From Pseudomonadota bacterium (lineage in GTDB: Bacteria; Pseudomonadota; Alphaproteobacteria; Sphingomonadales; Sphingomonadaceae): a DNA stretch of 64,000 bases. The notes beneath the pieces were generated by a model. That model was not told where the DNA came from, made no database searches, and saw nothing but the letters and a program-made list of their open reading frames with translations. Shown here in pieces: positions 1 to 64,000 of this stretch. Position 1 is the first letter of the stretch; each line of letters opens with the position of its first letter. The stretch lies in the NCBI GenBank assembly GCA_039818985.1, contig JBCBSU010000001.1, positions 1,886,367 through 1,950,366 of the forward strand. The letters run 5' to 3'. Position numbers and translations under genes: made by a program.

Positions 1-15
1 CTGGCTGGTCATAGC

Positions 16-567
16 TCAGACCTTGGTCGCGCCCGTAAAGGTCGGCACCGAATAGACCACGGCATCGATGACCGAGTCAGTGGTGATGTCATCGCCATTA
101 TAATAGACCAGACGGTGGGTCGGCGTGGCGATCAGCGAACCGGGATTGGTTGGCGCGATTTGCACCGTGCCACGCCAGCCGGTCCCGCCCTGCGGAATCG
201 CAACATCCTGCTCTGTGGCTGTCGGTGGCGAAATGGCCTGGACGCCATAAATAAGCGTCTCACCGGCATTGATTGTCTGGTACAGAAAACCGATGCTGGT
301 CGAGCCGAAAAATGTCGAGCCGGGCACAATGTTCACATTACCATTGGCATCGATATATTGTGCAAATACTCCGTTGCGCCCCATGCCTGAATTGAATTGC
401 GTCGTCTCGTCGAAAACAATGTTGAACTGCGTGGCCGATGCACCGGGAACGAGCGAAATCTGCACAAAATAACCCTGCAGCGCAAAAGGGTTGGCGGCAG
501 TAGGCGGAAGAACTCCATTGGGAACGAGGTTTTCTGCGAGAATTTCAAAGGATGAAAACAGGGTCAT
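16..567 (-). CDS. Hypothetical protein, 183 aa
   Basis: I do not recognise this protein. It is 183 residues, opens with MTLFSSFEILAENLVPNG, has no signal peptide or membrane segment, and is rich in Thr, Asn, Gly and aromatic residues in alternating hydrophobic patterns that suggest an all-beta fold. The start is supported by a GGGAGGA ribosome binding site 9-10 bases upstream. A perfect 10-bp inverted repeat lies immediately upstream of that site, so expression is probably controlled by a repressor or by leader structure. G+C is lower than in most neighbours, and the upstream DNA is AT-rich, which may indicate an acquired gene. It is an isolated gene: the next gene (accC) begins a separate unit 330 bases away. 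Confidence 0.6.
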   Translation of the reverse strand: MTLFSSFEILAENLVPNGVLPPTAANPFALQGYFVQISLVPGASATQFNIVFDETTQFNSGMGRNGVFAQYIDANGNVNIVPGSTFFGSTSIGFLYQTINAGETLIYGVQAISPPTATEQDVAIPQGGTGWRGTVQIAPTNPGSLIATPTHRLVYYNGDDITTDSVIDAVVYSVPTFTGATKV

Positions 568-587
568 AAGGCAATATCCTCCCGTTT

Positions 588-610
588 CAGTAAATCAGGG
601 TGATTTACTG
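588..610. promoter_or_regulatory. Perfect 10-bp inverted repeat in the leader of the 183-aa gene
   Basis: CAGTAAATCA (588-597), three bases GGG, then TGATTTACTG (601-610). The arms match exactly. The element sits just upstream of the Shine-Dalgarno sequence of the leftward gene starting at 567, where a repressor operator or an mRNA hairpin would act. Its function is inferred from position and symmetry only. Confidence 0.5.
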
Positions 611-900
611 CTATACTATTGTCAGTACTCTTTATTATGCGAATCATATACATGATTTTACATGAGTCGACAAATGAACTTATGTGATTACAGAGTGATT
701 TCGACACAATGTAACATTATATCTTTTGAGAGATGGCAGAATAGTGCCGATTTAGAGCGAGATTACAGCAAAAATATTTTGCGGTCGCTTTGGAGTAATT
801 AGTTATTACACTGTTATTACACCGGTCGCCATAATTCGTCCCGATACCGTCTCAATGGTTGTCGGGATAATTACAAAACGCCGGCTCTCACCTGGCTTAA
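611..900. other. AT-rich intergenic stretch
   Basis: There is no open frame with a ribosome binding site, and no RNA gene was recognised. The stretch is markedly AT-rich compared with the rest of the window. It probably carries the promoter of the leftward 183-aa gene and the 3' end of the accC transcript. No clear hairpin plus T-run terminator was seen. Confidence 0.4.
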
Positions 901-2250
901 TCAGTCCTTGTTTTTCTCAAGCCATTGCTCGAGCCATTTGATGCTGTACTCGCCCGCCTGGAATTCGGGATCGTCGAGCAGCGCCTGGTGCAGCGGAATA
1001 GTGGTCTTCATCCCCTCGATGACATATTCTTCCAGTGACCGGCGCAACCGCATCATACATTTCTCGCGGGTCTTGCCATAGACGATCAGCTTGGAGATCA
1101 TGCTGTCATAATAGGGCGGCACCGAATAGCCGTGATACAAACCGCTATCGACCCGCACATGCATGCCGCCGGGCGGATGATAGCCGGTGACCTTGCCGGG
1201 TGATGGCGCAAAGGTCCTCGGGTCTTCGGCATTGATACGGCATTCAATCGCATGGCCGTGCAGCTCCACCTCATCCTGGGTAAAGCTGAGCGGTTCACCG
1301 GCGGCGATCAATATCTGTTCGCGCACCAGATCGATCCCGGTAATCGCCTCCGTCACCGGATGCTCGACCTGCAGCCGTGTGTTCATCTCGATAAAATAAA
1401 ACTGGCCGTCTTCGTAGAGGAACTCGATCGTACCGGCGCCGCGATAGCCCATATCGGACATCGCCTTGACGATGATGTCTCCCATTTCGGCGCGCTGCTT
1501 TTCGGTAATGACCGGCGACGGTGCTTCCTCCAGCACCTTCTGGTGCCGCCGTTGCAGCGAACAATCGCGTTCGCCCAGATGCACCGCATTGCCCTTGCCA
1601 TCCCCGAACACCTGAAATTCGATATGCCGCGGATTACCAAGATATTTCTCCATATAGACGGTCGGGTCGCCAAAGGCTGCCGCCGCTTCGGTCGATGCCT
1701 GCTGCATCAGGCCCTCAAGCTGGTCTTCGCTCTCCACCACCTGCATGCCGCGGCCGCCGCCGCCCGATGCCGCCTTGATCAGCACCGGATAGCCAATGTC
1801 GGCAGCCAGCTTCCTCGCCTCTTCGGGTGATTCCAGCGCACCGTCCGACCCCGGCACCAGCGGCAGGCCCAGTGCGCCAGCGGTCTTCTTCGCTGCGACC
1901 TTGTCACCCATGGTGTGAATATGCTCGGGCTTGGGGCCGATCCAGGCGATGTCATGCGCCTCGACGATCTCTGCGAATTTGGCGTTTTCCGACAGGAAAC
2001 CATAGCCCGGATGGATGGCATCGGCATGGCTGATCTCGGCGGCCGAGATGATTGACGGAATGTTGAGATAGCTCTCGCGGGTCGGCGGCGGGCCGATACA
2101 GATCGCTTCATCGGCGAGACGTACATGCATTGCCATTTCATCGGCGGTCGAGTGCACCGCCACCGTCTTGATTCCCATTTCATGCGCCGCACGGTGGATG
2201 CGCAGCGCAATTTCGCCACGATTGGCGATCAGGATCTTCTTGATGCTCAT
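901..2250 (-). CDS. accC: Acetyl-CoA carboxylase, biotin carboxylase subunit
   Basis: AccC carboxylates the biotin carried on AccB using ATP and bicarbonate, the first half-reaction of malonyl-CoA synthesis for fatty acids. The 449-residue length matches the family. The N-terminus [14 protein letters not shown] is the signature of biotin carboxylases. The ATP-grasp glycine loop GGGGRGMQ lies near residue 165, and the catalytic stretch [14 protein letters not shown] lies near residue 290. It follows accB by 15 bases on the same strand and is the last gene of aroQ-accB-accC, an arrangement common in alphaproteobacteria. The ATG start gives the conserved N-terminus directly. Confidence 0.97.
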
Positions 2251-2265
2251 AGCGTCCGGTCCGCC

Positions 2266-2769
2266 CTATGCGATGACGACGAGCGGTTGCTCGAATTCCA
2301 CCGGCTGGCCGTCTTCGACCAGTACCGCCTTGACGGTGCCGGCGCGATCGGCGGTGATCGGGTTCATAACCTTCATCGCCTCGATAATCAGCAGATTGTC
2401 GCCTTCCTTGACTGTATCACCAACAATGACGAACGGAGCGGCTTCGGGGGACGGAGCCAGATAGGCGGTGCCGACCATTGGTGATTTCAACGCATTGGCG
2501 GTATCGGCAGCGGCTGCAGCAGGTGACTCGGCAGCCGCAGCTGCCGGGGCGGCGGCCGGTGCAGCAACAGGTGCCGGGGCTGGAACCGCAACAGCAGCGG
2601 CAGCCGGGGCGACGGACAGCGTCCGCGCCACGCGAATCTTGCGGTCACCATCCTCGACCTCGATCTCGCTCAGATCGGTCTCGCCCAGCAGTTCCGCCAG
2701 CTCGCGGACCAGCGCCGCGTCGATGCGAATGCCGTCAGTGGCGCGTGATTTGCGTTGATTTTCCCCCAT
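2266..2769 (-). CDS. accB: Acetyl-CoA carboxylase, biotin carboxyl carrier protein
   Basis: AccB carries biotin between the biotin carboxylase (AccC, immediately downstream) and the carboxyltransferase. The protein has 167 residues in three parts: an N-terminal helical segment, an Ala/Pro-rich flexible linker (about residues 55-95), and a C-terminal biotinyl domain containing the biotinylation motif EAMKVMN, whose lysine is the attachment site. Length and layout are normal for the family. An AGGGA ribosome binding site precedes the ATG. It lies in one unit with accC and probably with aroQ, which is about 150 bases upstream. Confidence 0.96.
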
Positions 2770-2922
2770 GGTCGTCCCTTCATGGCTGATGCGCGCATCT
2801 TGTCCGATGCGTCGATATTCTGATGTCGTTCCCGCCTATGCCCGCTGAGATGGCGTGCTGACAAGCCCAAAGCGTTGATCACAGGCAATGTTGTTGCCCC
2901 GCCGTAACGGCTGATGCCCCGG

Positions 2923-3363
2923 TCAGAGCCGCGCCGCAGCTTCCAGCGCTGACAGATAGGATTGCGCCCCGAGCCCGGAAATGCTGGCCCTGGCGGCACG
3001 GCCGACCCAGCTTCTGTGGCGGAAGCGTTCGCGCACCGCCAGGTTGGAAAGATGCACTTCGATCACCGGTGTGTCGATCGAACGGATCGCGTCATAGAGC
3101 GCAATGGATGTATGGGTATAGGCGCCGGCATTGAGCAGCACCGCCTTTGCCCCCGCGCCGTGCGCCTCGTGCAGCCAGTCGATCAGATGGCCTTCATGAT
3201 TGGACTGGCGCAGGTCAATTGCCAGCCCCAGCTCCCCCGCCCTGTCCTCGAGCATGGCGGCGATATCGTCGAGTGTCTCCGATCCATATATCTCCGGCTC
3301 TCTGAGGCCGAGCCGGTTGAGATTGGGTCCGTTCAAGACATAGATCATGTTGCTGTCGCTCAT
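2923..3363 (-). CDS. aroQ: Type II 3-dehydroquinate dehydratase
   Basis: This enzyme dehydrates 3-dehydroquinate to 3-dehydroshikimate, the third step of the shikimate pathway. At 146 residues it fits the small dodecameric type II class. The N-terminal stretch VLNGPNLNRLGLREPEIYG contains the active-site loop Arg and Tyr, and the central segment NAGAYTHTSIALYDAI and the EVHLSN motif are also characteristic. A GAGGAA ribosome binding site precedes the ATG. It is the likely first gene of aroQ-accB-accC and is divergent from the PilZ gene. Confidence 0.95.
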   Translation of the reverse strand: MSDSNMIYVLNGPNLNRLGLREPEIYGSETLDDIAAMLEDRAGELGLAIDLRQSNHEGHLIDWLHEAHGAGAKAVLLNAGAYTHTSIALYDAIRSIDTPVIEVHLSNLAVRERFRHRSWVGRAARASISGLGAQSYLSALEAAARL

Positions 3364-3550
3364 GCCGGTTCCTCTGCTGCGTTCGCGACGCTGTTATCCG
3401 CCCGACACTATCCCGTCAAACCGGACGCCCGGCAACACGCCGCGCGGTGCATCAGGACATAGTGGTTGACGCCAATTTAACCACGTCCCGACGCGACCGT
3501 TATTACGTAGGCAATGTTACGTCGAAATACATATCGGATGGAGGTCGCGC

Positions 3551-4408
3551 ATGTCTGACGACAAGGCGCCTGGCCGACCTGCGCCCGATGCTGCGACCGA
3601 TACAGGGCAGGATGCCTCGCTCTCCGACAGCATGTCGCATGCCCGGTCGCATTTTCGTATGCAGCAGGGTGTGCCGACGGTAGCCAATGACCTGCCGCCG
3701 GAGCAGCAGCAACCCGACGCCATTGCCGTTGGCGGCGAGGCACACCATTCGGTCGCGCCGCCCCCTGTCCCGACGCAAGCACCGCCTCTGGCACCGCCCC
3801 CGGCACCTGCACCCTGCGCCGCCAGCATTGCCCCGGATGATCCGGCAGCTGCTCCTGCCGCCGCTGAAAATCCTGCGCCAGCCCCCGCGGCCCCGGCTGC
3901 CGGGCCTGCATCCCCCACGCCCCAGGCCCAGGATTCATCGGCGCCCCAGCCACCACCCGCAACCGCACAGCCGGACGTCGATGCACCGCGCCAGCGACCA
4001 CCCGAGCTGACCCGCAACCAAGCCGAGCCGCGCACGGCGCGGCTGATCCGCATGCACATCGTCCACCCCGAAATCGGGACGATCGACACCACCATCCGCA
4101 ATGTCTCCGCCCATGGCATGGGCGGCATCACCAGCGCTGCGATCAGGCCCGGTGATATTGTCGAGCTACACCTGACCGATGGCCGGCATATCAAGGCGGA
4201 AATCCGCTGGACCCGCCCGCAAAAGGACCGCATCGCCTTCGGCCTGCGCTGCCGCGAACCGCTCAACCTCGAGCAGTTCTCCAACAATTGCGACGACAAA
4301 ACCTGGGAACGCACGGTGATCAAGCCGCTCGATGAAGGCCATGTCTTCACCCGCTACCGCGCGGTCAGGCAGCCCGCCAAAAGACCCGGCTTCGGCCGCT
4401 TTGTCTGA
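3551..4408 (+). CDS. PilZ-domain protein with a long Pro/Ala-rich linker
   Basis: The C-terminal part (about residues 160-255) reads as a PilZ domain, the fold that usually binds cyclic di-GMP. It has the D/N-x-S-x-x-G motif as NVSAHG, followed by beta strands up to RIAFGLRC. The expected upstream RxxxR is not seen: the arginines of EPRTARLIRM are spaced by three, so binding is doubtful or altered. Residues about 65-150 are a low-complexity Pro/Ala linker, and the first 60 residues are polar. There is no signal peptide, so a cytosolic protein is expected. A GGAGG ribosome binding site stands 6 bases before the ATG. It converges on the calcium-repeat gene, with a GC-rich hairpin (4420-4437) between the stops. 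Confidence 0.8.
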   Translation: MSDDKAPGRPAPDAATDTGQDASLSDSMSHARSHFRMQQGVPTVANDLPPEQQQPDAIAVGGEAHHSVAPPPVPTQAPPLAPPPAPAPCAASIAPDDPAAAPAAAENPAPAPAAPAAGPASPTPQAQDSSAPQPPPATAQPDVDAPRQRPPELTRNQAEPRTARLIRMHIVHPEIGTIDTTIRNVSAHGMGGITSAAIRPGDIVELHLTDGRHIKAEIRWTRPQKDRIAFGLRCREPLNLEQFSNNCDDKTWERTVIKPLDEGHVFTRYRAVRQPAKRPGFGRFV

Positions 4409-4455
4409 CAGCAGCCGGAGGCGGCCATCAGGCCGCCCGGCCGGCGCTGCGCGGT

Positions 4456-5328
4456 TCAGCCGCCCGGCTTGAAATCCGGTTCATTATAATCGTCGACGCC
4501 ATTATTGTCCCTGTCATAGGGATATTTGTCTTTGGCGTCCGGTATCCCGTCACCGTCCTTGTCGGTCTCCATCTTGTCATTATCCTCATATTCGTCATTG
4601 TCATGGTTGCGGGTGCTACTCTCATTGCCATTCGCGCGCCGCTCAGCCTCATCGCTCAGCCCGTCATTGTCATCATCCTGGTCAAACCGGTCGAGAATGC
4701 CGTCATTGTCATGATCCAGCGGATATTTCTCCTCGCTGTCGATCAGCCCGTCATTATCGTCGTCCTTGTCATCCTTGTCGTCGACACCGTCATTGTCATG
4801 ATCATATCGCCGGTCACGCGGATCGCTGTCGGGAATGCCGTTATTGTCGTCGTCCAGGTCCTGCCAGTCTGGGCAGCCATCATTGTCGTGATCATAGGGC
4901 ATCTTGTCCTCTTTATCGGGGATGCCGTCATCATCATCATCCGGGTCCTCGGCATCGACCTTGCCGTCGCCGTCGGAGTCATATTTCTTCGGGTCATATT
5001 TCTCGTCTTTGCGCGGGTCCTTCGCCTTGGGGTCCTTCATATTGTTCTTGTCATAGGGGTATCGGTCGCTCTCATTGGGCTTGCCATCGCCATCAATGTC
5101 CTTGTCATCCTCGTCGCGAATGCCGTCATTGTCATGGTCATAGGGCATCTTGTCCTCATCATTGGGGGTGCCGTCATTGTCCCAGTCGGTGTCGAAACGG
5201 TCGGCAATGCCGTCGCCATCGCCATCGGCTTTGGGCGCCTGCGATTTGGCCATCGCCCCCGGCGCAGCCGCCAGCGACAAAGCCATGGCCGCAACACCGG
5301 CGGACAGGCAGAAAGAGAATGTACGCAT
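4456..5328 (-). CDS. Secreted protein with thrombospondin type 3-like calcium repeats
   Basis: The protein has 290 residues: a Sec signal peptide (positively charged start, hydrophobic core, AMA cleavage region near residue 27), then almost entirely Asp-rich repeats of the form DxDxDGxxD, such as DHDNDGIRDEDD. Such repeats bind calcium in thrombospondin type 3 and OmpA-associated proteins. No other domain, OmpA anchor or sortase signal follows; it ends in FKPGG. It should be an exported, strongly acidic, calcium-stabilised rod. There is one Cys in the mature protein (KDNDGCPDW region). It is a lone gene on the same strand as the three-gene unit upstream but separated by about 480 bases. The partner is unknown. 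Confidence 0.75.
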   Translation of the reverse strand: MRTFSFCLSAGVAAMALSLAAAPGAMAKSQAPKADGDGDGIADRFDTDWDNDGTPNDEDKMPYDHDNDGIRDEDDKDIDGDGKPNESDRYPYDKNNMKDPKAKDPRKDEKYDPKKYDSDGDGKVDAEDPDDDDDGIPDKEDKMPYDHDNDGCPDWQDLDDDNNGIPDSDPRDRRYDHDNDGVDDKDDKDDDNDGLIDSEEKYPLDHDNDGILDRFDQDDDNDGLSDEAERRANGNESSTRNHDNDEYEDNDKMETDKDGDGIPDAKDKYPYDRDNNGVDDYNEPDFKPGG

Positions 5329-5807
5329 AAGGAGTCTCCCTGAAAAAAGCGCATCCGGGCCGGTGACGGATGCAAAATCAACAAAGCGACTCCCCGGTTC
5401 GTGTCACCGATCCTAACAGCCAGAAAAATAACGTAAAGTGATGCGGGGCACAGGCCGGGCTGGCAACGGCACGAGGCGAAAGGGCGCGGCGCGGGCCGGT
5501 CCAACAAAAGGGGACACAGGGTGACACCTCGTCACCCATGGTTTTGCGCGAGAAGGCGGGGCGATCGCATGGGAAAGCAATGGAGAAATGCGAAACCGCA
5601 CGATGAGAGCACAGGGTGACAGTTTTGCCCCTGAATGCGGAAAAATCGCAGCACCGGATCAACAGGTGGAAAGAGCGGTGTCGAGAGTATCAGGGATTGG
5701 GGGTATGGGACATGGAGGGAGGCGGTGCTTTCATAACTGAACGCAATCCACCGGAGAACGCCTTCGCATTCCCCGGTGAGTCGGCACTGTGGCGCTGGCA
5801 GAGCGCG
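5329..5807. other. Intergenic region with direct and inverted repeats
   Basis: I see no convincing gene in these 479 bases; the frames present lack ribosome binding sites and overlap the small gene ending at 5808. The region holds a short inverted repeat, GGGTGAC (5519-5525) and GTCACCC (5531-5537), and the word CACAGGGTGACA twice (5515-5526 and 5610-5621). It lies upstream of the calcium-repeat gene, so these may be regulator sites for it. Confidence 0.35.
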
Positions 5808-5984
5808 TCAGTAATGGTCGTTATAATGGTGGCCGCAATAGCAATATTCGTCATTCTCGCCATAGGGTGAGAAGCCACCACAGCCGCACAGGCTGCATCC
5901 GCCTGTCCCCATTTTCACATCCTTTGCTTCGGATGTCTTGTTATCATGCTCGGCCTGGTCCTTAAGGTCTTTATAATGGTACAT
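5808..5984 (-). CDS. Small Cys/His-rich protein, 58 aa
   Basis: This short frame starts MYHYKDLKDQAEHDN and ends GHHYNDHY. It has an excellent ribosome binding site (GGAGG, about 8 bases before the ATG). The second half carries CSLCGCGG, then YCYC followed by GHH and a final HY: five cysteines at residues 30, 33, 35, 48 and 50 plus three histidines. This pattern suggests a bound metal (zinc or iron-sulfur). There is no signal peptide or membrane segment. It follows the 166-aa coiled-coil gene by 36 bases and is likely the last gene of a three-gene operon. I know no matching family; a metallothionein-like or redox role is only a guess. Confidence 0.7.
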   Translation of the reverse strand: MYHYKDLKDQAEHDNKTSEAKDVKMGTGGCSLCGCGGFSPYGENDEYCYCGHHYNDHY

Positions 5985-6020
5985 GATTATTTCCTCCCAC
6001 CATCTCTATTATATGCCTGA

Positions 6021-6521
6021 TCAGCAGACATTGTCGACAATTGTCTGTTTGTTGTCGACCTCCTTCTTCCATCTTTCCTCCCGCGAGCGTGCGGTATCGG
6101 CAACGCTTTTTGCCCTCTCATAGGTGCTCAGGGCGTTGTTGGAGGTGGTCTTCGCATTTTCCAGATTGGTCAAGGCCTGGTCCATGGCGGTCTTGGCGTT
6201 CGCCGTTGCCTGCTGCAGCTGGGCCGACTGGTTGTCCTGGCCATAGCCTGCGCCGCCACCGAGATTTCCAGTGTTGAAAGCATTGTCGGGGGTTACCGCC
6301 TTCTCCGCATCCACCGCCGCCTGATGGGCGCGCTGGGCCTGGCCATAGATGCGGCTGCAATTCTCAACCTCGTTGCGCGCATTCTGCAGCTCCCGTTCGG
6401 CATTTGTCTCGTCGCGCTCGGCGCTGTCCTTTTCACGGACGGCGCTGTCATATTCATTTTTTACCCGATCGCGCTCGGCCTTGGCATTGGTGCATTCCTG
6501 GCTTTCCTCATTTCCGAACAT
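6021..6521 (-). CDS. Coiled-coil protein of unknown function, 166 aa
   Basis: Residues about 8-75 and 95-160 are highly charged or Ala/Gln-rich heptad-like helices (for example RDRVKNEYDSAVREKDSAER), separated by a Gly-rich hinge (NLGGGAGYGQ, about 84-95). Two long coiled coils are therefore expected. There are three cysteines, at residues 10 and 55 and as the very last residue (NVC end). There is no signal peptide, so it is cytosolic. It lies 51 bases downstream of the 172-aa gene and 36 bases upstream of the 58-aa Cys/His gene, and all three point left. The family is not recognised. It could be a structural or scaffold protein, judging only by its shape. Confidence 0.7.
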   Translation of the reverse strand: MFGNEESQECTNAKAERDRVKNEYDSAVREKDSAERDETNAERELQNARNEVENCSRIYGQAQRAHQAAVDAEKAVTPDNAFNTGNLGGGAGYGQDNQSAQLQQATANAKTAMDQALTNLENAKTTSNNALSTYERAKSVADTARSREERWKKEVDNKQTIVDNVC

Positions 6522-6572
6522 GGTCTTTCCCTTCCTGACTGGATTTCAATATGTCTTGTTCAAAACCGGCTA

Positions 6573-7091
6573 TCAGCTGCGCAGCATGTCCATGAAGCTG
6601 CTATGGCTGCGATCCATGCTGCCCGAGCGCATGGAATTGATATCGCTGTAGATATTGGCGATGTCGCTATTGGTCTGGCGGTTGGTGTTCCAGATGTTCT
6701 GCTGGGTCCGCTGGTTGTCGGCGGTCATGCTCTTATAGCCCTGCATGACGGTATCCAGCGCCTTTTTGGTGTTCTCCTCGGCCTTGCCGATGGCCGTGTC
6801 GAGATCGTTCAGCCCCTGTTCCTGCAACGCCTTGGCCGACGGTCGCAGCATGGTCAGAAACTCCATCTGATGGCGCGACTGCATCTCGAACGCCATCACC
6901 GCCTGCGGCTGCATCGGCTGCATGTAGATCATGGCGTTGACCGACTGATACCATTGCTGGATCCATTGCGCATGCATCTGGTCCGCCTTGGTCACCAGTT
7001 CGGTGAGATTGGTAGATATCGCCGAAAAGTGGTCCTTCGCTTCATCAGCGGGGTTGGTATCAGTGTTATTACTGTTGTTTGTCTCTGCCAT
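6573..7091 (-). CDS. Helical Met/Gln/Asn-rich protein, 172 aa
   Basis: This is a 172-residue, probably all-helical cytosolic protein. It has a polar Asn/Thr-rich start, an amphipathic centre with clustered Met, Gln and Trp (IQQWYQSVNAMIYMQPMQP), and a second half of long polar helices ending SSFMDMLRS. There is no signal peptide. The amphipathic centre is vaguely reminiscent of phasins, but no family signature is present. It is the first gene of a three-gene leftward operon. A CRP/FNR-like palindrome lies about 57 bases upstream of the ATG, so the operon is probably regulated by carbon, energy or oxygen status. Confidence 0.7.
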   Translation of the reverse strand: MAETNNSNNTDTNPADEAKDHFSAISTNLTELVTKADQMHAQWIQQWYQSVNAMIYMQPMQPQAVMAFEMQSRHQMEFLTMLRPSAKALQEQGLNDLDTAIGKAEENTKKALDTVMQGYKSMTADNQRTQQNIWNTNRQTNSDIANIYSDINSMRSGSMDRSHSSFMDMLRS

Positions 7092-7147
7092 TGTTCTAAC
7101 TCCACAGTTGCTATGCTGTAGTAATTAGAATCAGGAGACGAATATTG

Positions 7148-7165
7148 CTGTGACAGCAGTCACAG
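7148..7165. promoter_or_regulatory. CRP/FNR-family operator upstream of the three-gene operon
   Basis: CTGTGAC (7148-7154) and GTCACAG (7159-7165) are separated by four bases. This contains the textbook Crp half-sites TGTGA (7149-7153) and TCACA (7160-7164) with a 6-base spacer. It lies about 57 bases upstream of the ATG at 7091, within promoter distance. Regulator identity is inferred. Confidence 0.6.
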
Positions 7166-7239
7166 ACCGCAATATCGACCGGAAAAAATGGCCAAGCTAC
7201 GGATTTGGCAGCATTATTTCTGAAAGAAACACAGGATTC

Positions 7240-10215
7240 CTATTTGGCCAGCATCGTCTTGAGATACTGGCCGGTAAAGGATCGCGGATTCTGCGCCACC
7301 TCTTCGGGTGTGCCCTCGGCGACCACTTCGCCGCCCTTGACGCCGCCTTCGGGACCGAGATCGATGATATGATCCGCCGTCTTGATCACGTCGAGATTAT
7401 GTTCGATCACCACCACGCTGTTGCCCTGTTCTACCAGTCGGTGCAGCACTTCCAATAGCTTGCGCACATCCTCGAAGTGCAGGCCGGTGGTGGGCTCGTC
7501 GAGGATATAGAGCGTCTTGCCGGTCGAGCGTTTGCTCAGTTCCTTGGCGAGTTTTACCCGCTGCGCCTCGCCGCCCGACAGCGTGGTCGCCTGCTGACCG
7601 ACCTTGACATAGCCCAGCCCCACCTCGTTCAGCATCGCCATCTTGTCGCGGATCGGCGGCACCGCCTTGAAGAAGCTGACCGCATCCTCGACCGTCATGT
7701 CGAGCACATCGGCGATGCTCTTGCCCTTGAACTTCACCTCCAGCGTCTCGCGATTATAGCGTTTGCCACCGCATTCCTCGCAAGTAACATAGACATCGGG
7801 CAGGAAGTGCATCTCGATCTTGATGACGCCATCGCCCTGACATGCCTCGCAGCGGCCGCCCTTGACGTTGAAGCTGAACCGCCCCGGCTTGTAGCCGCGC
7901 GCCTGCGCCTCGGGTAGCTGCGCAAACCAGTCGCGGATATTGGTGAAGGCGCCGGTATAGGTGGCGGGGTTGGAGCGCGGGGTGCGGCCGATCGGCGACT
8001 GGTCGATATCGATCACCTTGTCGCAATGCTCCAGCCCGGTGATCCTGTCATGCTTGCCCGCGATAATCCGCGCGCCATTGAGCACCCGCGCCGCGCCGGC
8101 ATAGAGCGTGTCGATGGTGAAGCTGGACTTGCCGCTGCCCGACACGCCGGTAACGCAGGTAAAGGTGCCTAGCGGCACCGAGGCGGTGACATTCTGCAGA
8201 TTGTTGGCGCGCGCGCCATGCACTGTCAGCTTTTTGCCATTGCCCTTGCGGCGGGTTTTGGGGACAGCGATTTCCTTGCGGCCGGTGAGATAATCGGCGG
8301 TGAGCGATTTTTTCGATTTGAGGATCTGTTTCAGCGTGCCTTCGGCGACAACCGCGCCACCGCGCACGCCCGCGCCGGGGCCGAGATCGACGATATAATC
8401 CGCCTGGCGAATGGCGTCCTCATCATGCTCGACGACGATAACGGTATTGCCGAGATCGCGCAGGCGTTTGAGAGTGACCAGCAGCCGGTCATTATCGCGC
8501 TGGTGCAGGCCGATAGAGGGTTCGTCGAGGACATAGAGCACGCCCGACAGGCCGCTGCCGATCTGGCTGGCGAGGCGGATGCGCTGGCTCTCGCCGCCCG
8601 AAAGCGTGCCCGATTTGCGGTCGAGATTGAGATAGTCGAGGCCGACATTGTTGAGGAAGCCAAGCCGCTCGATAATTTCCTTGAGGATCGGCTTGGCGAT
8701 CTGTTTCTGCTGGTCGGTGAGCTTGTCCTCCAGCACCTCAAACCAGGCGAGCGCATCGCCGACGCTGCGGCGGGTGGAGATGGAGATATCCTCACCGGCA
8801 ATCTTGACCGCCAGCGCCTCGGGCTTGAGCCGCGCGCCATGGCAGACTTCGCAGGGCTGCGCCGTCTGGAACTTGGCCAGCTCCTCGCGCATCCAGGCGC
8901 TGTCGGTCTGCAACAGGCGGCGATTGAGATTGCCGATCACGCCCTCAAACGGCTTTTTCACCTGATAGCTCTTTTTGCCATCCTTGAAGGTCAGCGTCAC
9001 CGGCAGGCCGCCCGTGCCGGTCAGGATCACGTCCTTGTCCTGCGCCTCCATATCCTTCCACGGCGTGGTGAGATCAAAGCCGAAATGATCGGCCAGGCTG
9101 GTCAGCACCTGCATATAATAGGGCGATGGCGGGTTGGACTTGGCCCAGGGCGCGATGGCCCCCTGCTTCAGTGTCAGCTCCGGATTGGGGACGACAAGAT
9201 CGGGGTCAAAATATTGCTTCTCGCCAATGCCGTCACAGGCCGGGCACGCGCCCTGCGGGGCGTTGAACGAGAATAGCCGCGGTTCGATTTCCTCGATGGT
9301 GAAGCCCGAGACCGGGCAGGCAAAGCGTTCGGAGAAGATGATGCGATTATCGGGGACGCCGGTGCCTTTCATCTTCCCACTAGCCCTCTCCCCTTCAGGG
9401 GAGAGGGTTGGGAGAGGGGATTGTAACTCCCCCTCCCTTAATCCCTCCCCTGAAGGAGAGGGAGACTTTTGCATAGCCTCCGCCACCGTACCCTCAGCCA
9501 GGTCAACATAAGCCAACCCATCCGCCAGCTTCAAAGCCGTCTCAAAGCTGTCGGCCAGCCGCGTGTCCATGCTGTCATCATCGCGCACCACCAGCCGGTC
9601 GACCACCACCTCAATGTCATGCTTGTATTTCTTGTCGAGCGCAGGCGCTTCCTCGATATCGTAAAATTCGCCATCAACGCGGACGCGGGTAAAGCCCGCT
9701 TTCTGCCACTCTTTCAGCTCCTTGCGATATTCGCCCTTGCGGCCGCGCACCACCGGGGCGAGCAGATAGAGCCGCGTCTTTTCCGGCAGTTGCTTGACCC
9801 GGTCGACCATCTGGCTGACCGTCTGCGCGGTGATCGGCTCGCCGGTGGCGGGCGAATAGGGCACGCCGACCCGCGCCCATAACAGCCGCATATAATCATA
9901 AATCTCGGTGACGGTGGCGACAGTGGACCGCGGATTGCGGCTGGTGGTCTTCTGCTCGATCGAGATCGCCGGGGACAGCCCCTCAATATGCTCGACATCG
10001 GGCTTCTGCATCATCTCGAGAAACTGCCGCGCATAGGCGGAAAGGCTCTCGACATAGCGCCGCTGCCCCTCGGCATAGATGGTGTCGAAGGCGAGCGAAG
10101 ATTTGCCGCTGCCCGACAGGCCGGTGATGACGATCAGCTTGTCGCGCGGCAGATCAATATCCACGCCCTGAAGGTTATGCTCGCGCGCCCCGCGAACGCT
10201 TATTTTGGTCAGCAT
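7240..10215 (-). CDS. uvrA: Excinuclease ABC subunit A
   Basis: UvrA recognises bulky DNA lesions and loads UvrB in nucleotide excision repair. Both ATPase halves are present: Walker [15 protein letters not shown] near residue 32 and [14 protein letters not shown] in the second half, with signatures LSGGESQR and LSGGEAQR. The second-half zinc module CEAC...CEEC is intact. The first has CPVS instead of CPxC (then CPAC), as I recall for other alphaproteobacterial UvrA. The length of 991 exceeds the usual 940-975 because about 40 extra residues (about 245-285, Ser/Pro/Gly/Glu-rich) are encoded by an inserted palindromic repeat pair that keeps the frame. An SOS box lies 100 bases upstream of the ATG. 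Confidence 0.97.
9384..9462. repeat. Palindromic repeat pair inserted in frame in uvrA
   Basis: Element A (9384-9420) contains CCTCTCCCC, TTCA, GGGGAGAGG and a trailing GGGAGAGGGG. Element B (9427-9462) is a similar sequence in the opposite orientation. This is the architecture of REP/BIME-type intergenic repeats, here inside a coding region. Reading through, it adds about 26 residues ([12 protein letters not shown] and so on) without a stop. Confidence 0.75.
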
Positions 10216-10314
10216 ATGGTAAACCTATGCTTTGCAATTTTCGTGAGAGACATGGCAGCTCTTTCCGGCAGTCTGACATTCAACCCCCATAATCTGGGCG
10301 GCATCCGGCCTTAT

Positions 10315-10329
10315 GTTCCATAAATGTTC
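10315..10329. promoter_or_regulatory. LexA (SOS) box upstream of uvrA
   Basis: GTTC (10315-10318), seven bases, GTTC (10326-10329). This is the exact alphaproteobacterial LexA-binding consensus GTTC-N7-GTTC. It stands 100 bases before the uvrA ATG, in a gene known to be SOS-induced in many bacteria. Confidence 0.75.
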
Positions 10330-10427
10330 CGATGGCAAGCGCAGGCACGCGCTGATCCCCTGTGAGAGGAAGAGATGGCAATTGGGGGGTGCAAATGCAA
10401 TGCCGGATAAAGGGATTATGCGGCCTG

Positions 10428-11372
10428 CTATTGCGTCTTCGCCTGCGGCAAACAGGACAGGCGGATCTGCTTCTTGCGCTTGTCGAAAGTGACGGAAGAA
10501 CAGTGCTGCATGTCTTCCTGGCGGATATCCAGATCATAAAGGACCGTGCCCGGATTGGGGATCGCCCCGATGATGGTCAACTCGTCGCTATCCTTGTTGG
10601 CCCGGCGCAGATCGCCGTCCACTATGCCGGAACTGTCACCATAATCCTGCAGCCGAACATGAAAATCATTCAGGGTTATTGCACATAGCCGCAGCGGCTC
10701 TGAAAGCACCACCTTGCGGATAGGGCGGTCAATATCACCGGGATATGTCGCACTTTCTGTCTTGCCCACCAGTTCGCCGTCAAAGGCCTCGGCAAGTGCG
10801 GCTCCAGCGGCGGCGGTGGCAATGCTCTCGAGGTTCAGGCTGCTGAAAAACACATTGATGGTCCGTTTGCCGACCTTGATCCTGGTCCCTGCGGTCCTGG
10901 TCCAGCCAATTCTGTGCAGTCGCATGGTGCAGATTTCTTCACCCGGCTGCTCTTCACGCCATTGAAAGCGGACTATATCATGCGGCAGGCCATAGGGGCC
11001 GATAGCGCCATCTTCGTCGTCCACATATTCGCCCTCGCTCCAATAGGCCTTGCCCTTCCAGTTCAGCGTATCGGCGCGAAGCCGCAGCTTTTGGTAAAAG
11101 GACGGAAACCGGATCGGGCCGACAGTGAAATAGCCGGCATCGTACCCCGGGTCGATACCGGCGGCCTGAACGAAACTGTAATTCAGCTTGATATGCCCGG
11201 ATTCGGTGGCATTGACCAAGAGTGTGACCGGAACATCCTCCGCTTCCTCATTGACAATATATGCCGTAAATCTGTGTTCGCCGGACAGGGTGATTTCGCT
11301 CGGGTTACGATCACGCGCTGCAGCGTTTCCGGTAAGAATCAACGTCAAAACAAGACCCAGCCACAGCCGCAT
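10428..11372 (-). CDS. Exported protein, paralog of the gene at 13.5-14.4 kb
   Basis: The start at 11372 is chosen because it gives a signal peptide (MRLWLGLVLTLILTGNAAA) and has AGGAGA 8-13 bases upstream; a longer open frame to 11561 has neither. The mature protein of about 295 residues is clearly related over its length to the product at 13524-14447. Shared landmarks are GPxGxPxDIVRxxWRE, the C-terminal GDSSGIxDGDLxRANxDSxE, and xDxxHCSSxTxDK...IRLSC. The N-terminal half (PVTLLVNATESG, then a helix, then strands) resembles the layout of retropepsin-like aspartyl proteases, but the catalytic D-T/S-G is missing. It is probably periplasmic. Function is unknown. Confidence 0.65.
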   Translation of the reverse strand: MRLWLGLVLTLILTGNAAARDRNPSEITLSGEHRFTAYIVNEEAEDVPVTLLVNATESGHIKLNYSFVQAAGIDPGYDAGYFTVGPIRFPSFYQKLRLRADTLNWKGKAYWSEGEYVDDEDGAIGPYGLPHDIVRFQWREEQPGEEICTMRLHRIGWTRTAGTRIKVGKRTINVFFSSLNLESIATAAAGAALAEAFDGELVGKTESATYPGDIDRPIRKVVLSEPLRLCAITLNDFHVRLQDYGDSSGIVDGDLRRANKDSDELTIIGAIPNPGTVLYDLDIRQEDMQHCSSVTFDKRKKQIRLSCLPQAKTQ

Positions 11373-11665
11373 CAAAACCTGTCTCCTCTTTCCCTGTGAT
11401 GACTCTGCAACACCGTCAGGCGGGTCGCCAATAGAAAGACGTTGGGTACGACCATTAATGCACCGCTGCTCCTTGGCATAGTCGGCGCGTTGTGCTTCCG
11501 CCAGATCCTGGCTCACGGCTGTGCACGACGCTGCGATGTTCTTTTTTGCCAAGAATGACACTTCCCGACAGCCATATGCAGAGCGTGATGAGCATCACGG
11601 GCGTGGCTGATTAACTGACGTTATCGAAGAATATGCGAGCCCCAAAACAGCTTGAGAGAAAAGAT

Positions 11666-12766
11666 ATGAGAAAAATACTTGCAAGTGTTGCCGCCTCTGC
11701 TCTGCTCCTCACACAGCCAGTATCTGCTCAGGACAATGGTGACGGTGGCGACGATGATGACACAGTGGAGAATATTGCGCTTTTAAGTTTTCTCGGACTT
11801 ACAGCGCCAGATGGGAAGGCAACAACCGGTGACGGCGCAGGAGAACTTGAGGGTTTTATCCTGTCGGCATCGCTGCTGGATAAACTTGCAGAGTCTCTGG
11901 CTACGAGGGTAAAAACCAAGAAAAGCAATAAGAGTGTTGTGCCACTTGGTGCCGAGCAATCGCTGGATATCAATGACTATCTGCTGGTCGAAGCACAGCT
12001 TGAATCTCTTGAGCCCTTTCTTAGCGAAATCCACAAGACAAGCTTCTGTGCAGGCAAGTCTGGTTCCAAAGGTCAGCCCGGAATTGCAGCAACTGCCACC
12101 CCCGGTCCAAAGCTGACCGCTGCCGATCTCGTGGCACTTTTGCGAAGTGACACAGAAGTCAAAGGGGTGAATATAACTCAAAGCGAACAAATGGTTATCA
12201 ATGCAATACTCAGCAAGCAAATACTCAGCGGGGCACATGACTCCAACGGGTGGCGATTGCCATCTGAAATGGTGAAAACTGAAATCGATTCTACCAAAGG
12301 TATTTACAAAAGCCTGCTTGATGCGCGGCAGATAGTCAGTGCCTTTTATAAGGCAGGGTGCGCCAATGATGACATTGCCAAGCGCGAAAAGGCGATCGCA
12401 GATTCTCTCAGCGCCGCCCTTACAGCCATTACCAAGCCAAGCGACAAGGGTGCGCCTTCATTATTTGCCCGCGCCCTGCTGCAAGAAAACTTGGCCGATG
12501 ATATCGCAAATCTGTTGATATTGCGCATCAAGGTCGAAAAGGCAGGCGGAACCCTGCTAACCACAAACAACATATTCACGCGACTTGGAGCACCAGCTGT
12601 GACCATGGGCGGCGGTTTGGTGGTGACCTATCGACTGGTCGATCCGAATGAAGGTACAATTCTCCTCGCAGGAAACATAGTTTGCAGAACCCCGCGCAGA
12701 ACGCTGCACAATATCGCACGCTATGGCGCCAAGGGGAAAAATTCTGGAGCGACCTGTTCGCTCTAA
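11666..12766 (+). CDS. Exported protein of unknown function, 366 aa
   Basis: The ATG at 11666 gives a signal peptide (MRKILASVAASALLLTQPVSA, cleavage at SAQ); the open frame begins 33 bases earlier without a better start. The mature protein begins with an acidic run (DNGDGGDDDD), is largely helical with many Leu/Ala/Lys segments, and ends in a strand-rich part (MGGGLVVTYRLVD) and a C-terminal Cys. Four further cysteines could form disulfides. Base composition is noticeably lower in G+C than in the flanking genes, which suggests transfer. It is divergent from the exported paralog at 10428-11372. I do not recognise a domain. Confidence 0.6.
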   Translation: MRKILASVAASALLLTQPVSAQDNGDGGDDDDTVENIALLSFLGLTAPDGKATTGDGAGELEGFILSASLLDKLAESLATRVKTKKSNKSVVPLGAEQSLDINDYLLVEAQLESLEPFLSEIHKTSFCAGKSGSKGQPGIAATATPGPKLTAADLVALLRSDTEVKGVNITQSEQMVINAILSKQILSGAHDSNGWRLPSEMVKTEIDSTKGIYKSLLDARQIVSAFYKAGCANDDIAKREKAIADSLSAALTAITKPSDKGAPSLFARALLQENLADDIANLLILRIKVEKAGGTLLTTNNIFTRLGAPAVTMGGGLVVTYRLVDPNEGTILLAGNIVCRTPRRTLHNIARYGAKGKNSGATCSL

Positions 12767-12871
12767 GCCTGCAGGCAATAAGCGAAATCCATATTATTAT
12801 CCGCAAGGCAGGTTAGTCGCATAAGATGGCAACTGCGTCGAAGCGATATTGCGTAGCCGTCACCAATCAAG

Positions 12872-12907
12872 CACCCTCCGGCTCAAATATAGCAGGAGGG
12901 TGTTTTT
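12872..12907 (+). promoter_or_regulatory. Hairpin plus T-run overlapping the ribosome binding site of the 201-aa gene
   Basis: CACCCTCC (12872-12879) pairs perfectly with GGAGGGTG (12895-12902) and is followed by TTTTT (12903-12907) and then the ATG at 12908. The 3' arm contains the AGGAGG Shine-Dalgarno sequence. It can act as the terminator of the upstream exported gene, as a ribosome-site-sequestering leader, or both. Confidence 0.55.
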
Positions 12908-13513
12908 ATGGGCAGGATCGACATTTCATCGCAGCGTTCGCATAAGCGGGACGGCTGTAAAAGCAGAGCACTCATCCCAATCCTCAACGCCTCGGCCTGT
13001 CTCACAACCCTGCTCACCGGGCCGGTCGCTGCGCAGCAGGCGACACCCACACCGCCACCCCCGCCCTGCTCCAGCGAAGCGCATCGCGGTTTCGATTTCT
13101 GGCTCGGCACCTGGGATGTCACTCCTGCAGGGCAGCAGGCACCGACCGGGGTCAACCGGATCGAGCGGCTGCATGGCGGCTGTGTTATCCGCGAAAGCTA
13201 TTCGACCAAGGGTGGCTATAGCGGCATGAGCATGAGCTTTTACGATGCCGCGCGCAAACGCTGGCACCAGACATGGATGGGCGCCGATGGCAGTGCGCTC
13301 TATATCGAGGGCGGCGTCAACAGCGATGGCGCGATGGTGCTGAGCAACAAAAACTGGCCCGGCTATGCCGATGGCACGCCGGTCAACCGCGTTACCTGGA
13401 CCCCCAATGCAGACGGCTCGGTGCGGCAGCTCTGGGAACAGTCGCGCGATGGCGAGAAGACATGGAGCGTGGTGTTCGACGGTCGCTATGTGCCGCAAGC
13501 CACGCCGCAATAA
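12908..13513 (+). CDS. Exported DUF1579-like beta-barrel protein
   Basis: The protein has 201 residues. A basic N-terminus and hydrophobic stretch (about 23-42, ending PVAAQQ) look like a signal peptide, followed by a Pro-rich spacer. Residues about 60-198 have the pattern FDFWLGTWDV...GGCVIRESY...GMSMSFYD...RWHQTWMG...GKxxxW typical of DUF1579-like, lipocalin-like proteins of unknown function, with alternating beta strands. The ATG follows AGGAGG, which lies inside a stable hairpin, so translation is probably regulated. It is convergent with the exported paralog ending at 13524, only ten bases apart. The ligand is unknown. Confidence 0.65.
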   Translation: MGRIDISSQRSHKRDGCKSRALIPILNASACLTTLLTGPVAAQQATPTPPPPPCSSEAHRGFDFWLGTWDVTPAGQQAPTGVNRIERLHGGCVIRESYSTKGGYSGMSMSFYDAARKRWHQTWMGADGSALYIEGGVNSDGAMVLSNKNWPGYADGTPVNRVTWTPNADGSVRQLWEQSRDGEKTWSVVFDGRYVPQATPQ

Positions 13514-13523
13514 TATCCCGCAC

Positions 13524-14447
13524 TCACCCCACCCCGCATGACAACCGGATCTCCCCTGCCGGCTTGTCATAGGTGATCGACGAACAATGCCGTAAATCAT
13601 CCTGCCCAATCGCCAGGAAATAGCTGTTGCGGTCCTTTTTACCGCGCTTGCCGACCACCACGATTTCGCTGCTGTCGCTATTGGCGCGTTCCAGGTCGCC
13701 ATCGGCAATCCCCGATGAATCACCGAAATCGCGGGTCCGCACATAAAAGCTTTCCAGCGACACGCCGCACAGGGTGAGCGGATCGGCCAGCGCCAGCCTG
13801 CGGATCGGCCGGGTGATGCCATAGGCGATGGGGACACGCCCGAGCTCGCCACTGAACTTGCCGCCATTACTCTCGGCGATGACTGCACCGGCAGCGGCGG
13901 TGGAAAGCGACGGGCCGCGCTTGGCGGTGAAGCTGATATCGATGGTCTTGCCGCCGCGCTCGATCCGCGCAACGGCATGGCCATTATTGTGCAGCTTCAT
14001 GCTGCATATCCGCTCTTCCGGCTGCGGCTCGCGCCACTCGATGCGGACAATGTCATAGGGTATGCCCAGCGGCCCAACCCCGCCATCATGATCCGGCTCA
14101 TAGGCGCGGTCGGTCCATAGCGAGCGGCGCTTCCAGACATAATCGCCAAAGCGATATTTCACCACCCTGGTATCGGCACTGAGCTTGACCGGGCCGATGA
14201 GAAAGCCGCCACCGATCAGGCTCTTGCCGATACCGGCACGCTGAACCAGCTTGGGGTTGAGGATCGGGCGGCCGGGACTGGCGCCATCAACCACCAGCCG
14301 CACCGGATATTCCCTGTCGCCGCGCACCACCATGGCGGCAACGCTGCGATCACCGCGCAGCACAATCTCGCTGGCGGCTTCCTCTTTGGCCTCGGCCATG
14401 GTCGCGCCGAGCAACACAGCCAGGCACAGCCCCGCAAACCTGTTCAT
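13524..14447 (-). CDS. Exported protein, paralog of the gene at 10.4-11.4 kb
   Basis: The protein has 307 residues with a clear signal peptide (MNRFAGLCLAVLLGATMAEA). It aligns by eye along its length with the product at 10428-11372, including DIVRIEWREPQPEERICSM, DFGDSSGIADGDLERANSDS and DLRHCSSITYDK. Near residue 52 it has RLVVDGASPGRPILNPKLVQRAGI-like sequence, close to the strand-loop-helix around the active site of retropepsin-like proteases, but with DGAS in place of DTGAS. This suggests an inactive or altered protease fold acting in the periplasm. The substrate is unknown. A lone leftward gene. Confidence 0.65.
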   Translation of the reverse strand: MNRFAGLCLAVLLGATMAEAKEEAASEIVLRGDRSVAAMVVRGDREYPVRLVVDGASPGRPILNPKLVQRAGIGKSLIGGGFLIGPVKLSADTRVVKYRFGDYVWKRRSLWTDRAYEPDHDGGVGPLGIPYDIVRIEWREPQPEERICSMKLHNNGHAVARIERGGKTIDISFTAKRGPSLSTAAAGAVIAESNGGKFSGELGRVPIAYGITRPIRRLALADPLTLCGVSLESFYVRTRDFGDSSGIADGDLERANSDSSEIVVVGKRGKKDRNSYFLAIGQDDLRHCSSITYDKPAGEIRLSCGVG

Positions 14448-14601
14448 AGAGTTACCCCTTTGCCCATGCCTAGCAGCGTGGCCCTTGCCACAGGATTTAC
14501 AGCCAGGTGACGGATTTATGGCAGATCATTTCGTCGGTGCAATATTGGGTTCATGGCAAAAGCCGGATAGTATTGCCCGGCACAGGATAAAGGGACGCAT
14601 C

Positions 14602-14991
14602 ATGACGATTCGCATATATGCCTTCAGCACCATGACCATGGCCGCTCTTCTCTGCACACCGCTGGCAGCGCAGGAGCAACCCGACCAGACAAGCGAAGCA
14701 GAGGCAGAAGAACGCCGCGAGGCCAATGAAACACAGGCCGAACTGGCGCGCGAACAGCTCGAGGAAAATGCTGTCGCTGAGGCCGAATATGAGGAAGAGA
14801 TTGAAGAGCAGAGCGAAGAGTTGCTCGATCGCGCCTCAGCACTGCGCAAATATGACGAAGCGGTCGCCGCCTATGAAAAGGCCCGCGAGGAGCATGCCGC
14901 TGCGGTGGCAAAATGGCAGGCTGATGTCGCCGCCTGTGAAGCCGGTGACCATAGCCGCTGTGGCGAGCCCGTGGCTGCAACGCCGCAATAG
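14602..14991 (+). CDS. Exported coiled-coil protein, 129 aa
   Basis: The ATG at 14602 gives a signal peptide (MTIRIYAFSTMTMAALLCTPLAAQE); the open frame extends upstream to 14251 but only antisense to the neighbouring gene, so the short start is preferred. The mature part is about 75% Glu, Ala, Gln, Arg and Leu with heptad spacing, forming one long acidic periplasmic helix or coiled coil. Two cysteines near the end (DVAACEAGDHSRCGEP) may make a disulfide. It is convergent with the cobalamin ATPase gene (stop at 15001). No family is recognised. Confidence 0.6.
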   Translation: MTIRIYAFSTMTMAALLCTPLAAQEQPDQTSEAEAEERREANETQAELAREQLEENAVAEAEYEEEIEEQSEELLDRASALRKYDEAVAAYEKAREEHAAAVAKWQADVAACEAGDHSRCGEPVAATPQ

Positions 14992-15000
14992 GCGCTGCCG

Positions 15001-15768
15001 CTATAGAGCATCGGGCAGCAGCAAGCGGCCCTGTCCGCTATCAATGCTGCGTATTGGCAAGCCATAGACCTTGCCGACATGCTCCGCGTTCAGCACTTCG
15101 GCGCACGGCCCGGTAGCGGCGACCTGCCCGGCATCGAGCAATATCGCCGCATCCGCCACCGCCAGTGCATGGTTGAGATCGTGCAGCACGATCACCACCC
15201 CGGTGCCGCTGTCTGCAATGCTGCGCAGCGCGCGCAGCACCTGTTGCTGATGGCCGATATCGAGATTGGCCAGCGGCTCATCGGCAAGCAGCCATTGCGG
15301 CTGGCCCGCCAATACCCGCGCCAGCAGCACCCGTGCGCGTTCGCCGCCTGAAAGCGTTGCCACCGCTCGTTCGGCAAAATCGGTCACCTGCATCGCCGTC
15401 ATCGCCGCCTCGATTGCGGCGCGGTCGCCATCATCCTCGGCGGCAAATCGCCCGCGATGCGGAAAACGGCCCAGCGCCACCAGCGCGCGCGCGGTAATGT
15501 CCCAGTGCACCGACTGGCCCTGTGGCAGATAACCAATACGCCGCGCCCGTGTGCGGTCGGGTAGCGACAGGATCGGCGTGTCATCGAGCAGTGCCATGCC
15601 GCTATCAGACCGCCGCAATCCGGCCAGGCAGGTGAGCAGACTGGTCTTGCCGGCACCATTGGGGCCGACCAGCGCGGTGATCTGCCCCGGCGCGCAGGCG
15701 ATGCTGACATCGCGCAATATGGTCGCGCCGCCCAGTGTCAGGCTGATATGTTCCGCGTGCAATGTCAT
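15001..15768 (-). CDS. btuD: Cobalamin-type ABC transporter, ATP-binding protein
   Basis: This subunit energises uptake of vitamin B12 or a similar corrinoid across the inner membrane. It has 255 residues: Walker A GPNGAGKTS near residue 36, Q-loop LPQGQSVHW, ABC signature LSGGERARV, Walker B WLLADEP and the switch His in VIVLHDLNHAL. These are the hallmarks of the FecE/HmuV/BtuD group. Its ATG overlaps the stop of the permease gene by four bases, so the two are translationally coupled. The substrate is assigned from the B12 riboswitch heading the cluster rather than from the ATPase itself, which alone could equally be haem or siderophore type. Confidence 0.88.
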   Translation of the reverse strand: MTLHAEHISLTLGGATILRDVSIACAPGQITALVGPNGAGKTSLLTCLAGLRRSDSGMALLDDTPILSLPDRTRARRIGYLPQGQSVHWDITARALVALGRFPHRGRFAAEDDGDRAAIEAAMTAMQVTDFAERAVATLSGGERARVLLARVLAGQPQWLLADEPLANLDIGHQQQVLRALRSIADSGTGVVIVLHDLNHALAVADAAILLDAGQVAATGPCAEVLNAEHVGKVYGLPIRSIDSGQGRLLLPDAL

Positions 15769-16727
15769 GCCAGTTTCCGCCGCATATCAAGCAGCAGCCA
15801 CAGGAAAAACGGCCCGCCAATCAACGACAACGCGATACCGAGGCGCAATTCGCCCGCCATTGGCATCAGCCGCACCAGGCTGTCGGCAACCACCAGCAGC
15901 AACGCCCCGGCCAGCGCCGAGGGCAGCAGCAATTGCGACGGGCGGCCATCGGTCAGCGGCCGCATCAGATGCGGCACCACCAGACCGACAAAGCCGATAA
16001 TCCCCGCCACCGCGACCGAGGCACCAACGGTCAGACCGATGCCGATGATCAGCAGAGCCTGTAATTGCTGCATCGAAACCCCCATGGAGCGCGCCGCCGC
16101 CTCACCCAGCGACAGCGCATCGAGACTGCGCGCGGTCAGTATCAGCACGCCACAGCCGAGCAGAACCAATGGCCCGGCAATCCACACATCGCGCCAGCTG
16201 CGATCGGTCAGAGCCCCCATCAGCCAGGTGACGATCTCGGTCATCGCAAAGGGCGTCGGCGCCAGGCTGATCGCCAGCGCGGTAAACGCTCCGGCCAGGC
16301 TGGCGATCATCATCCCCGCCAGGGTAAACAGCACCAGACTGGCAGAGCGCCCGGCAATCAGCGACAGCAGCGCCATGGCAAGCGCCGCGCCGATCAGCGC
16401 AAATAGCGGCAGTAGCCAGGCCGACACCGCAAAGCCGAAATAAAGCGACAGCACCGCACCCAGCGCTGCCATGGGAGCAATGCCAAACAGCCCCGGATCA
16501 GCGAGGGGATTGCGCAAAAAACCCTGCATCGCCGCCCCGGCCATACCGAGCCCGGCACCGATAATCATGGCCAGCACCGCGCGTGGCAGTCGCAGCTCGG
16601 CGATGATGATATGGGCGTTCAGGTCGTTGCCAAAGGGTGCGACCCACACCTTGCCGGCAATCAGCGATAATAATGTCGCGGTGACCAGCGCGAGAATCAG
16701 GCCAAGGTTGAGGCGGGCGGCGGTCAT
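15765..16727 (-). CDS. btuC: Cobalamin-type ABC transporter, permease
   Basis: This is a FecCD/BtuC-family permease of about 320 residues with around ten membrane helices. Typical motifs are visible: RLPRAVLAMIIGAGLGMAGAAMQGFLRNPLADPGLFG near the start, and GFVGLVVPHLMR, the cytoplasmic coupling helix for the ATPase, near the C-terminus. The start at 16727 is chosen because the upstream 20 codons of the open frame come from a palindromic repeat. It is in an operon with btuD (4-base overlap) and lies downstream of btuF, from which it is separated by the repeat region. It imports the corrinoid delivered by the periplasmic binding protein. Confidence 0.9.
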   Translation of the reverse strand: MTAARLNLGLILALVTATLLSLIAGKVWVAPFGNDLNAHIIIAELRLPRAVLAMIIGAGLGMAGAAMQGFLRNPLADPGLFGIAPMAALGAVLSLYFGFAVSAWLLPLFALIGAALAMALLSLIAGRSASLVLFTLAGMMIASLAGAFTALAISLAPTPFAMTEIVTWLMGALTDRSWRDVWIAGPLVLLGCGVLILTARSLDALSLGEAAARSMGVSMQQLQALLIIGIGLTVGASVAVAGIIGFVGLVVPHLMRPLTDGRPSQLLLPSALAGALLLVVADSLVRLMPMAGELRLGIALSLIGGPFFLWLLLDMRRKLA

Positions 16728-16869
16728 AAACCCTCCCCGTAAACGGGGAGGTGGCAGCGCGTAGCGCTGACGGAGGGGGATTTCCACTTGCTATGCAAAA
16801 ACGGCAGGTCCCCTTCCACCACCTTCGGCGGTCCTTCTCCCCGCAAGCGGGAAGGATCCTTGGTAGCAG
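16728..16869. repeat. Palindromic repeats between btuF and btuC
   Basis: Three hairpin-forming units are visible: CCTCCCCG TAAA CGGGGAGG (16732-16751), AGCGC GTA GCGCT (16755-16767), and an imperfect GC-rich hairpin around CCCGCAAGCGGG (16832-16856). They resemble dispersed intergenic repeats found in multiple copies in sphingomonad genomes. Placed inside the operon, they could affect mRNA processing or stability between the two genes. Confidence 0.65.
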
Positions 16870-17715
16870 TCACCGCAGCACCTCCCGCCGTACCTCAGAC
16901 AGCCTTTTTGCTGCGCGCTCAATGGTCGGACCGGCGCAAAAGAGCAGCCTGTTATCAAAATCGGTTATCACCATCTGCCCGCGCATCCGCTGCAGCGCGG
17001 GATGTCCCAGCATCCGGTCCTGTTGCACCATGTCCGACGCGGTGGTCAGCAGCACTTCAGGCGGATCGGCCAGCAGCGGCTCGAGCGGCAATATGTCCCA
17101 GCTTGCAAGACCATGATCGCTACTGACATTACGGAAGCCGGTAGCGGCGAGCAACGCATCGATCAGCGTATTCTCTCCGGGGACAAGCCCCCCGCCCTGC
17201 CACACCAATGCGGCAATGGGTGGGGCATCGTTTTCGGGCCGGGCCGCCGACAGCGCGGCGTCGATCCGTGCCACCAGCGCCTCGCCCTGTGGTTCGCGAT
17301 CCAGCGCCGCAGCAATGATGCGGATGCCGGAATGACTGTCATCGACACTCATGGCGACCGGCATCTGCACCAGCGCAACGCCCAGCTGTTCCAGCGCCGC
17401 CACCGTTGCCGGACCGACATGGCCGCCGGCGATCACCAGATCGGGATTGAGCGCTAATATCTCTTCCACTGTGCCATCCGTCGCGGGATAAAGCCGCGCC
17501 TCTTCGAGCGACATCGATGTTGCTTCGGGATCATGGCTGTAATGGCTGATCGCAAGAATCTGGCCTGGTGCCGCCAGCTCGGCAACAATCGCATCGGTGC
17601 AGGGGTTGATCGAGACGATGCGCGGGAGGTTGGTATCGGACGCCTCTGACTCACCAGCTGTGCCCTGCTGGCATGCCGCCAGCAGGGCCAGAGCCGCAAG
17701 AGCCAGTGGCCGCAT
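16870..17715 (-). CDS. btuF: Cobalamin-type ABC transporter, substrate-binding protein
   Basis: This is a periplasmic binding protein of the BtuF/FepB class III fold, 281 residues. It has a lipoprotein-like signal peptide (LALAALALLAACQQG, lipobox LAAC), so it is probably anchored to a membrane. The first domain starts PRIVSINPCTDAIVAEL, with the family's ISHYSHDPEA and PDLVIAGG, followed by the long linking helix and the second domain (LASWDILPLEPLLADPPEVLLTT). Its ATG overlaps the stop of the receptor gene by one base (TAATG), indicating translational coupling. It should bind the corrinoid imported by the receptor and pass it to BtuCD. Confidence 0.9.
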   Translation of the reverse strand: MRPLALAALALLAACQQGTAGESEASDTNLPRIVSINPCTDAIVAELAAPGQILAISHYSHDPEATSMSLEEARLYPATDGTVEEILALNPDLVIAGGHVGPATVAALEQLGVALVQMPVAMSVDDSHSGIRIIAAALDREPQGEALVARIDAALSAARPENDAPPIAALVWQGGGLVPGENTLIDALLAATGFRNVSSDHGLASWDILPLEPLLADPPEVLLTTASDMVQQDRMLGHPALQRMRGQMVITDFDNRLLFCAGPTIERAAKRLSEVRREVLR

Positions 17716-19673
17716 TACAGACGCACCCGTATCCCGCCAAAGGCCGACTGGCCGGCTGTAGCGAAACCGGCGGCGGTCTGGTAGTCGACATCAAAGGCGT
17801 TTTCGAGACGGCCGAAGACCTCTATATTCCCGGTCACATTAAATGCCGCGCGGAAGCGCACAGTGGAAAAGCCATCGAGCGCAACAGTGTTGCCGACATT
17901 GTCGAAACTGTCTGAAACAAGCCGCAAATCGGCACCAAGCCGCAAGCCGTTGCCAATCTCCTCGGCAAACCAGTCCGCCGCCAGCGTCAGCGCATGATCG
18001 GGCTGGCGTGCCAGTTGATTGCCGAAGTTGAAGCTCGCCGGGCTGCGGTTTTCGGTGTCTATATAGCTATAGACCGCGCGCGCCGTCAGGCGGCGTGACG
18101 GGCGCACCACCAGCTCCGCCTCGACGCCCCGGGCACGGGTTTCGAGAATATTGTCGAAAAAGCCAAAGCGCCCATCCCCGCATAAGGGGAATTCCGTTAC
18201 ATCTGCTCCAAAACAGGAAAAGAAATCGATCTGGTTGTCGGTGTCCCTCTGGAACAGCGTCAGCGACCCGGCGAAGGTGCCACCGGCATTGCGGTCCTGA
18301 TATTCGATGCCGACCTCATAGCCCTGGCTGGTTTCCGGATCGAGACCGGGGTTGCCGAATGCCGAGAGCAACTGGAACAGGCTCGGCGCACGGAAGCCCT
18401 CCTGATAGGCAGCGCGCACCCGCCAGCCATCATCGCCAATGGCAATGCTGCCATCGGCGCCAAAGGTGACCTCGGTGCCATATTGCTCATGATCGTCGAC
18501 GCGGACACCGGCAGAAATATTCACCCGGTCATTGTTGAGCCGCACCAGGCCGTAAATGCTGTCGAGGCCGCTATCGCCAATGGTTCCGGTGTCGAAGCTG
18601 GTTTCTTCATTTTCGAGACCAAAGTAAAAATTGACGGTATCGGTGACAGCATATTCGCCGCGCAGCTCAAGCCGCTCATTGCGGCCTTCGCCAAAGAAAA
18701 CCGGATCGGTACCAAAGGCCGGGTTGAAATTGTCGCGGTTGATATCGGCAATCGAGTAGAGCGCGCGAAGTTTCAGCCGTTCGCCACTATATTCGATGCC
18801 TGCCGAACCGGAGACCTGCGAGGTTTCCTGAAACTCTGCCGTGTCGATCTGGGCAAAGGGCGGGACGAACTGAAAGCCGTCAATATCCAGCTCGCTATCG
18901 GCAAAACGTGCCTGTGCGAAAACCGAGATCTCGCTGGTAATCGCATAGGCAATACGGCCATTGATGAAGAGCTGGTTATAGCCGTCATCCTCGGTGCCGC
19001 CGGCAAAGCTGGAAAAACCGTCGCTTTCGAGATAGCCGCCCGAGACGCTGATATTGAGGGCATCGCCAAGATCGGGATTCACACTACCGGTCAGCGAATA
19101 GGTACCGAACGAACCGGCCTCTGCAACAAAAGATGCATTTTCACCATCGCCGCCGGTTTCTACCGCAATAATGCCGCCAATGGCGTTGCTGCCCCAGATA
19201 ATCGAATTGGCGCCGCGCAGCACCTCGACCTTGTTGATGTTCTGCGGCAGGATATTACCGAAATCAAAGCTGTTGCCCGGCGAGGACGGGTCGTTCAGCC
19301 GCACGCCATCAACCAGGAACAGCACCTGATCCGAGGTGCTACCGCGCAAACGAACCGAGGTCACCGAACCCAAAGTGCCATTGCGGCTGGTGGTCACGCC
19401 GGGTGCGCGCTCCAATATCTGGACAATATCAAAGGTCTGGATACTCTCGATTTCTTCATCGCCGATCACCGTGATGGCACGACCTGTGTCGCTCGCCGCA
19501 TCTTTCCAGCCACTGGCCAATACAGTGATGCCTTCATCGAAATCCGGGTCCGAGAAGATACCGCTTTCCGTATCATTCTGCGTCGAATCTTCCTGCGCCA
19601 GCGCCGGATTTGCCAGCAAGCAATATGCACCCGCGCTGCAGAGCAGCACTGTCTTGATCGATTGTATTCGCAT
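17715..19673 (-). CDS. btuB: TonB-dependent outer-membrane cobalamin receptor
   Basis: The start at 19673 gives a signal peptide (MRIQSIKTVLLCSAGAYCLLANPALA) and has GGGAG about 9 bases upstream. A plug domain follows (about residues 45-170: TVIGDEEIESIQTFDIVQILERAPGV, VRLRGSTSDQVLFLVDGVRLND, INKVEVLRGANSIIWGSNAIGGII), then a 22-strand barrel ending in the family's aromatic/Arg terminus (GGIRVRL). Its 652 residues match the BtuB group. The upstream leader is a cobalamin riboswitch, which strongly supports vitamin B12 or a related corrinoid as substrate. It is the first gene of btuB-btuF-btuC-btuD. Confidence 0.93.
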   Translation of the reverse strand: MRIQSIKTVLLCSAGAYCLLANPALAQEDSTQNDTESGIFSDPDFDEGITVLASGWKDAASDTGRAITVIGDEEIESIQTFDIVQILERAPGVTTSRNGTLGSVTSVRLRGSTSDQVLFLVDGVRLNDPSSPGNSFDFGNILPQNINKVEVLRGANSIIWGSNAIGGIIAVETGGDGENASFVAEAGSFGTYSLTGSVNPDLGDALNISVSGGYLESDGFSSFAGGTEDDGYNQLFINGRIAYAITSEISVFAQARFADSELDIDGFQFVPPFAQIDTAEFQETSQVSGSAGIEYSGERLKLRALYSIADINRDNFNPAFGTDPVFFGEGRNERLELRGEYAVTDTVNFYFGLENEETSFDTGTIGDSGLDSIYGLVRLNNDRVNISAGVRVDDHEQYGTEVTFGADGSIAIGDDGWRVRAAYQEGFRAPSLFQLLSAFGNPGLDPETSQGYEVGIEYQDRNAGGTFAGSLTLFQRDTDNQIDFFSCFGADVTEFPLCGDGRFGFFDNILETRARGVEAELVVRPSRRLTARAVYSYIDTENRSPASFNFGNQLARQPDHALTLAADWFAEEIGNGLRLGADLRLVSDSFDNVGNTVALDGFSTVRFRAAFNVTGNIEVFGRLENAFDVDYQTAAGFATAGQSAFGGIRVRL

Positions 19674-19764
19674 GGTGTTTACTCCCTTCCCATGACGTTC
19701 ACATGCAAGTGTCGTCACGCGGAAAGCAGCCTTTCCTCGTTCCTCCGGCACACCCCGTCCGTTG

Positions 19765-19985
19765 GATACGACGACCGGCGACAGGCTGGTCTCCTGGCTC
19801 CCGGGTCGTCATCTGGGGCACCGCCTTCCCGGCCAGCCTGATCAAGGGCTCTCCAGTGGCATATGGCGCACAGACTCGCCGGTCACAGTTGCGGGGGCAG
19901 CTCCGGCGTGATGAAGCATGGCGCTCCACCCTGTTCCGGATTCCCAATTCACGCCCGTCTCCGGGCGACCTGTACCGTGGGCAGA
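19765..19985 (-). ncRNA. Cobalamin (AdoCbl) riboswitch
   Basis: Read on the minus strand, the order of conserved elements matches the cobalamin riboswitch: GGGAATCCGG, then CCCCCGCAACTGTGACCGG, GCCACTG, GGGAAGGCGGTGCC, and the B12 box GCCAGGAGACCAGCC (19786-19800) with the closing CCTGT pairing to upstream ACAGG. It lies about 90 bases upstream of btuB. A GGAAAG-CAGC-CTTTCC hairpin (19721-19736) between it and the start codon may belong to the expression platform. Binding of adenosylcobalamin is expected to shut off the uptake operon. Confidence 0.95.
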
Positions 19986-20246
19986 CGTCTATCGGCGTTG
20001 CTGTGCCTTGGCAAGACAGTAGCCACGCGCCCGGTCCGGCCAAGAAATGCTTCTTTGCCTTTGCCCGGGTGCTGCCTATATCGTCTGATACCATTCCTCC
20101 CGCCAGCGAGAATCTCCATCTTCAAGCGCGCCACCCAGAACGGCCAGACCATCGCAGGCGACAGCGCGCCACCGGCACGCGCCGGAGAGACGGCAGAGCG
20201 CGGCTCGCTCAGTACCAGGCCGGGCAAGTTCCTCAGCGGCAGCCTG

Positions 20247-21557
20247 ATGCGCCATGTCGCGGTGATGACATTGACCTCATCTTTCGGGCTGGTGGCGATG
20301 TTCCTGGTCGATTTTCTCGACCTGTTTTTCATTGCCCAACTCGGCGATCCGGCACTGACCGCAGCCATGGGCTTTGCCGCGACGCTGCTGTTCTTCAACT
20401 CGGCGCTTAATATCGGCCTGATGATTACCATCAGCGCGCTCGCTGCCAAAAGCATTGGCATGGGGCGTGGCGAAAAGGCCAATGTGCTTTTCACCCATGT
20501 CATGCTGCTCGGCATCGTCCTTTCTCTACCGCTGGCGCTGGCCTTCTGGATATTCGCCCCCGGTTTCATGGATCTGATCGGTGCCACCGGCACCGCGCGC
20601 GAAGCGGCGGTGCAATATATCCGCATCGTCGCACCGTTCAGCCCGATCACCGTAACCGGCATGATCTGCTCGGGATTTCTGCGCGCCCATGGTGACGCCC
20701 GGCGGGCGATGAACACAACACTGGCCATGGCGACGACCAATGCGATATTCGACCCGCTGCTGATCTTCGGGCTGGATTTGGGTTTTGCCGGGGCTGCCTA
20801 TGCGACGGTACTGTCGATCTTCGCCATGGCCGTCGCCGGCTTCTGGCCGGTGCTGCGGCTCTATGGCGGTTTTGCGCCGCTGAAATGGGAGCATTTTACC
20901 GCCGACCTGCCACCGATATGGGGGATTATGGGACCGGCAGTCCTGACCAATCTGGCGACACCGGTGGGCGGGTTTATCACTTTCCGTTTCCTCGCCGAAT
21001 ATAATGAGACGGTGATCGCCACCTATGCGGTGATCGGACGCATCGTGCCGGTCGCCTTCTGTCTGCTATTCTCGCTGTCGGGTGCGATCGGACCGATTGT
21101 TGGCCAGAATTACGGTGCCCAGTCCTATGACCGGGTGCGCGATAGCATCCGCAATGCCGTGCTGTTCGCCACCGGCTATACCCTGCTGATCTGGCCGGTG
21201 CTGTTCTTTGCCGCGCCGCTGATCGCCGACCTGTTCGATCTGGATGGCGAAGGAGTGATGCTGTTGCAGGTATTTGGCGGCATTGTCGCACCGCTCTTCC
21301 TGTTCAACGGCATCCTCTATATCTCCAACGCGACGTTCAACAATCTCGAGCGACCACGCTGGTCAACCTGGCTCAACTGGGGCCGCAACACCATCGGCAT
21401 TGTGCCGTTTCTGGTGATCGGTGACTGGCTGGCAGGCGCAGCAGGGCTGATCGCAGGCCCGGCAATCGGAGGTGTGATCTTCGGCATATTGGGCTATGTC
21501 CTGGCGCTACGACTGGTGAACAGCCATGAGGAAAAAGCCCGGGCAGCCCAGGTCTGA
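20247..21557 (+). CDS. MATE-family efflux transporter
   Basis: This is a multidrug and toxic compound extrusion transporter with about twelve membrane helices in two homologous halves (LVAMFLVDFLDLFFIAQLGD, then a second copy from LATPVGGFITFRFLAEY). It exports cationic drugs or metabolites driven by a proton or sodium gradient. The substrate cannot be told. The start is uncertain: ATG 20247 lies just before the first conserved segment but has no clear ribosome binding site. The open frame continues upstream to 19863, where it is antisense to the B12 riboswitch and not protein-like. It is divergent from btuB. Confidence 0.85.
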   Translation: MRHVAVMTLTSSFGLVAMFLVDFLDLFFIAQLGDPALTAAMGFAATLLFFNSALNIGLMITISALAAKSIGMGRGEKANVLFTHVMLLGIVLSLPLALAFWIFAPGFMDLIGATGTAREAAVQYIRIVAPFSPITVTGMICSGFLRAHGDARRAMNTTLAMATTNAIFDPLLIFGLDLGFAGAAYATVLSIFAMAVAGFWPVLRLYGGFAPLKWEHFTADLPPIWGIMGPAVLTNLATPVGGFITFRFLAEYNETVIATYAVIGRIVPVAFCLLFSLSGAIGPIVGQNYGAQSYDRVRDSIRNAVLFATGYTLLIWPVLFFAAPLIADLFDLDGEGVMLLQVFGGIVAPLFLFNGILYISNATFNNLERPRWSTWLNWGRNTIGIVPFLVIGDWLAGAAGLIAGPAIGGVIFGILGYVLALRLVNSHEEKARAAQV

Positions 21558-21718
21558 CAGTTGACGCTGTCTTAATCCTGACCCGCCCCACTGTCCCGCA
21601 GCGGGACGGCACCCGTAAAAACTGCTCAACCGCATAGCCGCAAGGCCGTTGCTGATGGTATAGCTCAGGCCAACATAGGCACCGGAACAGGTGCAGAGGG
21701 ACACAGATTCGCCGGATT

Positions 21719-22882
21719 ATGGGGCACAATAGCGACAATCGAGTGAAACGGCGCGCCCGCAAGCGGCGCAAGGCGAGTCGCGTACGCCAGAGCCTGAGGC
21801 TGTCGCTGCGCGAAAAGCTGCTGTCGCTATCGCTGTTTGTCTTCTCCAGCTTCGCGCTGGTGCAGATGGGCACGGCACAGGGCGAGAACAGCGACTCCGC
21901 AGTGCCTGCCTATAGCGATGCCCGCCAGCTCTGGTCGGAACGCGCGGCGGACAATTTCCCCGGCTCAGCCTTTTATTATCTCGCAGAAGATGGCGACTGG
22001 CTGGCTACCAATGCCGCCGGCAACGCTGGCACAACGCTGATACCCGGTGCCGGCAATATCACCGCCAGCGCCGCGATCGGTCCATTTGCAGCGAGCGCCT
22101 TCCGTCTCGGCGGCAGCACCCGCGACCGCTATCGTGCGCTGCAATGCCTCACCACGGCAATCTATTATGAAGCGGCGCTCGAGCCCGATGCCGGACAGCG
22201 TGCCGTGGCCCAGGTTGTTCTCAACCGGGTGCGCCATCCGAGCTATCCCGCCAATATCTGCGGCGTCGTCTATCAGGGTTCGGAACGCGCCACTGGCTGC
22301 CAGTTCACCTTCAGCTGCGATGGTTCAATGGCGCGGCGTCCCGATCCCTATCACTGGAAGCGTGCGCGCCTGGTCGCCAGCGACATGCTCGACGGCGCGG
22401 TGTTTGCCCCGGCGGGCCTTGCCACTCATTATCACACCACCGAGGTCAGCCCCTATTGGGCACCCAGCCTCAACTTTCTCGGCACCATTGGTGCGCACCG
22501 TTTTTACAGCTGGAAAGGCAGCGCCGGGCTGCCAGCGGCATTTTCCGGCATCTATGCCGGTAATGAACCAAGCCCCGGCCCCAAACCGAAACAGGCGATT
22601 ACCCGGGCATCGGCAACGACAGATCCGGTAGCACTGGCGCGCGCCTATGAGGCAGCTATTGCCCAGAGCCAGCAGGTAGCCGCTGCCAATGCTGCGGACA
22701 AGAACACCAGCCAAAAAGCACCAGCGGCATCCGCTCAGTCTGCACCGCCGCGTTATTCCGAGGCTGCCCGGGCCAAGGGCGGTGATGCCAATTACCGGGC
22801 GCAGAACCTGCCCGGTGCCAGCACGATCCGGCCCGAATATCGTGACAGCGGCCGCTGGATTGCCGAACCCGGCAAGCGATAG
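21719..22882 (+). CDS. Cell wall hydrolase, SleB family
   Basis: The protein has 387 residues with a very basic N-terminus followed by one membrane anchor or uncleaved signal (about 38-52). The hydrolase domain (about 135-275) carries the SleB signature: LTTAIYYEAALEPDAGQRAVAQVVLNRVRHPSYP with the catalytic Glu, CQFTFSCDG, and THYHTTEVSPYWA. SleB-type enzymes cleave peptidoglycan glycan strands. In non-spore-formers they are thought to act in cell wall remodelling. The last 100 residues are a low-complexity Ala/Pro/Gln tail. A short hairpin without a T-run (21593-21607) stands between this gene and the MATE gene upstream. Confidence 0.9.
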   Translation: MGHNSDNRVKRRARKRRKASRVRQSLRLSLREKLLSLSLFVFSSFALVQMGTAQGENSDSAVPAYSDARQLWSERAADNFPGSAFYYLAEDGDWLATNAAGNAGTTLIPGAGNITASAAIGPFAASAFRLGGSTRDRYRALQCLTTAIYYEAALEPDAGQRAVAQVVLNRVRHPSYPANICGVVYQGSERATGCQFTFSCDGSMARRPDPYHWKRARLVASDMLDGAVFAPAGLATHYHTTEVSPYWAPSLNFLGTIGAHRFYSWKGSAGLPAAFSGIYAGNEPSPGPKPKQAITRASATTDPVALARAYEAAIAQSQQVAAANAADKNTSQKAPAASAQSAPPRYSEAARAKGGDANYRAQNLPGASTIRPEYRDSGRWIAEPGKR

Positions 22883-22923
22883 AAACACCAGTATATTACC
22901 GCGGAGCCGGGCTACGCCATATC

Positions 22924-22956
22924 ATGGTTAATATTTCCGCGCCTTGGCTTAACCAT
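22924..22956. promoter_or_regulatory. Inverted pair of CtrA-like half sites
   Basis: ATGGTTAA (22924-22931) and TTAACCAT (22949-22956) form perfect 8-bp inverted repeats 17 bases apart, upstream of the 131-aa gene. TTAACCAT is a known CtrA half-site in alphaproteobacteria, but the usual direct TTAA-N7-TTAA arrangement is absent. CtrA control is therefore tentative. Confidence 0.35.
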
Positions 22957-22996
22957 TTGAGGCAACCGCGGATTAGCCCGCTGCTTCTATTTTCCC

Positions 22997-23392
22997 ATGA
23001 CCACAGATGCGCCATCGGGGCGCTCTGGCCAAATGGGAAATGTCATGAAAACGCCATCCCGCACCCTGCCTGAAACCGCCAGCGACACGGATGCGCCTGG
23101 CCATCGGCGCGGACCGCAGGAGCGAACGCCTGCAATAGCGCCAAAAGCTGCCCCCAAAACGGCTAATGACAACCAGCCATCACACGGCGAGCCGGCGATA
23201 GACACACCGCAGTTGCGCGCCGCTTTGCGGCTGTTTGCCCGTTACGGTTTTGGCAGTGCCGCCTATGCTGCGCACCAGGCCGAGCGTTGTTTCTGGCAAG
23301 GCAATAGCGACGGACAACGCTGGTGGACCGAATTGGCGCGCATTCTCGATCGCAAGCTGATGACGCAGTGGGATATGCCCGCGGATGGCTGA
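22997..23392 (+). CDS. Hypothetical protein, up to 131 aa
   Basis: This is a small cytosolic protein with a polar, Pro/Thr-rich first half. Its compact helical C-terminal part contains RAALRLFARYGFGSAAYAAHQAERCFWQGNSDGQRWWTELARILDR-like sequence with several Trp and Arg. Possible starts are ATG 22997, 23033 and 23045; 23045 has a GGGA stretch upstream and yields 115 residues. Function is unknown. It stands between the SleB gene and the GGDEF-EAL gene on the same strand, with a CtrA-like inverted repeat upstream. Confidence 0.55.
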   Translation: MTTDAPSGRSGQMGNVMKTPSRTLPETASDTDAPGHRRGPQERTPAIAPKAAPKTANDNQPSHGEPAIDTPQLRAALRLFARYGFGSAAYAAHQAERCFWQGNSDGQRWWTELARILDRKLMTQWDMPADG

Positions 23393-23725
23393 AACCCGAC
23401 AGATGGCGGCTACAAAGCCCTTGTCTGATACAGTTTTCCATGCGCCGCTAATGGCTCTGAAACCTCCCGCACAGACCCTCGCTCCAGCGCTGCCACGGTC
23501 AATTTGTATATGCGGCATTAACCAAAAAATCAGAACTCTCTGCCAAGGGAGTTATGTGGGAAACCATATTAGTGGCGCGAAGAAACGGAGCGGACCATAA
23601 AATTTCGGCCATCTCGACTGGACGGTATCTTTGGCTCGGACCCGCTGAACGATCGGGTTAAGCGAGCGCTCGTCTCTACCCTGTATACCTCGCCCATCTC
23701 GCTGCTGCTCGGTGCGCTGTGCGGA

Positions 23726-25567
23726 GTGTTGGCGGCCGTCTTCATCGCCTGGCAGGCGGAGAGCCAAGCACTTTACATCGCCGCTGTGGTCATCACCATC
23801 GTCTCGACCTTCCGCGTCACCATTGCCTATATGTTCGAGGATCGCAGCCGCCGCGGCGATGCCGAAGCCTTTGAAACACTTTATGAAGCCGGCGCCTGGG
23901 CCTATGCGCTGTCGCTGGGCATGGTCACGGCTCTCGCGGTGGCTTTTGCCGACGATCCGACGCTGCATGTGCTGGCCTCGACCAACGCCATCGGTTACGC
24001 TGCCGGCATATCGGGGCGCAATGCCGGGCGCCCGGTCATTGCTATTGGCCAGATTATTCTCACCACCCTGCCGCCAGCACTGGCGCTGTGGTTCAGCGGC
24101 ATCGTCTCCTACAAGATATTGGCGATCACCATCGTACTGTTCGATACCGCGATGATTGGCATCACCATTAACACCTTTGCCATTGTCCGCGATTCCTTCG
24201 ACGCTGCCGAGCAGAATGCCGAGCTGGCCGAGAAAATGCGCAGCTATGCCCGCACCGATATTGTCACCGGGCTGCTCAACCGTGCCGGCCTGAACGGTCA
24301 GCTGGTGAAACTGCTGGCGAAAAACGAGAATGATGCTGCAATCAGCGTCTTCTGGCTCGATCTTGACCGGTTCAAGGAGGTCAATGACACGCTGGGCCAT
24401 CCCGTTGGCGACAGACTGCTCGCCGAAACCGCAAAAAGGCTGCGGCGGATCTGCCCGGAAGACATTGTCGCGCGCTTTGGCGGTGATGAATTTGTTGTCG
24501 TCAGCTCCAAAACCGAACGCAGCACCATCGAAGCGATGGCCGAGGACATATTGACCGAGCTGACCCGGCCATTGCGGCTCGACGGCCACCGGCTGGAAAT
24601 CGGTGTGTCGATCGGCATTGCGCAAATGCCGGAAAACGGCACCGATCTTGACGGTGTGATGCAATGCGCCGACCTTGCCCTCTATCACAGCAAGGTCAAT
24701 GGCCGGAACCAGTACAGCTTCTTCGCCAAGTCGATGAACCGTGACCTGGTGCGCCGCCGCGAAATCGAGACGGAATTGCGTGCCGCAATCCAGAAGAACG
24801 AACTCAGCCTCTATTACCAGCCGATCGTCGATCTCAAGACCGGACGCATCAAGGCGTTCGAGGCATTGGTACGCTGGTTCCATCCGGAAAAGGGCGAGCT
24901 TGAACCGACCGAGTTCATCCCGGTTGCAGAAGATACCGGGCTGATCATCACTCTCGGCAACTGGATCACCGCGCGTGCCTGTGAGGCGGCAACCCAATGG
25001 CCCGAAGATATCGCCGTCTGTGTCAATGTCAGCCCGGTGCAGATGACCGCCCCGGGCGCGGCACTGGGCATCTTGCGCGCCATCCGCGATGCCGGGATCG
25101 CGCCACAACGTCTGGAACTGGAGATCACCGAGACGGTGTTCATCGACGAGGATGCCGCCATTTCCGACTTTATGGATACGCTGTCGCTCGAAGGTATCCG
25201 CATCGCGCTGGACGATTTCGGCACGGGATATTCCTCTCTATCCTATCTGCACAGCTATAATTTCAGCAAGATCAAGGTCGACCGTTCGTTCGTCAGTGGC
25301 CCCAATGCCGGTGCGAAGTCCAATGCCATTATCCGTGCCGTTGCCGAACTGGCAAGCACGCTCGACATGACGATTGTCGCCGAAGGTATTGAAAATCCCG
25401 ATCATGCCCGTTCGGTCCAACAGGCAGGCTGCACCCAGGGCCAAGGCTATTATTACAGCCGACCGGTGCCCGAAACGCAAGCGCTCAAGCTTGCCAGTCT
25501 GGGCCGCACTGCAGCGCTCGATATCGATTGGGAAACGACAGCTTATCCTTTGCCGGCCAGGAGCTGA
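23726..25567 (+). CDS. Membrane-bound GGDEF-EAL cyclic di-GMP enzyme
   Basis: The N-terminal 190 residues contain about five membrane helices. They are followed by a GGDEF domain (RFGGDEFVVV near residue 251, intact) and an EAL domain (FEALVRW near 377, LEITETVF, DDFGTGYSSLSYL, VAEGIE), whose metal and catalytic residues all appear present. It can thus make, and probably degrade, cyclic di-GMP at the membrane. The GTG at 23726 cuts into the first helix. The same frame stays open upstream and reads naturally (KFRPSRLDGIFGSDPL) from an ATA codon at 23597 preceded by GGAG, so the true protein may be about 656 residues. It is convergent with the RpfF-like gene, 11 bases apart. Confidence 0.9.
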   Translation: MLAAVFIAWQAESQALYIAAVVITIVSTFRVTIAYMFEDRSRRGDAEAFETLYEAGAWAYALSLGMVTALAVAFADDPTLHVLASTNAIGYAAGISGRNAGRPVIAIGQIILTTLPPALALWFSGIVSYKILAITIVLFDTAMIGITINTFAIVRDSFDAAEQNAELAEKMRSYARTDIVTGLLNRAGLNGQLVKLLAKNENDAAISVFWLDLDRFKEVNDTLGHPVGDRLLAETAKRLRRICPEDIVARFGGDEFVVVSSKTERSTIEAMAEDILTELTRPLRLDGHRLEIGVSIGIAQMPENGTDLDGVMQCADLALYHSKVNGRNQYSFFAKSMNRDLVRRREIETELRAAIQKNELSLYYQPIVDLKTGRIKAFEALVRWFHPEKGELEPTEFIPVAEDTGLIITLGNWITARACEAATQWPEDIAVCVNVSPVQMTAPGAALGILRAIRDAGIAPQRLELEITETVFIDEDAAISDFMDTLSLEGIRIALDDFGTGYSSLSYLHSYNFSKIKVDRSFVSGPNAGAKSNAIIRAVAELASTLDMTIVAEGIENPDHARSVQQAGCTQGQGYYYSRPVPETQALKLASLGRTAALDIDWETTAYPLPARS

Positions 25568-25578
25568 TACTGGCTATG

Positions 25579-26580
25579 CTATTCGGCACCATCCGCCAGA
25601 TTGCGCGGCTGACCGATATGCGTCACATCATCCATTGCCTGTTTGCGCACCCGGGTCTGTGCCGAAACCAGTTTCAGCATGAGCTTGAGATCCTGTTCAC
25701 GCAGCTTGAGTGCTGAATCCGCCCATAGCTCAACAACGGCCTGCAATTCCTCGAGGCGGATATCAGCGACCAGATTCATCGCGCGGTTCGAGCCGAGGCG
25801 CCCGCTGAGACGGCGTTTTTCGCGTCTGATGAACTTGCGCACCGCAGCCACGCCTTCGCCGGGTTCGACCAGTTCGTGCACCAGTCCCATATCGTACAGC
25901 TCTTCGGCGATATAGGTCTTGCCGCCCATGATCATGCGTTCAGCCATGGCGGTGCCCAGCTTGCGCGACAAGATGCAATGCGCCCCCATTCCCGGGAACA
26001 GACCGAACATCGTCTCCGGCAGCCCGAATTTACTGCCTTTTTCGGCGATGATCAGGTCGAAGGAGAGCAACGCCTCGAAACCGCCGCCCAGTGCGTCACC
26101 CTCGACCAGGCCGATAGTGACCATCGGCAGATCCAGCGCATGCATATTGCGGTGCAGGATCCCGACACATTTGCGGCCATAATCGACCAGTGCCTCGCGA
26201 TTGCCGGCACGTATATGCGACACAAACAGATCGAGATCGCCACCATAGCAGAACACGCCGGGGCAGCGCGACCCCAATACGAGAAAGCTGAGCGGCAGCT
26301 TGTCCGGCCCGAAACTGGTGCGGATGGCATTCTGCCAGCGGCGGAAATCATCGAGCATTGATGGGTTGAAGCTGGGTCGCCCAATCGGGTTCATATAGGT
26401 CCAGAGCGTCGCCTGATCCTGTTCATAAAGACAGTCCAGTTCGCCAAGTCGATAGAGATCGGGATCGACGGCCAGGCGATTGCGGGTTTCTGCTTCGCGC
26501 TGGCGCAAAAGGCCGTTGACATCGGCGCGAACGTTTAACGCACTGGTATCAGTAGCGTTTTTATCATGCGCTATCCCCAT
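25579..26580 (-). CDS. rpfF: RpfF-like crotonase, putative diffusible signal factor synthase
   Basis: RpfF enzymes have thioesterase and dehydratase activity on 3-hydroxyacyl-ACP and make cis-2-unsaturated fatty acid signals. This protein shows the RpfF pattern: GGDLDLFVSHIRAGNREAL, GLVEGDALGGGFEALLSFDLIIAE, FGLPETMFGLFPGMGAH, MGLVHELVEPGEGVAAV and a C-terminal helical part. The two catalytic glutamates known from Xanthomonas RpfF (in GGGFEA and GLPE) are conserved. ATG 26580 is preferred: GGAG lies 8 bases upstream, and the frame beyond it to 26655 lacks one. This gives 333 residues. The neighbouring membrane GGDEF-EAL protein suggests a signal-to-cyclic-di-GMP link. A plain enoyl-CoA hydratase is the alternative. 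Confidence 0.82.
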   Translation of the reverse strand: MGIAHDKNATDTSALNVRADVNGLLRQREAETRNRLAVDPDLYRLGELDCLYEQDQATLWTYMNPIGRPSFNPSMLDDFRRWQNAIRTSFGPDKLPLSFLVLGSRCPGVFCYGGDLDLFVSHIRAGNREALVDYGRKCVGILHRNMHALDLPMVTIGLVEGDALGGGFEALLSFDLIIAEKGSKFGLPETMFGLFPGMGAHCILSRKLGTAMAERMIMGGKTYIAEELYDMGLVHELVEPGEGVAAVRKFIRREKRRLSGRLGSNRAMNLVADIRLEELQAVVELWADSALKLREQDLKLMLKLVSAQTRVRKQAMDDVTHIGQPRNLADGAE

Positions 26581-26859
26581 TGCCACGCTCCATGCCGTTT
26601 GCGACTTTTCTTGTGTCTTATGAATAGCGTCGGAAGTGGATCCTTTGCAAACCATTAACCATAGAAAACGACAAATTCTTTTCAGTTCACCGTATTTTAT
26701 TTAGTTGCTTCTGAAATTATCAGATACTGTCCCGTCCTGAGACGTAACATATGTGCAACGACGGCTAACGGCTTGTAAAAAGGCTGTGCCGCGTAAAAAG
26801 ATGTATCATATTGGTCGCCGCCGGCAGGTCAGGACATCGCAACTGGTATCAAACGCGCA

Positions 26860-28188
26860 TCAACGCCCGCTGAAGCGTGGCTTGCGTTTCTCCAGAATGG
26901 CGTCGATCGCCTCGCGATGGTCGTCCATCTGCTGCAGCACGCCCTGCCAGATCGCCGCCTCATCGAGATGCTCGCTGAGCGACATGTCGCGCGCATCCTT
27001 CAGCAGCCGCTTCGACTTGCGCACCGCGGCCGGAGGATATTGCACTACCATTTCGGCCAGCTCTCCGGCCCGGGACAGCAGATCACCGGCGGGCAACACC
27101 TCACTGACCAGACCATAGTCAAGCGCCCTGGCGGCATCGATAAACTCACCGGTGAGCAGCATCTGGCTCGCCCGCGCCATACCGATGGTGCGCGGCAGCA
27201 ACCAGGCCCCGCCATCGCCCGGTATGATCCCGACGCGCAGAAAGCTCTCGGCAAACACCGCCTTGTCGGCGGCGATACGGATATCGCACATACAGGCCAG
27301 GTCGCACCCGGCACCAATGGCATGGCCGTTGATAGCGGCAATTACCGGGACCGACATCGCATCCATGGTCCGCGGGATACGCTGGATATGATCGCGATAC
27401 CATTGCTCGAGCTCGAGCGGGCTCATCTGCTGCTCGGCAGTGAGCGCCCTGATCTGCTTGATATTGCCGCCGGAGCAGAAACTGTCTCCTGCCCCGGTCA
27501 ATATGGCGCAGCTGACGTTACTGTCGGCCTCGGCGGCATCAAGCGCATCGACAAGTGCCGCAATCACCTCTTCGGACAGCGCATTGCGCGCGCCGGGCCG
27601 GTTGAGAGTGATGGTGGCGATGCGGCCATCGACTTCATAGAGCACCGGCGGACCGACAATCTCGGCATCGGCAACATCGCTTCCATATTCGGTTGCGTCA
27701 CCGACAGGGCGCACCCGCTTTTTCTTGTCGGCATAGTCGCCGCCATGGAACAACAGCGGCGGCTTGGCATCATGCTCGAACCCCACCACTTCACCGACAA
27801 AGATGACATGATCGCCGCCCTCATAGGCATGGCGGGTGCGGCAGCGGAAGCGCGCGGTGCAGCCTTCGAGCAGGGGTAGCCCGCTACCGGCGATATCAAG
27901 TCCGGCGAATTTGTCGTCCATGCGCGAGGCGAAACGGTTCGACAGGTCATCCTGATCACTGGCGAGGATATGCACCGCAAATTCCTCTGCTGCCTCGAAC
28001 ACCGACATGCAGCGTGAGGTTCTGGCGAGCGACCATAGTATCAGCGGCGGGTCGAGCGAGACCGAGTTGAAGCTGTTGGCGGTAACACCTACCGGCGTGC
28101 CATCAGCGCTGCGCGCGGTAACGATGGTGACGCCGGTGGCAAACTGGCCCAGTGCATCGCGAAATGTGCGGGGATCGAAACTGTTCAT
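26860..28188 (-). CDS. Flavin reductase-enoyl-CoA hydratase fusion
   Basis: Two complete domains lie in one 442-residue frame. Residues 1-165 are a flavin reductase-like split barrel (FRDALGQFATGVTIVTA, VGVTANSFNSVSLDPPLILWSL, HVIFVGEV), the type that supplies reduced FMN/FAD to monooxygenases. Residues about 178-442 are a crotonase with oxyanion-hole segments SFCSGGNIKQ and NGHAIGAGCDLACMCDIRIA. The catalytic carboxylate region reads LRVGIIPGDGGAWLLPR. No frameshift or stop separates them. It may couple acyl-CoA hydration with a flavin-dependent step. It lies 280 bases upstream of the RpfF-like gene on the same strand, which is suggestive but not proof of a common pathway. Confidence 0.85.
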   Translation of the reverse strand: MNSFDPRTFRDALGQFATGVTIVTARSADGTPVGVTANSFNSVSLDPPLILWSLARTSRCMSVFEAAEEFAVHILASDQDDLSNRFASRMDDKFAGLDIAGSGLPLLEGCTARFRCRTRHAYEGGDHVIFVGEVVGFEHDAKPPLLFHGGDYADKKKRVRPVGDATEYGSDVADAEIVGPPVLYEVDGRIATITLNRPGARNALSEEVIAALVDALDAAEADSNVSCAILTGAGDSFCSGGNIKQIRALTAEQQMSPLELEQWYRDHIQRIPRTMDAMSVPVIAAINGHAIGAGCDLACMCDIRIAADKAVFAESFLRVGIIPGDGGAWLLPRTIGMARASQMLLTGEFIDAARALDYGLVSEVLPAGDLLSRAGELAEMVVQYPPAAVRKSKRLLKDARDMSLSEHLDEAAIWQGVLQQMDDHREAIDAILEKRKPRFSGR

Positions 28189-28312
28189 GCCGGGTTTATG
28201 GGGTGCCGCGACGGTCTTTGCAATTCCGTGCTTTGCAAGACCACCGGATTTTGGCTAAACTGGTTCTGCGCAAGGGGACTGCGCCGGATCACAAGGATTG
28301 GGGCCGACCCTC

Positions 28313-29449
28313 ATGTCTCAGGAATTTGAAGCGATCGGAACCATGGCAGAAGGTGCCATGGCAGGCCGGGTGTTTGAAAAGCGCGACGGCGAGACCAGCG
28401 CCGACGCCGCGCATGGCGAAGCCTGTCTCAATTGCGGTACAACGCTGATCGGCTCGCATTGCCATGTCTGCGGCCAGCCCGCACATATTCACCGCTCGAT
28501 AAGCGCCTTCTGGCACGACATCTTGCACGGGGTGCTGCATTTTGACGGCAAGTTCTGGAACACTTTGCCGCTTCTGGCATGGAAGCCGGGCGAACTGACC
28601 CGGCGCTATGTCCATGGCGAGCGCGCCAAATTCATCTCACCCATGGCGCTGTTCCTGTTCGCCATATTCATGATGTTTGCCATCTTCTCCTTTGTCGGCT
28701 CTCCCGGCTTGTCGAACGCCAGTACAGACAGTGACGGCGAGGTAACGCCGATCGACTGGAGCTGGCAAACGGACCAGCAAAACCTGGCCGAGGTAGAAGC
28801 CCTGATTGCCGAAAAACAGGCAAAGCTGGAGCAGGAAGCTCTCTCCGAAGCGGAACGCGACAAATTACAGGGAGAAATCAACGCCGAAAAGGGCAAAGCC
28901 AATGCGCTATCCTTCGCCACTACCGGCTCTGTCCGATATCCCGAGCTTGTAGATGATGATGGCGACATTGCCGGGCTGGACTCCGAAGGCAATGTCGATA
29001 CCGGCGTACCCTGGCTCAACAAATGGGTGACCAACGCCGCCAAAAAAGCCAATAGCAACCCGGAGCTGCTGCTCTACAAGCTCAAATCCAACGGCTATAA
29101 GTTCGCCTGGCTGCTGATCCCGCTATCCATACCCTTTGTCTGGCTGGTCACCATCGGCAAGCGCGGCCACCGCTTTTACGATCATGCGGTGTTCACCACC
29201 TATTCGCTGGCCTTCATGTCGCTGCTGTTCATTGCCTGTGCGCTATCGGTAAAGTTCAACATTCTTCCCGGACTGGTGATTCCGCTGGCAGTGCTTTACG
29301 CGCCATTCCATCTCTACCGCCAGCTGCGCCATGCCTATGGCTTTTCGCGCATAGGCACGGTGTTCCGTTTCATCGTGCTGTTCGCCTTTATCAACATCAT
29401 CAGCGTGCTGTTTCTGATGATCCTGATCGCACTCGGGCTGCTCGGCTGA
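28313..29449 (+). CDS. DUF3667-type membrane protein with N-terminal zinc ribbon
   Basis: The 378-residue protein begins with a polar stretch, then a zinc-ribbon-like CLNCGTTLIGSHCHVCGQP. The conserved DUF3667 segment follows (SAFWHDILHGVLHFDGKFWNTLPLLAWKPGELTRRYVHGERAKFISPMALF), leading into a membrane helix. A charged coiled region (about 150-200) sits outside the membrane, and three or four more helices fill the C-terminal 140 residues. The ATG at 28313 is used; a TTG five codons upstream is possible. The family's function is unknown. It is divergent from the fusion gene. Confidence 0.8.
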   Translation: MSQEFEAIGTMAEGAMAGRVFEKRDGETSADAAHGEACLNCGTTLIGSHCHVCGQPAHIHRSISAFWHDILHGVLHFDGKFWNTLPLLAWKPGELTRRYVHGERAKFISPMALFLFAIFMMFAIFSFVGSPGLSNASTDSDGEVTPIDWSWQTDQQNLAEVEALIAEKQAKLEQEALSEAERDKLQGEINAEKGKANALSFATTGSVRYPELVDDDGDIAGLDSEGNVDTGVPWLNKWVTNAAKKANSNPELLLYKLKSNGYKFAWLLIPLSIPFVWLVTIGKRGHRFYDHAVFTTYSLAFMSLLFIACALSVKFNILPGLVIPLAVLYAPFHLYRQLRHAYGFSRIGTVFRFIVLFAFINIISVLFLMILIALGLLG

Positions 29450-29470
29450 TCTTACCGCACATCTGATGCT

Positions 29471-31333
29471 TCAATCGGCTGAAGGACGCATCTTGCCTTT
29501 CAGTTGCTGTTCCCATTCAGCACGCATCTCGCGCGCTTTTTGCATGTAAGCGTCATTGTCCTGCACCGGAATGTCTATATCATACAGACCGGCAAGCTCC
29601 ACCATGGAGCTACGATCGACTTGCTCAAATACCGCCATCATGCGTTCTGCTTCCGGACGCTCTATCCCAAGCGCTTCCAGTGCGGAACGCGCAGCGCGAA
29701 GTGAGCTGTCATAGGTCTCGCGAATAATGTCCCGGCAACCAACCGACCAAAGATCATAGACATGGGTACGGTCAATGGCGCGAGCCACCACATGCACATG
29801 CGGAAAGGCTTTGCAGACATATCGCGCAAGCTGGGTAATGGCCTGTTTGTCATCAATCGCAATGACCAGGATATGCGCATTCTCCAACCCTGCCGCTTCC
29901 AGCAGATCATGTCGGGTCGCATCCCCGTAATGCACGCGCATGCCGAAGCTCCGCAGCATTTCCAGCTGATCAGAGCTGTAATCGACAACGACTGTGTCAT
30001 AACCTGCGCCCGACAATGCGCGATTGACGATACCGCCAAAACGGCCATGCCCGGCAATGATGATCTTGGCGTCGGAGTCTATCTCATCCGCTTCGCGCTC
30101 CTGCTCGACCGAATAGCGAGGGGCAATGACACGATCATAGAGAATGAAGAGCGCCGGCGTCACCAGCATCGACAGGGCAACGACCAATAGCAATATGTCA
30201 GCAATGTCCGTTGGCAAGGCGGCACTGGCGACAGAGAATGACAGCAGCACAAAGCCGAATTCACCTGCCTGCGCCAATCCCAGGCTAAACAGCCATTTGT
30301 CGCCGCCCGCAATTTTGAAAACACGCGCCAGAACGGACAGTACCGCGATCTTGAGAATGATGAGCCCCAGGGTCAGGCCGATAACCAGCGAGACATTTGC
30401 AAACAGAAAAGCAAAATCTATCCCCGCACCGACCGTCATGAAAAAGATGCCCAGAAATATCCCCTTGAACGGGTTGATATCGCTTTCCAGCTCATGGCGA
30501 AATTCGCTGTTGGCCATCACGACGCCGGCCAGGAATGTGCCGAGCGCTGCTGACAGGCCCACCATCGTCATCAGGATCGTGATGGCCAGAACGATCATCA
30601 GTGCCGTCATCACAAAGAGCTCACGCAGCCGGGCACGCGAGACAAAGCGGAAGACTGGGTCAGTCAGATAGCGGCCAGCAAAGATCACTGCGCCAATGGC
30701 TGCAACCGTAACAATAGCCGTTTGCCAGGCAGGCAGATTCTCCACCAGGTTGAGATGAAGCGCGCCCTCGCCGGCTGCATGGCTATCGACTGCTGCCGTG
30801 CCACTCCCGGCCAGTTCCGGAAGAGCCAGCAGGGGAATGACGACCAGCATCGGGATAACTGCGATGTCCTGAAACAGCAGCACCGCAAAACTGGCCTGTC
30901 CGCCATCGCTTTTTAACAGCCCTTTCTCATTCAGGGTCTGGTTGACAATGGCTGTCGAGGACAAGGCCAGGATCATTCCGATCGCAATCCCCACGGTCCA
31001 GGGCTGACTGAACAGCAGCGCAATAGCGCATACGATCAGAGCCGTGATCCCGACCTGCAGGCCGCCCAACGCGAAAATTCGCGCACGCATGTCCCACAGC
31101 GCTCTGGGGCTCATTTCCAGCCCGATGATAAACAGCATCATCACAACACCAAATTCGGAGAAATGCTGCATCCCGGTCACATCTGCGCCAACAAAGCTCA
31201 GCACAGGCCCCAGTGCGATCCCGGCGAGCAAATATCCCAATACCGATCCCAATCCGGACCGCTTCGCCAATGGCACAGCGATAATCCCGGCAAGGAACAG
31301 CGCAAAAGTGATGATCATGAATTCATTGGACAT
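29471..31333 (-). CDS. KefB/KefC-type monovalent cation:proton antiporter
   Basis: The 620-residue protein has an N-terminal Na+/H+ exchanger domain with about 12 membrane helices (residues 1-385: SVLGYLLAGIALGP, FGVVMMLFIIGLEMSPRALW) and a C-terminal RCK/TrkA-N nucleotide-binding domain (IIIAGHGRFGGIVNRALSGAGYDTVVVD). It ends in a charged helical tail. Such proteins exchange potassium for protons and in enterobacteria protect against electrophiles through glutathione adducts. The ATG at 31333 removes a 21-residue extension without a ribosome binding site. A GST-family gene lies next upstream on the same strand, which fits an electrophile-defence role. Confidence 0.9.
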   Translation of the reverse strand: MSNEFMIITFALFLAGIIAVPLAKRSGLGSVLGYLLAGIALGPVLSFVGADVTGMQHFSEFGVVMMLFIIGLEMSPRALWDMRARIFALGGLQVGITALIVCAIALLFSQPWTVGIAIGMILALSSTAIVNQTLNEKGLLKSDGGQASFAVLLFQDIAVIPMLVVIPLLALPELAGSGTAAVDSHAAGEGALHLNLVENLPAWQTAIVTVAAIGAVIFAGRYLTDPVFRFVSRARLRELFVMTALMIVLAITILMTMVGLSAALGTFLAGVVMANSEFRHELESDINPFKGIFLGIFFMTVGAGIDFAFLFANVSLVIGLTLGLIILKIAVLSVLARVFKIAGGDKWLFSLGLAQAGEFGFVLLSFSVASAALPTDIADILLLVVALSMLVTPALFILYDRVIAPRYSVEQEREADEIDSDAKIIIAGHGRFGGIVNRALSGAGYDTVVVDYSSDQLEMLRSFGMRVHYGDATRHDLLEAAGLENAHILVIAIDDKQAITQLARYVCKAFPHVHVVARAIDRTHVYDLWSVGCRDIIRETYDSSLRAARSALEALGIERPEAERMMAVFEQVDRSSMVELAGLYDIDIPVQDNDAYMQKAREMRAEWEQQLKGKMRPSAD

Positions 31334-31522
31334 GCGGGCATCCCTAATTGCTGGCGCAGAAACCTGCAAAGGCCATCTTATCGGCACCTGCACCAATTAA
31401 GAGCTTACAAAGCTCTATCTTGGCGCATTGCGCGATATACAGTTATGGCTTGGAGATGGCCGAACATGGCCCTGTCTGTCACTTCCCAATGTTGCCTGAC
31501 AGCACATTGTGCTGGTGCCGGA

Positions 31523-32611
31523 TCAATCGGCCAGAACGAGCCGGTGGTCAACAAAATCAAGCCGCTGCGGCAGGCGGAAATCGCGAAACGCGCTGCCGTC
31601 CACTGCATCGAGCAGCGCATCGGCACGCACCCGTGCATCGCCCTGCAGCGCCCGATAGGCGTCAAGCGGGCGCTGGTGCATCCACAGGCTGAACAGCGTC
31701 GCTGCCCGCGCGCCACTGGTGCCTTCGATCGTGAACGGCGCAAAGCCAACCGCGCGCGGCAGTTCCTCGCCCGCATTTTCTGTTGCCCATCCCGCCAGCA
31801 TATCGGCGCTGATCTGCAGCCAGGGAATATGCTCCGCCATCATCCGCCGCAGCACCGGATAGAGCGTTTCGGGAATCGCATCGTCATCAAGAAAACTGCC
31901 CGATAGCGGCGTTTCGACCTGCACCATGCGTTCGACCCAGAGTGCGACATTGGGCGCCAGTCGCTGCATGATCTCGCCCGAGGCCGGATCGCGATAAAGA
32001 TGCGCATAAAGCGGGCCGATCAGGCCATAATCACCTATACTGGGCTGTGACCCGAGCAGATAGTCCTGGGCGGCAAAATGTGTATCCAGATCAGCGAGTA
32101 ACGCCTCATAGCTCGCTTCAATTGCCGGGATCGTCGCTTCGTTGATGCCGAGGACCGGACAGAAGCCCTTGAACGCGGTGCCGCGCTCCTTGCCGACAGC
32201 ATATTGTTCTTCCGGCGTACCATCGGGATGGGCTACCTTGCCAAATTCGGAATAGGCCCATTCCTCATTATAGTTCCAACGATAATGCATTGCCGGGATG
32301 GTCAGCCATTCATCGCCATAGCTTTCGAACAGCAGCGCCACCAGATGCTGTACGGGCGTTTCGGGATAGACCGAAGGACCCTCGGCAACACCCTCATAAT
32401 GATCGATAATCTTTGTTGTGTCCTGGATGATTTCGCCATTGGCGAGCTGCAGCACCGGGATCACCGGACGGCCGACCGCAGGAATGATGATGTCGCGATA
32501 GACTTCGGGCCGCGACAGCGCTTCGCGATAATCCACGCCCTTCCAGTCCATATAGGCGCGCGCCTTGCCCGAATAGAGCGACAGCGGCGCGGCGTAGAGA
32601 ATATCGGTCAT
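31523..32611 (-). CDS. Glutathione S-transferase family protein, long form
   Basis: The N-terminal thioredoxin-like domain (about 1-80: ILYAAPLSLYSGKARAYMDWKGVDYRE, VPVLQL-type IPVLQLANGEIIQDTTKIIDHYE) is followed by an all-helical C-terminal domain. At 362 residues it is about 130 longer than classical GSTs and has an extra C-terminal helical region. It probably conjugates glutathione to, or isomerises, an unknown electrophile in the cytosol. A near-CRP-type palindrome stands 36 bases upstream of the ATG. The co-directional antiporter gene downstream is about 190 bases away. Confidence 0.85.
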   Translation of the reverse strand: MTDILYAAPLSLYSGKARAYMDWKGVDYREALSRPEVYRDIIIPAVGRPVIPVLQLANGEIIQDTTKIIDHYEGVAEGPSVYPETPVQHLVALLFESYGDEWLTIPAMHYRWNYNEEWAYSEFGKVAHPDGTPEEQYAVGKERGTAFKGFCPVLGINEATIPAIEASYEALLADLDTHFAAQDYLLGSQPSIGDYGLIGPLYAHLYRDPASGEIMQRLAPNVALWVERMVQVETPLSGSFLDDDAIPETLYPVLRRMMAEHIPWLQISADMLAGWATENAGEELPRAVGFAPFTIEGTSGARAATLFSLWMHQRPLDAYRALQGDARVRADALLDAVDGSAFRDFRLPQRLDFVDHRLVLAD

Positions 32612-32646
32612 GCGGTGTCTTTCCTCTCAGTCGCCAGCGCGCTATG

Positions 32647-32663
32647 CTGTGAAACAGTCACAG
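32647..32663. promoter_or_regulatory. CRP-like palindrome upstream of the GST gene
   Basis: CTGTGA (32647-32652) and TCACAG (32658-32663) are separated by five bases. The half-sites match those of the 7148-7165 operator, but the spacer is one base short of the Crp consensus, so this is a weaker candidate. Confidence 0.35.
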
Positions 32664-32705
32664 GCGATGCGCAAGCACTGTTACGGTTGAGAGATGACCG
32701 GGTGA

Positions 32706-33107
32706 TCAGTCTTCGGTTAAGGGAAGGAAGCGGCGCACGACATCCTTGGTCAGCCGCGCCGGACGCAGCGTCTCGGCATCGATGCAGCACCAGCTCGATT
32801 TGACTTCGGCCAGCACTTCCTCGCCACGGCTGATGACGGTGTCGTAAAAGGCGCGCGCGCCATGCACTTTCTCAAGGATCACGGTGGCAATCACCTCGTC
32901 ATCGAGAAAAGCCGGCTTGCGATAGGTGATCTCATGTTTGAGCGCGACCCAGAGATGTTCGGCCACGGCCGTCGGCGGCGCGATCTTCTCCCAATGAGCG
33001 ATCACAGCATCCTGTACCCAGTTGAGATAATGCGCATTATTGACATGCCCCATGAAATCAATTTCAGAGGCGGAGACGCTGATGGGATGGTGATGCTGGC
33101 GCGACAT
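32706..33107 (-). CDS. Acyl-CoA thioesterase, hot-dog fold
   Basis: This is a 133-residue protein of the 4-hydroxybenzoyl-CoA thioesterase/YbgC group. It has the active-site pattern SEIDFMGHVNNAHYLNWVQDAV, in which the Asp is catalytic, followed by the VALKHEITYRKPAFLDDEV strand pair. It hydrolyses a short acyl-CoA or acyl-ACP; the substrate cannot be read from sequence. It is transcribed in the same direction as the GST gene, 94 bases apart, with the palindrome at 32647-32663 between them. Confidence 0.88.
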   Translation of the reverse strand: MSRQHHHPISVSASEIDFMGHVNNAHYLNWVQDAVIAHWEKIAPPTAVAEHLWVALKHEITYRKPAFLDDEVIATVILEKVHGARAFYDTVISRGEEVLAEVKSSWCCIDAETLRPARLTKDVVRRFLPLTED

Positions 33108-33184
33108 ATGCTGACAGTAATGTCAGTAATGCCCGAATGAAAGCGGAAAATTGCCGCGTTGCACAATTAGCCTGTAACATCGCG

Positions 33185-36100
33185 TCAGTAATCGCGCGAT
33201 ATACGGGCATTAACGCCTTGGCGACCAATGGTCGAGATGGTCGACAGGATCGACAGCCAACGGGTAATCTGGAACTCGGCCTGAGTTGCCGAATAGCCAG
33301 CGCCATCGGTAATCACTTCGACATAGACACGCCGGGTGATATATTTGCCCGCTGCAATGCTGGTACCGGCATCGATTGACGGATCGGCGGCGATTATGCG
33401 CAGCCGGTCGAGCCCCACCGCACCGCGCAGCGCGTTGATCGGATCGAGACCGCCACCGCCCCGCAGCGATGCCAGCGCAGCGGCAAGCTGTACCGCCTCG
33501 GCAGCGGAAATATCGGTCACCGAAGACCCGAAAATCAGTCTTGCCAGCAGCTCATCCTCGGGCAGTGCCGGAATGCTGGCAAAGGTGATTTCGGGACGCA
33601 GCCCGGTACCGCGAACATTGATTGTGGCGTTGAGCCCCTGGAGATTGGCATTGGCTTCGATATCAAGCGTTGGATCAGGCGGTGAATTCTGCCGGAACCG
33701 GATGGCGCCGCGCTGAAGATCAAAGTCACGTCCGGCAAATTCATAATCGCCGCGTATCAGCTCGGCGAGACCGCTAATCTGTGGCTGGTTGACCGGTCCG
33801 GCGAGCGATATGTCGGCGCGCCATTCGCTGTCGAGACCCAGGCCACGCACGGCGATACGGTTGTCCGCCCGCGCCTTGATGGCATAGCGCCATGGGGTTG
33901 CCCGGGCGCGCGGCGGCGCCTCATCGGCACGGCGGTTGATCTCGCGATAGGCGATATTGGGCAATTCAGTGAGTGCACTGGTCTGGCCCAGCACGAACCG
34001 GCCGCGGTTGATCACCAGGTCACCGCCCAATGTGCCGCCAATACCATCGGACTTGATGGTGATCGGGCCAGTGACAACGGCACCGAAATCATCGCGGTCG
34101 AGCAGCTCCGCATTGTCCGCCTGCGCCGTGATGTCGAGCATCACGCCCCTCGGTCCACCGAGATCGATAATGCCGGAGCCGGTTACACTGCCGCCATTGG
34201 GTGCGGTGCCACTGAACCGGGCAAGGTTCAGCCGGGCACCTGAGAAACGGCCCTCAGCCACGATATCCTTGACCACCGTGCCCGAGACACTGCTTTCCAG
34301 CCGCGCATTACGGCTTTCGACCTGCCCGCGAACGCGCGGTTGATTCAAGCTGCCAGTGGCATCGGCGCTGAGCTGGACATTGCCGGTAATATCGAAAATG
34401 CTCAGGCCCACCAGCCGCCACAGCGCATCGGCGGGACCGTCATAGCGGATCTGGCCGAGCAGGTCGGCACGGGTGAATCGGCGAACGAGATCAGGGTTTT
34501 GTGGCATGTTGCTGAGCTTGAGCTGTGCCCGCCCCAACTCCCTGTCACCGTCACGGATAATGCTGCGCAGTGCCAGCCGGTCGGTGGTCAGGCTGGCGTT
34601 GACCGCCAGATCGACCGGACGCGAGGTCAGTGCCACGCTCGAGCGAGTCAGCCGGTTGAGCTGTAGCTTGGCGGTGCCGGTGGGCAGGCCGCGCCGGTTG
34701 AACTTGAGATCGAGCTGGCCTGAGGCGGTGCCGCCAAGCCCGAGATTCTCATAGGCAATATCAAGAACCGCCAGCGGCATGCGGCTGAGGCCGAAATCGA
34801 TGCGCGTGGTACGACCAACACGCCCGGAAGCAAGCATATAGCCATTGCCGATATTGAGCCGGGTCTTTTTCAGCTGCCAGCCGGCATCGGTACGGATCAT
34901 CGTACCCGCTTCGGGCATGGTGATACGGCGATCAGCATAGGCACCGTCGAGATCAAAGGATATCCGTTCCGGCCGGACCAGCGCCTCGCCCTGCAGCGCG
35001 AAGCGGCTGCCGCGCCGCCCGGCAATCGATCCTCTTATGCGGCCATTGCGCCCGACAAGATCGGCATTGGCGGCGAGCCGACCGATAAACAGATTGCCGC
35101 GCGACAACCCCTGGGCACTGATCGTGGCATCGACCGCCAAAGGACCATCGCCGAGTAATGCGGTAGCATCAACCGATCCCTGGCGGATGCGGATCGGCGT
35201 CGCACCGACAAACACGGCATTGTTTAACGTCAGATCGGCGGTGAGCCGGCTGCGTCCGCCATCGGGCTGCACAGCGACGGTGCCTGAGACTCCGCCGCCA
35301 CGCGCCTGCAAATCGCCGCGCAGCCCGGCATCGCCTGCAGTCAACACCCCGGTCACAACCGTGTCGGACAGCCGCAACGGATTGATGGCAATGCGGGTCA
35401 GACCATTGTCGAGCGCGGCAATATCGGCATTGCCGGTAAAGGCGCCGAGCACCGACTGGCCGTCAGCCGTCACGTTGAACCCGGTCTCGGTCGGCAATAT
35501 GGCGATTGTCACGTCACGAATGTCGAGTGCCGGATAAGGGCTGGCCAGCGCGATATTGGCAGCAGCGGAATCGCGCTGGCCATCAATATCGATATCAAAA
35601 CCGCCATAGCGCACATGGCTGCCCGCCGCGCTCAGCACGATCCGTCCATCAGGCTCGATGCGACCGCCACCGATAAACGCCAATTGTGTCACCGCGACAT
35701 CGGCATCGCGCACAAAGAGCGGCTGGCCCTGTGCCGCCTCGATAGCGGCGCTGAACCGTCCGGTCTCGCCAACATAGCGGGCAAAACTCTGATTGCTGAC
35801 TTCGGTAATCTCACCGCTAAGGTCGCTGCTTACCGCCCAACTCCGGCCGAAGCGAGCATCTACATTGGCACGGGCATCAAGCGTCAGGAGATTGTCAAAA
35901 GCAAAGCCGGGCGCGGCAACTGTGCCGGTGAACCGGTAATCCTGCTCAGCCAGCGCACCCGCAAGCGCAAGATCACCGCGAATATTGGGGCCGCGCAGGG
36001 CCAGTTCCTGCGAGGACAGACGCCCCTTTTCGAGCCGCAGCTCCCCCGACAGGCCCGCCTCTACGACAAGCCGGTCGAGCAACGGATTGGGCGTGGTAAT

Positions 36101-37405
36101 CTCGTTGCCGCCAAGGGCAAAGCGCGCCACCCATGCGCCCTGCTCGCGCATCAGCTGCCCCTCGAGCCGCGGTGCGGCAAGCGCATAATCGCCATAAACG
36201 AGATTGTCGGCGCGCAGCGTATAGGGCGTCTCCAGAGCCGCGAAAGGGCCATTGAAAACAGCCTCCATGCGCAAGTCGCGCAAGGCAATGCCCGCCAGAC
36301 TCAGTTCAGGCTGGCGGGACCGTGCCACAACAGCCAATGCGTCGAAACGGTTATTGCCGAGATCGGCATCACCATTGGCCCGCAGGGTAAAGGCCGCAGC
36401 TTCGAGATCGAGGCGGTTGCTCAACACCCTGTCCTCGAGCCGGCCGGCCCAGTCGACCGCAATGGCATCACCCAGCAGTTGGGCTGTCTGCCCCGAGACG
36501 AAATCGCCCGGAAACAGTTCGCCCGTTGCACCATATTCGCCACTGCTCTCGGTCAGGTCGAGACGGATGAGCGGCTGCTTATTGGTCTCGGCAACCAGCG
36601 TGCCCGCCCAGCGCTGATAGCTGCCCGCGCCCTGAAGAACAGCGGTGAGGCTCCGGTCCCAGCCAATCAGCGCGGCGATAACGCCATTGGCAGGCGCGGC
36701 AATATCGAGCGCCGCATCGAAGCGGTTCGCATCGGGGGCAATGTCGATATCGGCCAATATACGATCATCGCCATTGCGCAATCGCGCATCGAGATTGACC
36801 TTGGCGAGGCCGTCGCGAATATCCGCCGCGCCGGTAATGTCGCCGGTGCGTGCCTCTCCGGCAATCCCCTCGGCAATGATCAGGTCGCGCGCCTCGAACC
36901 GGTCGACGCGAATATCGAAACCGGGCAGAATCGGCGCGTCGCTGTCGGTCTCGCGCAGCGCTGGCACCTTCTCCAGCCGCGCCTGTTCGAGCAGCAGCGC
37001 CCTGATATCGAGCCGGTTGGAGAGCCAGCCCAAAGGCCGCCAGTCGAGTGTTGTCCGGTCAACGCTCAAAAAGCGTCCTTCCGGATCGCGCAGCGCCAGA
37101 TCATGGATCAGCGCCTCATTGTAGATCGAGCCGTCGATACGACCGATTTCGATCTTCAGGCCATTGTCGAATTCAAGCGCTGCGATCCGGTCGGCAAGGA
37201 AGCGGCGGCCGGGCGCGGTATCGAGTGCCAGCGCCAGCATGATCAGCGTCGCCAGCGCCACAACCAGCGCTAGCGCGATGCGCCGCGGCCAGCGCCAGGG
37301 CGATTTGCGGATCGCTTCATCTTCGCCGAGCACCACATGCTCAAAACTCTCGGCGCTTCCCTCAGAGCCGTCTGGCGGCATCATGGTTTCGTTATCGCCG
37401 GTCAT
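33185..37405 (-). CDS. tamB: Translocation and assembly module protein TamB
   Basis: TamB is a very large inner-membrane-anchored protein that spans the periplasm and works with TamA in outer-membrane protein insertion and lipid transport. At 1406 residues the size is typical. One N-terminal membrane helix (about 40-62: IALALVVALATLIMLALAL) is followed by more than a thousand residues of beta-strand repeats. The conserved DUF490 C-terminus contains GDLVINRGRFVLG, RGDYEFAGRDFDLQRGAIRF and the end region. Its ATG overlaps the tamA stop by one base, so the two are translationally coupled. The order tamA-tamB is the usual one. Confidence 0.93.
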   Translation of the reverse strand: MTGDNETMMPPDGSEGSAESFEHVVLGEDEAIRKSPWRWPRRIALALVVALATLIMLALALDTAPGRRFLADRIAALEFDNGLKIEIGRIDGSIYNEALIHDLALRDPEGRFLSVDRTTLDWRPLGWLSNRLDIRALLLEQARLEKVPALRETDSDAPILPGFDIRVDRFEARDLIIAEGIAGEARTGDITGAADIRDGLAKVNLDARLRNGDDRILADIDIAPDANRFDAALDIAAPANGVIAALIGWDRSLTAVLQGAGSYQRWAGTLVAETNKQPLIRLDLTESSGEYGATGELFPGDFVSGQTAQLLGDAIAVDWAGRLEDRVLSNRLDLEAAAFTLRANGDADLGNNRFDALAVVARSRQPELSLAGIALRDLRMEAVFNGPFAALETPYTLRADNLVYGDYALAAPRLEGQLMREQGAWVARFALGGNEITTPNPLLDRLVVEAGLSGELRLEKGRLSSQELALRGPNIRGDLALAGALAEQDYRFTGTVAAPGFAFDNLLTLDARANVDARFGRSWAVSSDLSGEITEVSNQSFARYVGETGRFSAAIEAAQGQPLFVRDADVAVTQLAFIGGGRIEPDGRIVLSAAGSHVRYGGFDIDIDGQRDSAAANIALASPYPALDIRDVTIAILPTETGFNVTADGQSVLGAFTGNADIAALDNGLTRIAINPLRLSDTVVTGVLTAGDAGLRGDLQARGGGVSGTVAVQPDGGRSRLTADLTLNNAVFVGATPIRIRQGSVDATALLGDGPLAVDATISAQGLSRGNLFIGRLAANADLVGRNGRIRGSIAGRRGSRFALQGEALVRPERISFDLDGAYADRRITMPEAGTMIRTDAGWQLKKTRLNIGNGYMLASGRVGRTTRIDFGLSRMPLAVLDIAYENLGLGGTASGQLDLKFNRRGLPTGTAKLQLNRLTRSSVALTSRPVDLAVNASLTTDRLALRSIIRDGDRELGRAQLKLSNMPQNPDLVRRFTRADLLGQIRYDGPADALWRLVGLSIFDITGNVQLSADATGSLNQPRVRGQVESRNARLESSVSGTVVKDIVAEGRFSGARLNLARFSGTAPNGGSVTGSGIIDLGGPRGVMLDITAQADNAELLDRDDFGAVVTGPITIKSDGIGGTLGGDLVINRGRFVLGQTSALTELPNIAYREINRRADEAPPRARATPWRYAIKARADNRIAVRGLGLDSEWRADISLAGPVNQPQISGLAELIRGDYEFAGRDFDLQRGAIRFRQNSPPDPTLDIEANANLQGLNATINVRGTGLRPEITFASIPALPEDELLARLIFGSSVTDISAAEAVQLAAALASLRGGGGLDPINALRGAVGLDRLRIIAADPSIDAGTSIAAGKYITRRVYVEVITDGAGYSATQAEFQITRWLSILSTISTIGRQGVNARISRDY

Positions 37406-39699
37406 CAGAATGCCTGCCCCAGCGAGACATAGACGCCGATCGCGGCATCGCCCGGACGCGGATTGAGCGGCGTGCCGATATCCAGCCGCAACGGGCCGAA
37501 ACTGCTATAATAGCGAAACCCCAGACCGGCACCGTAGCGCAGTCCGCCAAAGGTCGGCAGCGCGTCATTATAGACATTGCCGGCATCGATAAACGGCACC
37601 ACCCCGAAATTGCCGAAGCGGATACGCGCCTCGAGCGAAAACTCGGCGAGGCTACGCCCGCCTATCGGATCGCCATTGGCATCGAGCGGCCCGACATCCT
37701 GAAAACCATAGCCGCGTACCGAGCCGCCACCACCGGCATAGAAGCGGCGAGAGGGTGCAATATCGAGCGCATTCGCCCCGGCAATCGAGCCGAGCCGCAC
37801 CCTGCCCGCCAGCGTCACCTGGTCACGCACCGGCAGGTAGAAGCTGCCATCGATCTGGGTCCGCTCATAGCCGAAGGTGCCCGATTGAAAGGATATCTCC
37901 GGGGAAAGAAAGCCGCTGAGCCGGAAACCCGAAAGCGGATCGAGCAGGTCATCGGTGCCGTCATAGGCCAGTGTCAGCGGCAGCGCGGCAATGGCAAAGG
38001 TTCGCCGCCCGGTCGGGTTGAGCGCCCCGACAACATCGCTCTCATCGGTAAGCACCAGCTCAGCTCCGACGGACCAGGTCCATTTCTTCTGGAAGATCAG
38101 GTTGGTCTGGCGCTGCAATGCACCCGAAAGCAGCAATGTGCGCGCATCAAAGGCATCACGCTGGACATTCTGTACCAGCGCATTGACCAGCAGGATCTGA
38201 TCGCGCTCGCGGAAATTATTGCGCCGGAATGTCGCGCCGAGAAGTTGCTCCTGGGTACCGGCAATGCCGCGCACCCGGAACAAGCCCTCGGGCGGGAACA
38301 GATTGCGATGCTCCCAGCTGGCAGCGACGCGAAAGCCCTCGCCGGTACCGAAGCCGACCTCACCCGCAATCGTCCGCAGCGGTGCCGGTTCGATATCCAC
38401 CGCCAGATCGACCGTGGCTTCTGCGGGCTCCGGGGTCGGACCGCTATAGTCATCGCTGTCAATCTCGGGCGGGGCTTCGGTCTCTACCGGTTCTATGGTC
38501 ACTGCAGAGACCAGTCCGGTCGCCAGGATGGCGCGGCGCAGATCCTGAATACGCGACTGGCGATAAATATCACCGCTCTCGAAGCGGGCAATCAGCGCGA
38601 TATGATCGGCATCGAGCAGCGGATCATCCCCAACGACAATATCGCCAAAGACGAATTTCCTGCCCGGTTCGACCGGCAGCGACAGGTCGCCAATAGAACC
38701 GGCATGGTCGATCAGCAGCTCGGGCTCTTTGAGAGTGGCGAAGGCATAACCATTTTCCGCCAGCGCTTCGGCCAGCGTATTGCGCGCCGCGACTATCGTA
38801 TAGGAATTGATCGCATCGCCGATTTCCAGGCCAAAACGCTGAATAAAAAACGGATAGTCGGCACCGGTATCGGTGAGATTACCAAGATCGATATTGGCAA
38901 GATTATATTGCGGCCCGGCCTGAATGGTGAAGATGATGGCCAGATCACGCTCGGGATCTGCCTCGAAGCTCTGGCTGACAACACCGTCATAATGGCCATA
39001 GACGCGAAGCAGCTGCTCCAAAATGTCCCTGTCCTTGTCAGCCCGGCGCCGAATCTGGGCGATGTTGTCATCATCCGAAGCGGTCTGCTCAAGCGCCGAG
39101 AGCATGTCGAACTTCTCAGCCAGCGCCTCGCGGTCGCGCGGCGGTAGCGTGTCATCGGCGTAGCGCAGCACCAGCCGGAAATTGCCGAAGCTGCGGCCGG
39201 CATCGCGCAACGCTTCGGCGCTGTCTTCGGCATCGGCTAAATCATCCGATATGCTCTCGGCAATCTCGCTGGCGATAGCGCCGCTGTCCCGGGTGATATC
39301 CGCGTCGGAAGCGATTTCTGCCGCTATGGCAGCGTCGTCTTCAGCACCGCCTTCGGCATCGGCAGCGACGGTACCCGATGCTGCAGCCTCGGACGGCTCT
39401 TCCGCCCCGGCATTGGTAGCCTGCTCCTGATCGTTCAGCACCGGCGCTTCAAAATCGGGCCAGTCGACACCGAAATCATCATCGCTGACCAGCGGTTGCA
39501 GCAGCGCATCATCGTCTTGCTCTGGTGGCGCGGCGGGCGCGGTCTGTGGCAACGGACTATCGGCCTGCTGCGATGGAACGGCCAGTGCCTCCACCGGGGC
39601 CAGCAGCAGCCAGACCATGAGAGCCATGCCAGACGCACACCATGCCCCCGGTCGGGATATAGGCGACAGGGCCGGGTTCCGGGTTACACGATACACCAT
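37405..39699 (-). CDS. tamA: Outer-membrane assembly protein TamA (BamA family)
   Basis: The 764-residue protein has a signal-like hydrophobic segment (about 25-42), a long acidic Ala/Asp/Glu-rich stretch (about 45-165) unusual for the family, and POTRA domains (about 170-410, for example FRLVLRYADDTLPPRDREALAE). A C-terminal 16-strand Omp85 barrel carries the signature GGGGSVRGYGFQDVGP and ends in GVYVSLGQAF, a proper outer-membrane terminal Phe. It forms the TAM complex with TamB, encoded immediately downstream. A start at 39627, closer to the hydrophobic segment, is possible. Confidence 0.92.
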   Translation of the reverse strand: MVYRVTRNPALSPISRPGAWCASGMALMVWLLLAPVEALAVPSQQADSPLPQTAPAAPPEQDDDALLQPLVSDDDFGVDWPDFEAPVLNDQEQATNAGAEEPSEAAASGTVAADAEGGAEDDAAIAAEIASDADITRDSGAIASEIAESISDDLADAEDSAEALRDAGRSFGNFRLVLRYADDTLPPRDREALAEKFDMLSALEQTASDDDNIAQIRRRADKDRDILEQLLRVYGHYDGVVSQSFEADPERDLAIIFTIQAGPQYNLANIDLGNLTDTGADYPFFIQRFGLEIGDAINSYTIVAARNTLAEALAENGYAFATLKEPELLIDHAGSIGDLSLPVEPGRKFVFGDIVVGDDPLLDADHIALIARFESGDIYRQSRIQDLRRAILATGLVSAVTIEPVETEAPPEIDSDDYSGPTPEPAEATVDLAVDIEPAPLRTIAGEVGFGTGEGFRVAASWEHRNLFPPEGLFRVRGIAGTQEQLLGATFRRNNFRERDQILLVNALVQNVQRDAFDARTLLLSGALQRQTNLIFQKKWTWSVGAELVLTDESDVVGALNPTGRRTFAIAALPLTLAYDGTDDLLDPLSGFRLSGFLSPEISFQSGTFGYERTQIDGSFYLPVRDQVTLAGRVRLGSIAGANALDIAPSRRFYAGGGGSVRGYGFQDVGPLDANGDPIGGRSLAEFSLEARIRFGNFGVVPFIDAGNVYNDALPTFGGLRYGAGLGFRYYSSFGPLRLDIGTPLNPRPGDAAIGVYVSLGQAF

Positions 39700-39844
39700 G
39701 GTCTTTCAGCGTTACGCATCAACGCAGGCATCGTTGGCAAAGCGCCTTTTGTCAGGAAAATGCTGCGGCAGAGTGGCAAAAGTAACGCCGCCTATCATGC
39801 GGCCTCATGCCGGGGCAATGACGATCACCGGAGTGCAGCAGATT

Positions 39845-40600
39845 TTACGCACCGTTCGGCGTGGACAGGTCGGCGCGATACCAACCATTGGGACCAAGCC
39901 GTTCGAGCGGTTTATAACGGGTCTTATAGGCCATGCGCGGCGATCCATTGACCCAATAGCCGAGATAGACATAGGGCAGCCGCTCGCGCCGCGCCCTGTC
40001 GATATGGTCGAGGATAATATAGTTGCCCAGCCCCTGGCGCGACGGATGGTCGGGGTCGAAAAAGCTGTACACCATCGACAGGCCATCGCCCTGAACATCG
40101 GTCAGACAGGCGCCGACCAGTCGCCCTTCACTGCCATCCGGTTCGGGCGGTTCGCGATATTCGATAACATGGCTGCGCACCGGCGACTGTTCGACCATGT
40201 CGGCATAGTCCGACTCATCCATATCGACCATGCCACCATCGGGGTGGCGTGCGGCGAGATAGCGTTTGAGCAGCGCATATTGTTCCTCGGTCGCCCATGG
40301 CCGGCAGATGCGTGAGACCAGATCGCCATTGGCGCGGGCGATGCGGCGCTGGGTCCGGCTGGGCGCGAATTCATCAGCAACAACGCGCACCGAAACGCAC
40401 GCCTTGCAGTCGGTGCAGCTGGGCCGATAGGCGACATTCTGGCTGCGGCGAAAACCGATGCGCGACAGCGCGTCATTGAGTTCGCTGGCATGGTCGCCCG
40501 AAAGCTCGGTGAACACCTTGCGCTCGGTGCGACCGGGCAGATAGGGACAGGGTGACGGATGAGTCACAAAGAAACGCGGAAAACGGGTAGGTGCGCTCAC
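39845..40600 (-). CDS. bpt: Leucyl/aspartyl-tRNA--protein transferase Bpt
   Basis: Bpt transfers leucine from tRNA to proteins with N-terminal Asp or Glu, marking them for ClpAP degradation (N-end rule). The GTG start at 40600 gives the conserved opening [23 protein letters not shown]; the longer frame to 40648 adds residues not typical of the family. The conserved [11 protein letters not shown] cysteine cluster, [21 protein letters not shown] and [16 protein letters not shown] match ATE/Bpt proteins. The length of 251 is normal. It is divergent from the methyltransferase gene. Confidence 0.9.
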
Positions 40601-40797
40601 GGTTCTTTCAGACCCCCTCTGTTCTGCAATAATGCCGGATTGAAGCAATCATATATCGTCATGCAAGATGCGACTATGCCGTAACTGCGGCTCAGGCTCA
40701 AATGCCTTAACCACGTATCCACCATTTTTATGGTTTTGGCGCAAATTCCTTCTGTGTGTAAGACGACAGTTATCGCTTTTCTGATCGGAACATATCG

Positions 40798-41640
40798 GTG
40801 TTTGAGAAACTCAAGGAAATCGACAGCAAGCCGGAAGCGTTTTCGGTGTATACAGCGGAATCGCTATGGGCAGATGCATATCGTGCAGAGCAAATGCTGG
40901 CTTTCCACCTCAATGAGAGCCTGGATATGGCATCAAGGAACATCGCCTTTATCCAGGCCTCCTCTGCGTGGATGATCGACCAGTTCGATCTGGGGCCGGG
41001 CAAATCGGTATGCGATTTTGGCTGTGGCCCTGGCCTATATACATCCAGACTTGCCCGATCGGGCGCTGCTGTTACCGGTCTCGACTTCTCGGAAAACTCT
41101 ATTCGCCATGCCCGGGAAGAGGCGGAGAAAGCCGGTCTGCAAATCAGCTATGTTCATACCGATTATCTTGAATATGATCCTGAAGATCAATTTGACCTGA
41201 TCTCCATGATCATGTGCGATTTCTGTGCCCTCAGCCCGGAGCAGAGGGCGAAGCTGCTCGGCATATTCCACAAATGCCTCAAGGACGACGGCACCATCCT
41301 TCTGGATGCCTATTCCATGGCCGCTTTTTCTGCCCGCGAAGACGCCAGCTTTTATGAGAAGAACCAGCTCAATCACTTCTGGTGTGCCGAGGATTATTAT
41401 TGCTTCGTCAATACGCACACCTATGTGGACGAGGCTGTGGTGCTGGATAAATACAGCATCTTCCCCGAAAGCGGCGGTGCGGAAACCGTCTATAACTGGC
41501 TGCAATATTTTAGCCCCGAGGGGCTGGAGGAAGAGTTGCGCGCCGGTGGGTTTGCGGTGCAGCAACTGTATAAGGACGTTTCCGGCCAGCCCTTTTCACA
41601 GCAGCACACCGAATTTGCAGTGGTCGCAAGCAAAATATAG
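40798..41640 (+). CDS. SAM-dependent class I methyltransferase
   Basis: The protein has 280 residues from a GTG start. The SAM-binding motif I reads VCDFGCGPGLYT near residue 72, motif II VTGLDFSENSIRHARE, and a later motif FDLISMIMCDFCALS. The N-terminal 55 residues form a helical cap, and the C-terminal part includes HFWCAEDYYCFVNTHTYVDE, which probably shapes the acceptor site. It lies within the ubiquinone/small-molecule methyltransferase superfamily, but the substrate cannot be inferred. G+C is a little lower than in its neighbours. It is a single gene, convergent with the threonine dehydratase gene. Confidence 0.85.
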   Translation: MFEKLKEIDSKPEAFSVYTAESLWADAYRAEQMLAFHLNESLDMASRNIAFIQASSAWMIDQFDLGPGKSVCDFGCGPGLYTSRLARSGAAVTGLDFSENSIRHAREEAEKAGLQISYVHTDYLEYDPEDQFDLISMIMCDFCALSPEQRAKLLGIFHKCLKDDGTILLDAYSMAAFSAREDASFYEKNQLNHFWCAEDYYCFVNTHTYVDEAVVLDKYSIFPESGGAETVYNWLQYFSPEGLEEELRAGGFAVQQLYKDVSGQPFSQQHTEFAVVASKI

Positions 41641-41667
41641 CCGGTTTTGCAAGTGCCGGGCTGACCC

Positions 41668-42918
41668 CTAAGCCAGTTCCACCCGGGCCACCTGATATTT
41701 CTGCCCGCGCAGATCGTTGATCAGGCGGTTGAGCTGTTCGGCATCGCGCGCCTCGCATTCGATGTCGGTGATTAGCCCCTTGGCCGGCAGGTTGGTGAAG
41801 ACCCGCTGGTGATAAATCTCGATGATATTCACCTGGTGCTCGTGAAACATCCGCATCACACGGAACAGCGCGCCGGGGCGGTCCTGCAGGTTGATGCGCA
41901 GCCGCGCCAGGCGGCCCGAGCGCGCCAGATCGCGCAGCAGCACATTGGCCAGCAACCGCGTATCGATATTGCCGCCGCACAGCACCACGCCGACATTGTG
42001 TCCGGCAAATTTTTCCGGATGCGCCAGCATCGCCGCCAGTCCGGCGGCACCGGCGCCCTCGACCACCGATTTCTCGATCTGCAACAGCAGGCTGACCGCC
42101 TTTTCCAGCGCCGCCTCATTCACCAGAACCAGTGAGTCGGCATATTTTTCGACGATCTTGGCGGTGAATTTGCCCGGTTCCTTGACCGCAATGCCCTCGG
42201 CCAGCGTGTCGCCCTCGCACGCCATCTCAAAGCCGTTCACCCTGGCGTACATCGATGGATAGAGCTCGGCCTCGACCCCGGTGAGGCGGATATTCTCCTT
42301 TACCGCCCGCGCTGCTGTGGCCATGCCGGAGAACAGCCCGCCGCCGCCAATCGGGATCACCAGATGATCGATCCCGGGATGATCCTCGAGCATCTCCAGT
42401 GCCACCGTGCCCTGCCCCGCCGCGATCCACGGATGGTCGAATGGGTGGACAAAGGTCAGGTTACGCTCCTGCTCGAGCTCGCGCGCATGGGCATAGGCAT
42501 CGTCGAACTTCTCGCCGTGCAATATCACCGTACCGCCATTGGCTTCGGTCTGCTGTACCTTCACCGTCGGTGTCGGTTGCGGCATCACGATGGTCACCGG
42601 AACGCCCAGCCGGGTGCCGTGATAGGCCAGCGCCTGGGCATGGTTGCCCGCCGAAGCGGCGATCACGCCTTTGGCGCGCAGCTCTTCGGGCATCTGCATC
42701 AGGAAGTTGAGCGCACCACGTTCCTTATAGGCAGCGGTAAACTGAAGATTCTCGAACTTCAGAAAGACATTGGCCCCGGTGATCTCGGACAGGGTGCGGC
42801 TGAGCAGAGTCGGGGTGCGGACCACCGATCCTGCAATGCGCTTATGGGCGGCATGGATGTCGCCAATGGTCAGGCTGGCTGTCGCCGGATCGGGAAGCTG
42901 TATCGCGGTATCGGTCAT
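41668..42918 (-). CDS. ilvA: Threonine ammonia-lyase (threonine dehydratase)
   Basis: This PLP enzyme converts threonine to 2-oxobutyrate and ammonia, the entry to isoleucine synthesis or threonine breakdown. The PLP lysine is in FENLQFTAAYKERGALN, and the phosphate loop is IPIGGGGLFSGMA. A C-terminal ACT-like regulatory domain (about 335-416: LRINLQDRPGALFRVMRMFHEHQVNIIEIYHQR) gives 416 residues, the short single-ACT form. The ATG at 42918 is the start consistent with MTDTAIQLPDP; the open frame further upstream is not protein-like. Divergent from the dehydrogenase gene. Confidence 0.92.
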   Translation of the reverse strand: MTDTAIQLPDPATASLTIGDIHAAHKRIAGSVVRTPTLLSRTLSEITGANVFLKFENLQFTAAYKERGALNFLMQMPEELRAKGVIAASAGNHAQALAYHGTRLGVPVTIVMPQPTPTVKVQQTEANGGTVILHGEKFDDAYAHARELEQERNLTFVHPFDHPWIAAGQGTVALEMLEDHPGIDHLVIPIGGGGLFSGMATAARAVKENIRLTGVEAELYPSMYARVNGFEMACEGDTLAEGIAVKEPGKFTAKIVEKYADSLVLVNEAALEKAVSLLLQIEKSVVEGAGAAGLAAMLAHPEKFAGHNVGVVLCGGNIDTRLLANVLLRDLARSGRLARLRINLQDRPGALFRVMRMFHEHQVNIIEIYHQRVFTNLPAKGLITDIECEARDAEQLNRLINDLRGQKYQVARVELA

Positions 42919-43072
42919 GGTGCCATCGCCTAAACCCTTGGCGATCCGAATCAAAGGGGCAAAATTCTGAAAAGTGCTGATCGGGCTTGACCATATGCCG
43001 CAGCGAGCGCCATGAGACAGCACCGCGCGCTGGCAGACCGGGAGCGCCATCATCGAAAGGGACCGCTAAACC

Positions 43073-43969
43073 ATGGCCAATATAGCCTTTGCCGGAACTG
43101 GGGTTATGGGCGGACCGATGGTGCGCCATCTGGTCAGCGCCGGGCATAACCTCCGCCTGTTCAACCGCACCAGGACCAGGGCCGAGGCGCTGGCCACTGC
43201 GCTCAGCGATGCCGATCCCGATTGTGCCGGCCGTGTTTCGGTGCATGACAGTCCGGCAGAGGCCGCCAGCAAATGCGACATTGCCATGGCCTGTGTCGGC
43301 AATGACGATGATGTCGCTGCTGTGACACTGGGGCGTGGCGGCTTTTTCGAGACCATATCGGCGGACAGCCTTTTCATCGATCACACCACGGTTTCGGCAC
43401 GGCTGTCGCGCCAGCTGTCGGTCGAGGGCAAGTCGCGCGAGATTCACTGTATCGACGCCCCGGTTTCGGGCGGTCAGGCAGGCGCGGAAAACGGCATGCT
43501 GGCGATCATGTGTGGCGGCAGCGACGCCGCCATGGCGCGAGCCGAGCCGGTGATGCAGGCCTATGCCGCGCGTATTGTCCATGTCGGCAGCGCCGGTGCC
43601 GGACAGACCACCAAGATGGTCAATCAGATCTGCATTGCCGGAATATTGGGCGGATTGTCCGAGGGCCTGCGTTTCGCACAGGCCAGCGGGCTTGATAGAG
43701 ACCTGGTGTTCGAGGCGATTTCCGGCGGCGCGGCGCAAAGCTGGCAGATGGACAATCGCTGGAAGACCATGGACCAGGACAGCTTCGATTTCGGCTTTGC
43801 GATTGACTGGATGCGCAAGGATCTCGGGCTGGCGCTGGAAGAGGCGCGCAGCAATGGGGCTACCTTGCCGGTCGCAGCGCTGGTCGACCAGTTTTATGCC
43901 GAACTGCAGAAAATGGGGGCGGGCCGACAGGATACCAGCGCGCTGGTGCGGCGGATAGAAAAACCATGA
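43073..43969 (+). CDS. NAD(P)-dependent oxidoreductase, 3-hydroxyisobutyrate dehydrogenase family
   Basis: The 298-residue protein has a Rossmann start (NIAFAGTGVMGGPMVRHLVSAGHNLRLFNRT), the substrate motif DAPVSGGQAGAENGML, and the catalytic-lysine helix GAGQTTKMVNQICIAGILGG, all signatures of beta-hydroxyacid dehydrogenases. It oxidises a 3-hydroxy acid, or reduces a semialdehyde or glyoxylate. Which substrate cannot be told. The family's C-terminal helical dimerisation domain is complete. Its stop overlaps the start of the amidohydrolase gene by four bases, so they form a two-gene operon. Confidence 0.9.
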   Translation: MANIAFAGTGVMGGPMVRHLVSAGHNLRLFNRTRTRAEALATALSDADPDCAGRVSVHDSPAEAASKCDIAMACVGNDDDVAAVTLGRGGFFETISADSLFIDHTTVSARLSRQLSVEGKSREIHCIDAPVSGGQAGAENGMLAIMCGGSDAAMARAEPVMQAYAARIVHVGSAGAGQTTKMVNQICIAGILGGLSEGLRFAQASGLDRDLVFEAISGGAAQSWQMDNRWKTMDQDSFDFGFAIDWMRKDLGLALEEARSNGATLPVAALVDQFYAELQKMGAGRQDTSALVRRIEKP

Positions 43970-45660
43970 TGACGGGATATGAAACACCGGTTGCGATGGC
44001 GCGGCATATTATCTTTGCCGCTGCCGCGCTGATAGTGGCGCTGGCGAGTAACGCCGCATATGCCGATACGCTGATCGATAATGTCAACGGCATCACGCTT
44101 GATCGCGATGGAGAAGTTGTTCGCTTTACGGGGATGGTAATCGATGATGACGGCCGCGTCGCGCAATTGCTCAAACGCCGCGACGAGCGCCCCGAACGGG
44201 TCGACTATAAACTCGATGGCAAGGGCAAGACGCTGATCCCCGGCCTGATCGACGCCCATGGCCATATCATGAATACCGGCTTTCAGGCGCTGACACTCGA
44301 TCTCAGCGGCACCCGTTCGCTGACCGAGGCGCAGGCGGCCATTGCCGAATATGCGGCGCGCTACCCCAATCGCCCCTGGATTATCGGTCGCGGCTGGAAT
44401 CAGGAAAAATGGGGCCTTGGCCGGTTTCCGACTGCGGCAGAGATTGATTCGGTGGTCGCTGACCGCCCAGTCTTTCTTGGTCGCGTCGACGGCCATGCCG
44501 GCTGGGCCAACAGCAAGGCGATGGAAATCGCCGGTATCACTGCCGGCACCCCCGATCCCGCTGGCGGGCGGATCGAGAAAGTCAATGGCCGACCCAGCGG
44601 CATTTTCGTTGATGCTGCCGAAGATCTGGTCGGGAAGTTCGTGCCGCCCCCCCGCCCTGCCGACCGCGATCTCGCGCTGGAAGAGGCACAGAATATCCTG
44701 TTGGCGCAGGGCATCACCGCCATGGCGGATATGGGCACCAGCATGGAAGCGTGGCAGAGCTATCGCCGCGCCGGTGATCGCGGCGCGCTGAAATTGCGAA
44801 TCATGGCCTATGCCGCCGGTATCGATGCGATGGTTGCCATTGGCGGCCCCGGTCCTACACCCTGGCTCTATGATGACCGGCTTCGCCTGAACGGCGTGAA
44901 GCTCTATCTCGATGGTGCGCTGGGCTCACGCGGGGCTTGGCTGAAGCAGCCCTATAGCGATGCACCGGGCGAGACCGGGCTGCAGTTTCTTGACGATACC
45001 CAGCTGCTCAACCTGATGAGCCGCGCAAGCATGGATGGATTCCAGCTGGCGCTGCACGCCATTGGTGATCGCGCCAACCAGCAGGCGCTCGACGCAATGG
45101 AGGAGCTCTCCGACACATTCGGCACCGACCGACGCTGGCGCATCGAGCATGCACAGATACTCGATACGGTCGACCTGCTGCGTTTCCGCGAACTCGGCGC
45201 CATCGCCTCGATGCAACCGGTGCACCAGACATCCGACCGAATCATGGCCGAAAAGCGGCTCGGGGTGGCACGGCTCAGCGGTGCCTATGCCTGGCGCTCA
45301 TTGCGCGACAGCGGGGCCAGGCTGGTATTCGGCTCGGATGCTCCGGTCGAATCGGCCAATCCTTTTGTCGGCCTTGCCGTGGCGATGACCCGGGAAGACG
45401 AAGATGGTGAGCCTTTTGGCGGCTGGCAGCCGCAGGAGCGCCTTGGCCGCGAAGCGGCACTGGCGGCGTTCACCATCGACGCCGCCTGGGCAGGCTATGC
45501 CGAAGGGCGGCTGGGATCGCTCATGCCGGGACATCGTGCCGATTTCCTGCTGATTGATGACGACATCATGCTCGCCTCGCCATCGGTGATCCGGACGATT
45601 CGTCCGCGAGAGACCTGGATTGGCGGTCGCAAGACCTGGAGTGCAGCCGATTCAAACTGA
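43966..45660 (+). CDS. Exported YtcJ-like metal-dependent amidohydrolase
   Basis: The 564-residue protein has an N-terminal signal sequence (ARHIIFAAAALIVALASNAAYADT) and an amidohydrolase barrel: metal site LIPGLIDAHGHIMN near residue 88, WRIEHAQI, FGSDAPVESANPF and the return of the beta-sandwich at LGSLMPGHRADFLLIDDD. This matches the YtcJ/AmiE-like group that hydrolyses amides or related bonds. The natural substrate is unknown. It probably acts in the periplasm. It is translationally coupled to the upstream dehydrogenase gene. Confidence 0.88.
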   Translation: MMTGYETPVAMARHIIFAAAALIVALASNAAYADTLIDNVNGITLDRDGEVVRFTGMVIDDDGRVAQLLKRRDERPERVDYKLDGKGKTLIPGLIDAHGHIMNTGFQALTLDLSGTRSLTEAQAAIAEYAARYPNRPWIIGRGWNQEKWGLGRFPTAAEIDSVVADRPVFLGRVDGHAGWANSKAMEIAGITAGTPDPAGGRIEKVNGRPSGIFVDAAEDLVGKFVPPPRPADRDLALEEAQNILLAQGITAMADMGTSMEAWQSYRRAGDRGALKLRIMAYAAGIDAMVAIGGPGPTPWLYDDRLRLNGVKLYLDGALGSRGAWLKQPYSDAPGETGLQFLDDTQLLNLMSRASMDGFQLALHAIGDRANQQALDAMEELSDTFGTDRRWRIEHAQILDTVDLLRFRELGAIASMQPVHQTSDRIMAEKRLGVARLSGAYAWRSLRDSGARLVFGSDAPVESANPFVGLAVAMTREDEDGEPFGGWQPQERLGREAALAAFTIDAAWAGYAEGRLGSLMPGHRADFLLIDDDIMLASPSVIRTIRPRETWIGGRKTWSAADSN

Positions 45661-45995
45661 TACACCAGCACAACGCTATGCTGTGCCGTCAAACTCTTAA
45701 GTCTGTGATTTTTTCCACAATAGACTGTCAGATAAGCACTATTTTGGACTCCGTTCAGCAACCCCAACCCTTTTCTGAATATGTGCGACAAACGGAACGC
45801 TGGACGCTGTGAAACGTGTAACGGATGTAATGAAAACTTAACCAAATGCTGCTTTGCACAATGCGGGTGTGACAAATATGCCCAACATTTGGTTTTCCTT
45901 GGCAAAAAATTCCGTGGCCGTGAAATTTTGGGCTTGCGTTCACTGGACCGATTGGATTAGTTAACAGGTGAATTGAGAGATCACAGGAGTATGTA
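45661..45995. other. Intergenic region upstream of the 80-aa exported protein
   Basis: I see no gene in these 335 bases. The sequence is AT-richer than average and should hold the promoter of the gene starting at 45996. An imperfect EcfG-like promoter (GGAAC at 45794-45798, 16 bases, CGTG at 45815-45818) is present, but its -10 differs by one base from CGTT. Confidence 0.35.
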
Positions 45996-46238
45996 ATGAA
46001 ACTTCGCGCTATTACCGCCACCGCTGCGGCACTCGCATTGACCACCACGCCGGTGCTGGCACAGGCCAATCAGGCCGAATCAGCCGAAGTATCGCGTTCG
46101 GTCGAAAAAGCTAACAGCAAAAGCGAACTTGAAGGTGGCACAGGTATCATCGTCGCCATCATCGCTGCTGCAGGTATCATCGGTGGTATCATCATTGCCG
46201 CTGACAATGACGACGACGATGCGCCGACCAGCCCGTAA
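45996..46238 (+). CDS. Small exported membrane protein, 80 aa
   Basis: The protein has a signal peptide (MKLRAITATAAALALTTTPVLAQ), a short polar region rich in Ser, Glu and Lys, then a glycine/isoleucine-rich hydrophobic helix (about 47-67: TGIIVAIIAAAGIIGGIIIAA) and an acidic tail (DNDDDDAPTSP). Very similar small proteins, an exported Gly/Ile helix followed by an acidic tail, occur in sphingomonads without an assigned role; that is from memory, not a search. ACAGGAG precedes the ATG by 7-8 bases. A strong terminator follows, so it is a monocistronic, probably well expressed gene. Confidence 0.7.
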   Translation: MKLRAITATAAALALTTTPVLAQANQAESAEVSRSVEKANSKSELEGGTGIIVAIIAAAGIIGGIIIAADNDDDDAPTSP

Positions 46239-46266
46239 TGGTCTGACGGCAAATATGTGACTTTCG

Positions 46267-46296
46267 AAAAACGGGGCTTCGGCCCCGTTTTTTATT
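46267..46296 (+). terminator. Intrinsic terminator
   Basis: ACGGGGC (46271-46277), loop TTCG, GCCCCGT (46282-46288), then a run of T to about 46293. A-rich sequence before the stem makes it potentially bidirectional. It ends the 80-aa gene transcript. Confidence 0.9.
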
Positions 46297-46399
46297 GCCC
46301 AGTCAACAACCACAATCTCCGGAGCTGGTGAACCACTGCACTGGTCAGCGCATCATTTGGTCAATGCGTGAAATTTTTCCGCTTTTGCCAACGGAGGCG

Positions 46400-46424
46400 G
46401 GAACATAATCCACCCGCTATCGTT
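46400..46424 (+). promoter_or_regulatory. EcfG (general stress sigma) promoter
   Basis: GGAAC (46400-46404), 16 bases, CGTT (46421-46424). This equals the alphaproteobacterial EcfG/SigT consensus GGAAC-N16/17-CGTT. No coding start follows for nearly 190 bases, but two hairpins begin about nine bases downstream, so it most likely drives a small RNA. Confidence 0.65.
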
Positions 46425-46431
46425 TGTGTGA

Positions 46432-46530
46432 TTGAGACAGCGATATTACCCCCCTCTTCCTGTCTCAGTGATATGCGTTCGGGCATGTGATCCTCCCCCC
46501 TTCTCAGCATGCCCGAACGCTATTTTCTCT
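46432..46530 (+). ncRNA. Putative stress-induced small RNA with two C-rich hairpin loops
   Basis: Hairpin 1: TGAGACAG (46433-46440) pairs perfectly with CTGTCTCA (46460-46467), with a 19-base loop containing CCCCCCTCTTC. Hairpin 2: a perfect 13-bp stem (46475-46487 with 46508-46520) with a 20-base loop containing CCTCCCCCC, followed by the T-rich tail TATTTTCTCT, as in a terminator. The size of about 100 bases, the EcfG promoter and the anti-Shine-Dalgarno loops resemble GsrN of Caulobacter and the CcsR RNAs of Rhodobacter (established families). Membership here is inferred. It would bind G-rich ribosome sites of target mRNAs. Confidence 0.65.
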
Positions 46531-46612
46531 ACGTGCAACGAGGCTTCATCCGTCATTCATGCGGTTCTGACCTATAGAGTCCGGTAATCCAATAGCCCCC
46601 GGGAGAGAATAG

Positions 46613-46750
46613 ATGCGCAAGTCCGCCCTGATCCTGACTGTCACCGCCGCAGCGCTGCTGGTCACTGCCTGCAACACCGTGTCGGGTATCGGCAGGGATA
46701 TAGAATCGGCCGGCGATGCCGTGGCCGATGCCGCGGACGCGGCAAAATAG
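46613..46750 (+). CDS. Entericidin A/B-type small lipoprotein, 45 aa
   Basis: The 45-residue protein has a basic start (MRKSALILTVTAAALLVTAC) with lipobox VTAC, followed by NTVSGIGRDIESAGDAV and an Ala/Asp end, the compact pattern of the entericidin family. GGGAGAG precedes the ATG by about 6 bases. In Escherichia coli, entericidins are membrane lipoproteins linked to stationary-phase lysis; here a cell-envelope stress role is likely. It follows the putative small RNA on the same strand and precedes the convergent tatC gene by 15 bases. Confidence 0.85.
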   Translation: MRKSALILTVTAAALLVTACNTVSGIGRDIESAGDAVADAADAAK

Positions 46751-46765
46751 CCACGAAATTTATCG

Positions 46766-47602
46766 TCAGTCGGCCTTGGCCGCGTCCTGTTTCTCAGTGA
46801 AACGCATGATCAGCATCGAGCCTTCGTAAAGCGCGATCAGCGGTAAGCCGAGGAACAGCATCGAAACCACATCGGGTGGCGTCAATATCGCCGCTACGGC
46901 AAAGGAGCCGACGATCATATAACGCCGCAGCTTCGCCAGCTGATCCCGGCTGACCAGTCCGGCCCGGTTGAGCAGCAACAGCAGGACCGGCAGTAAAAAG
47001 GCGATGCCAAAGGCCAGGATGATCTGCATGACGAAGGACAGATAATCGCCAATATTGGGCAGCGCCTCGAGCTCAAGGCCACCGCGATCACCTTCATATT
47101 CCAGCAAAAAGCCAAACATTAGCGGCATCACCACGAAATAGGCCAGCGCAGCCCCGGCGCTGAACAATATCGGCGTCGCCAGCAGGAAGGGCAGGAACGC
47201 CTTCTTCTCATTGCTGTAGAGGCCCGGCGCAACAAATTGCCAAAACTGATTGGCAATCACCGGGAAAGACACGAAGAACGCCGCAAACAAGGCAACTTTG
47301 AGCTCGACGAACAGCGCCTCATAAAGCTTGGTATAGATCAGCTTGCCTTCATCGCCGCCAAAAGCGGTAATCAGCGGCTGGGCGAGGATCGCAAAAATCT
47401 GCTCGGAAAAGACGAAACACGCGATAAAGGCGATAGCAAAGGCGACCAGGCTCCATAACAGCCGCTGGCGCAGCTCGATCAGGTGATCGAGCAGCGGCAT
47501 CTTGCCGCCATCAAACTCCGCCGATTTGTCATCCGGTGCAGGCTCTGCATTGTCGCTGGGCTCGGCAGCCGCAGGCATATCCTGAGCCGGGATGTCGCTC
47601 AT
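46766..47602 (-). CDS. tatC: Sec-independent translocase subunit TatC
   Basis: TatC is the twin-arginine signal receptor of the Tat export machine. The 278-residue protein has an acidic N-terminal extension of about 30 residues, then MPLLDHLIELRQRLLWSLVAF and six membrane helices. The conserved segments FVSFPVIANQFWQFVAPGLYSNEKK and FGIAFLLPVLLLLLNRAGLV are present. It overlaps tatB by four bases and is the last gene of the argS-to-tatC cluster. Confidence 0.96.
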   Translation of the reverse strand: MSDIPAQDMPAAAEPSDNAEPAPDDKSAEFDGGKMPLLDHLIELRQRLLWSLVAFAIAFIACFVFSEQIFAILAQPLITAFGGDEGKLIYTKLYEALFVELKVALFAAFFVSFPVIANQFWQFVAPGLYSNEKKAFLPFLLATPILFSAGAALAYFVVMPLMFGFLLEYEGDRGGLELEALPNIGDYLSFVMQIILAFGIAFLLPVLLLLLNRAGLVSRDQLAKLRRYMIVGSFAVAAILTPPDVVSMLFLGLPLIALYEGSMLIMRFTEKQDAAKAD

Positions 47603-48006
47603 GGCATCACGTCCTTGGACAGACCGTCCTTGTCGGCGGTAGCATCGGGTGTATCGGCAGTATCGGAAGCGGCAGCAGCCTCACCCTTATCGGCACCATC
47701 CACAGAGCTGTCGGAGGCAGGGGCGGCACTCTCGGCATAACCGGCAACGCCCGGAAGCATTGGCGCGGCATCGCCATGTTCGCGCATGATCCGGGCATTC
47801 TGCTCAGCCCAGCGCTTCTCCATCTCCTCCATCTCCGCCTCATGCGCCAGCGTGTCGATACTGGCGCGAAACTGGCCGACCAGACGACGGCCACGCGCAA
47901 CCCAGCGCCCGGCGGTGCGGATCGCCAGCGGCAAGTCCTTCGGGCCGATCACCACAATCGCAACGATGACGATGGCCAGAAGCTCTGTCCAACCGATATC
48001 AAACAT
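47599..48006 (-). CDS. tatB: Sec-independent translocase subunit TatB
   Basis: The 135-residue protein starts MFDIGWTELLAIVIVAIVVIGPKDLP: one membrane helix and the FDIG/GPKDLP motifs of TatB. An amphipathic helix follows (AIRTAGRWVARGRRLVGQF), then a poorly conserved acidic tail. TatB links TatC to signal-peptide recognition. It is flanked by tatA 41 bases upstream and tatC, which overlaps its stop. Confidence 0.94.
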   Translation of the reverse strand: MFDIGWTELLAIVIVAIVVIGPKDLPLAIRTAGRWVARGRRLVGQFRASIDTLAHEAEMEEMEKRWAEQNARIMREHGDAAPMLPGVAGYAESAAPASDSSVDGADKGEAAAASDTADTPDATADKDGLSKDVMP

Positions 48007-48047
48007 TCACCATGGCCTGTTCGGGCAGCACGGCCAGGGCCGGAACC

Positions 48048-48287
48048 CTAGTCGCCTGCCTTGGTTTCGGCGGCAGTCGTGTCGGCACCGACGCTGTCAT
48101 GGTTGTCGATACGGCGCGGCTCGGCGGCAGCCTTGGCCTTTTCCTCATCGGAGAGACCTTTCTTGAAGCTGCTAATGCCTTTACCGAATTCACCCATCAC
48201 CTCGGAAATCTTGCCGCGTCCGAAGAGCAGCAGGATCAGCGCAGCGATGACCAGCAGGCCGGGCAGACCAATATTACTGAAACCCAT
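48048..48287 (-). CDS. tatA: Sec-independent translocase subunit TatA
   Basis: The 79-residue protein has an N-terminal membrane helix ([20 protein letters not shown]) with the FGRGK hinge, then the amphipathic helix [19 protein letters not shown] and a charged tail. TatA forms the Tat pore oligomers. It is the first of the three tat genes and lies about 70 bases after scpB. Confidence 0.95.
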
Positions 48288-48356
48288 TTCATTCTCCTTG
48301 GCGGACCGGACAATAGCATATGCATTTCCATGTCTCTGGTCCGATATGCCCTTATA

Positions 48357-49043
48357 TTAGGGATTTTCCGGTGTTTCCGCTACTGAATCTTCATATTGGC
48401 CGATATATTCGTCCAAAGGCGCATCATAGCCGGTATTGGTTTCACCGACATCAGCGACCTCCGCCTCACTCTCGACATCCTCGGCCATTTCGTTCATCGC
48501 CTGCTCCATCGCGACATCCACGGGGTCGAGCAGGCCAGCGGCACGCAGATCAGCGATACCGGGAAGGTCGCGCCGTCCGGACAGGCCGAAATGGACCAGA
48601 AATTCCGGTGTCGTTGCATAGGTGAGCGGCCGCCCTGGCGTCTCGCGCCGCCCCGCCGGACGGATCCATTCCAGCTCCATCAGCACATCGAGCGTGCCCT
48701 TGCTCGTCTGCACCCCGCGAATCGATTCGATCTCGGCGCGGCTGACCGGCTCATGATAGGCGATGATCGCCAGCGTCTCGGTCGCCGCGCGCGACAATTT
48801 GCGTACCGCCTCACGCTCATGCCGCAGCAGATGCGCCAGATCGGACGCGGTCTGAAAGTGCCACAGCTCGCCATTGCGCACCAGCCGGATGCCGCGATCG
48901 GCATAATGCCGACTCAGCTCTTCGAGCAGCGGCGCAATATCCTCATCATCACCGACATGCCGGGCAATATCGGTAGCCAGTATCGGCGTCTCTGCCGCAA
49001 ATATAATCGCTTCCACCGCGCGCAACCGCTCATCCATGCTCAT
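48357..49043 (-). CDS. scpB: Segregation and condensation protein B
   Basis: ScpB partners with ScpA and Smc in chromosome condensation and segregation. The 228-residue protein begins DERLRAVEAIIFAAETPI. It shows the family's tandem winged helices, including AATETLAIIAYHEPVSRAEIESIRGVQTSKGTLDVLMELEWI and RPLTYATTPEFLVHFGL. The C-terminal 50 residues are an acidic tail. Its ATG overlaps the scpA stop by four bases. Confidence 0.93.
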   Translation of the reverse strand: MSMDERLRAVEAIIFAAETPILATDIARHVGDDEDIAPLLEELSRHYADRGIRLVRNGELWHFQTASDLAHLLRHEREAVRKLSRAATETLAIIAYHEPVSRAEIESIRGVQTSKGTLDVLMELEWIRPAGRRETPGRPLTYATTPEFLVHFGLSGRRDLPGIADLRAAGLLDPVDVAMEQAMNEMAEDVESEAEVADVGETNTGYDAPLDEYIGQYEDSVAETPENP

Positions 49044-49846
49044 TGTCCTTCCCCGTCACGCACCCGCAGCTGCAAGGGTCCGAAGGTCTCATCCTGTTTC
49101 AGTTCGATCCGGCCGTTGCGCGCCAGTTCCAGCGCGGCGGCGAAGCTTGACGCCAGCGCCGAGCGCCTTAGCTCGCCATGCGCCTGTGGCGGCAAGAAAG
49201 CCGACAGCGCGGTCCAGTCAAGCGCGACACCGATCATCGCCGAGACCCGTTCCAATGCCTCCTCCAGCGACATCACCGGCCGCGAACGCACGATATGCAC
49301 TGCCGGTGCGCTGCGCATCTTCACCGCTGCATAGCCCTGCATCAGGTCATAAAGCGAGGCGGTCCAGCGTGTCTCGGTAAGTTGTTTCAGCCCCTCGGGC
49401 GCACCGCGTGCAAAAACATCGCGCCCCAGCCGGTCGCGCGCCATTAATCGTGCCCCCGCTTCGCGCATCGCCTGTAACCGCTGCAACCGTAGCTGCAACT
49501 GCAGCGCCAGCTCCTCGGGCGATGGCTCGACTTCGGGGTCTTTTGGCAGCAGCAGTGCCGATTTGAGATAGGTCAGCCACGCCGCCATCACCAGATAATC
49601 GGCCGCCAGTTCCAGCTTGAGCGCCTCGGCATTGTTGATGAAATCGAGATATTGCCGCACCAGATCGAGGATCGAAATCTCCATCAGGTCGACCTTCTGC
49701 GTCCGCGCCAGGCTGAGCAAGAGGTCGAGCGGCCCCTCCCAGCCATCGAGCGCGATCTCGAGCTGCTCCGGTTTAGCAACACGGCGCGGCGGCGCATCCG
49801 CCTCCCATAACGCGTCATCGGCAAGGGGCTGGTCGGTTTCGGTCAT
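49040..49846 (-). CDS. scpA: Segregation and condensation protein A
   Basis: ScpA is the kleisin of the Smc-ScpAB complex. The 268-residue protein has the N-terminal Smc-head-binding region LEIALDGWEGPLDLLLSLARTQKVDLMEISILDLVRQYLDF and the strongly conserved ADYLVMAAWLTYLKSALLLP. The C-terminal winged helix contains LEEALERVSAMIGVALDWTALSAFL. It overlaps nagZ upstream and scpB downstream by four bases each, so the three are co-translated. Confidence 0.94.
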   Translation of the reverse strand: MTETDQPLADDALWEADAPPRRVAKPEQLEIALDGWEGPLDLLLSLARTQKVDLMEISILDLVRQYLDFINNAEALKLELAADYLVMAAWLTYLKSALLLPKDPEVEPSPEELALQLQLRLQRLQAMREAGARLMARDRLGRDVFARGAPEGLKQLTETRWTASLYDLMQGYAAVKMRSAPAVHIVRSRPVMSLEEALERVSAMIGVALDWTALSAFLPPQAHGELRRSALASSFAAALELARNGRIELKQDETFGPLQLRVRDGEGQ

Positions 49847-50862
49847 GATGCCAGCGCCAAAAGACTGTCGCGCTTGGCGATCAGTGCCTCACGCTCGTCA
49901 GTGATATGGTTGAGCGGCGGCATCGCTGCCACCACCCGGTCGAACCGCGCCTGTGCCGCGCCAGCAAGATCGGGCAGACGGTCGGCAATCTCGGTCATAT
50001 GCGCCATATTGCCCCAGCAATTGAGCGCAATGTCGCACCCTGCCCCGATACAGGCCACTGCGCTGTCGGGAACGCTGCCCGCGAGCGCCTTCATGTCAAG
50101 ATCATCGCTGAACAGCAATCCGTCAAAGCCAATCTGGTCACGAATGACCTGTTCGATGACCAGCGGCGACAGCGTTGCCGGACGATCCGGATCCCATGCC
50201 GGGAAGATGATATGGCCCGTCATGCCCATCAACGTATCGTTCAGTGCGACAAAAGGCGCCAGATCGCTCTCGACCAGCGTCTCGGCATTTTCTTCGACCA
50301 CCGGCAGCTTCTCATGGCTGTCGACCAGCGCCCGGCCATGACCCGGCATATGTTTGACAATGCCCAGCACACCGCCCTGTCGCAGTCCGTCCAGCGTCGC
50401 GCGGCCCAGCGCCGCCACCATCATCGGATCATCGCCAAAGGCGCGATCGCCGATAACCGTATCATTGCTGCCCGGTTGGCGAACATCGATCATCGGAGCG
50501 CAATTGACGGTTATCCCCGCTTCGGCAAGGTCGAGCGCCAGCGCCATGGCATTGACGCGCGCGGCTTCGAGCGCGCTGATCGGCGCGGCATGGTAGAGCG
50601 CAGAAAACGCCCCTGGTGCCGGATAGGCCGGCCAGACCGGGGGTTTCATCCGCTGCACGCGTCCGCCTTCCTGATCGATCAGGATCATCAACCGGTCGCG
50701 ACCATGCAGGCTTCTCAGCTCATCAGTGAGCACGCGCAACTGCGCCGGGCTTTCTATATTGCGTGCAAAAACAATATAGCCCGCCGGGTCGGCATCAGTA
50801 AAAAATGCACGCTCATCTGCCGTCAGCGCGAGCCCGGACATGCCGAAAACAACAGGTTTCAC
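49843..50862 (-). CDS. nagZ: Beta-N-acetylhexosaminidase NagZ
   Basis: This family 3 glycosidase removes N-acetylglucosamine from muropeptides in peptidoglycan recycling and acts in the cytosol. The 339-residue protein has RLMILIDQEGGRVQRMKPP, the catalytic dyad loop KHMPGHGRALVDSHEKLP (Asp/His), and LLFSDDLDMKAL with the catalytic Asp. The only domain is the TIM barrel, as in the short Gram-negative enzymes. It lies between the SPOR gene (about 40 bases) and scpA (4-base overlap). Confidence 0.93.
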   Translation of the reverse strand: MKPVVFGMSGLALTADERAFFTDADPAGYIVFARNIESPAQLRVLTDELRSLHGRDRLMILIDQEGGRVQRMKPPVWPAYPAPGAFSALYHAAPISALEAARVNAMALALDLAEAGITVNCAPMIDVRQPGSNDTVIGDRAFGDDPMMVAALGRATLDGLRQGGVLGIVKHMPGHGRALVDSHEKLPVVEENAETLVESDLAPFVALNDTLMGMTGHIIFPAWDPDRPATLSPLVIEQVIRDQIGFDGLLFSDDLDMKALAGSVPDSAVACIGAGCDIALNCWGNMAHMTEIADRLPDLAGAAQARFDRVVAAMPPLNHITDEREALIAKRDSLLALAS

Positions 50863-50901
50863 CGCACTGTCTCCATCGTCATGACGACAGGCTATACACG
50901 T

Positions 50902-51519
50902 TCAGCGTACGACCAGACAGCTTTGCCCGGCAGTTTTCAACTTGTTGCATACCGATTGCGCGGTCGCGGCGTCAGGTGCCACGGCGCTCAGCCGATAGAC
51001 TGTTGTGCCTTCAACCTGGGCTGAGGCAATGCGCTTCGGCAGAGCCTTGATATAGTCATAGCGGCCCGACAGCGTAACCCAGCCGCTATTGGCCTTGGCC
51101 TCGCTGCTATAGGCGCCCAGCTGCACCAGCACACCATTGGCCGCTTTCTTGTCATCGCCGCCGAGCGCGGCAACCCGCTCCTGCCCTTCGGCAGCAGCCG
51201 GGCTGGCATCACCGGTGCCGTCAAAGGTCTTGCCTTCGGCATCTTCGGGCGCGACCTTGTAATCGCCCTCGGGGGCTTCGATCAGACCGCCCTGCCCCGA
51301 GACAGCCAGTTGCTGCTGGCGCTGCTGATAGAGATAGACAAGGCCGACAACCACGCCAATCGCCACCAGCCCCATAAACAGCAGCCAGACCACCCGTGTC
51401 GGCGACACGGTATCGCCATCATAATCCTCGGCAGATTCAAGCCAGGGCAGTCGATCGGCATCATCGTCCAGATCGAGCCGTTCCTCCAGCTCTTCGTCCT
51501 TATTGTCGTCATCGGTCAT
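50902..51519 (-). CDS. SPOR-domain membrane protein
   Basis: The 205-residue protein has an acidic cytoplasmic N-terminus (about 1-45), one membrane helix (VVWLLFMGLVAIGVVVGLVYLY), a linker, and a C-terminal SPOR domain (about 128-205: VLVQLGAYSSEAKANSGW to SCLVVR) that binds denuded peptidoglycan at the division site. It is conserved between argS and nagZ in sphingomonads and other alphaproteobacteria (from memory), suggesting a cell-division or wall role. Confidence 0.88.
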   Translation of the reverse strand: MTDDDNKDEELEERLDLDDDADRLPWLESAEDYDGDTVSPTRVVWLLFMGLVAIGVVVGLVYLYQQRQQQLAVSGQGGLIEAPEGDYKVAPEDAEGKTFDGTGDASPAAAEGQERVAALGGDDKKAANGVLVQLGAYSSEAKANSGWVTLSGRYDYIKALPKRIASAQVEGTTVYRLSAVAPDAATAQSVCNKLKTAGQSCLVVR

Positions 51520-51573
51520 GATGAACCTGTCTCCCCGATACCGGGCCCGACGCCCTGCGCACCGCGATTATCG

Positions 51574-53298
51574 TTACATTTTCTCGGCGGCCTCGACGCC
51601 CATCAGCGCCAGACCGTTACGCAATACCTGCCCGATATTGGCGCTCAAGAAAAGTCTCGCGGCGCTGATTTCCGGATCGTCCAATATCAGGACACGCTTG
51701 TCGGTCTGGTCATGGCCGAGATTCCAGAAGGCGTGATAGGCGGCAGCAAGGTCATGCAGGTAGAAGGCGATACGGTGTGGTTCGCGCGCCGCCGCAGCGG
51801 ATTCGATGATACGCGGCCATTGTGCCAGCATCTTGACCAGAGCCAGGTCCTCATCGACCAGCCGGCCGAGATGATCGGATGACGGCGCAATGCCTTCCGC
51901 CTCCGCTTTGCGAAAGGTCGAGCAGATCCGCGCATGGGCATATTGCACATAAAAGACCGGATTGTCCTTCGACGCTTCGACCACCTTGGCAAAGTCGAAA
52001 TCCATCTGGGCATCGGCCTTGCGGGTGAGCATGGTGAAACGCACCACATCCTTGCCGACCTCCTGGACGACATCGGCCAGGGTGACGAACTTGCCCGAGC
52101 GCTTGGACATTTTCACCGGCTCACCATCACGCAGCAGCCGCACCATCTGCACCAACTTGATATCGAAGCGGGTCTTGCCTTCGGTCAGCGCCTGCACTGC
52201 GGCCTTGATCCGTTTCACCGTGCCGGCATGATCGGCACCCCAGATATTGATCAGCGCATCGGCCTGCTGCGCCTTCTGGAAATGATAGGCCATATCGGCA
52301 CCAAAATAGGTCCATTTGCCGTCCGACTTACGGATCGGCCGGTCCTGGTCATCGCCAAATTTCGTCGAGCGGAAAAGCGGCAGCTCAACCGGCTCCCAGT
52401 CTTCCGGGGTCTTGCCCTTGGGGGCCTCGAGCAGACCATCATAAACCAGGTCGCGCTGGCGCAGATAGGCCTCGGCCGCTTCAGGCTTGCCTTCCGCCTG
52501 CAATTCGGCCTCCGAGGCGAAAATATCATGATTGATTCCGAGCAGCGCCAGATCTTTGCGGATCATGGCGAGCATGTCGGCCACCGCCTCGCGCCGGAAC
52601 AGCGCCAGCCATTGCTCCTCGGCGGCGTCGGCATAGGCATCGCCATGCTCTTTCACCAGTCGCTCACCGACCGGCATCAGATAATCACCCGGATAAAGCC
52701 CCTCGGGGATATCGCCAATATCGCGACCCAGTGCTTCCAGATAGCGCAGATGCACCGAGCGGGCGAGGACATCAACCTGCCCTCCGGCATCATTGACATA
52801 ATATTCGCGGATCACCTTATGCCCCGCATATGCAAGCAGGCTGGCCAGCGCATCGCCGACCACGGCACCGCGGCAATGCCCCATATGCATCGGACCCGTC
52901 GGATTGGCCGAGACATATTCGACATTGACCGTACCTGTTGCCGGGGTCACCGGGCGGCCATAATCACTTCCGGCAGCGGCAATGGCATGCAGCTCACGAT
53001 ACCAGACACTGGCGTTCAACCGCATATTGATAAAACCCGGTCCGGCAATCTCGACGCTGGCAACATCGTCGAGCATCTTCAGCTCCCCTGCCAGTTTTTC
53101 GGCAAAGTCACGCGGCTTCATCCCTGCCTGCTTGGCCAGCACCATCGCCGCATTGGTCGAAAGATCGCCATGCGCCGCATCGCGCGGCGGCTCGACTGTT
53201 ACCGGCGCACGATTGGCATCCTCCGGCAGGGCACCACCCGCCACCAGCGCATCGAGCGCGGCGTTCATATGGTCGGCGAAATCGGCGTAAAGCGGCAT
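51574..53298 (-). CDS. argS: Arginyl-tRNA synthetase
   Basis: A class I aminoacyl-tRNA synthetase that charges tRNA-Arg. The 574-residue protein has the N-terminal ArgRS additional domain (about 1-85), the HIGH-type motif NPTGPMHMGHCRG, the KMSKS equivalent VKMSKRSGKFV and a C-terminal DALR anticodon-binding domain (FYVQYAHARICSTFRKAE onward). The start at 53298 (MPLYADFADHM) fits the family; the 15-codon extension upstream does not. It is the probable first gene of the cluster running to tatC. Confidence 0.95.
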   Translation of the reverse strand: MPLYADFADHMNAALDALVAGGALPEDANRAPVTVEPPRDAAHGDLSTNAAMVLAKQAGMKPRDFAEKLAGELKMLDDVASVEIAGPGFINMRLNASVWYRELHAIAAAGSDYGRPVTPATGTVNVEYVSANPTGPMHMGHCRGAVVGDALASLLAYAGHKVIREYYVNDAGGQVDVLARSVHLRYLEALGRDIGDIPEGLYPGDYLMPVGERLVKEHGDAYADAAEEQWLALFRREAVADMLAMIRKDLALLGINHDIFASEAELQAEGKPEAAEAYLRQRDLVYDGLLEAPKGKTPEDWEPVELPLFRSTKFGDDQDRPIRKSDGKWTYFGADMAYHFQKAQQADALINIWGADHAGTVKRIKAAVQALTEGKTRFDIKLVQMVRLLRDGEPVKMSKRSGKFVTLADVVQEVGKDVVRFTMLTRKADAQMDFDFAKVVEASKDNPVFYVQYAHARICSTFRKAEAEGIAPSSDHLGRLVDEDLALVKMLAQWPRIIESAAAAREPHRIAFYLHDLAAAYHAFWNLGHDQTDKRVLILDDPEISAARLFLSANIGQVLRNGLALMGVEAAEKM

Positions 53299-53465
53299 GT
53301 CGGGACGGCTTTCTGATAAGGCTGGGTGATGCGCCCCCCGCACGTCAGCGGCAAAGGCTGCGCCGCCCTAGCGCATATCACACGGTGCAGACAAGACTGT
53401 CGGAAAGCTTCTGTGGCAAGGCTCGCCCGACACGACAATGCGTAGCGGGCAACAGTCCTTTTGCG

Positions 53466-55280
53466 TCAGTCGCCGCTATCGGTTGCCCGGCGCAGCACAA
53501 TTCGTCCGAAACCGTCGCGCGTCGTCAGACGCAATTTGTTGCCATAAAGCGCATAGCGCATCAGCAGGTCTTCGGAAGCGACATAGATTTCCCGGTCGTT
53601 GATCGCGAAATACTGGACCAGATCGTCGCTTCCATCCGCGCGCTGCCGCCGAAACTCGGTAATCATCTCCTCATCATTGTTGAAGATGAGGCTGTCGCCA
53701 CGAGCGAGATCCTTCATGCCATCGACCGACAGCACCTCCCAGTCACCCAGTACGCGATAGGCACGCGGCACCGGCTTGCCGCCCTCTCCGGCATAGCCGG
53801 CATAGAGCGCTGCCTGGCCGAGCAATGACGAGACCAGCTCGCGCTCGGGCTGCAAGGCTTCGATATCGCTGGTTGCAAGCCGCTGATCGAGGCCGCGCAG
53901 ATAGGCATAGGCCTCACGCGGTTTGCCCTCGCGGTGAAAGGCCCGGGTCGCGGCTCGCACAGTGAAAAATTCATCGACCAGATTGCCTGCAAGCCGCAAA
54001 CCGGCGCTCGGTTCTTCGGCCAGTCCGCCGATGCTGACGCTGTCAACAGCTTCGGCACCGGTCGCGGCATCGACATAGCGCAGCCGGGCATCGAGCACCG
54101 GTCTGTCTGCCGCCAGGGATGAAGGGAGATATTCGCTGGCACCGTCCCTGCCAAGGCCGACAAAAATCCCGCCGCTGTTGCTCGACAGAAATGTGCTGCC
54201 AATGGTCACACTGACCGCGCCATTGCCGCCATCCTCCAATATGTCTGCCGGCACACCATAGACGCCGGTGATCCGATGCCCTGCCGGCGGCGTCAGCGTC
54301 AGCACAAGATCATAGGCCAGGGCATTGACCATATTATGGAAATCCTTGGCGAACTGGATTTGAGCCTCGTCGCGATTGGCGAAGAAGAACAGATTGCCGC
54401 CACGAGTGCTCGACACTTTCTGCGCCAGCGCACCGTTAAATTGCACTCCTACACCGATGGTCGTCAGCCCGACGCCCCTGAGCGAAGCGGCGCGCGCCAT
54501 GCCCATAAAGCTCTGGGCATCGGTACGACCAACATTGGGCTGCTCATCGGTAAACAGCATCACCCGGCTGTTGCCCGAAAAATCCTTCGCCGTGGCGAAT
54601 GCGGTCTCATAACCGACAGAAAGTCCCTCTTCCATATTGGTCGAACCGGCGCTCTGGATCGCATCGATCATCGCCTCGATCTTGCCGCGATTGCCGCCAA
54701 CCGGTGTCGGATCCAGATAGACATGCGAGCGATCACCATAAAGAATGATCGAAATCTGGTCGCCGTCGCGCATATGGCCGAGTGCAATTTTGAGGCTTTC
54801 GCGCACGATGGACAGAGGCTGGCCAGCCATTGATCCGGATTTGTCGACCACTGCGACCAGATTGAGCGGCTGCGCCTGAAGCGATGCGCTGTCGGCACCG
54901 GTGACAAAGCCGATCCCCGCAAGATACCGGTCATCGGGGCGGATCGGCGTCGCCCAGGGCATGGCCTCGCCGGTGACACACAGCGCCTGGTCACAGATTC
55001 TGCCACCAGCCAGCGGCAGATCATGCTCACCGAGCAGGCCCTCAAGCGTCAGCGATTCCGGACGCGGCAGGGTATCGCTGGTCAGCGCAACCGAACGGAA
55101 ATGGCGAATATCCTGCGCCCCGCCCTGACGTGTGGCAGTGACCACAATCGCCTGGTCATATTCGTACTCCTCCTCTTCCTGCACCAGCTGTGCTCCGGCG
55201 GCAAAGGGCATCAGCAACAGGGTTCCCGCCAGAGCGGTCGTCACGAAATTCCGGGTGGTGAAGGGTGAGGATCTGGACAT
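53466..55280 (-). CDS. Exported von Willebrand factor A protein with TonB-box-like N-terminus
   Basis: The protein has 604 residues. A signal peptide (cleavage near residue 30, AAGAQ) is followed by an acidic stretch and AIVVTATRQGG, which looks like the TonB box and start of an outer-membrane receptor plug. The VWA domain (about 138-320) has an intact metal site: VVDKSGSMAG near 146, GSTNMEEGL and FTDEQPNVG. The C-terminal region holds further beta domains and a helical segment (SLLGQAALYAGYAGEGG). The product is probably periplasmic or surface-exposed and binds another protein. A dyad-symmetric element stands 45-70 bases upstream. Function is unknown; YfbK-like proteins are the nearest resemblance. 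Confidence 0.78.
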   Translation of the reverse strand: MSRSSPFTTRNFVTTALAGTLLLMPFAAGAQLVQEEEEYEYDQAIVVTATRQGGAQDIRHFRSVALTSDTLPRPESLTLEGLLGEHDLPLAGGRICDQALCVTGEAMPWATPIRPDDRYLAGIGFVTGADSASLQAQPLNLVAVVDKSGSMAGQPLSIVRESLKIALGHMRDGDQISIILYGDRSHVYLDPTPVGGNRGKIEAMIDAIQSAGSTNMEEGLSVGYETAFATAKDFSGNSRVMLFTDEQPNVGRTDAQSFMGMARAASLRGVGLTTIGVGVQFNGALAQKVSSTRGGNLFFFANRDEAQIQFAKDFHNMVNALAYDLVLTLTPPAGHRITGVYGVPADILEDGGNGAVSVTIGSTFLSSNSGGIFVGLGRDGASEYLPSSLAADRPVLDARLRYVDAATGAEAVDSVSIGGLAEEPSAGLRLAGNLVDEFFTVRAATRAFHREGKPREAYAYLRGLDQRLATSDIEALQPERELVSSLLGQAALYAGYAGEGGKPVPRAYRVLGDWEVLSVDGMKDLARGDSLIFNNDEEMITEFRRQRADGSDDLVQYFAINDREIYVASEDLLMRYALYGNKLRLTTRDGFGRIVLRRATDSGD

Positions 55281-55324
55281 GCTATTCTCCTTTTGGGACT
55301 CAGGAGTGTAGCATAATCCCCTTA

Positions 55325-55350
55325 TTTCCGTAACGTAAATTCTACGGAAA
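55325..55350. promoter_or_regulatory. Inverted repeat upstream of the VWA gene
   Basis: TTTCCGTA (55325-55332), 10 bases, TACGGAAA (55343-55350): perfect 8-bp arms in an AT-rich patch between the lipoprotein gene stop and the VWA start. It is either an operator or a weak terminator; no T-run follows on the minus strand. Confidence 0.4.
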
Positions 55351-55389
55351 CCTGTTTTGGGGTATCAGATCTGTGGTCAGAGACAGTGT

Positions 55390-56043
55390 CTAGCGGGTAG
55401 CATTATATTGCAGCTGGTCAGGGGTCAGCTGGAAGCCGATCAAAACCTCAAATGTAGCACGCTGGATCGCCGACTGCACTTCGGGCAGCGACAGCGGGTC
55501 GATGGCGGCGGATTGCTCGCCGCTGCGGCGCCGTGCGGTGATGCGCTCCTGGATATCGGGCGGCAGCGTCGCCGAGGCGCGGTCGACAAAGGCACCGGCC
55601 TTGCCACTGCCACTGGCGCGATAGTCCCCATCAGCAAATTGCAGCGTGACCGAGCCGATCCGCTTCGAAATAACCGCAGTGCCGCCACGCACCACGGTCG
55701 AGAAATAGGGCAATCTCAGCGTGCGGGCACCGTTCGGATTCTGCCGCCGTGCGATCACATCGAATGTCGCTTCGGTGTACAGCCTGTCGGTTCCCTCATT
55801 GCAGGTTGAACGCAAATTGGTCACCTGCGCCACAATATCGATGGCGCTGGCATCACGGCTGTCCTGTGGATTGAACAACGTAACATCGCCAGTATAGACT
55901 GGAATGGCAACCTCTGGACAGGTCGACAGAGTGGTGGTGATGCCGACGCCCTGATCAACCACCAGCTGGTCATCGCCGGCACAGCCCGCGAGCATCATGC
56001 TGCCGATAAGCGCTGCCCCGATCATCCTGCCATATACTGCCAT
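55390..56043 (-). CDS. Lipoprotein of unknown function, 217 aa
   Basis: ATG 56043 has GAGGG 5-9 bases upstream and gives a lipoprotein signal peptide (MIGAALIGSMMLAGCAGDD, lipobox LAGC). The mature domain (about 25-165) looks beta-rich (EVAIPVYTGDVTLFNP, SAIDIVAQVTNLRSTCNEG). A helical C-terminal part carries ATLPPDIQERITARRRSGEQSAA. Two cysteines besides the lipid Cys may pair. No family is recognised. It lies about 110 bases upstream of the VWA gene on the same strand, so they may be co-expressed. Divergent from ispH. Confidence 0.7.
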   Translation of the reverse strand: MAVYGRMIGAALIGSMMLAGCAGDDQLVVDQGVGITTTLSTCPEVAIPVYTGDVTLFNPQDSRDASAIDIVAQVTNLRSTCNEGTDRLYTEATFDVIARRQNPNGARTLRLPYFSTVVRGGTAVISKRIGSVTLQFADGDYRASGSGKAGAFVDRASATLPPDIQERITARRRSGEQSAAIDPLSLPEVQSAIQRATFEVLIGFQLTPDQLQYNATR

Positions 56044-56222
56044 CTTGCCCTCTTGTTCCTGACTGGTTTTGTCGTGCCTTATCCGCTCCGTGCCGACATT
56101 CAAAGCCCTATCGCCGGATTATCCCGCCGTCTCGGGGACGATCCGGCCTGTGCGGCACAGAATCCGCAGCATCGGGCTTTGCACATTCCCGCTTTATCTC
56201 TACATACTATGCTGGAGGATGA

Positions 56223-57338
56223 ATGAAGGGCGCTGTCGCCGTGCGGCGACAATATGCCGTAAACCAGAAACTGAGGGTTGGGTTGCTGGCAATGACTGAT
56301 GCAAATACGAAAGAAACCGTACGCATGACTATGACTTCCACCTCGGGCTCGGCGGCGATCCCCAATATGCCGACCGATACCGAAAGCAAATCCAGGCCAC
56401 CGCTGGAAATCGTGATTGCCGCACCACGCGGCTTTTGCGCCGGGGTCGACCGCGCCATCGATATTGTCGAGCTGGCGATCGATAAATATGGCGCGCCGGT
56501 CTATGTCCGCCATGAAATCGTGCATAACCGCTATGTCGTCGACAGCCTCAAAGCCAAGGGCGCAGTCTTTGTCGAGGAGCTGGAAGAAGTTCCCGATGGG
56601 GTTCCGGTGGTTTTTTCCGCCCATGGTGTACCCAAGGTGGTGCCGCAAAAGGCAGCGGAACGCGGCCTCAACTATCTCGATGCCACCTGTCCGCTTGTAT
56701 CCAAAGTACACCGCCAGGCCGAACGCCAGGTCGAGCATGGTCGCCACATCCTGTTTATCGGCCATGAAGGCCATCCCGAAGTGATTGGCACTTTTGGCCA
56801 GGTGCCCGAAGGCGCGATGACGCTGGTGGAGACACTGGAAGATGTTGCCCGGCTCAAGCCCGAAGACGAGAATAATCTCGCCTTTCTGACCCAGACCACA
56901 CTCTCGGTCGATGACACCGCCGAAATTGTCGATGCGCTTAAAGCACGCTTCCCCAATATCGTCGGGCCCAAGGCAGAGGATATCTGCTACGCCACCTCCA
57001 ACCGCCAGGCGGCGGTCAAGGCCATTGCTGCCGATTGCGACGTGATGTTCGTCATCGGCGCACCCAACAGCTCCAACTCGGTCCGGCTGGTCGAGGTATC
57101 GGAGCGTGAAGGCACCAGAGCAATGCTGATCCAGCGCGCCTATGATATCGATCCGCGCTGGCTCGAAGGTGTGACAACCCTGGGCCTTACCGCCGGTGCT
57201 TCGGCACCCGAAGCGCTGGTGCGCGAAGTTGTCGATGCGCTGGGTGAGCATTTCACCATCACCGAGCGCATGGTGAAAACCGCCGACGAGCGCATCACCT
57301 TCAAACTGCCGCGCGGCCTTGAAGACCAGGCCGCCTGA
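56223..57338 (+). CDS. ispH: 4-hydroxy-3-methylbut-2-enyl diphosphate reductase
   Basis: IspH (LytB) is the last enzyme of the MEP isoprenoid pathway, an iron-sulfur reductase making IPP and DMAPP. The core begins [17 protein letters not shown] with the first cluster Cys; the others are in [12 protein letters not shown] and [11 protein letters not shown]-adjacent [18 protein letters not shown] and VVFSAHGV are also diagnostic. From ATG 56223 (GGAGG upstream) it is 371 residues, about 55 longer than usual at the N-terminus. Later starts at 56292 or 56370 are possible. The operon order is ispH-thrB-rnhA. Confidence 0.95.
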
Positions 57339-57350
57339 GGCGGCGCATTC

Positions 57351-58334
57351 ATGGCCGTTTATACCCGCGTCGCGGCAGAGGACATTGCGGATTTTCTCAC
57401 CCGCTATGACGTCGGTACACTGCGCTCTGCGAAAGGCATTGCCGAAGGCGTGGAGAACAGCAACTATCTGCTCGAGACAGATCGCGACCGCTACATCCTG
57501 ACGCTTTATGAAAAGCGGGTCGATCCGGCGGACCTGCCCTTTTTCATCGCGCTGCTTGATCACCTTGCCGGGCACGGCCTGGCTGTGCCGCCAATGATCG
57601 CCGACCGGGATGGTACGAAAATCCAGACACTTGCCGGGCGCACTGCTTGCCTGATCCGCTTTCTGCCGGGTGTCTCGGTCAGCCGACCCACAGCGGCCCA
57701 GGCATTGGCGACCGGCCATGCCCTCGGCCAGATGCATCTTGGGGCACAGGATTTCCCGCTGCAAAGGTATAACAGCATGGGACCGGTCAACTGGCACCAG
57801 CTGGCGGGCGATATCGGCGATGATGCGCTGAATAGCATTGCTCCCGGTCTTGCAGCTGTGGTGCAATCGGCTCTGGCGGATATCGACGCGCACTGGCCCG
57901 ATGATGCACCGCAATCGCCGATTCATGCCGACCTCTTTCCCGACAATGTGCTGATGCTCGGCGACAATGTTACCGGGTTGATCGACTTTTATTTCAGCTG
58001 CACCGACATCCGTGCCTATGATCTGGCGGTAACCCATGCGGCATGGTGCTTTTCCGATGACGGCAAGCGCTTCGATCGGGCTGTCTCCGGCGCATTGCTG
58101 AATGGCTATCATGCTGTGGTGCCGCGTGAGAATGCCGAATTCGCGCCAGAACGCATGGCACTGCTGGCACGCGGAGCATCGCTGCGTTTCCTGCTCAGCC
58201 GCGCCTATGACTGGATTCACACTCCCGCCGATGCGCTGGTGACACGCAAGGATCCGATGGCCTTTGCCCGGCGTCTGGCATTTTACGCCGACTCCGGGCA
58301 GATCGGCATTTTCAGCAATGGAGCGACGCAGTGA
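57351..58334 (+). CDS. thrB: Homoserine kinase, APH-fold type
   Basis: This enzyme phosphorylates homoserine on the way to threonine. The 327-residue protein belongs to the aminoglycoside-phosphotransferase-like ThrB group of alphaproteobacteria and Pseudomonas: [19 protein letters not shown] at the start, catalytic [11 protein letters not shown], and metal site [18 protein letters not shown]. It lies 12 bases after ispH and overlaps rnhA by four bases. Confidence 0.92.
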
Positions 58335-58783
58335 GCGAGCAGGACAATATTGTGCGCATCGCCACCGATGGCGCGTGCAAGGGCAATCCCGGCCCCGGTG
58401 GCTGGGGCGCAGTGATCCGGTTCCAGGACAAGGAAAAGGAATTGTCCGGAGGCGAACCGGACACCACTAATAACCGCATGGAACTGCTTGCGGCGATCGA
58501 GGCGCTCAACGCGCTGACCCGGTCATGTGCGGTCGAGCTAACCACCGACAGCGTCTATGTCCGCGACGGGATCACCAAATGGATCCATGGCTGGCAGCGC
58601 AATGGATGGCGCACTGCGGCGAAGAAGCCGGTGAAAAATGCCGATCTGTGGCAGCGGCTGGTAGAGGCAGTCCAGCGCCATGATATCTCATGGCACTGGG
58701 TCAAAGGCCATGCCGGCGATACCTATAATGAGCGCGCGGACCGCCTCGCCAGCGATGCTGCCGAGGCGCAAAGGGGGCTCTAG
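58331..58783 (+). CDS. rnhA: Ribonuclease HI
   Basis: This enzyme degrades RNA in RNA-DNA hybrids. The 150-residue protein starts at a GTG overlapping the thrB stop. Catalytic residues are all visible: Asp in [17 protein letters not shown], Glu in NNRMELLA, Asp in LTTDSVYV, and the His and Asp of [18 protein letters not shown]. The layout ispH-thrB-rnhA is a conserved alphaproteobacterial operon. Confidence 0.96.
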
Positions 58784-58802
58784 CGCTGTTCAGGCGGCGC
58801 GA

Positions 58803-58979
58803 TCAGCTATTGTCTTCGACAGGGGCGTCCGGACCGTTTGTCTTGATCGAGTCGATGGCATTCTGCGCCGAGCTTTTCGAGCTATAGCCCTCGGTCGAGA
58901 ACATTACTTCGCTGTTATATTTAAAGCGGACGCGGAACTCGCCTGCCTTGTCTTTGTAGATCTCGAACTTGTGCGCCAT
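58803..58979 (-). CDS. YegP/DUF1508-type small protein
   Basis: The 58-residue protein MAHKFEIYKDKAGEFRVRF reads on to YNSEVMFSTEGYSSKSSAQNAIDSIK, the single-repeat DUF1508 (YegP) pattern of a small beta-beta-alpha domain. ATG 58979 is preferred over the longer frame to 59072 because it gives the family's exact N-terminus. Function is unknown; homologs are often stress- or damage-associated. It converges on rnhA. Confidence 0.85.
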   Translation of the reverse strand: MAHKFEIYKDKAGEFRVRFKYNSEVMFSTEGYSSKSSAQNAIDSIKTNGPDAPVEDNS

Positions 58980-59144
58980 GGCCTTGCTCTCCTGTCTGAT
59001 GGTGACGCCGGGAATCGGCGGTAAATCCCGTGGGCAGGCCACCGGATTCGGCATGACAATAATCCGTGCCACCCCGCTTGACCAGAGACAGAAGGTCCTG
59101 ACGGCAAAGAGATTTGGACGGCGATACGTGGGAGCGCCAAGATT

Positions 59145-60299
59145 TTACATCGACGCCGCTCGCATATGTCGCCTGTTGGCAAAACGCGCCGCATCGTAAC
59201 GGCCACGATCAATTGCCCGATCGAGCGGATCAGGGCTGTTACCGGTGACCATTGTCGCCGCCAGCCGGGCCGCCGCCGGTGCCGTCTGGATGCCATAACC
59301 GCCCTGCCCAGCAAACCAGAAGAATGCCGGGTAATCGGGATCATGACCATAGACCGGAACCCGGTCCGGAGCGAAGCTGCGCAGTCCTGCCCAGCGATGT
59401 TCGACCGCCTCGATCTGCCAGTCGACAACCTGTCTGAGCCGGTCGATAGCCAGCGCCACATCCCATTCCTCGGGCGCGGCATCGCAGGGGGCACTTGGGG
59501 TCTCGTCATGCGGGCTGAGCCAGAGCGAGCCATGCTCAGGTTTGAAATAGAATTCACCGCCATGGTCGATTACCAGCGGCATGTCATCGGGAGCCGCAGG
59601 CGCGATGCGCAACTGTACGATGGTACGCCGCAACGGGCTGATACCGACCGGTTCCACGCCTGCGATTTGCGCCAGCTCATCGGCCCAGGCGCCGGCGGCG
59701 TTGACCAGCAGCGGCGTCGTCAATGCTCCTTGCGCCGTGGCGATGGTCCATTGCCCATTCGCGAAACGGGCCGAACCGACCCGATGCGCCAGCAGCACCG
59801 TCGCACCGCGCCGTCTGGCACCGGCGAGATAGGCCTGGTGGAGGCCGCCAACATCGATATCGCAGCAATCGGGCTCCGAGATCGCTTCGGACCAGGCGGC
59901 GTGGATACCGGGGACAATCGCGGCAATATCAGCTGCGCCGAGCCGCTTCATGGAGACACCGCGTTTGGCAAACAATGCCGCCTCGGCATCAAGCGCATCG
60001 CGGTTCGCGGCCAGCCCGATGGTCAGCGCGCCGCGTCGGCGCAAAAAGCCGGTTTCGGCAAAATCCGGTGACGGCGTACCCAGCCACGGCCCCGATGCCG
60101 TGGTCAATGGCTGGATGTCCGGGCCGCCATAGCTTTCGGTCCAGAAAGCAGCCGAGCGGCCGGTGGCATGATAACCGGCGACATCTTCCGCCTCGACAAT
60201 CGCCACTGTCATGGTCTCGGCCAGTTCATAGCCGAGACTGGCACCGGCCATGCCCGCACCGACAATGACTGCATCATAATGATTGGAGCCTGGTGTCAT
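59145..60299 (-). CDS. FAD-dependent amino-acid oxidase/dehydrogenase family protein
   Basis: The 384-residue protein belongs to the DAO superfamily: N-terminal dinucleotide-binding DAVIVGAGMAGASLGYELAETM, ATGRSAAFWTESYGG, the second-domain PLLVNAAGAWADEL and the C-terminal FAD contact GQGGYGIQTAPAAARLAA. It resembles D-arginine dehydrogenase and glycine/sarcosine oxidases, which deaminate D- or N-methyl amino acids. The exact substrate is unknown. Its ATG overlaps the stop of the hydrolase gene by four bases, so the two are co-translated. Confidence 0.86.
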   Translation of the reverse strand: MTPGSNHYDAVIVGAGMAGASLGYELAETMTVAIVEAEDVAGYHATGRSAAFWTESYGGPDIQPLTTASGPWLGTPSPDFAETGFLRRRGALTIGLAANRDALDAEAALFAKRGVSMKRLGAADIAAIVPGIHAAWSEAISEPDCCDIDVGGLHQAYLAGARRRGATVLLAHRVGSARFANGQWTIATAQGALTTPLLVNAAGAWADELAQIAGVEPVGISPLRRTIVQLRIAPAAPDDMPLVIDHGGEFYFKPEHGSLWLSPHDETPSAPCDAAPEEWDVALAIDRLRQVVDWQIEAVEHRWAGLRSFAPDRVPVYGHDPDYPAFFWFAGQGGYGIQTAPAAARLAATMVTGNSPDPLDRAIDRGRYDAARFANRRHMRAASM

Positions 60300-61285
60300 T
60301 CCGCTGCTTCGCTGACAGCCACCCCCAGCGTCTCCTGCAGAAAGCTGTCGATTTCGGCGATCGCCTTGTCGCGCACCGCATCGACCTCGCGCAGCAGTTC
60401 ATGCGCGCATTCCTCACCATAGGTGATCAGTCGCGCATGTGGCAGGCGGTGTGCCGCCTCCGCGATAGCGGCATAGCTCACCAGCTGGTCCGCCGATGTT
60501 GCCAGCAGCAGCACCGGGGTCGTCACCTTTTCCCACTGGCCCGGCGCATGGATATGGCGCACCGAAGCATAGGCGCGCTCGACCCAGTGCCAGCTTGGGG
60601 GCCCCATCACCAGCTCGGGGCGCTTGGTCCACCACGCGGCCTCATCGCCATAGCGCTCGGGATCATGAGTCAGCAGCGACATGCGCTTGGCAACCGGAGA
60701 GGCCGGTTTTTCGCTGACCTTCCAGGCTGGCCGGTCGGGCTTGCCCAGCGCGCGCATCACCTTTGCCAGATTGTGGCTCCACGATATCGGCAGCCCTCCC
60801 GGCCCCTGCATCCCCAGCATCGGCGCGCTCAGCACCACCGCATCGGGGTCGATGGCCTCGTCGATCAACGCCCGCGCCACCAGATGGCCGCCCATGGAAT
60901 GCGCCAGCACCACATGCGGCCCCTCGCGCTCGGCCTTCCATCGCGGCCAGAATTCCTCGAAATCGGCAATCCAGGTGGCGAAATCATCGATATGGCCGAC
61001 ATATTGGTTGTCTGTCATCCGGCCCGAGGCGCCCTGACCACGCCAGTCCGAGGCTGTGATATCCCAGCCCTGCACATTGAAATGGTGTAGCGTTTCGAGA
61101 TATTTTTCGTAAATATCGCCGCGCCCCGGCATGAACAGCATCGCGCCCTTGCGCTCGGATGCACTCCCGGATGTGCCGCCATTGGCGGTCGGCCAGTCCA
61201 TGCGGCGGATATTCCAGCCGTCACGCGTGGTCCAGCGGCTCTCTGCGGCGGCTTCGGGCAGGCTGCGGCGATCAAATTCGGCCAT
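60296..61285 (-). CDS. Alpha/beta hydrolase (lysophospholipase-like)
   Basis: The 329-residue protein has the serine hydrolase nucleophile elbow AHSMGGHLVAR, an oxyanion region FMPGRGDIYEKYLETLHHF, and the acidic and histidine positions of the triad near LLATSADQLVS and CAHELLREVD. It fits the serine aminopeptidase S33/monoglyceride lipase-like group (WRGQGASGRMTDNQYVGHIDDF). ATG 61285 is favoured over 61309. It is the first gene of the pair with the FAD enzyme, and divergent from cpaA. Confidence 0.85.
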   Translation of the reverse strand: MAEFDRRSLPEAAAESRWTTRDGWNIRRMDWPTANGGTSGSASERKGAMLFMPGRGDIYEKYLETLHHFNVQGWDITASDWRGQGASGRMTDNQYVGHIDDFATWIADFEEFWPRWKAEREGPHVVLAHSMGGHLVARALIDEAIDPDAVVLSAPMLGMQGPGGLPISWSHNLAKVMRALGKPDRPAWKVSEKPASPVAKRMSLLTHDPERYGDEAAWWTKRPELVMGPPSWHWVERAYASVRHIHAPGQWEKVTTPVLLLATSADQLVSYAAIAEAAHRLPHARLITYGEECAHELLREVDAVRDKAIAEIDSFLQETLGVAVSEAAE

Positions 61286-61369
61286 GTGCACTCCAAAGTC
61301 CGGGCGCATTATCGAAAAATCGGTCGATGGTTACTTTTTGGTAAGCCATGGGGCTTAAAAACGCCTTTC

Positions 61370-61843
61370 ATGATGGGGGCACAGCTCATTTACGGAATGC
61401 TGGGCGCATTGGCAATCTCGCTTGTCCATGCCGCCTATACCGATGCGCGCCGTCGCGAGATCGAAGACTGGCTCAATGCCGGTATCGCTCTGGCGGCCCC
61501 GATTTTCTGGTGGTCGAGCGGTCTGGCACTATGGCCCGACATCGCCACCCAGATCGCCCTCGCGCTTGGCGTATTCACCATCTTCACTGCGTTGTTCGCC
61601 ATCGGCGCCATGGGCGGCGGTGATGTCAAGCTGCTCGCTGCACTGGCCCTGTGGTTTCCATGGCCGGAAATGCTCAAACTGGTGATCATCATGTCCATAG
61701 CAGGCGGCGTGCTGACGATCTTCATGGCAATGATCCACAAGATCCGCCGCTCCGAGGACAAGCTGGAAATTCCCTACGGTATCGCCATCGCCTTTGCCGG
61801 GCTTTGGATGGTTGGCGAACGATATTTTAACCAATTTACCTGA
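61370..61843 (+). CDS. cpaA: Prepilin peptidase CpaA/TadV
   Basis: CpaA cleaves and sometimes methylates Flp prepilins for the Tad pilus. The protein has about 157 residues and four membrane helices. The two aspartates of type IV prepilin peptidases are visible in AAYTDARRREIEDWL and AMGGGDVKLLAALALW. The start near 61370 (MMGAQLIYG) removes a 28-residue upstream extension not typical of the family. It is followed by cpaB after 50 bases. No flp pilin gene is present between or before them in this window. Confidence 0.9.
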   Translation: MMGAQLIYGMLGALAISLVHAAYTDARRREIEDWLNAGIALAAPIFWWSSGLALWPDIATQIALALGVFTIFTALFAIGAMGGGDVKLLAALALWFPWPEMLKLVIIMSIAGGVLTIFMAMIHKIRRSEDKLEIPYGIAIAFAGLWMVGERYFNQFT

Positions 61844-61892
61844 ATAGAGACGGACAACGCAATCATTATAGCTGCGTGGAGGCAGTCAGATC

Positions 61893-62888
61893 ATGGATAA
61901 GAAGAAGCTGGTATTGCTGGTTGGTGCGCTGGTCATAGCGCTGGGAACCGCGTTTCTGGCCCGCAGCATGTTCGCCGGCGCTTCAGCGCCGCAGACTGTC
62001 GCCGCCGAAGTTCCGGTCCAGACCGGACCGAAGGTGCTGGTGGCCAATCGCGCCTTGCCGGTGGGTACCATCGTCACCCCCGATGCGTTCAGCTTCCAGC
62101 CCTGGCCCGAAGAGCTGCTGGAAAAAGCCTATTTCCTCGAAGAAGCAACCGACGGCTCGGCGCTGCTCGGCACTGTCGTGCGTAACCCGATCACTGCCGG
62201 CCAGCCGGTTACCCAGGGTTCACTGGTCAAGCCGGGCGACCGCGGCTTCCTCGCTGCGGCACTCGGCCCGGGCATGCGCGCCGTCACGGTACCGGTATCC
62301 GAACGCACTGGTGTTGCCGGCTTTGTGTTCCCCGGCGACCGTATCGATCTGGTCCTGACCCAGTCGGTCAAGGGTGAGGATGGCCCCTCGCTCAAGGCAT
62401 CGGAGACCATCATCCGCAACCTGCGCGTTCTTGCTACCGACCAGCGTGCTTCATCGCAGGACGCCAATGGCAACCAGATCGTTACCAAGTTCAATACCGT
62501 CACTGTCGAGGTAACACCGCAAATCGCCGAGAAAATCGCTGTGGCCCAGACCATTGGTGTGATCAGCCTGTCGCTGCGCTCGATCGCCGACAATGAAGCC
62601 GAGCTCGAGCGTGCCATTGCTGCTGGCGAGATCGACGTGCCGGAGAATGATGATCCGGACGCGGAAGAGAAATTCCTGCGCTCCATCGCTACCCGCCCGA
62701 TCGATACCGACACCACTTTCGTTACCGGCGGCGATGTCTCGCGCTTTCAACGCCGCAGCGTTCCGGCAGCCAAGAAAAGCGGTGGGCCTGTAGTGACCGC
62801 TACCGGCATCCCTGCAAGGCCTGCCGTACCCACTGTGCGCGTATCCCGCGGCAAAAATGTCACCACCGTTCCGGTTGGAGGTAAATAA
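61893..62888 (+). CDS. cpaB: Flp pilus assembly protein CpaB/RcpC
   Basis: The 331-residue protein has an N-terminal membrane anchor (LVLLVGALVIALGTAFLARSM), a SAF domain (about 45-120: VLVANRALPVGTIVTPDAFSFQPWP) and a beta-rich C-terminus (PVSERTGVAGFVFPGDRIDLVLT). CpaB acts in the periplasm with the CpaC secretin. GGAGG lies about 11 bases before the ATG. The stop and the cpaC ATG are one base apart. Confidence 0.92.
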   Translation: MDKKKLVLLVGALVIALGTAFLARSMFAGASAPQTVAAEVPVQTGPKVLVANRALPVGTIVTPDAFSFQPWPEELLEKAYFLEEATDGSALLGTVVRNPITAGQPVTQGSLVKPGDRGFLAAALGPGMRAVTVPVSERTGVAGFVFPGDRIDLVLTQSVKGEDGPSLKASETIIRNLRVLATDQRASSQDANGNQIVTKFNTVTVEVTPQIAEKIAVAQTIGVISLSLRSIADNEAELERAIAAGEIDVPENDDPDAEEKFLRSIATRPIDTDTTFVTGGDVSRFQRRSVPAAKKSGGPVVTATGIPARPAVPTVRVSRGKNVTTVPVGGK

Positions 62889-62889
62889 G

Positions 62890-64000
62890 ATGAGCCTTTT
62901 CAAGAGTTTCAGCAAAGCCCTGATGGGCTCTGCCCTGGCCGGAGCCGTTGGCGTCTCGGCTATGGCCGGCCTGAGCGGTGCACCGGCGGCAGCCCAGACC
63001 AACCCGCAGCCTTCGCGTGAAATCGTGCTGTCAATCGGCCGCGGCCAGCTGGTAACGCTGCCTGGCAACATCACCGATCTGTTCATTGCCAATGACCAGA
63101 TCGCCGATGTCCAGGTCAAGAGTTCGCGTCAGCTTTATGTTTTCGGCAAGGCCGGAGGTGAAACCACGCTTTACGCCAGCAACGCCGCTGGCAAGGTTGT
63201 CTATTCAGCCACCATCCGCGTCGGTTCCAATATCGACACGATCGACCAGATGCTGACACTGGCCATGCCCGAGGCAAAGATCAACGTCGCCACCATGAAC
63301 GGCCTGGTATTGCTCACCGGCACCATTGCCGCACCCGATGATGCAGCCGAAGCCGAACGCCTGGTCCAGGCCTTTGTCGGCGAGGACACACAGGTTATCA
63401 GCCGACTGAAAACCGCGACGCCGCTGCAGGTCAACCTTCAGGTCAAAATTGCCGAAGTCAGCCGTTCGCTCGTCAAGAATATCGGTGCCAACATCCAGAC
63501 CTTTGACGGCACCAGCGGCTTCCAGTTCGGTATCACCAATGGCCGTGGCGCGGCGACCCAGTTCACCATTGGCGGCCTGGGCACCTTTACTGGCACCACA
63601 CAGGCTACCGAGGGCACATCGCAGGTGACCAGCATCGGCGGCGGCGGTACTACGCTGGCCGGTCTTGGCCGTTTGTTCGGCGTCGACGTGGCCAGTGCCC
63701 TTGACCTTGCCGAGACCGTCGGTCTGGTGACCACATTGTCGCAGCCCAATCTGACAGCACTGTCGGGTGAGACCGCAGAGTTTCTCGCCGGTGGCGAATT
63801 CCCGATCCCGATTGCCCAGGGCCTGGGCAATGTCGCGGTGCAGTTCCGCAGCTTCGGCGTCAGCCTCGCCTATACGCCGACAGTGCTGGAGAATGGCCGG
63901 ATATCGCTGCGGGTTCGTCCCGAGGTATCCGAGCTTTCGGCTTCCGGCGCTGTCACGCTCAACGGCTTTACCATTCCCGGCCTGACGATCCGCAGCGCCG
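62890..64000 (+). CDS. cpaC: Flp pilus secretin CpaC/RcpA, cut by the window end
   Basis: The frame from ATG 62890 stays open to the last base, about 370 codons. It begins MSLFKSFSKALMGSALAGAVG with a signal peptide (cleavage near AAAQT). The pilus/BON-like N-terminal domains follow (REIVLSIGRGQLVTLPGNITDLFIAND, LYVFGKAGGETTLYAS, MNGLVLLTGTI). The secretin core contains VNLQVKIAEVSRSLVKNIGANI and LVTTLSQPNLTALSGETAEFLAGGEFPIP. It forms the outer-membrane channel of the Tad pilus. The C-terminal secretin part lies outside the window. Confidence 0.93.
   Translation, partial: MSLFKSFSKALMGSALAGAVGVSAMAGLSGAPAAAQTNPQPSREIVLSIGRGQLVTLPGNITDLFIANDQIADVQVKSSRQLYVFGKAGGETTLYASNAAGKVVYSATIRVGSNIDTIDQMLTLAMPEAKINVATMNGLVLLTGTIAAPDDAAEAERLVQAFVGEDTQVISRLKTATPLQVNLQVKIAEVSRSLVKNIGANIQTFDGTSGFQFGITNGRGAATQFTIGGLGTFTGTTQATEGTSQVTSIGGGGTTLAGLGRLFGVDVASALDLAETVGLVTTLSQPNLTALSGETAEFLAGGEFPIPIAQGLGNVAVQFRSFGVSLAYTPTVLENGRISLRVRPEVSELSASGAVTLNGFTIPGLTIRSA

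Follow-up and report, generated by a model that had tools for sequence, protein, structure and literature searches.

The window, by which we mean the whole 64-kb stretch of DNA analysed here, carries a candidate small RNA gene behind an EcfG-type promoter, flanked by a small secreted-type protein gene, an entericidin-family gene, and tatC. The features are as follows.

45996–46238, plus strand: gene for a small secreted-type protein (ORF, 80 aa), the upstream neighbour; present in 5 of 58 loci.
46400–46424, plus strand: EcfG-type promoter GGAAC-N16-CGTT, an exact match that is kept in related loci.
46431–46526, plus strand: candidate small RNA gene, delimited by the covariance models R1 and R2; the 5' end at ~46431 is predicted from the promoter.
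46431–46469, plus strand: hairpin 1, with the C-rich loop CCCCCCTC at 46449–46456; assigned from the fold and from double changes at all 10 pairs (30 sequences).
46475–46520, plus strand: hairpin 2, with the C-rich loop CCTCCCCCC at 46492–46500; assigned from the fold and from double changes at 12 of 13 pairs (30 sequences).
46521–46529, plus strand: T-rich tail, a possible terminator together with hairpin 2, assigned from the T content across loci.
46613–46750, plus strand: entericidin-family lipoprotein gene, a neighbour (Pfam Entericidin, 32.3 bits; cut-off 23.3).
46766–47602, minus strand: tatC, a neighbour used as synteny marker (Pfam TatC, 247 bits).

The 80-aa protein encoded at 45996–46238 had no match in Pfam or NCBIfam. 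Elsewhere in the window, a cobalamin riboswitch was found at 19767–19988 on the minus strand (100.4 bits).

The original prediction had described an exact EcfG promoter and, behind it, two perfect hairpins (8-bp and 13-bp stems) with C-rich loops and a T-rich end. Direct reading of the window bore out both descriptions. The –35 element GGAAC occupies 46400–46404 and the –10 element CGTT 46421–46424, with a 16-base spacer. This is the sole occurrence of exact GGAAC-N16-CGTT in the 64-kb window. By itself the match is weak, because 0.29 occurrences are expected in the window by chance and 22 of 100 window shuffles carry at least one.

The 8-bp stem of hairpin 1 (TGAGACAG/CTGTCTCA, 46433–46440 with 46460–46467) begins at the ninth base past the –10 element. 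It grows to 10 pairs (46431–46440/46460–46469), one of them U-G, and closes a loop at 46441–46459. Hairpin 2 has a perfect 13-bp stem (46475–46487/46508–46520) around a loop at 46488–46507. The two loops contain CCUCCCCCC and ACCCCCCUC, and each holds a run of six C (C6). Folding of 46431–46534 yielded –41.2 kcal/mol, as compared with –17.34 kcal/mol (sd 2.88) for shuffled sequences (z = –8.28); none of 200 shuffles folded as well. The T fraction in the tail was 0.41, relative to 0.21 further downstream (54 loci), and TTT was found in 39 of the 54. Termination at the 3' end of the RNA is only suggested by the sequence.

Relatives were sought by several routes. BLASTN matched 28 of 59 genomes at E ≤ 1, the window's own genome included, and the convincing matches were confined to G001–G003. 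The exact loop-2 pattern occurred in 5 of 119 family genomes, belonging to two genera, and gave a fourth convincing relative. A contig search with TatC as bait returned four loci, one of which was useful: a contig of Sphingomonas lenta (Sphingomonadaceae) carrying the same RNA ahead of an entericidin-like gene and tatC, with exact GGAAC-N16-CGTT in front. The covariance model R1, built from four sequences with the promoter excluded, recovered the S. lenta copy, which was outside its training set, at 46.6 bits and matched 45 of 149 family genomes at E ≤ 1. R2 was built from 31 loci on the RNA alone, again excluding the promoter. It matched 130 of the 397 genomes of the order (Sphingomonadales) at E ≤ 0.01, all of them within the window's own family, as well as 5 of 387 genomes of the class. 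Secondary R2 matches (18.8–29.7 bits) were left uncounted; almost all of them came from the reverse strand of hairpins already matched. The plasmids searched for the RNA gave no match.

Three of the five class matches lay outside the family and were weak (L099, L100, and L101; 40.9, 33.1, and 31.4 bits). None carries the promoter; they were rejected as relatives and are not part of the counts over 55, 58, or 60 loci given below. L099 and L100 have two C-rich hairpins at ~1501–1590 without an EcfG-type promoter, and they may represent other C-rich sRNAs.

The prevalence figures are lower bounds, because the genome search scores few first-look candidates under strict filters, and copies passed over at that genome-wide stage are recognised by R2. 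Three genomes missed in this way (G146, G354, and G067) carry the RNA with diverged stems, scoring 54–55 bits with R2 at the locus. Many family genomes have no R2 match at all, and 24 of 27 chosen family genomes had none beside tatC at E ≤ 1. Among these 24, L113, L122, and L124 contain the GGAAC...NGTT motif and lack the C-rich hairpins. The loci studied further were best-scoring matches, namely the best 30 of 47 places found with R1 and 30 found with R2, 6 of which were already included; the promoter and neighbour counts therefore describe the better matches.

Both stems were found to covary. With four sequences, double changes were seen at 13 of 23 stem pairs and 96.7% of 91 cells were paired, as against at most 42.4% for slid versions. 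The 30 distinct sequences gave double changes at 22 of the 23 pairs, with 94.5% of 689 cells paired; none of 500 shuffles reached the observed values, and the best slid version stayed at 43.2%. These percentages come from alignments (A3 and A4) that were fitted to the structure and are hence biased towards it. The loops behaved differently from the stems: in each of the 60 loci, both loop regions contain a C run of at least six, reaching up to 9 in hairpin 1 and up to 13 in hairpin 2. Hairpin 1 is close to UCGGAUAGCGACCUUUUGCCCCCCCGCUCUCGCUAUCCGA in many members.

The promoter motif is conserved along with the structure. GGAAC was correctly placed in all 60 loci, and GGAAC-N16/17-NGTT was found in 59 of them (spacer 16 in 52, spacer 17 in 7). 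When only the 56 loci chosen without using the motif were considered, i.e., after removal of L108, L110, and L111 (motif-aided picks) and of the window itself (L047), the motif was present in 55; the sole miss, L077, has CATT. L049, which is retained in this set, entered via a BLASTN match extending to the –10 element. In locus flanks, the same pattern occurred 5 times per 343,452 bases. Conservation in relatives of stems and promoter, on which the original prediction had staked its reading as a general-stress small RNA, was thus observed: the stems covary while pairs and C-rich loops persist, and the promoter motif stands at a fixed distance though it is absent from the search model. The results support that reading.

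We also considered whether the locus might make no functional RNA, being instead an inverted repeat at the DNA level, or a pair of terminators, whose promoter match is fortuitous. The 22 shuffles with a promoter match would fit such an accident. The covariation, however, is restricted to the stems, the C runs are always on the same strand, and the motif keeps its distance in 59 of 60 loci, which makes this explanation very improbable. On these sequence comparisons, the locus very probably holds a gene for a small regulatory RNA, common to many sphingomonads.

To place the RNA in its genomic context, we counted neighbours within 1.5 kb on each side of 58 loci. A gene for a phyP/phyT-like general-stress kinase lies just upstream in 43, the entericidin gene downstream in 46, and tatC downstream in 49; phyP and tatC are both present in 37. 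In S. lenta, the order is a sigma-factor gene at the ecfG place, phyR, a nepR-like ORF, phyP, the RNA, entericidin, and tatC. Here PhyR and the HisKA_2 kinase were called by Pfam/NCBIfam, the sigma factor by Sigma70_r2, and nepR from sequence; the sigma-factor gene is truncated by the locus end. In G116, 2.1 kb separates phyR from the RNA. The window's own lineage has an amidohydrolase gene and the small secreted-type protein gene upstream and no phyP link. The phyR gene of its genome is 1.5 Mb distant along the contig, and R2 found no copy of the RNA near it. The original prediction, which set the RNA beside an entericidin-type gene rather than at the ecfG locus, is thus right for the window's lineage and fails family-wide, given the upstream phyP-like genes. 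Because the kinase gene adjoins the RNA in 43 of the 58 loci, a stress role is likelier than could be known at the outset. In one further locus (L070, from G025), a CRISPR-DR4 repeat array was found at 283–676 on the minus strand, ~1 kb from the RNA.

The position ahead of entericidin raises the question of whether the RNA is separate from the mRNA of that gene. A second promoter, GGAAC-N16/17-NATT, was found downstream of the RNA in 33 of 55 loci, with 0.33 expected from the flanks; the count depends on the pattern, a looser one giving 36 of 54 loci and strict NGTT 2 of 55. In 32 of those 33 loci, the NATT promoter is 29–66 nt ahead of the entericidin start. Since in these loci entericidin is preceded by a conserved EcfG-type promoter of its own, whose –10 element resembles CATT (e.g., in L041, minus strand), it is apparently a widespread general-stress gene.

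The structure could instead be mainly a cis-acting 5' leader of the entericidin mRNA made from the EcfG promoter, with the short RNA as a by-product. Such a leader would account for the 46 loci in which the RNA and a downstream entericidin gene share a strand. It would also suit three loci of genus g63, where the entericidin ATG follows hairpin 2 by ~25 nt, and the window, whose entericidin gene has no GGAAC of its own. In these lineages, read-through is possible for the same two reasons. Against a leader as the main role, entericidin has its separate NATT promoter after the RNA in the 33 loci, and 12 of 58 loci keep the RNA though no entericidin gene is detectable. We consider the leader explanation improbable and favour a separate small RNA.

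The same arrangement can be traced to a species with a published EcfG regulon. In Sphingomonas melonis Fr1, #1443 is phyT (formerly phyP), #1444 nepR, #1445 phyR, and #1447 ecfG, according to the main text of PMC6599016. There, #1442 ("Predicted small secreted protein") belongs to the 50 genes with the strongest EcfG dependence (log2 –4.7), and its promoter, GGAACGAATGGCCCGACCGATCATT, is 30 bases ahead of the start (PMC6599016). Allowing at most one mismatch, we found this promoter 25-mer in two of 295 genomes of genus g112, one match being exact (G859). Both genomes have the RNA downstream of a phyP-like gene and ahead of the 25-mer, which precedes an entericidin gene by 30 bases. With R2, these two copies reached 73.2 and 73.9 bits, and each has its own GGAAC-N16-NGTT. 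From this match, G859 would be S. melonis or a close relative. The available text describes the EcfG regulons of S. melonis Fr1 and S. granuli TFA via protein genes, and a main-text word search of both found no sRNA in either regulon; in the main text of PMC6599016, the terms sRNA, small RNA, non-coding, and intergenic are all absent. Public S. melonis reads are held under ENA PRJEB30300.

Possible targets were searched for with the complement of loop 2. Allowing at most one mismatch, it occurred at 10 places in the genome, the RNA itself among them, as compared with 3 for a reversed control. Most of these places are repeat- or terminator-like, and none was convincing as a target. One complement, a lead only, is separated by 6 nt from the ATG of a downstream ORF, which reaches the locus end after at least 498 codons and which we take to be glyS-like.

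The C-rich loops of a stress-induced RNA might have a protein partner, or might act as a sponge for a second small RNA, rather than bind mRNAs. The loops keep long C runs and little other sequence, the search gave no clear mRNA target, and Caulobacter has RNA sponges that act against C-rich anti-Shine-Dalgarno sRNAs, as far as the available text of PMC12559287 describes them. GsrN, the nearest RNA in design, argues the other way: its C-rich loop pairs with G-rich mRNA, as compensatory changes demonstrated (PMC5869019, available text). We regard binding to a protein or a second small RNA as unlikely.

With the above results in hand, we favour a trans-acting general-stress small RNA of the GsrN design, controlled by EcfG and pairing with G-rich or Shine-Dalgarno sequences, undescribed in the sources searched; we put the probability of this reading at roughly 70%. 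In the proposed mechanism, PhyR would free EcfG, and EcfG–RNA polymerase would start transcription at ~46431; here the promoter and its placement are read from the DNA, and the dependence on EcfG is presumed. The product would be an RNA of ~95–100 nt, forming two stem-loops joined by a short linker, each with at least six unpaired C, as the covariation indicates. By analogy with GsrN, the loops would pair with mRNA leaders rich in G, Shine-Dalgarno stretches among them, and would mostly block translation. Some targets may be activated, as GsrN does with katG. The presence of two loops could mean two target classes or avidity.

A wider proposal can be put forward tentatively, and we think it possible rather than probable. 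The RNA may supply the post-transcriptional arm that has been missing from the general stress response of sphingomonads: a single RNA under EcfG control, integrated in the phyP/phyT-nepR-phyR-ecfG locus, would read two sets of G-rich mRNA leaders through its two separate C-rich loops and so form a repressing branch, having arisen independently of GsrN. The regulon that such an arm would join is known chiefly for activation. With a conserved RNA in its core locus, the response would gain a post-transcriptional branch, which could explain indirect EcfG effects.

Finally, we compared the RNA with known families. The Rfam scan of the window yielded nothing that reached a cut-off at the RNA. At lax settings, the window RNA resembled the rhizobial sRNAs ar7 (19.6 of 60 bits) and ar14 (16.4 of 58.8 bits), the likeness consisting of hairpins with C-rich loops. 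Membership in these families was rejected, as the scores are a third or less of the cut-offs, and neither family matched any of eight relatives at E ≤ 1. The only sub-threshold Rfam match on the RNA in eight related loci was Scr3202 (37.3 of 52 bits, L050). The window's genome has another locus with two C-rich hairpins and, after them, a hairpin resembling a terminator (L135; C1:2176288–2176413, minus strand). It scored 29.2 of 60 bits with ar7, has no EcfG-type promoter in the locus, and is possibly another C-rich sRNA. Our search of the open-access literature found no description of the RNA among the matches listed.

CcsR RNAs of Rhodobacter are clustered homologues whose loops carry CCUCCUCCC and whose control is of the RpoH type. 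The likeness to them is limited to the design, i.e., stress-induced C-rich hairpin loops; the RNA described here, in contrast, is present in one copy with a CCUCCCCCC loop and an EcfG-type promoter, and the CCUCCUCCC motif is absent. The alphaR8 family (SisA–D, MmgR) also presents a C-rich anti-Shine-Dalgarno element in an alphaproteobacterial sRNA (PMC12559287). In the available text of that paper, the element is a 10-mer, UUUCCUCCCU, left unpaired beneath a weak hairpin, and an FGase gene adjoins most members. We rejected membership, since the 10-mer is absent from 46431–46534 and no FGase gene is a neighbour.

GsrN, which is processed into a 5' isoform and stabilised by Hfq in its full-length form, is the closest in design. 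The available description of this RNA comprises an EcfG/SigT promoter, a length of ~100 nt, and a 5' hairpin with about six tandem C, with homologues usually near the general-stress locus. The first of these traits was found at the motif level in the window and in 55 of 56 loci; an RNA of ~100 nt with an exposed C-rich 5' hairpin loop is likewise present, its length being predicted. Erythrobacter litoralis is a member of the same order as the window. It has no apparent gsrN-like gene according to the available text of PMC5869019, which finds BLAST homologues of GsrN in Caulobacteraceae only and, by position, candidates in rhizobia and their relatives. The same text gives the six tandem C of the 5' loop as setting recognition, the katG pairing having been proven by compensatory changes, and names C. 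crescentus gsrN itself as an exception to placement near the general-stress locus (PMC5869019). R2 found no copy at phyR in 29 loci (E < 0.1) or in 12 wider loci (E ≤ 1). Among these 12, only L183 (G472, of another family) has an EcfG-type promoter together with a convincingly sized hairpin; this large hairpin, at 10700 on the plus strand near phyR, has C in its loop and is possibly a GsrN-like RNA.

The sphingomonad RNA differs from GsrN in several respects. GsrN has one recognition loop in the available description, whereas the sphingomonad RNA has two C-rich loops. The latter is also confined to one family, R2 having given no promoter-bearing match outside it in 387 class genomes, and usually lies between phyP and entericidin. 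By analogy, this RNA would correspond to Caulobacter GsrN functionally and, across the family, also in its genomic position.
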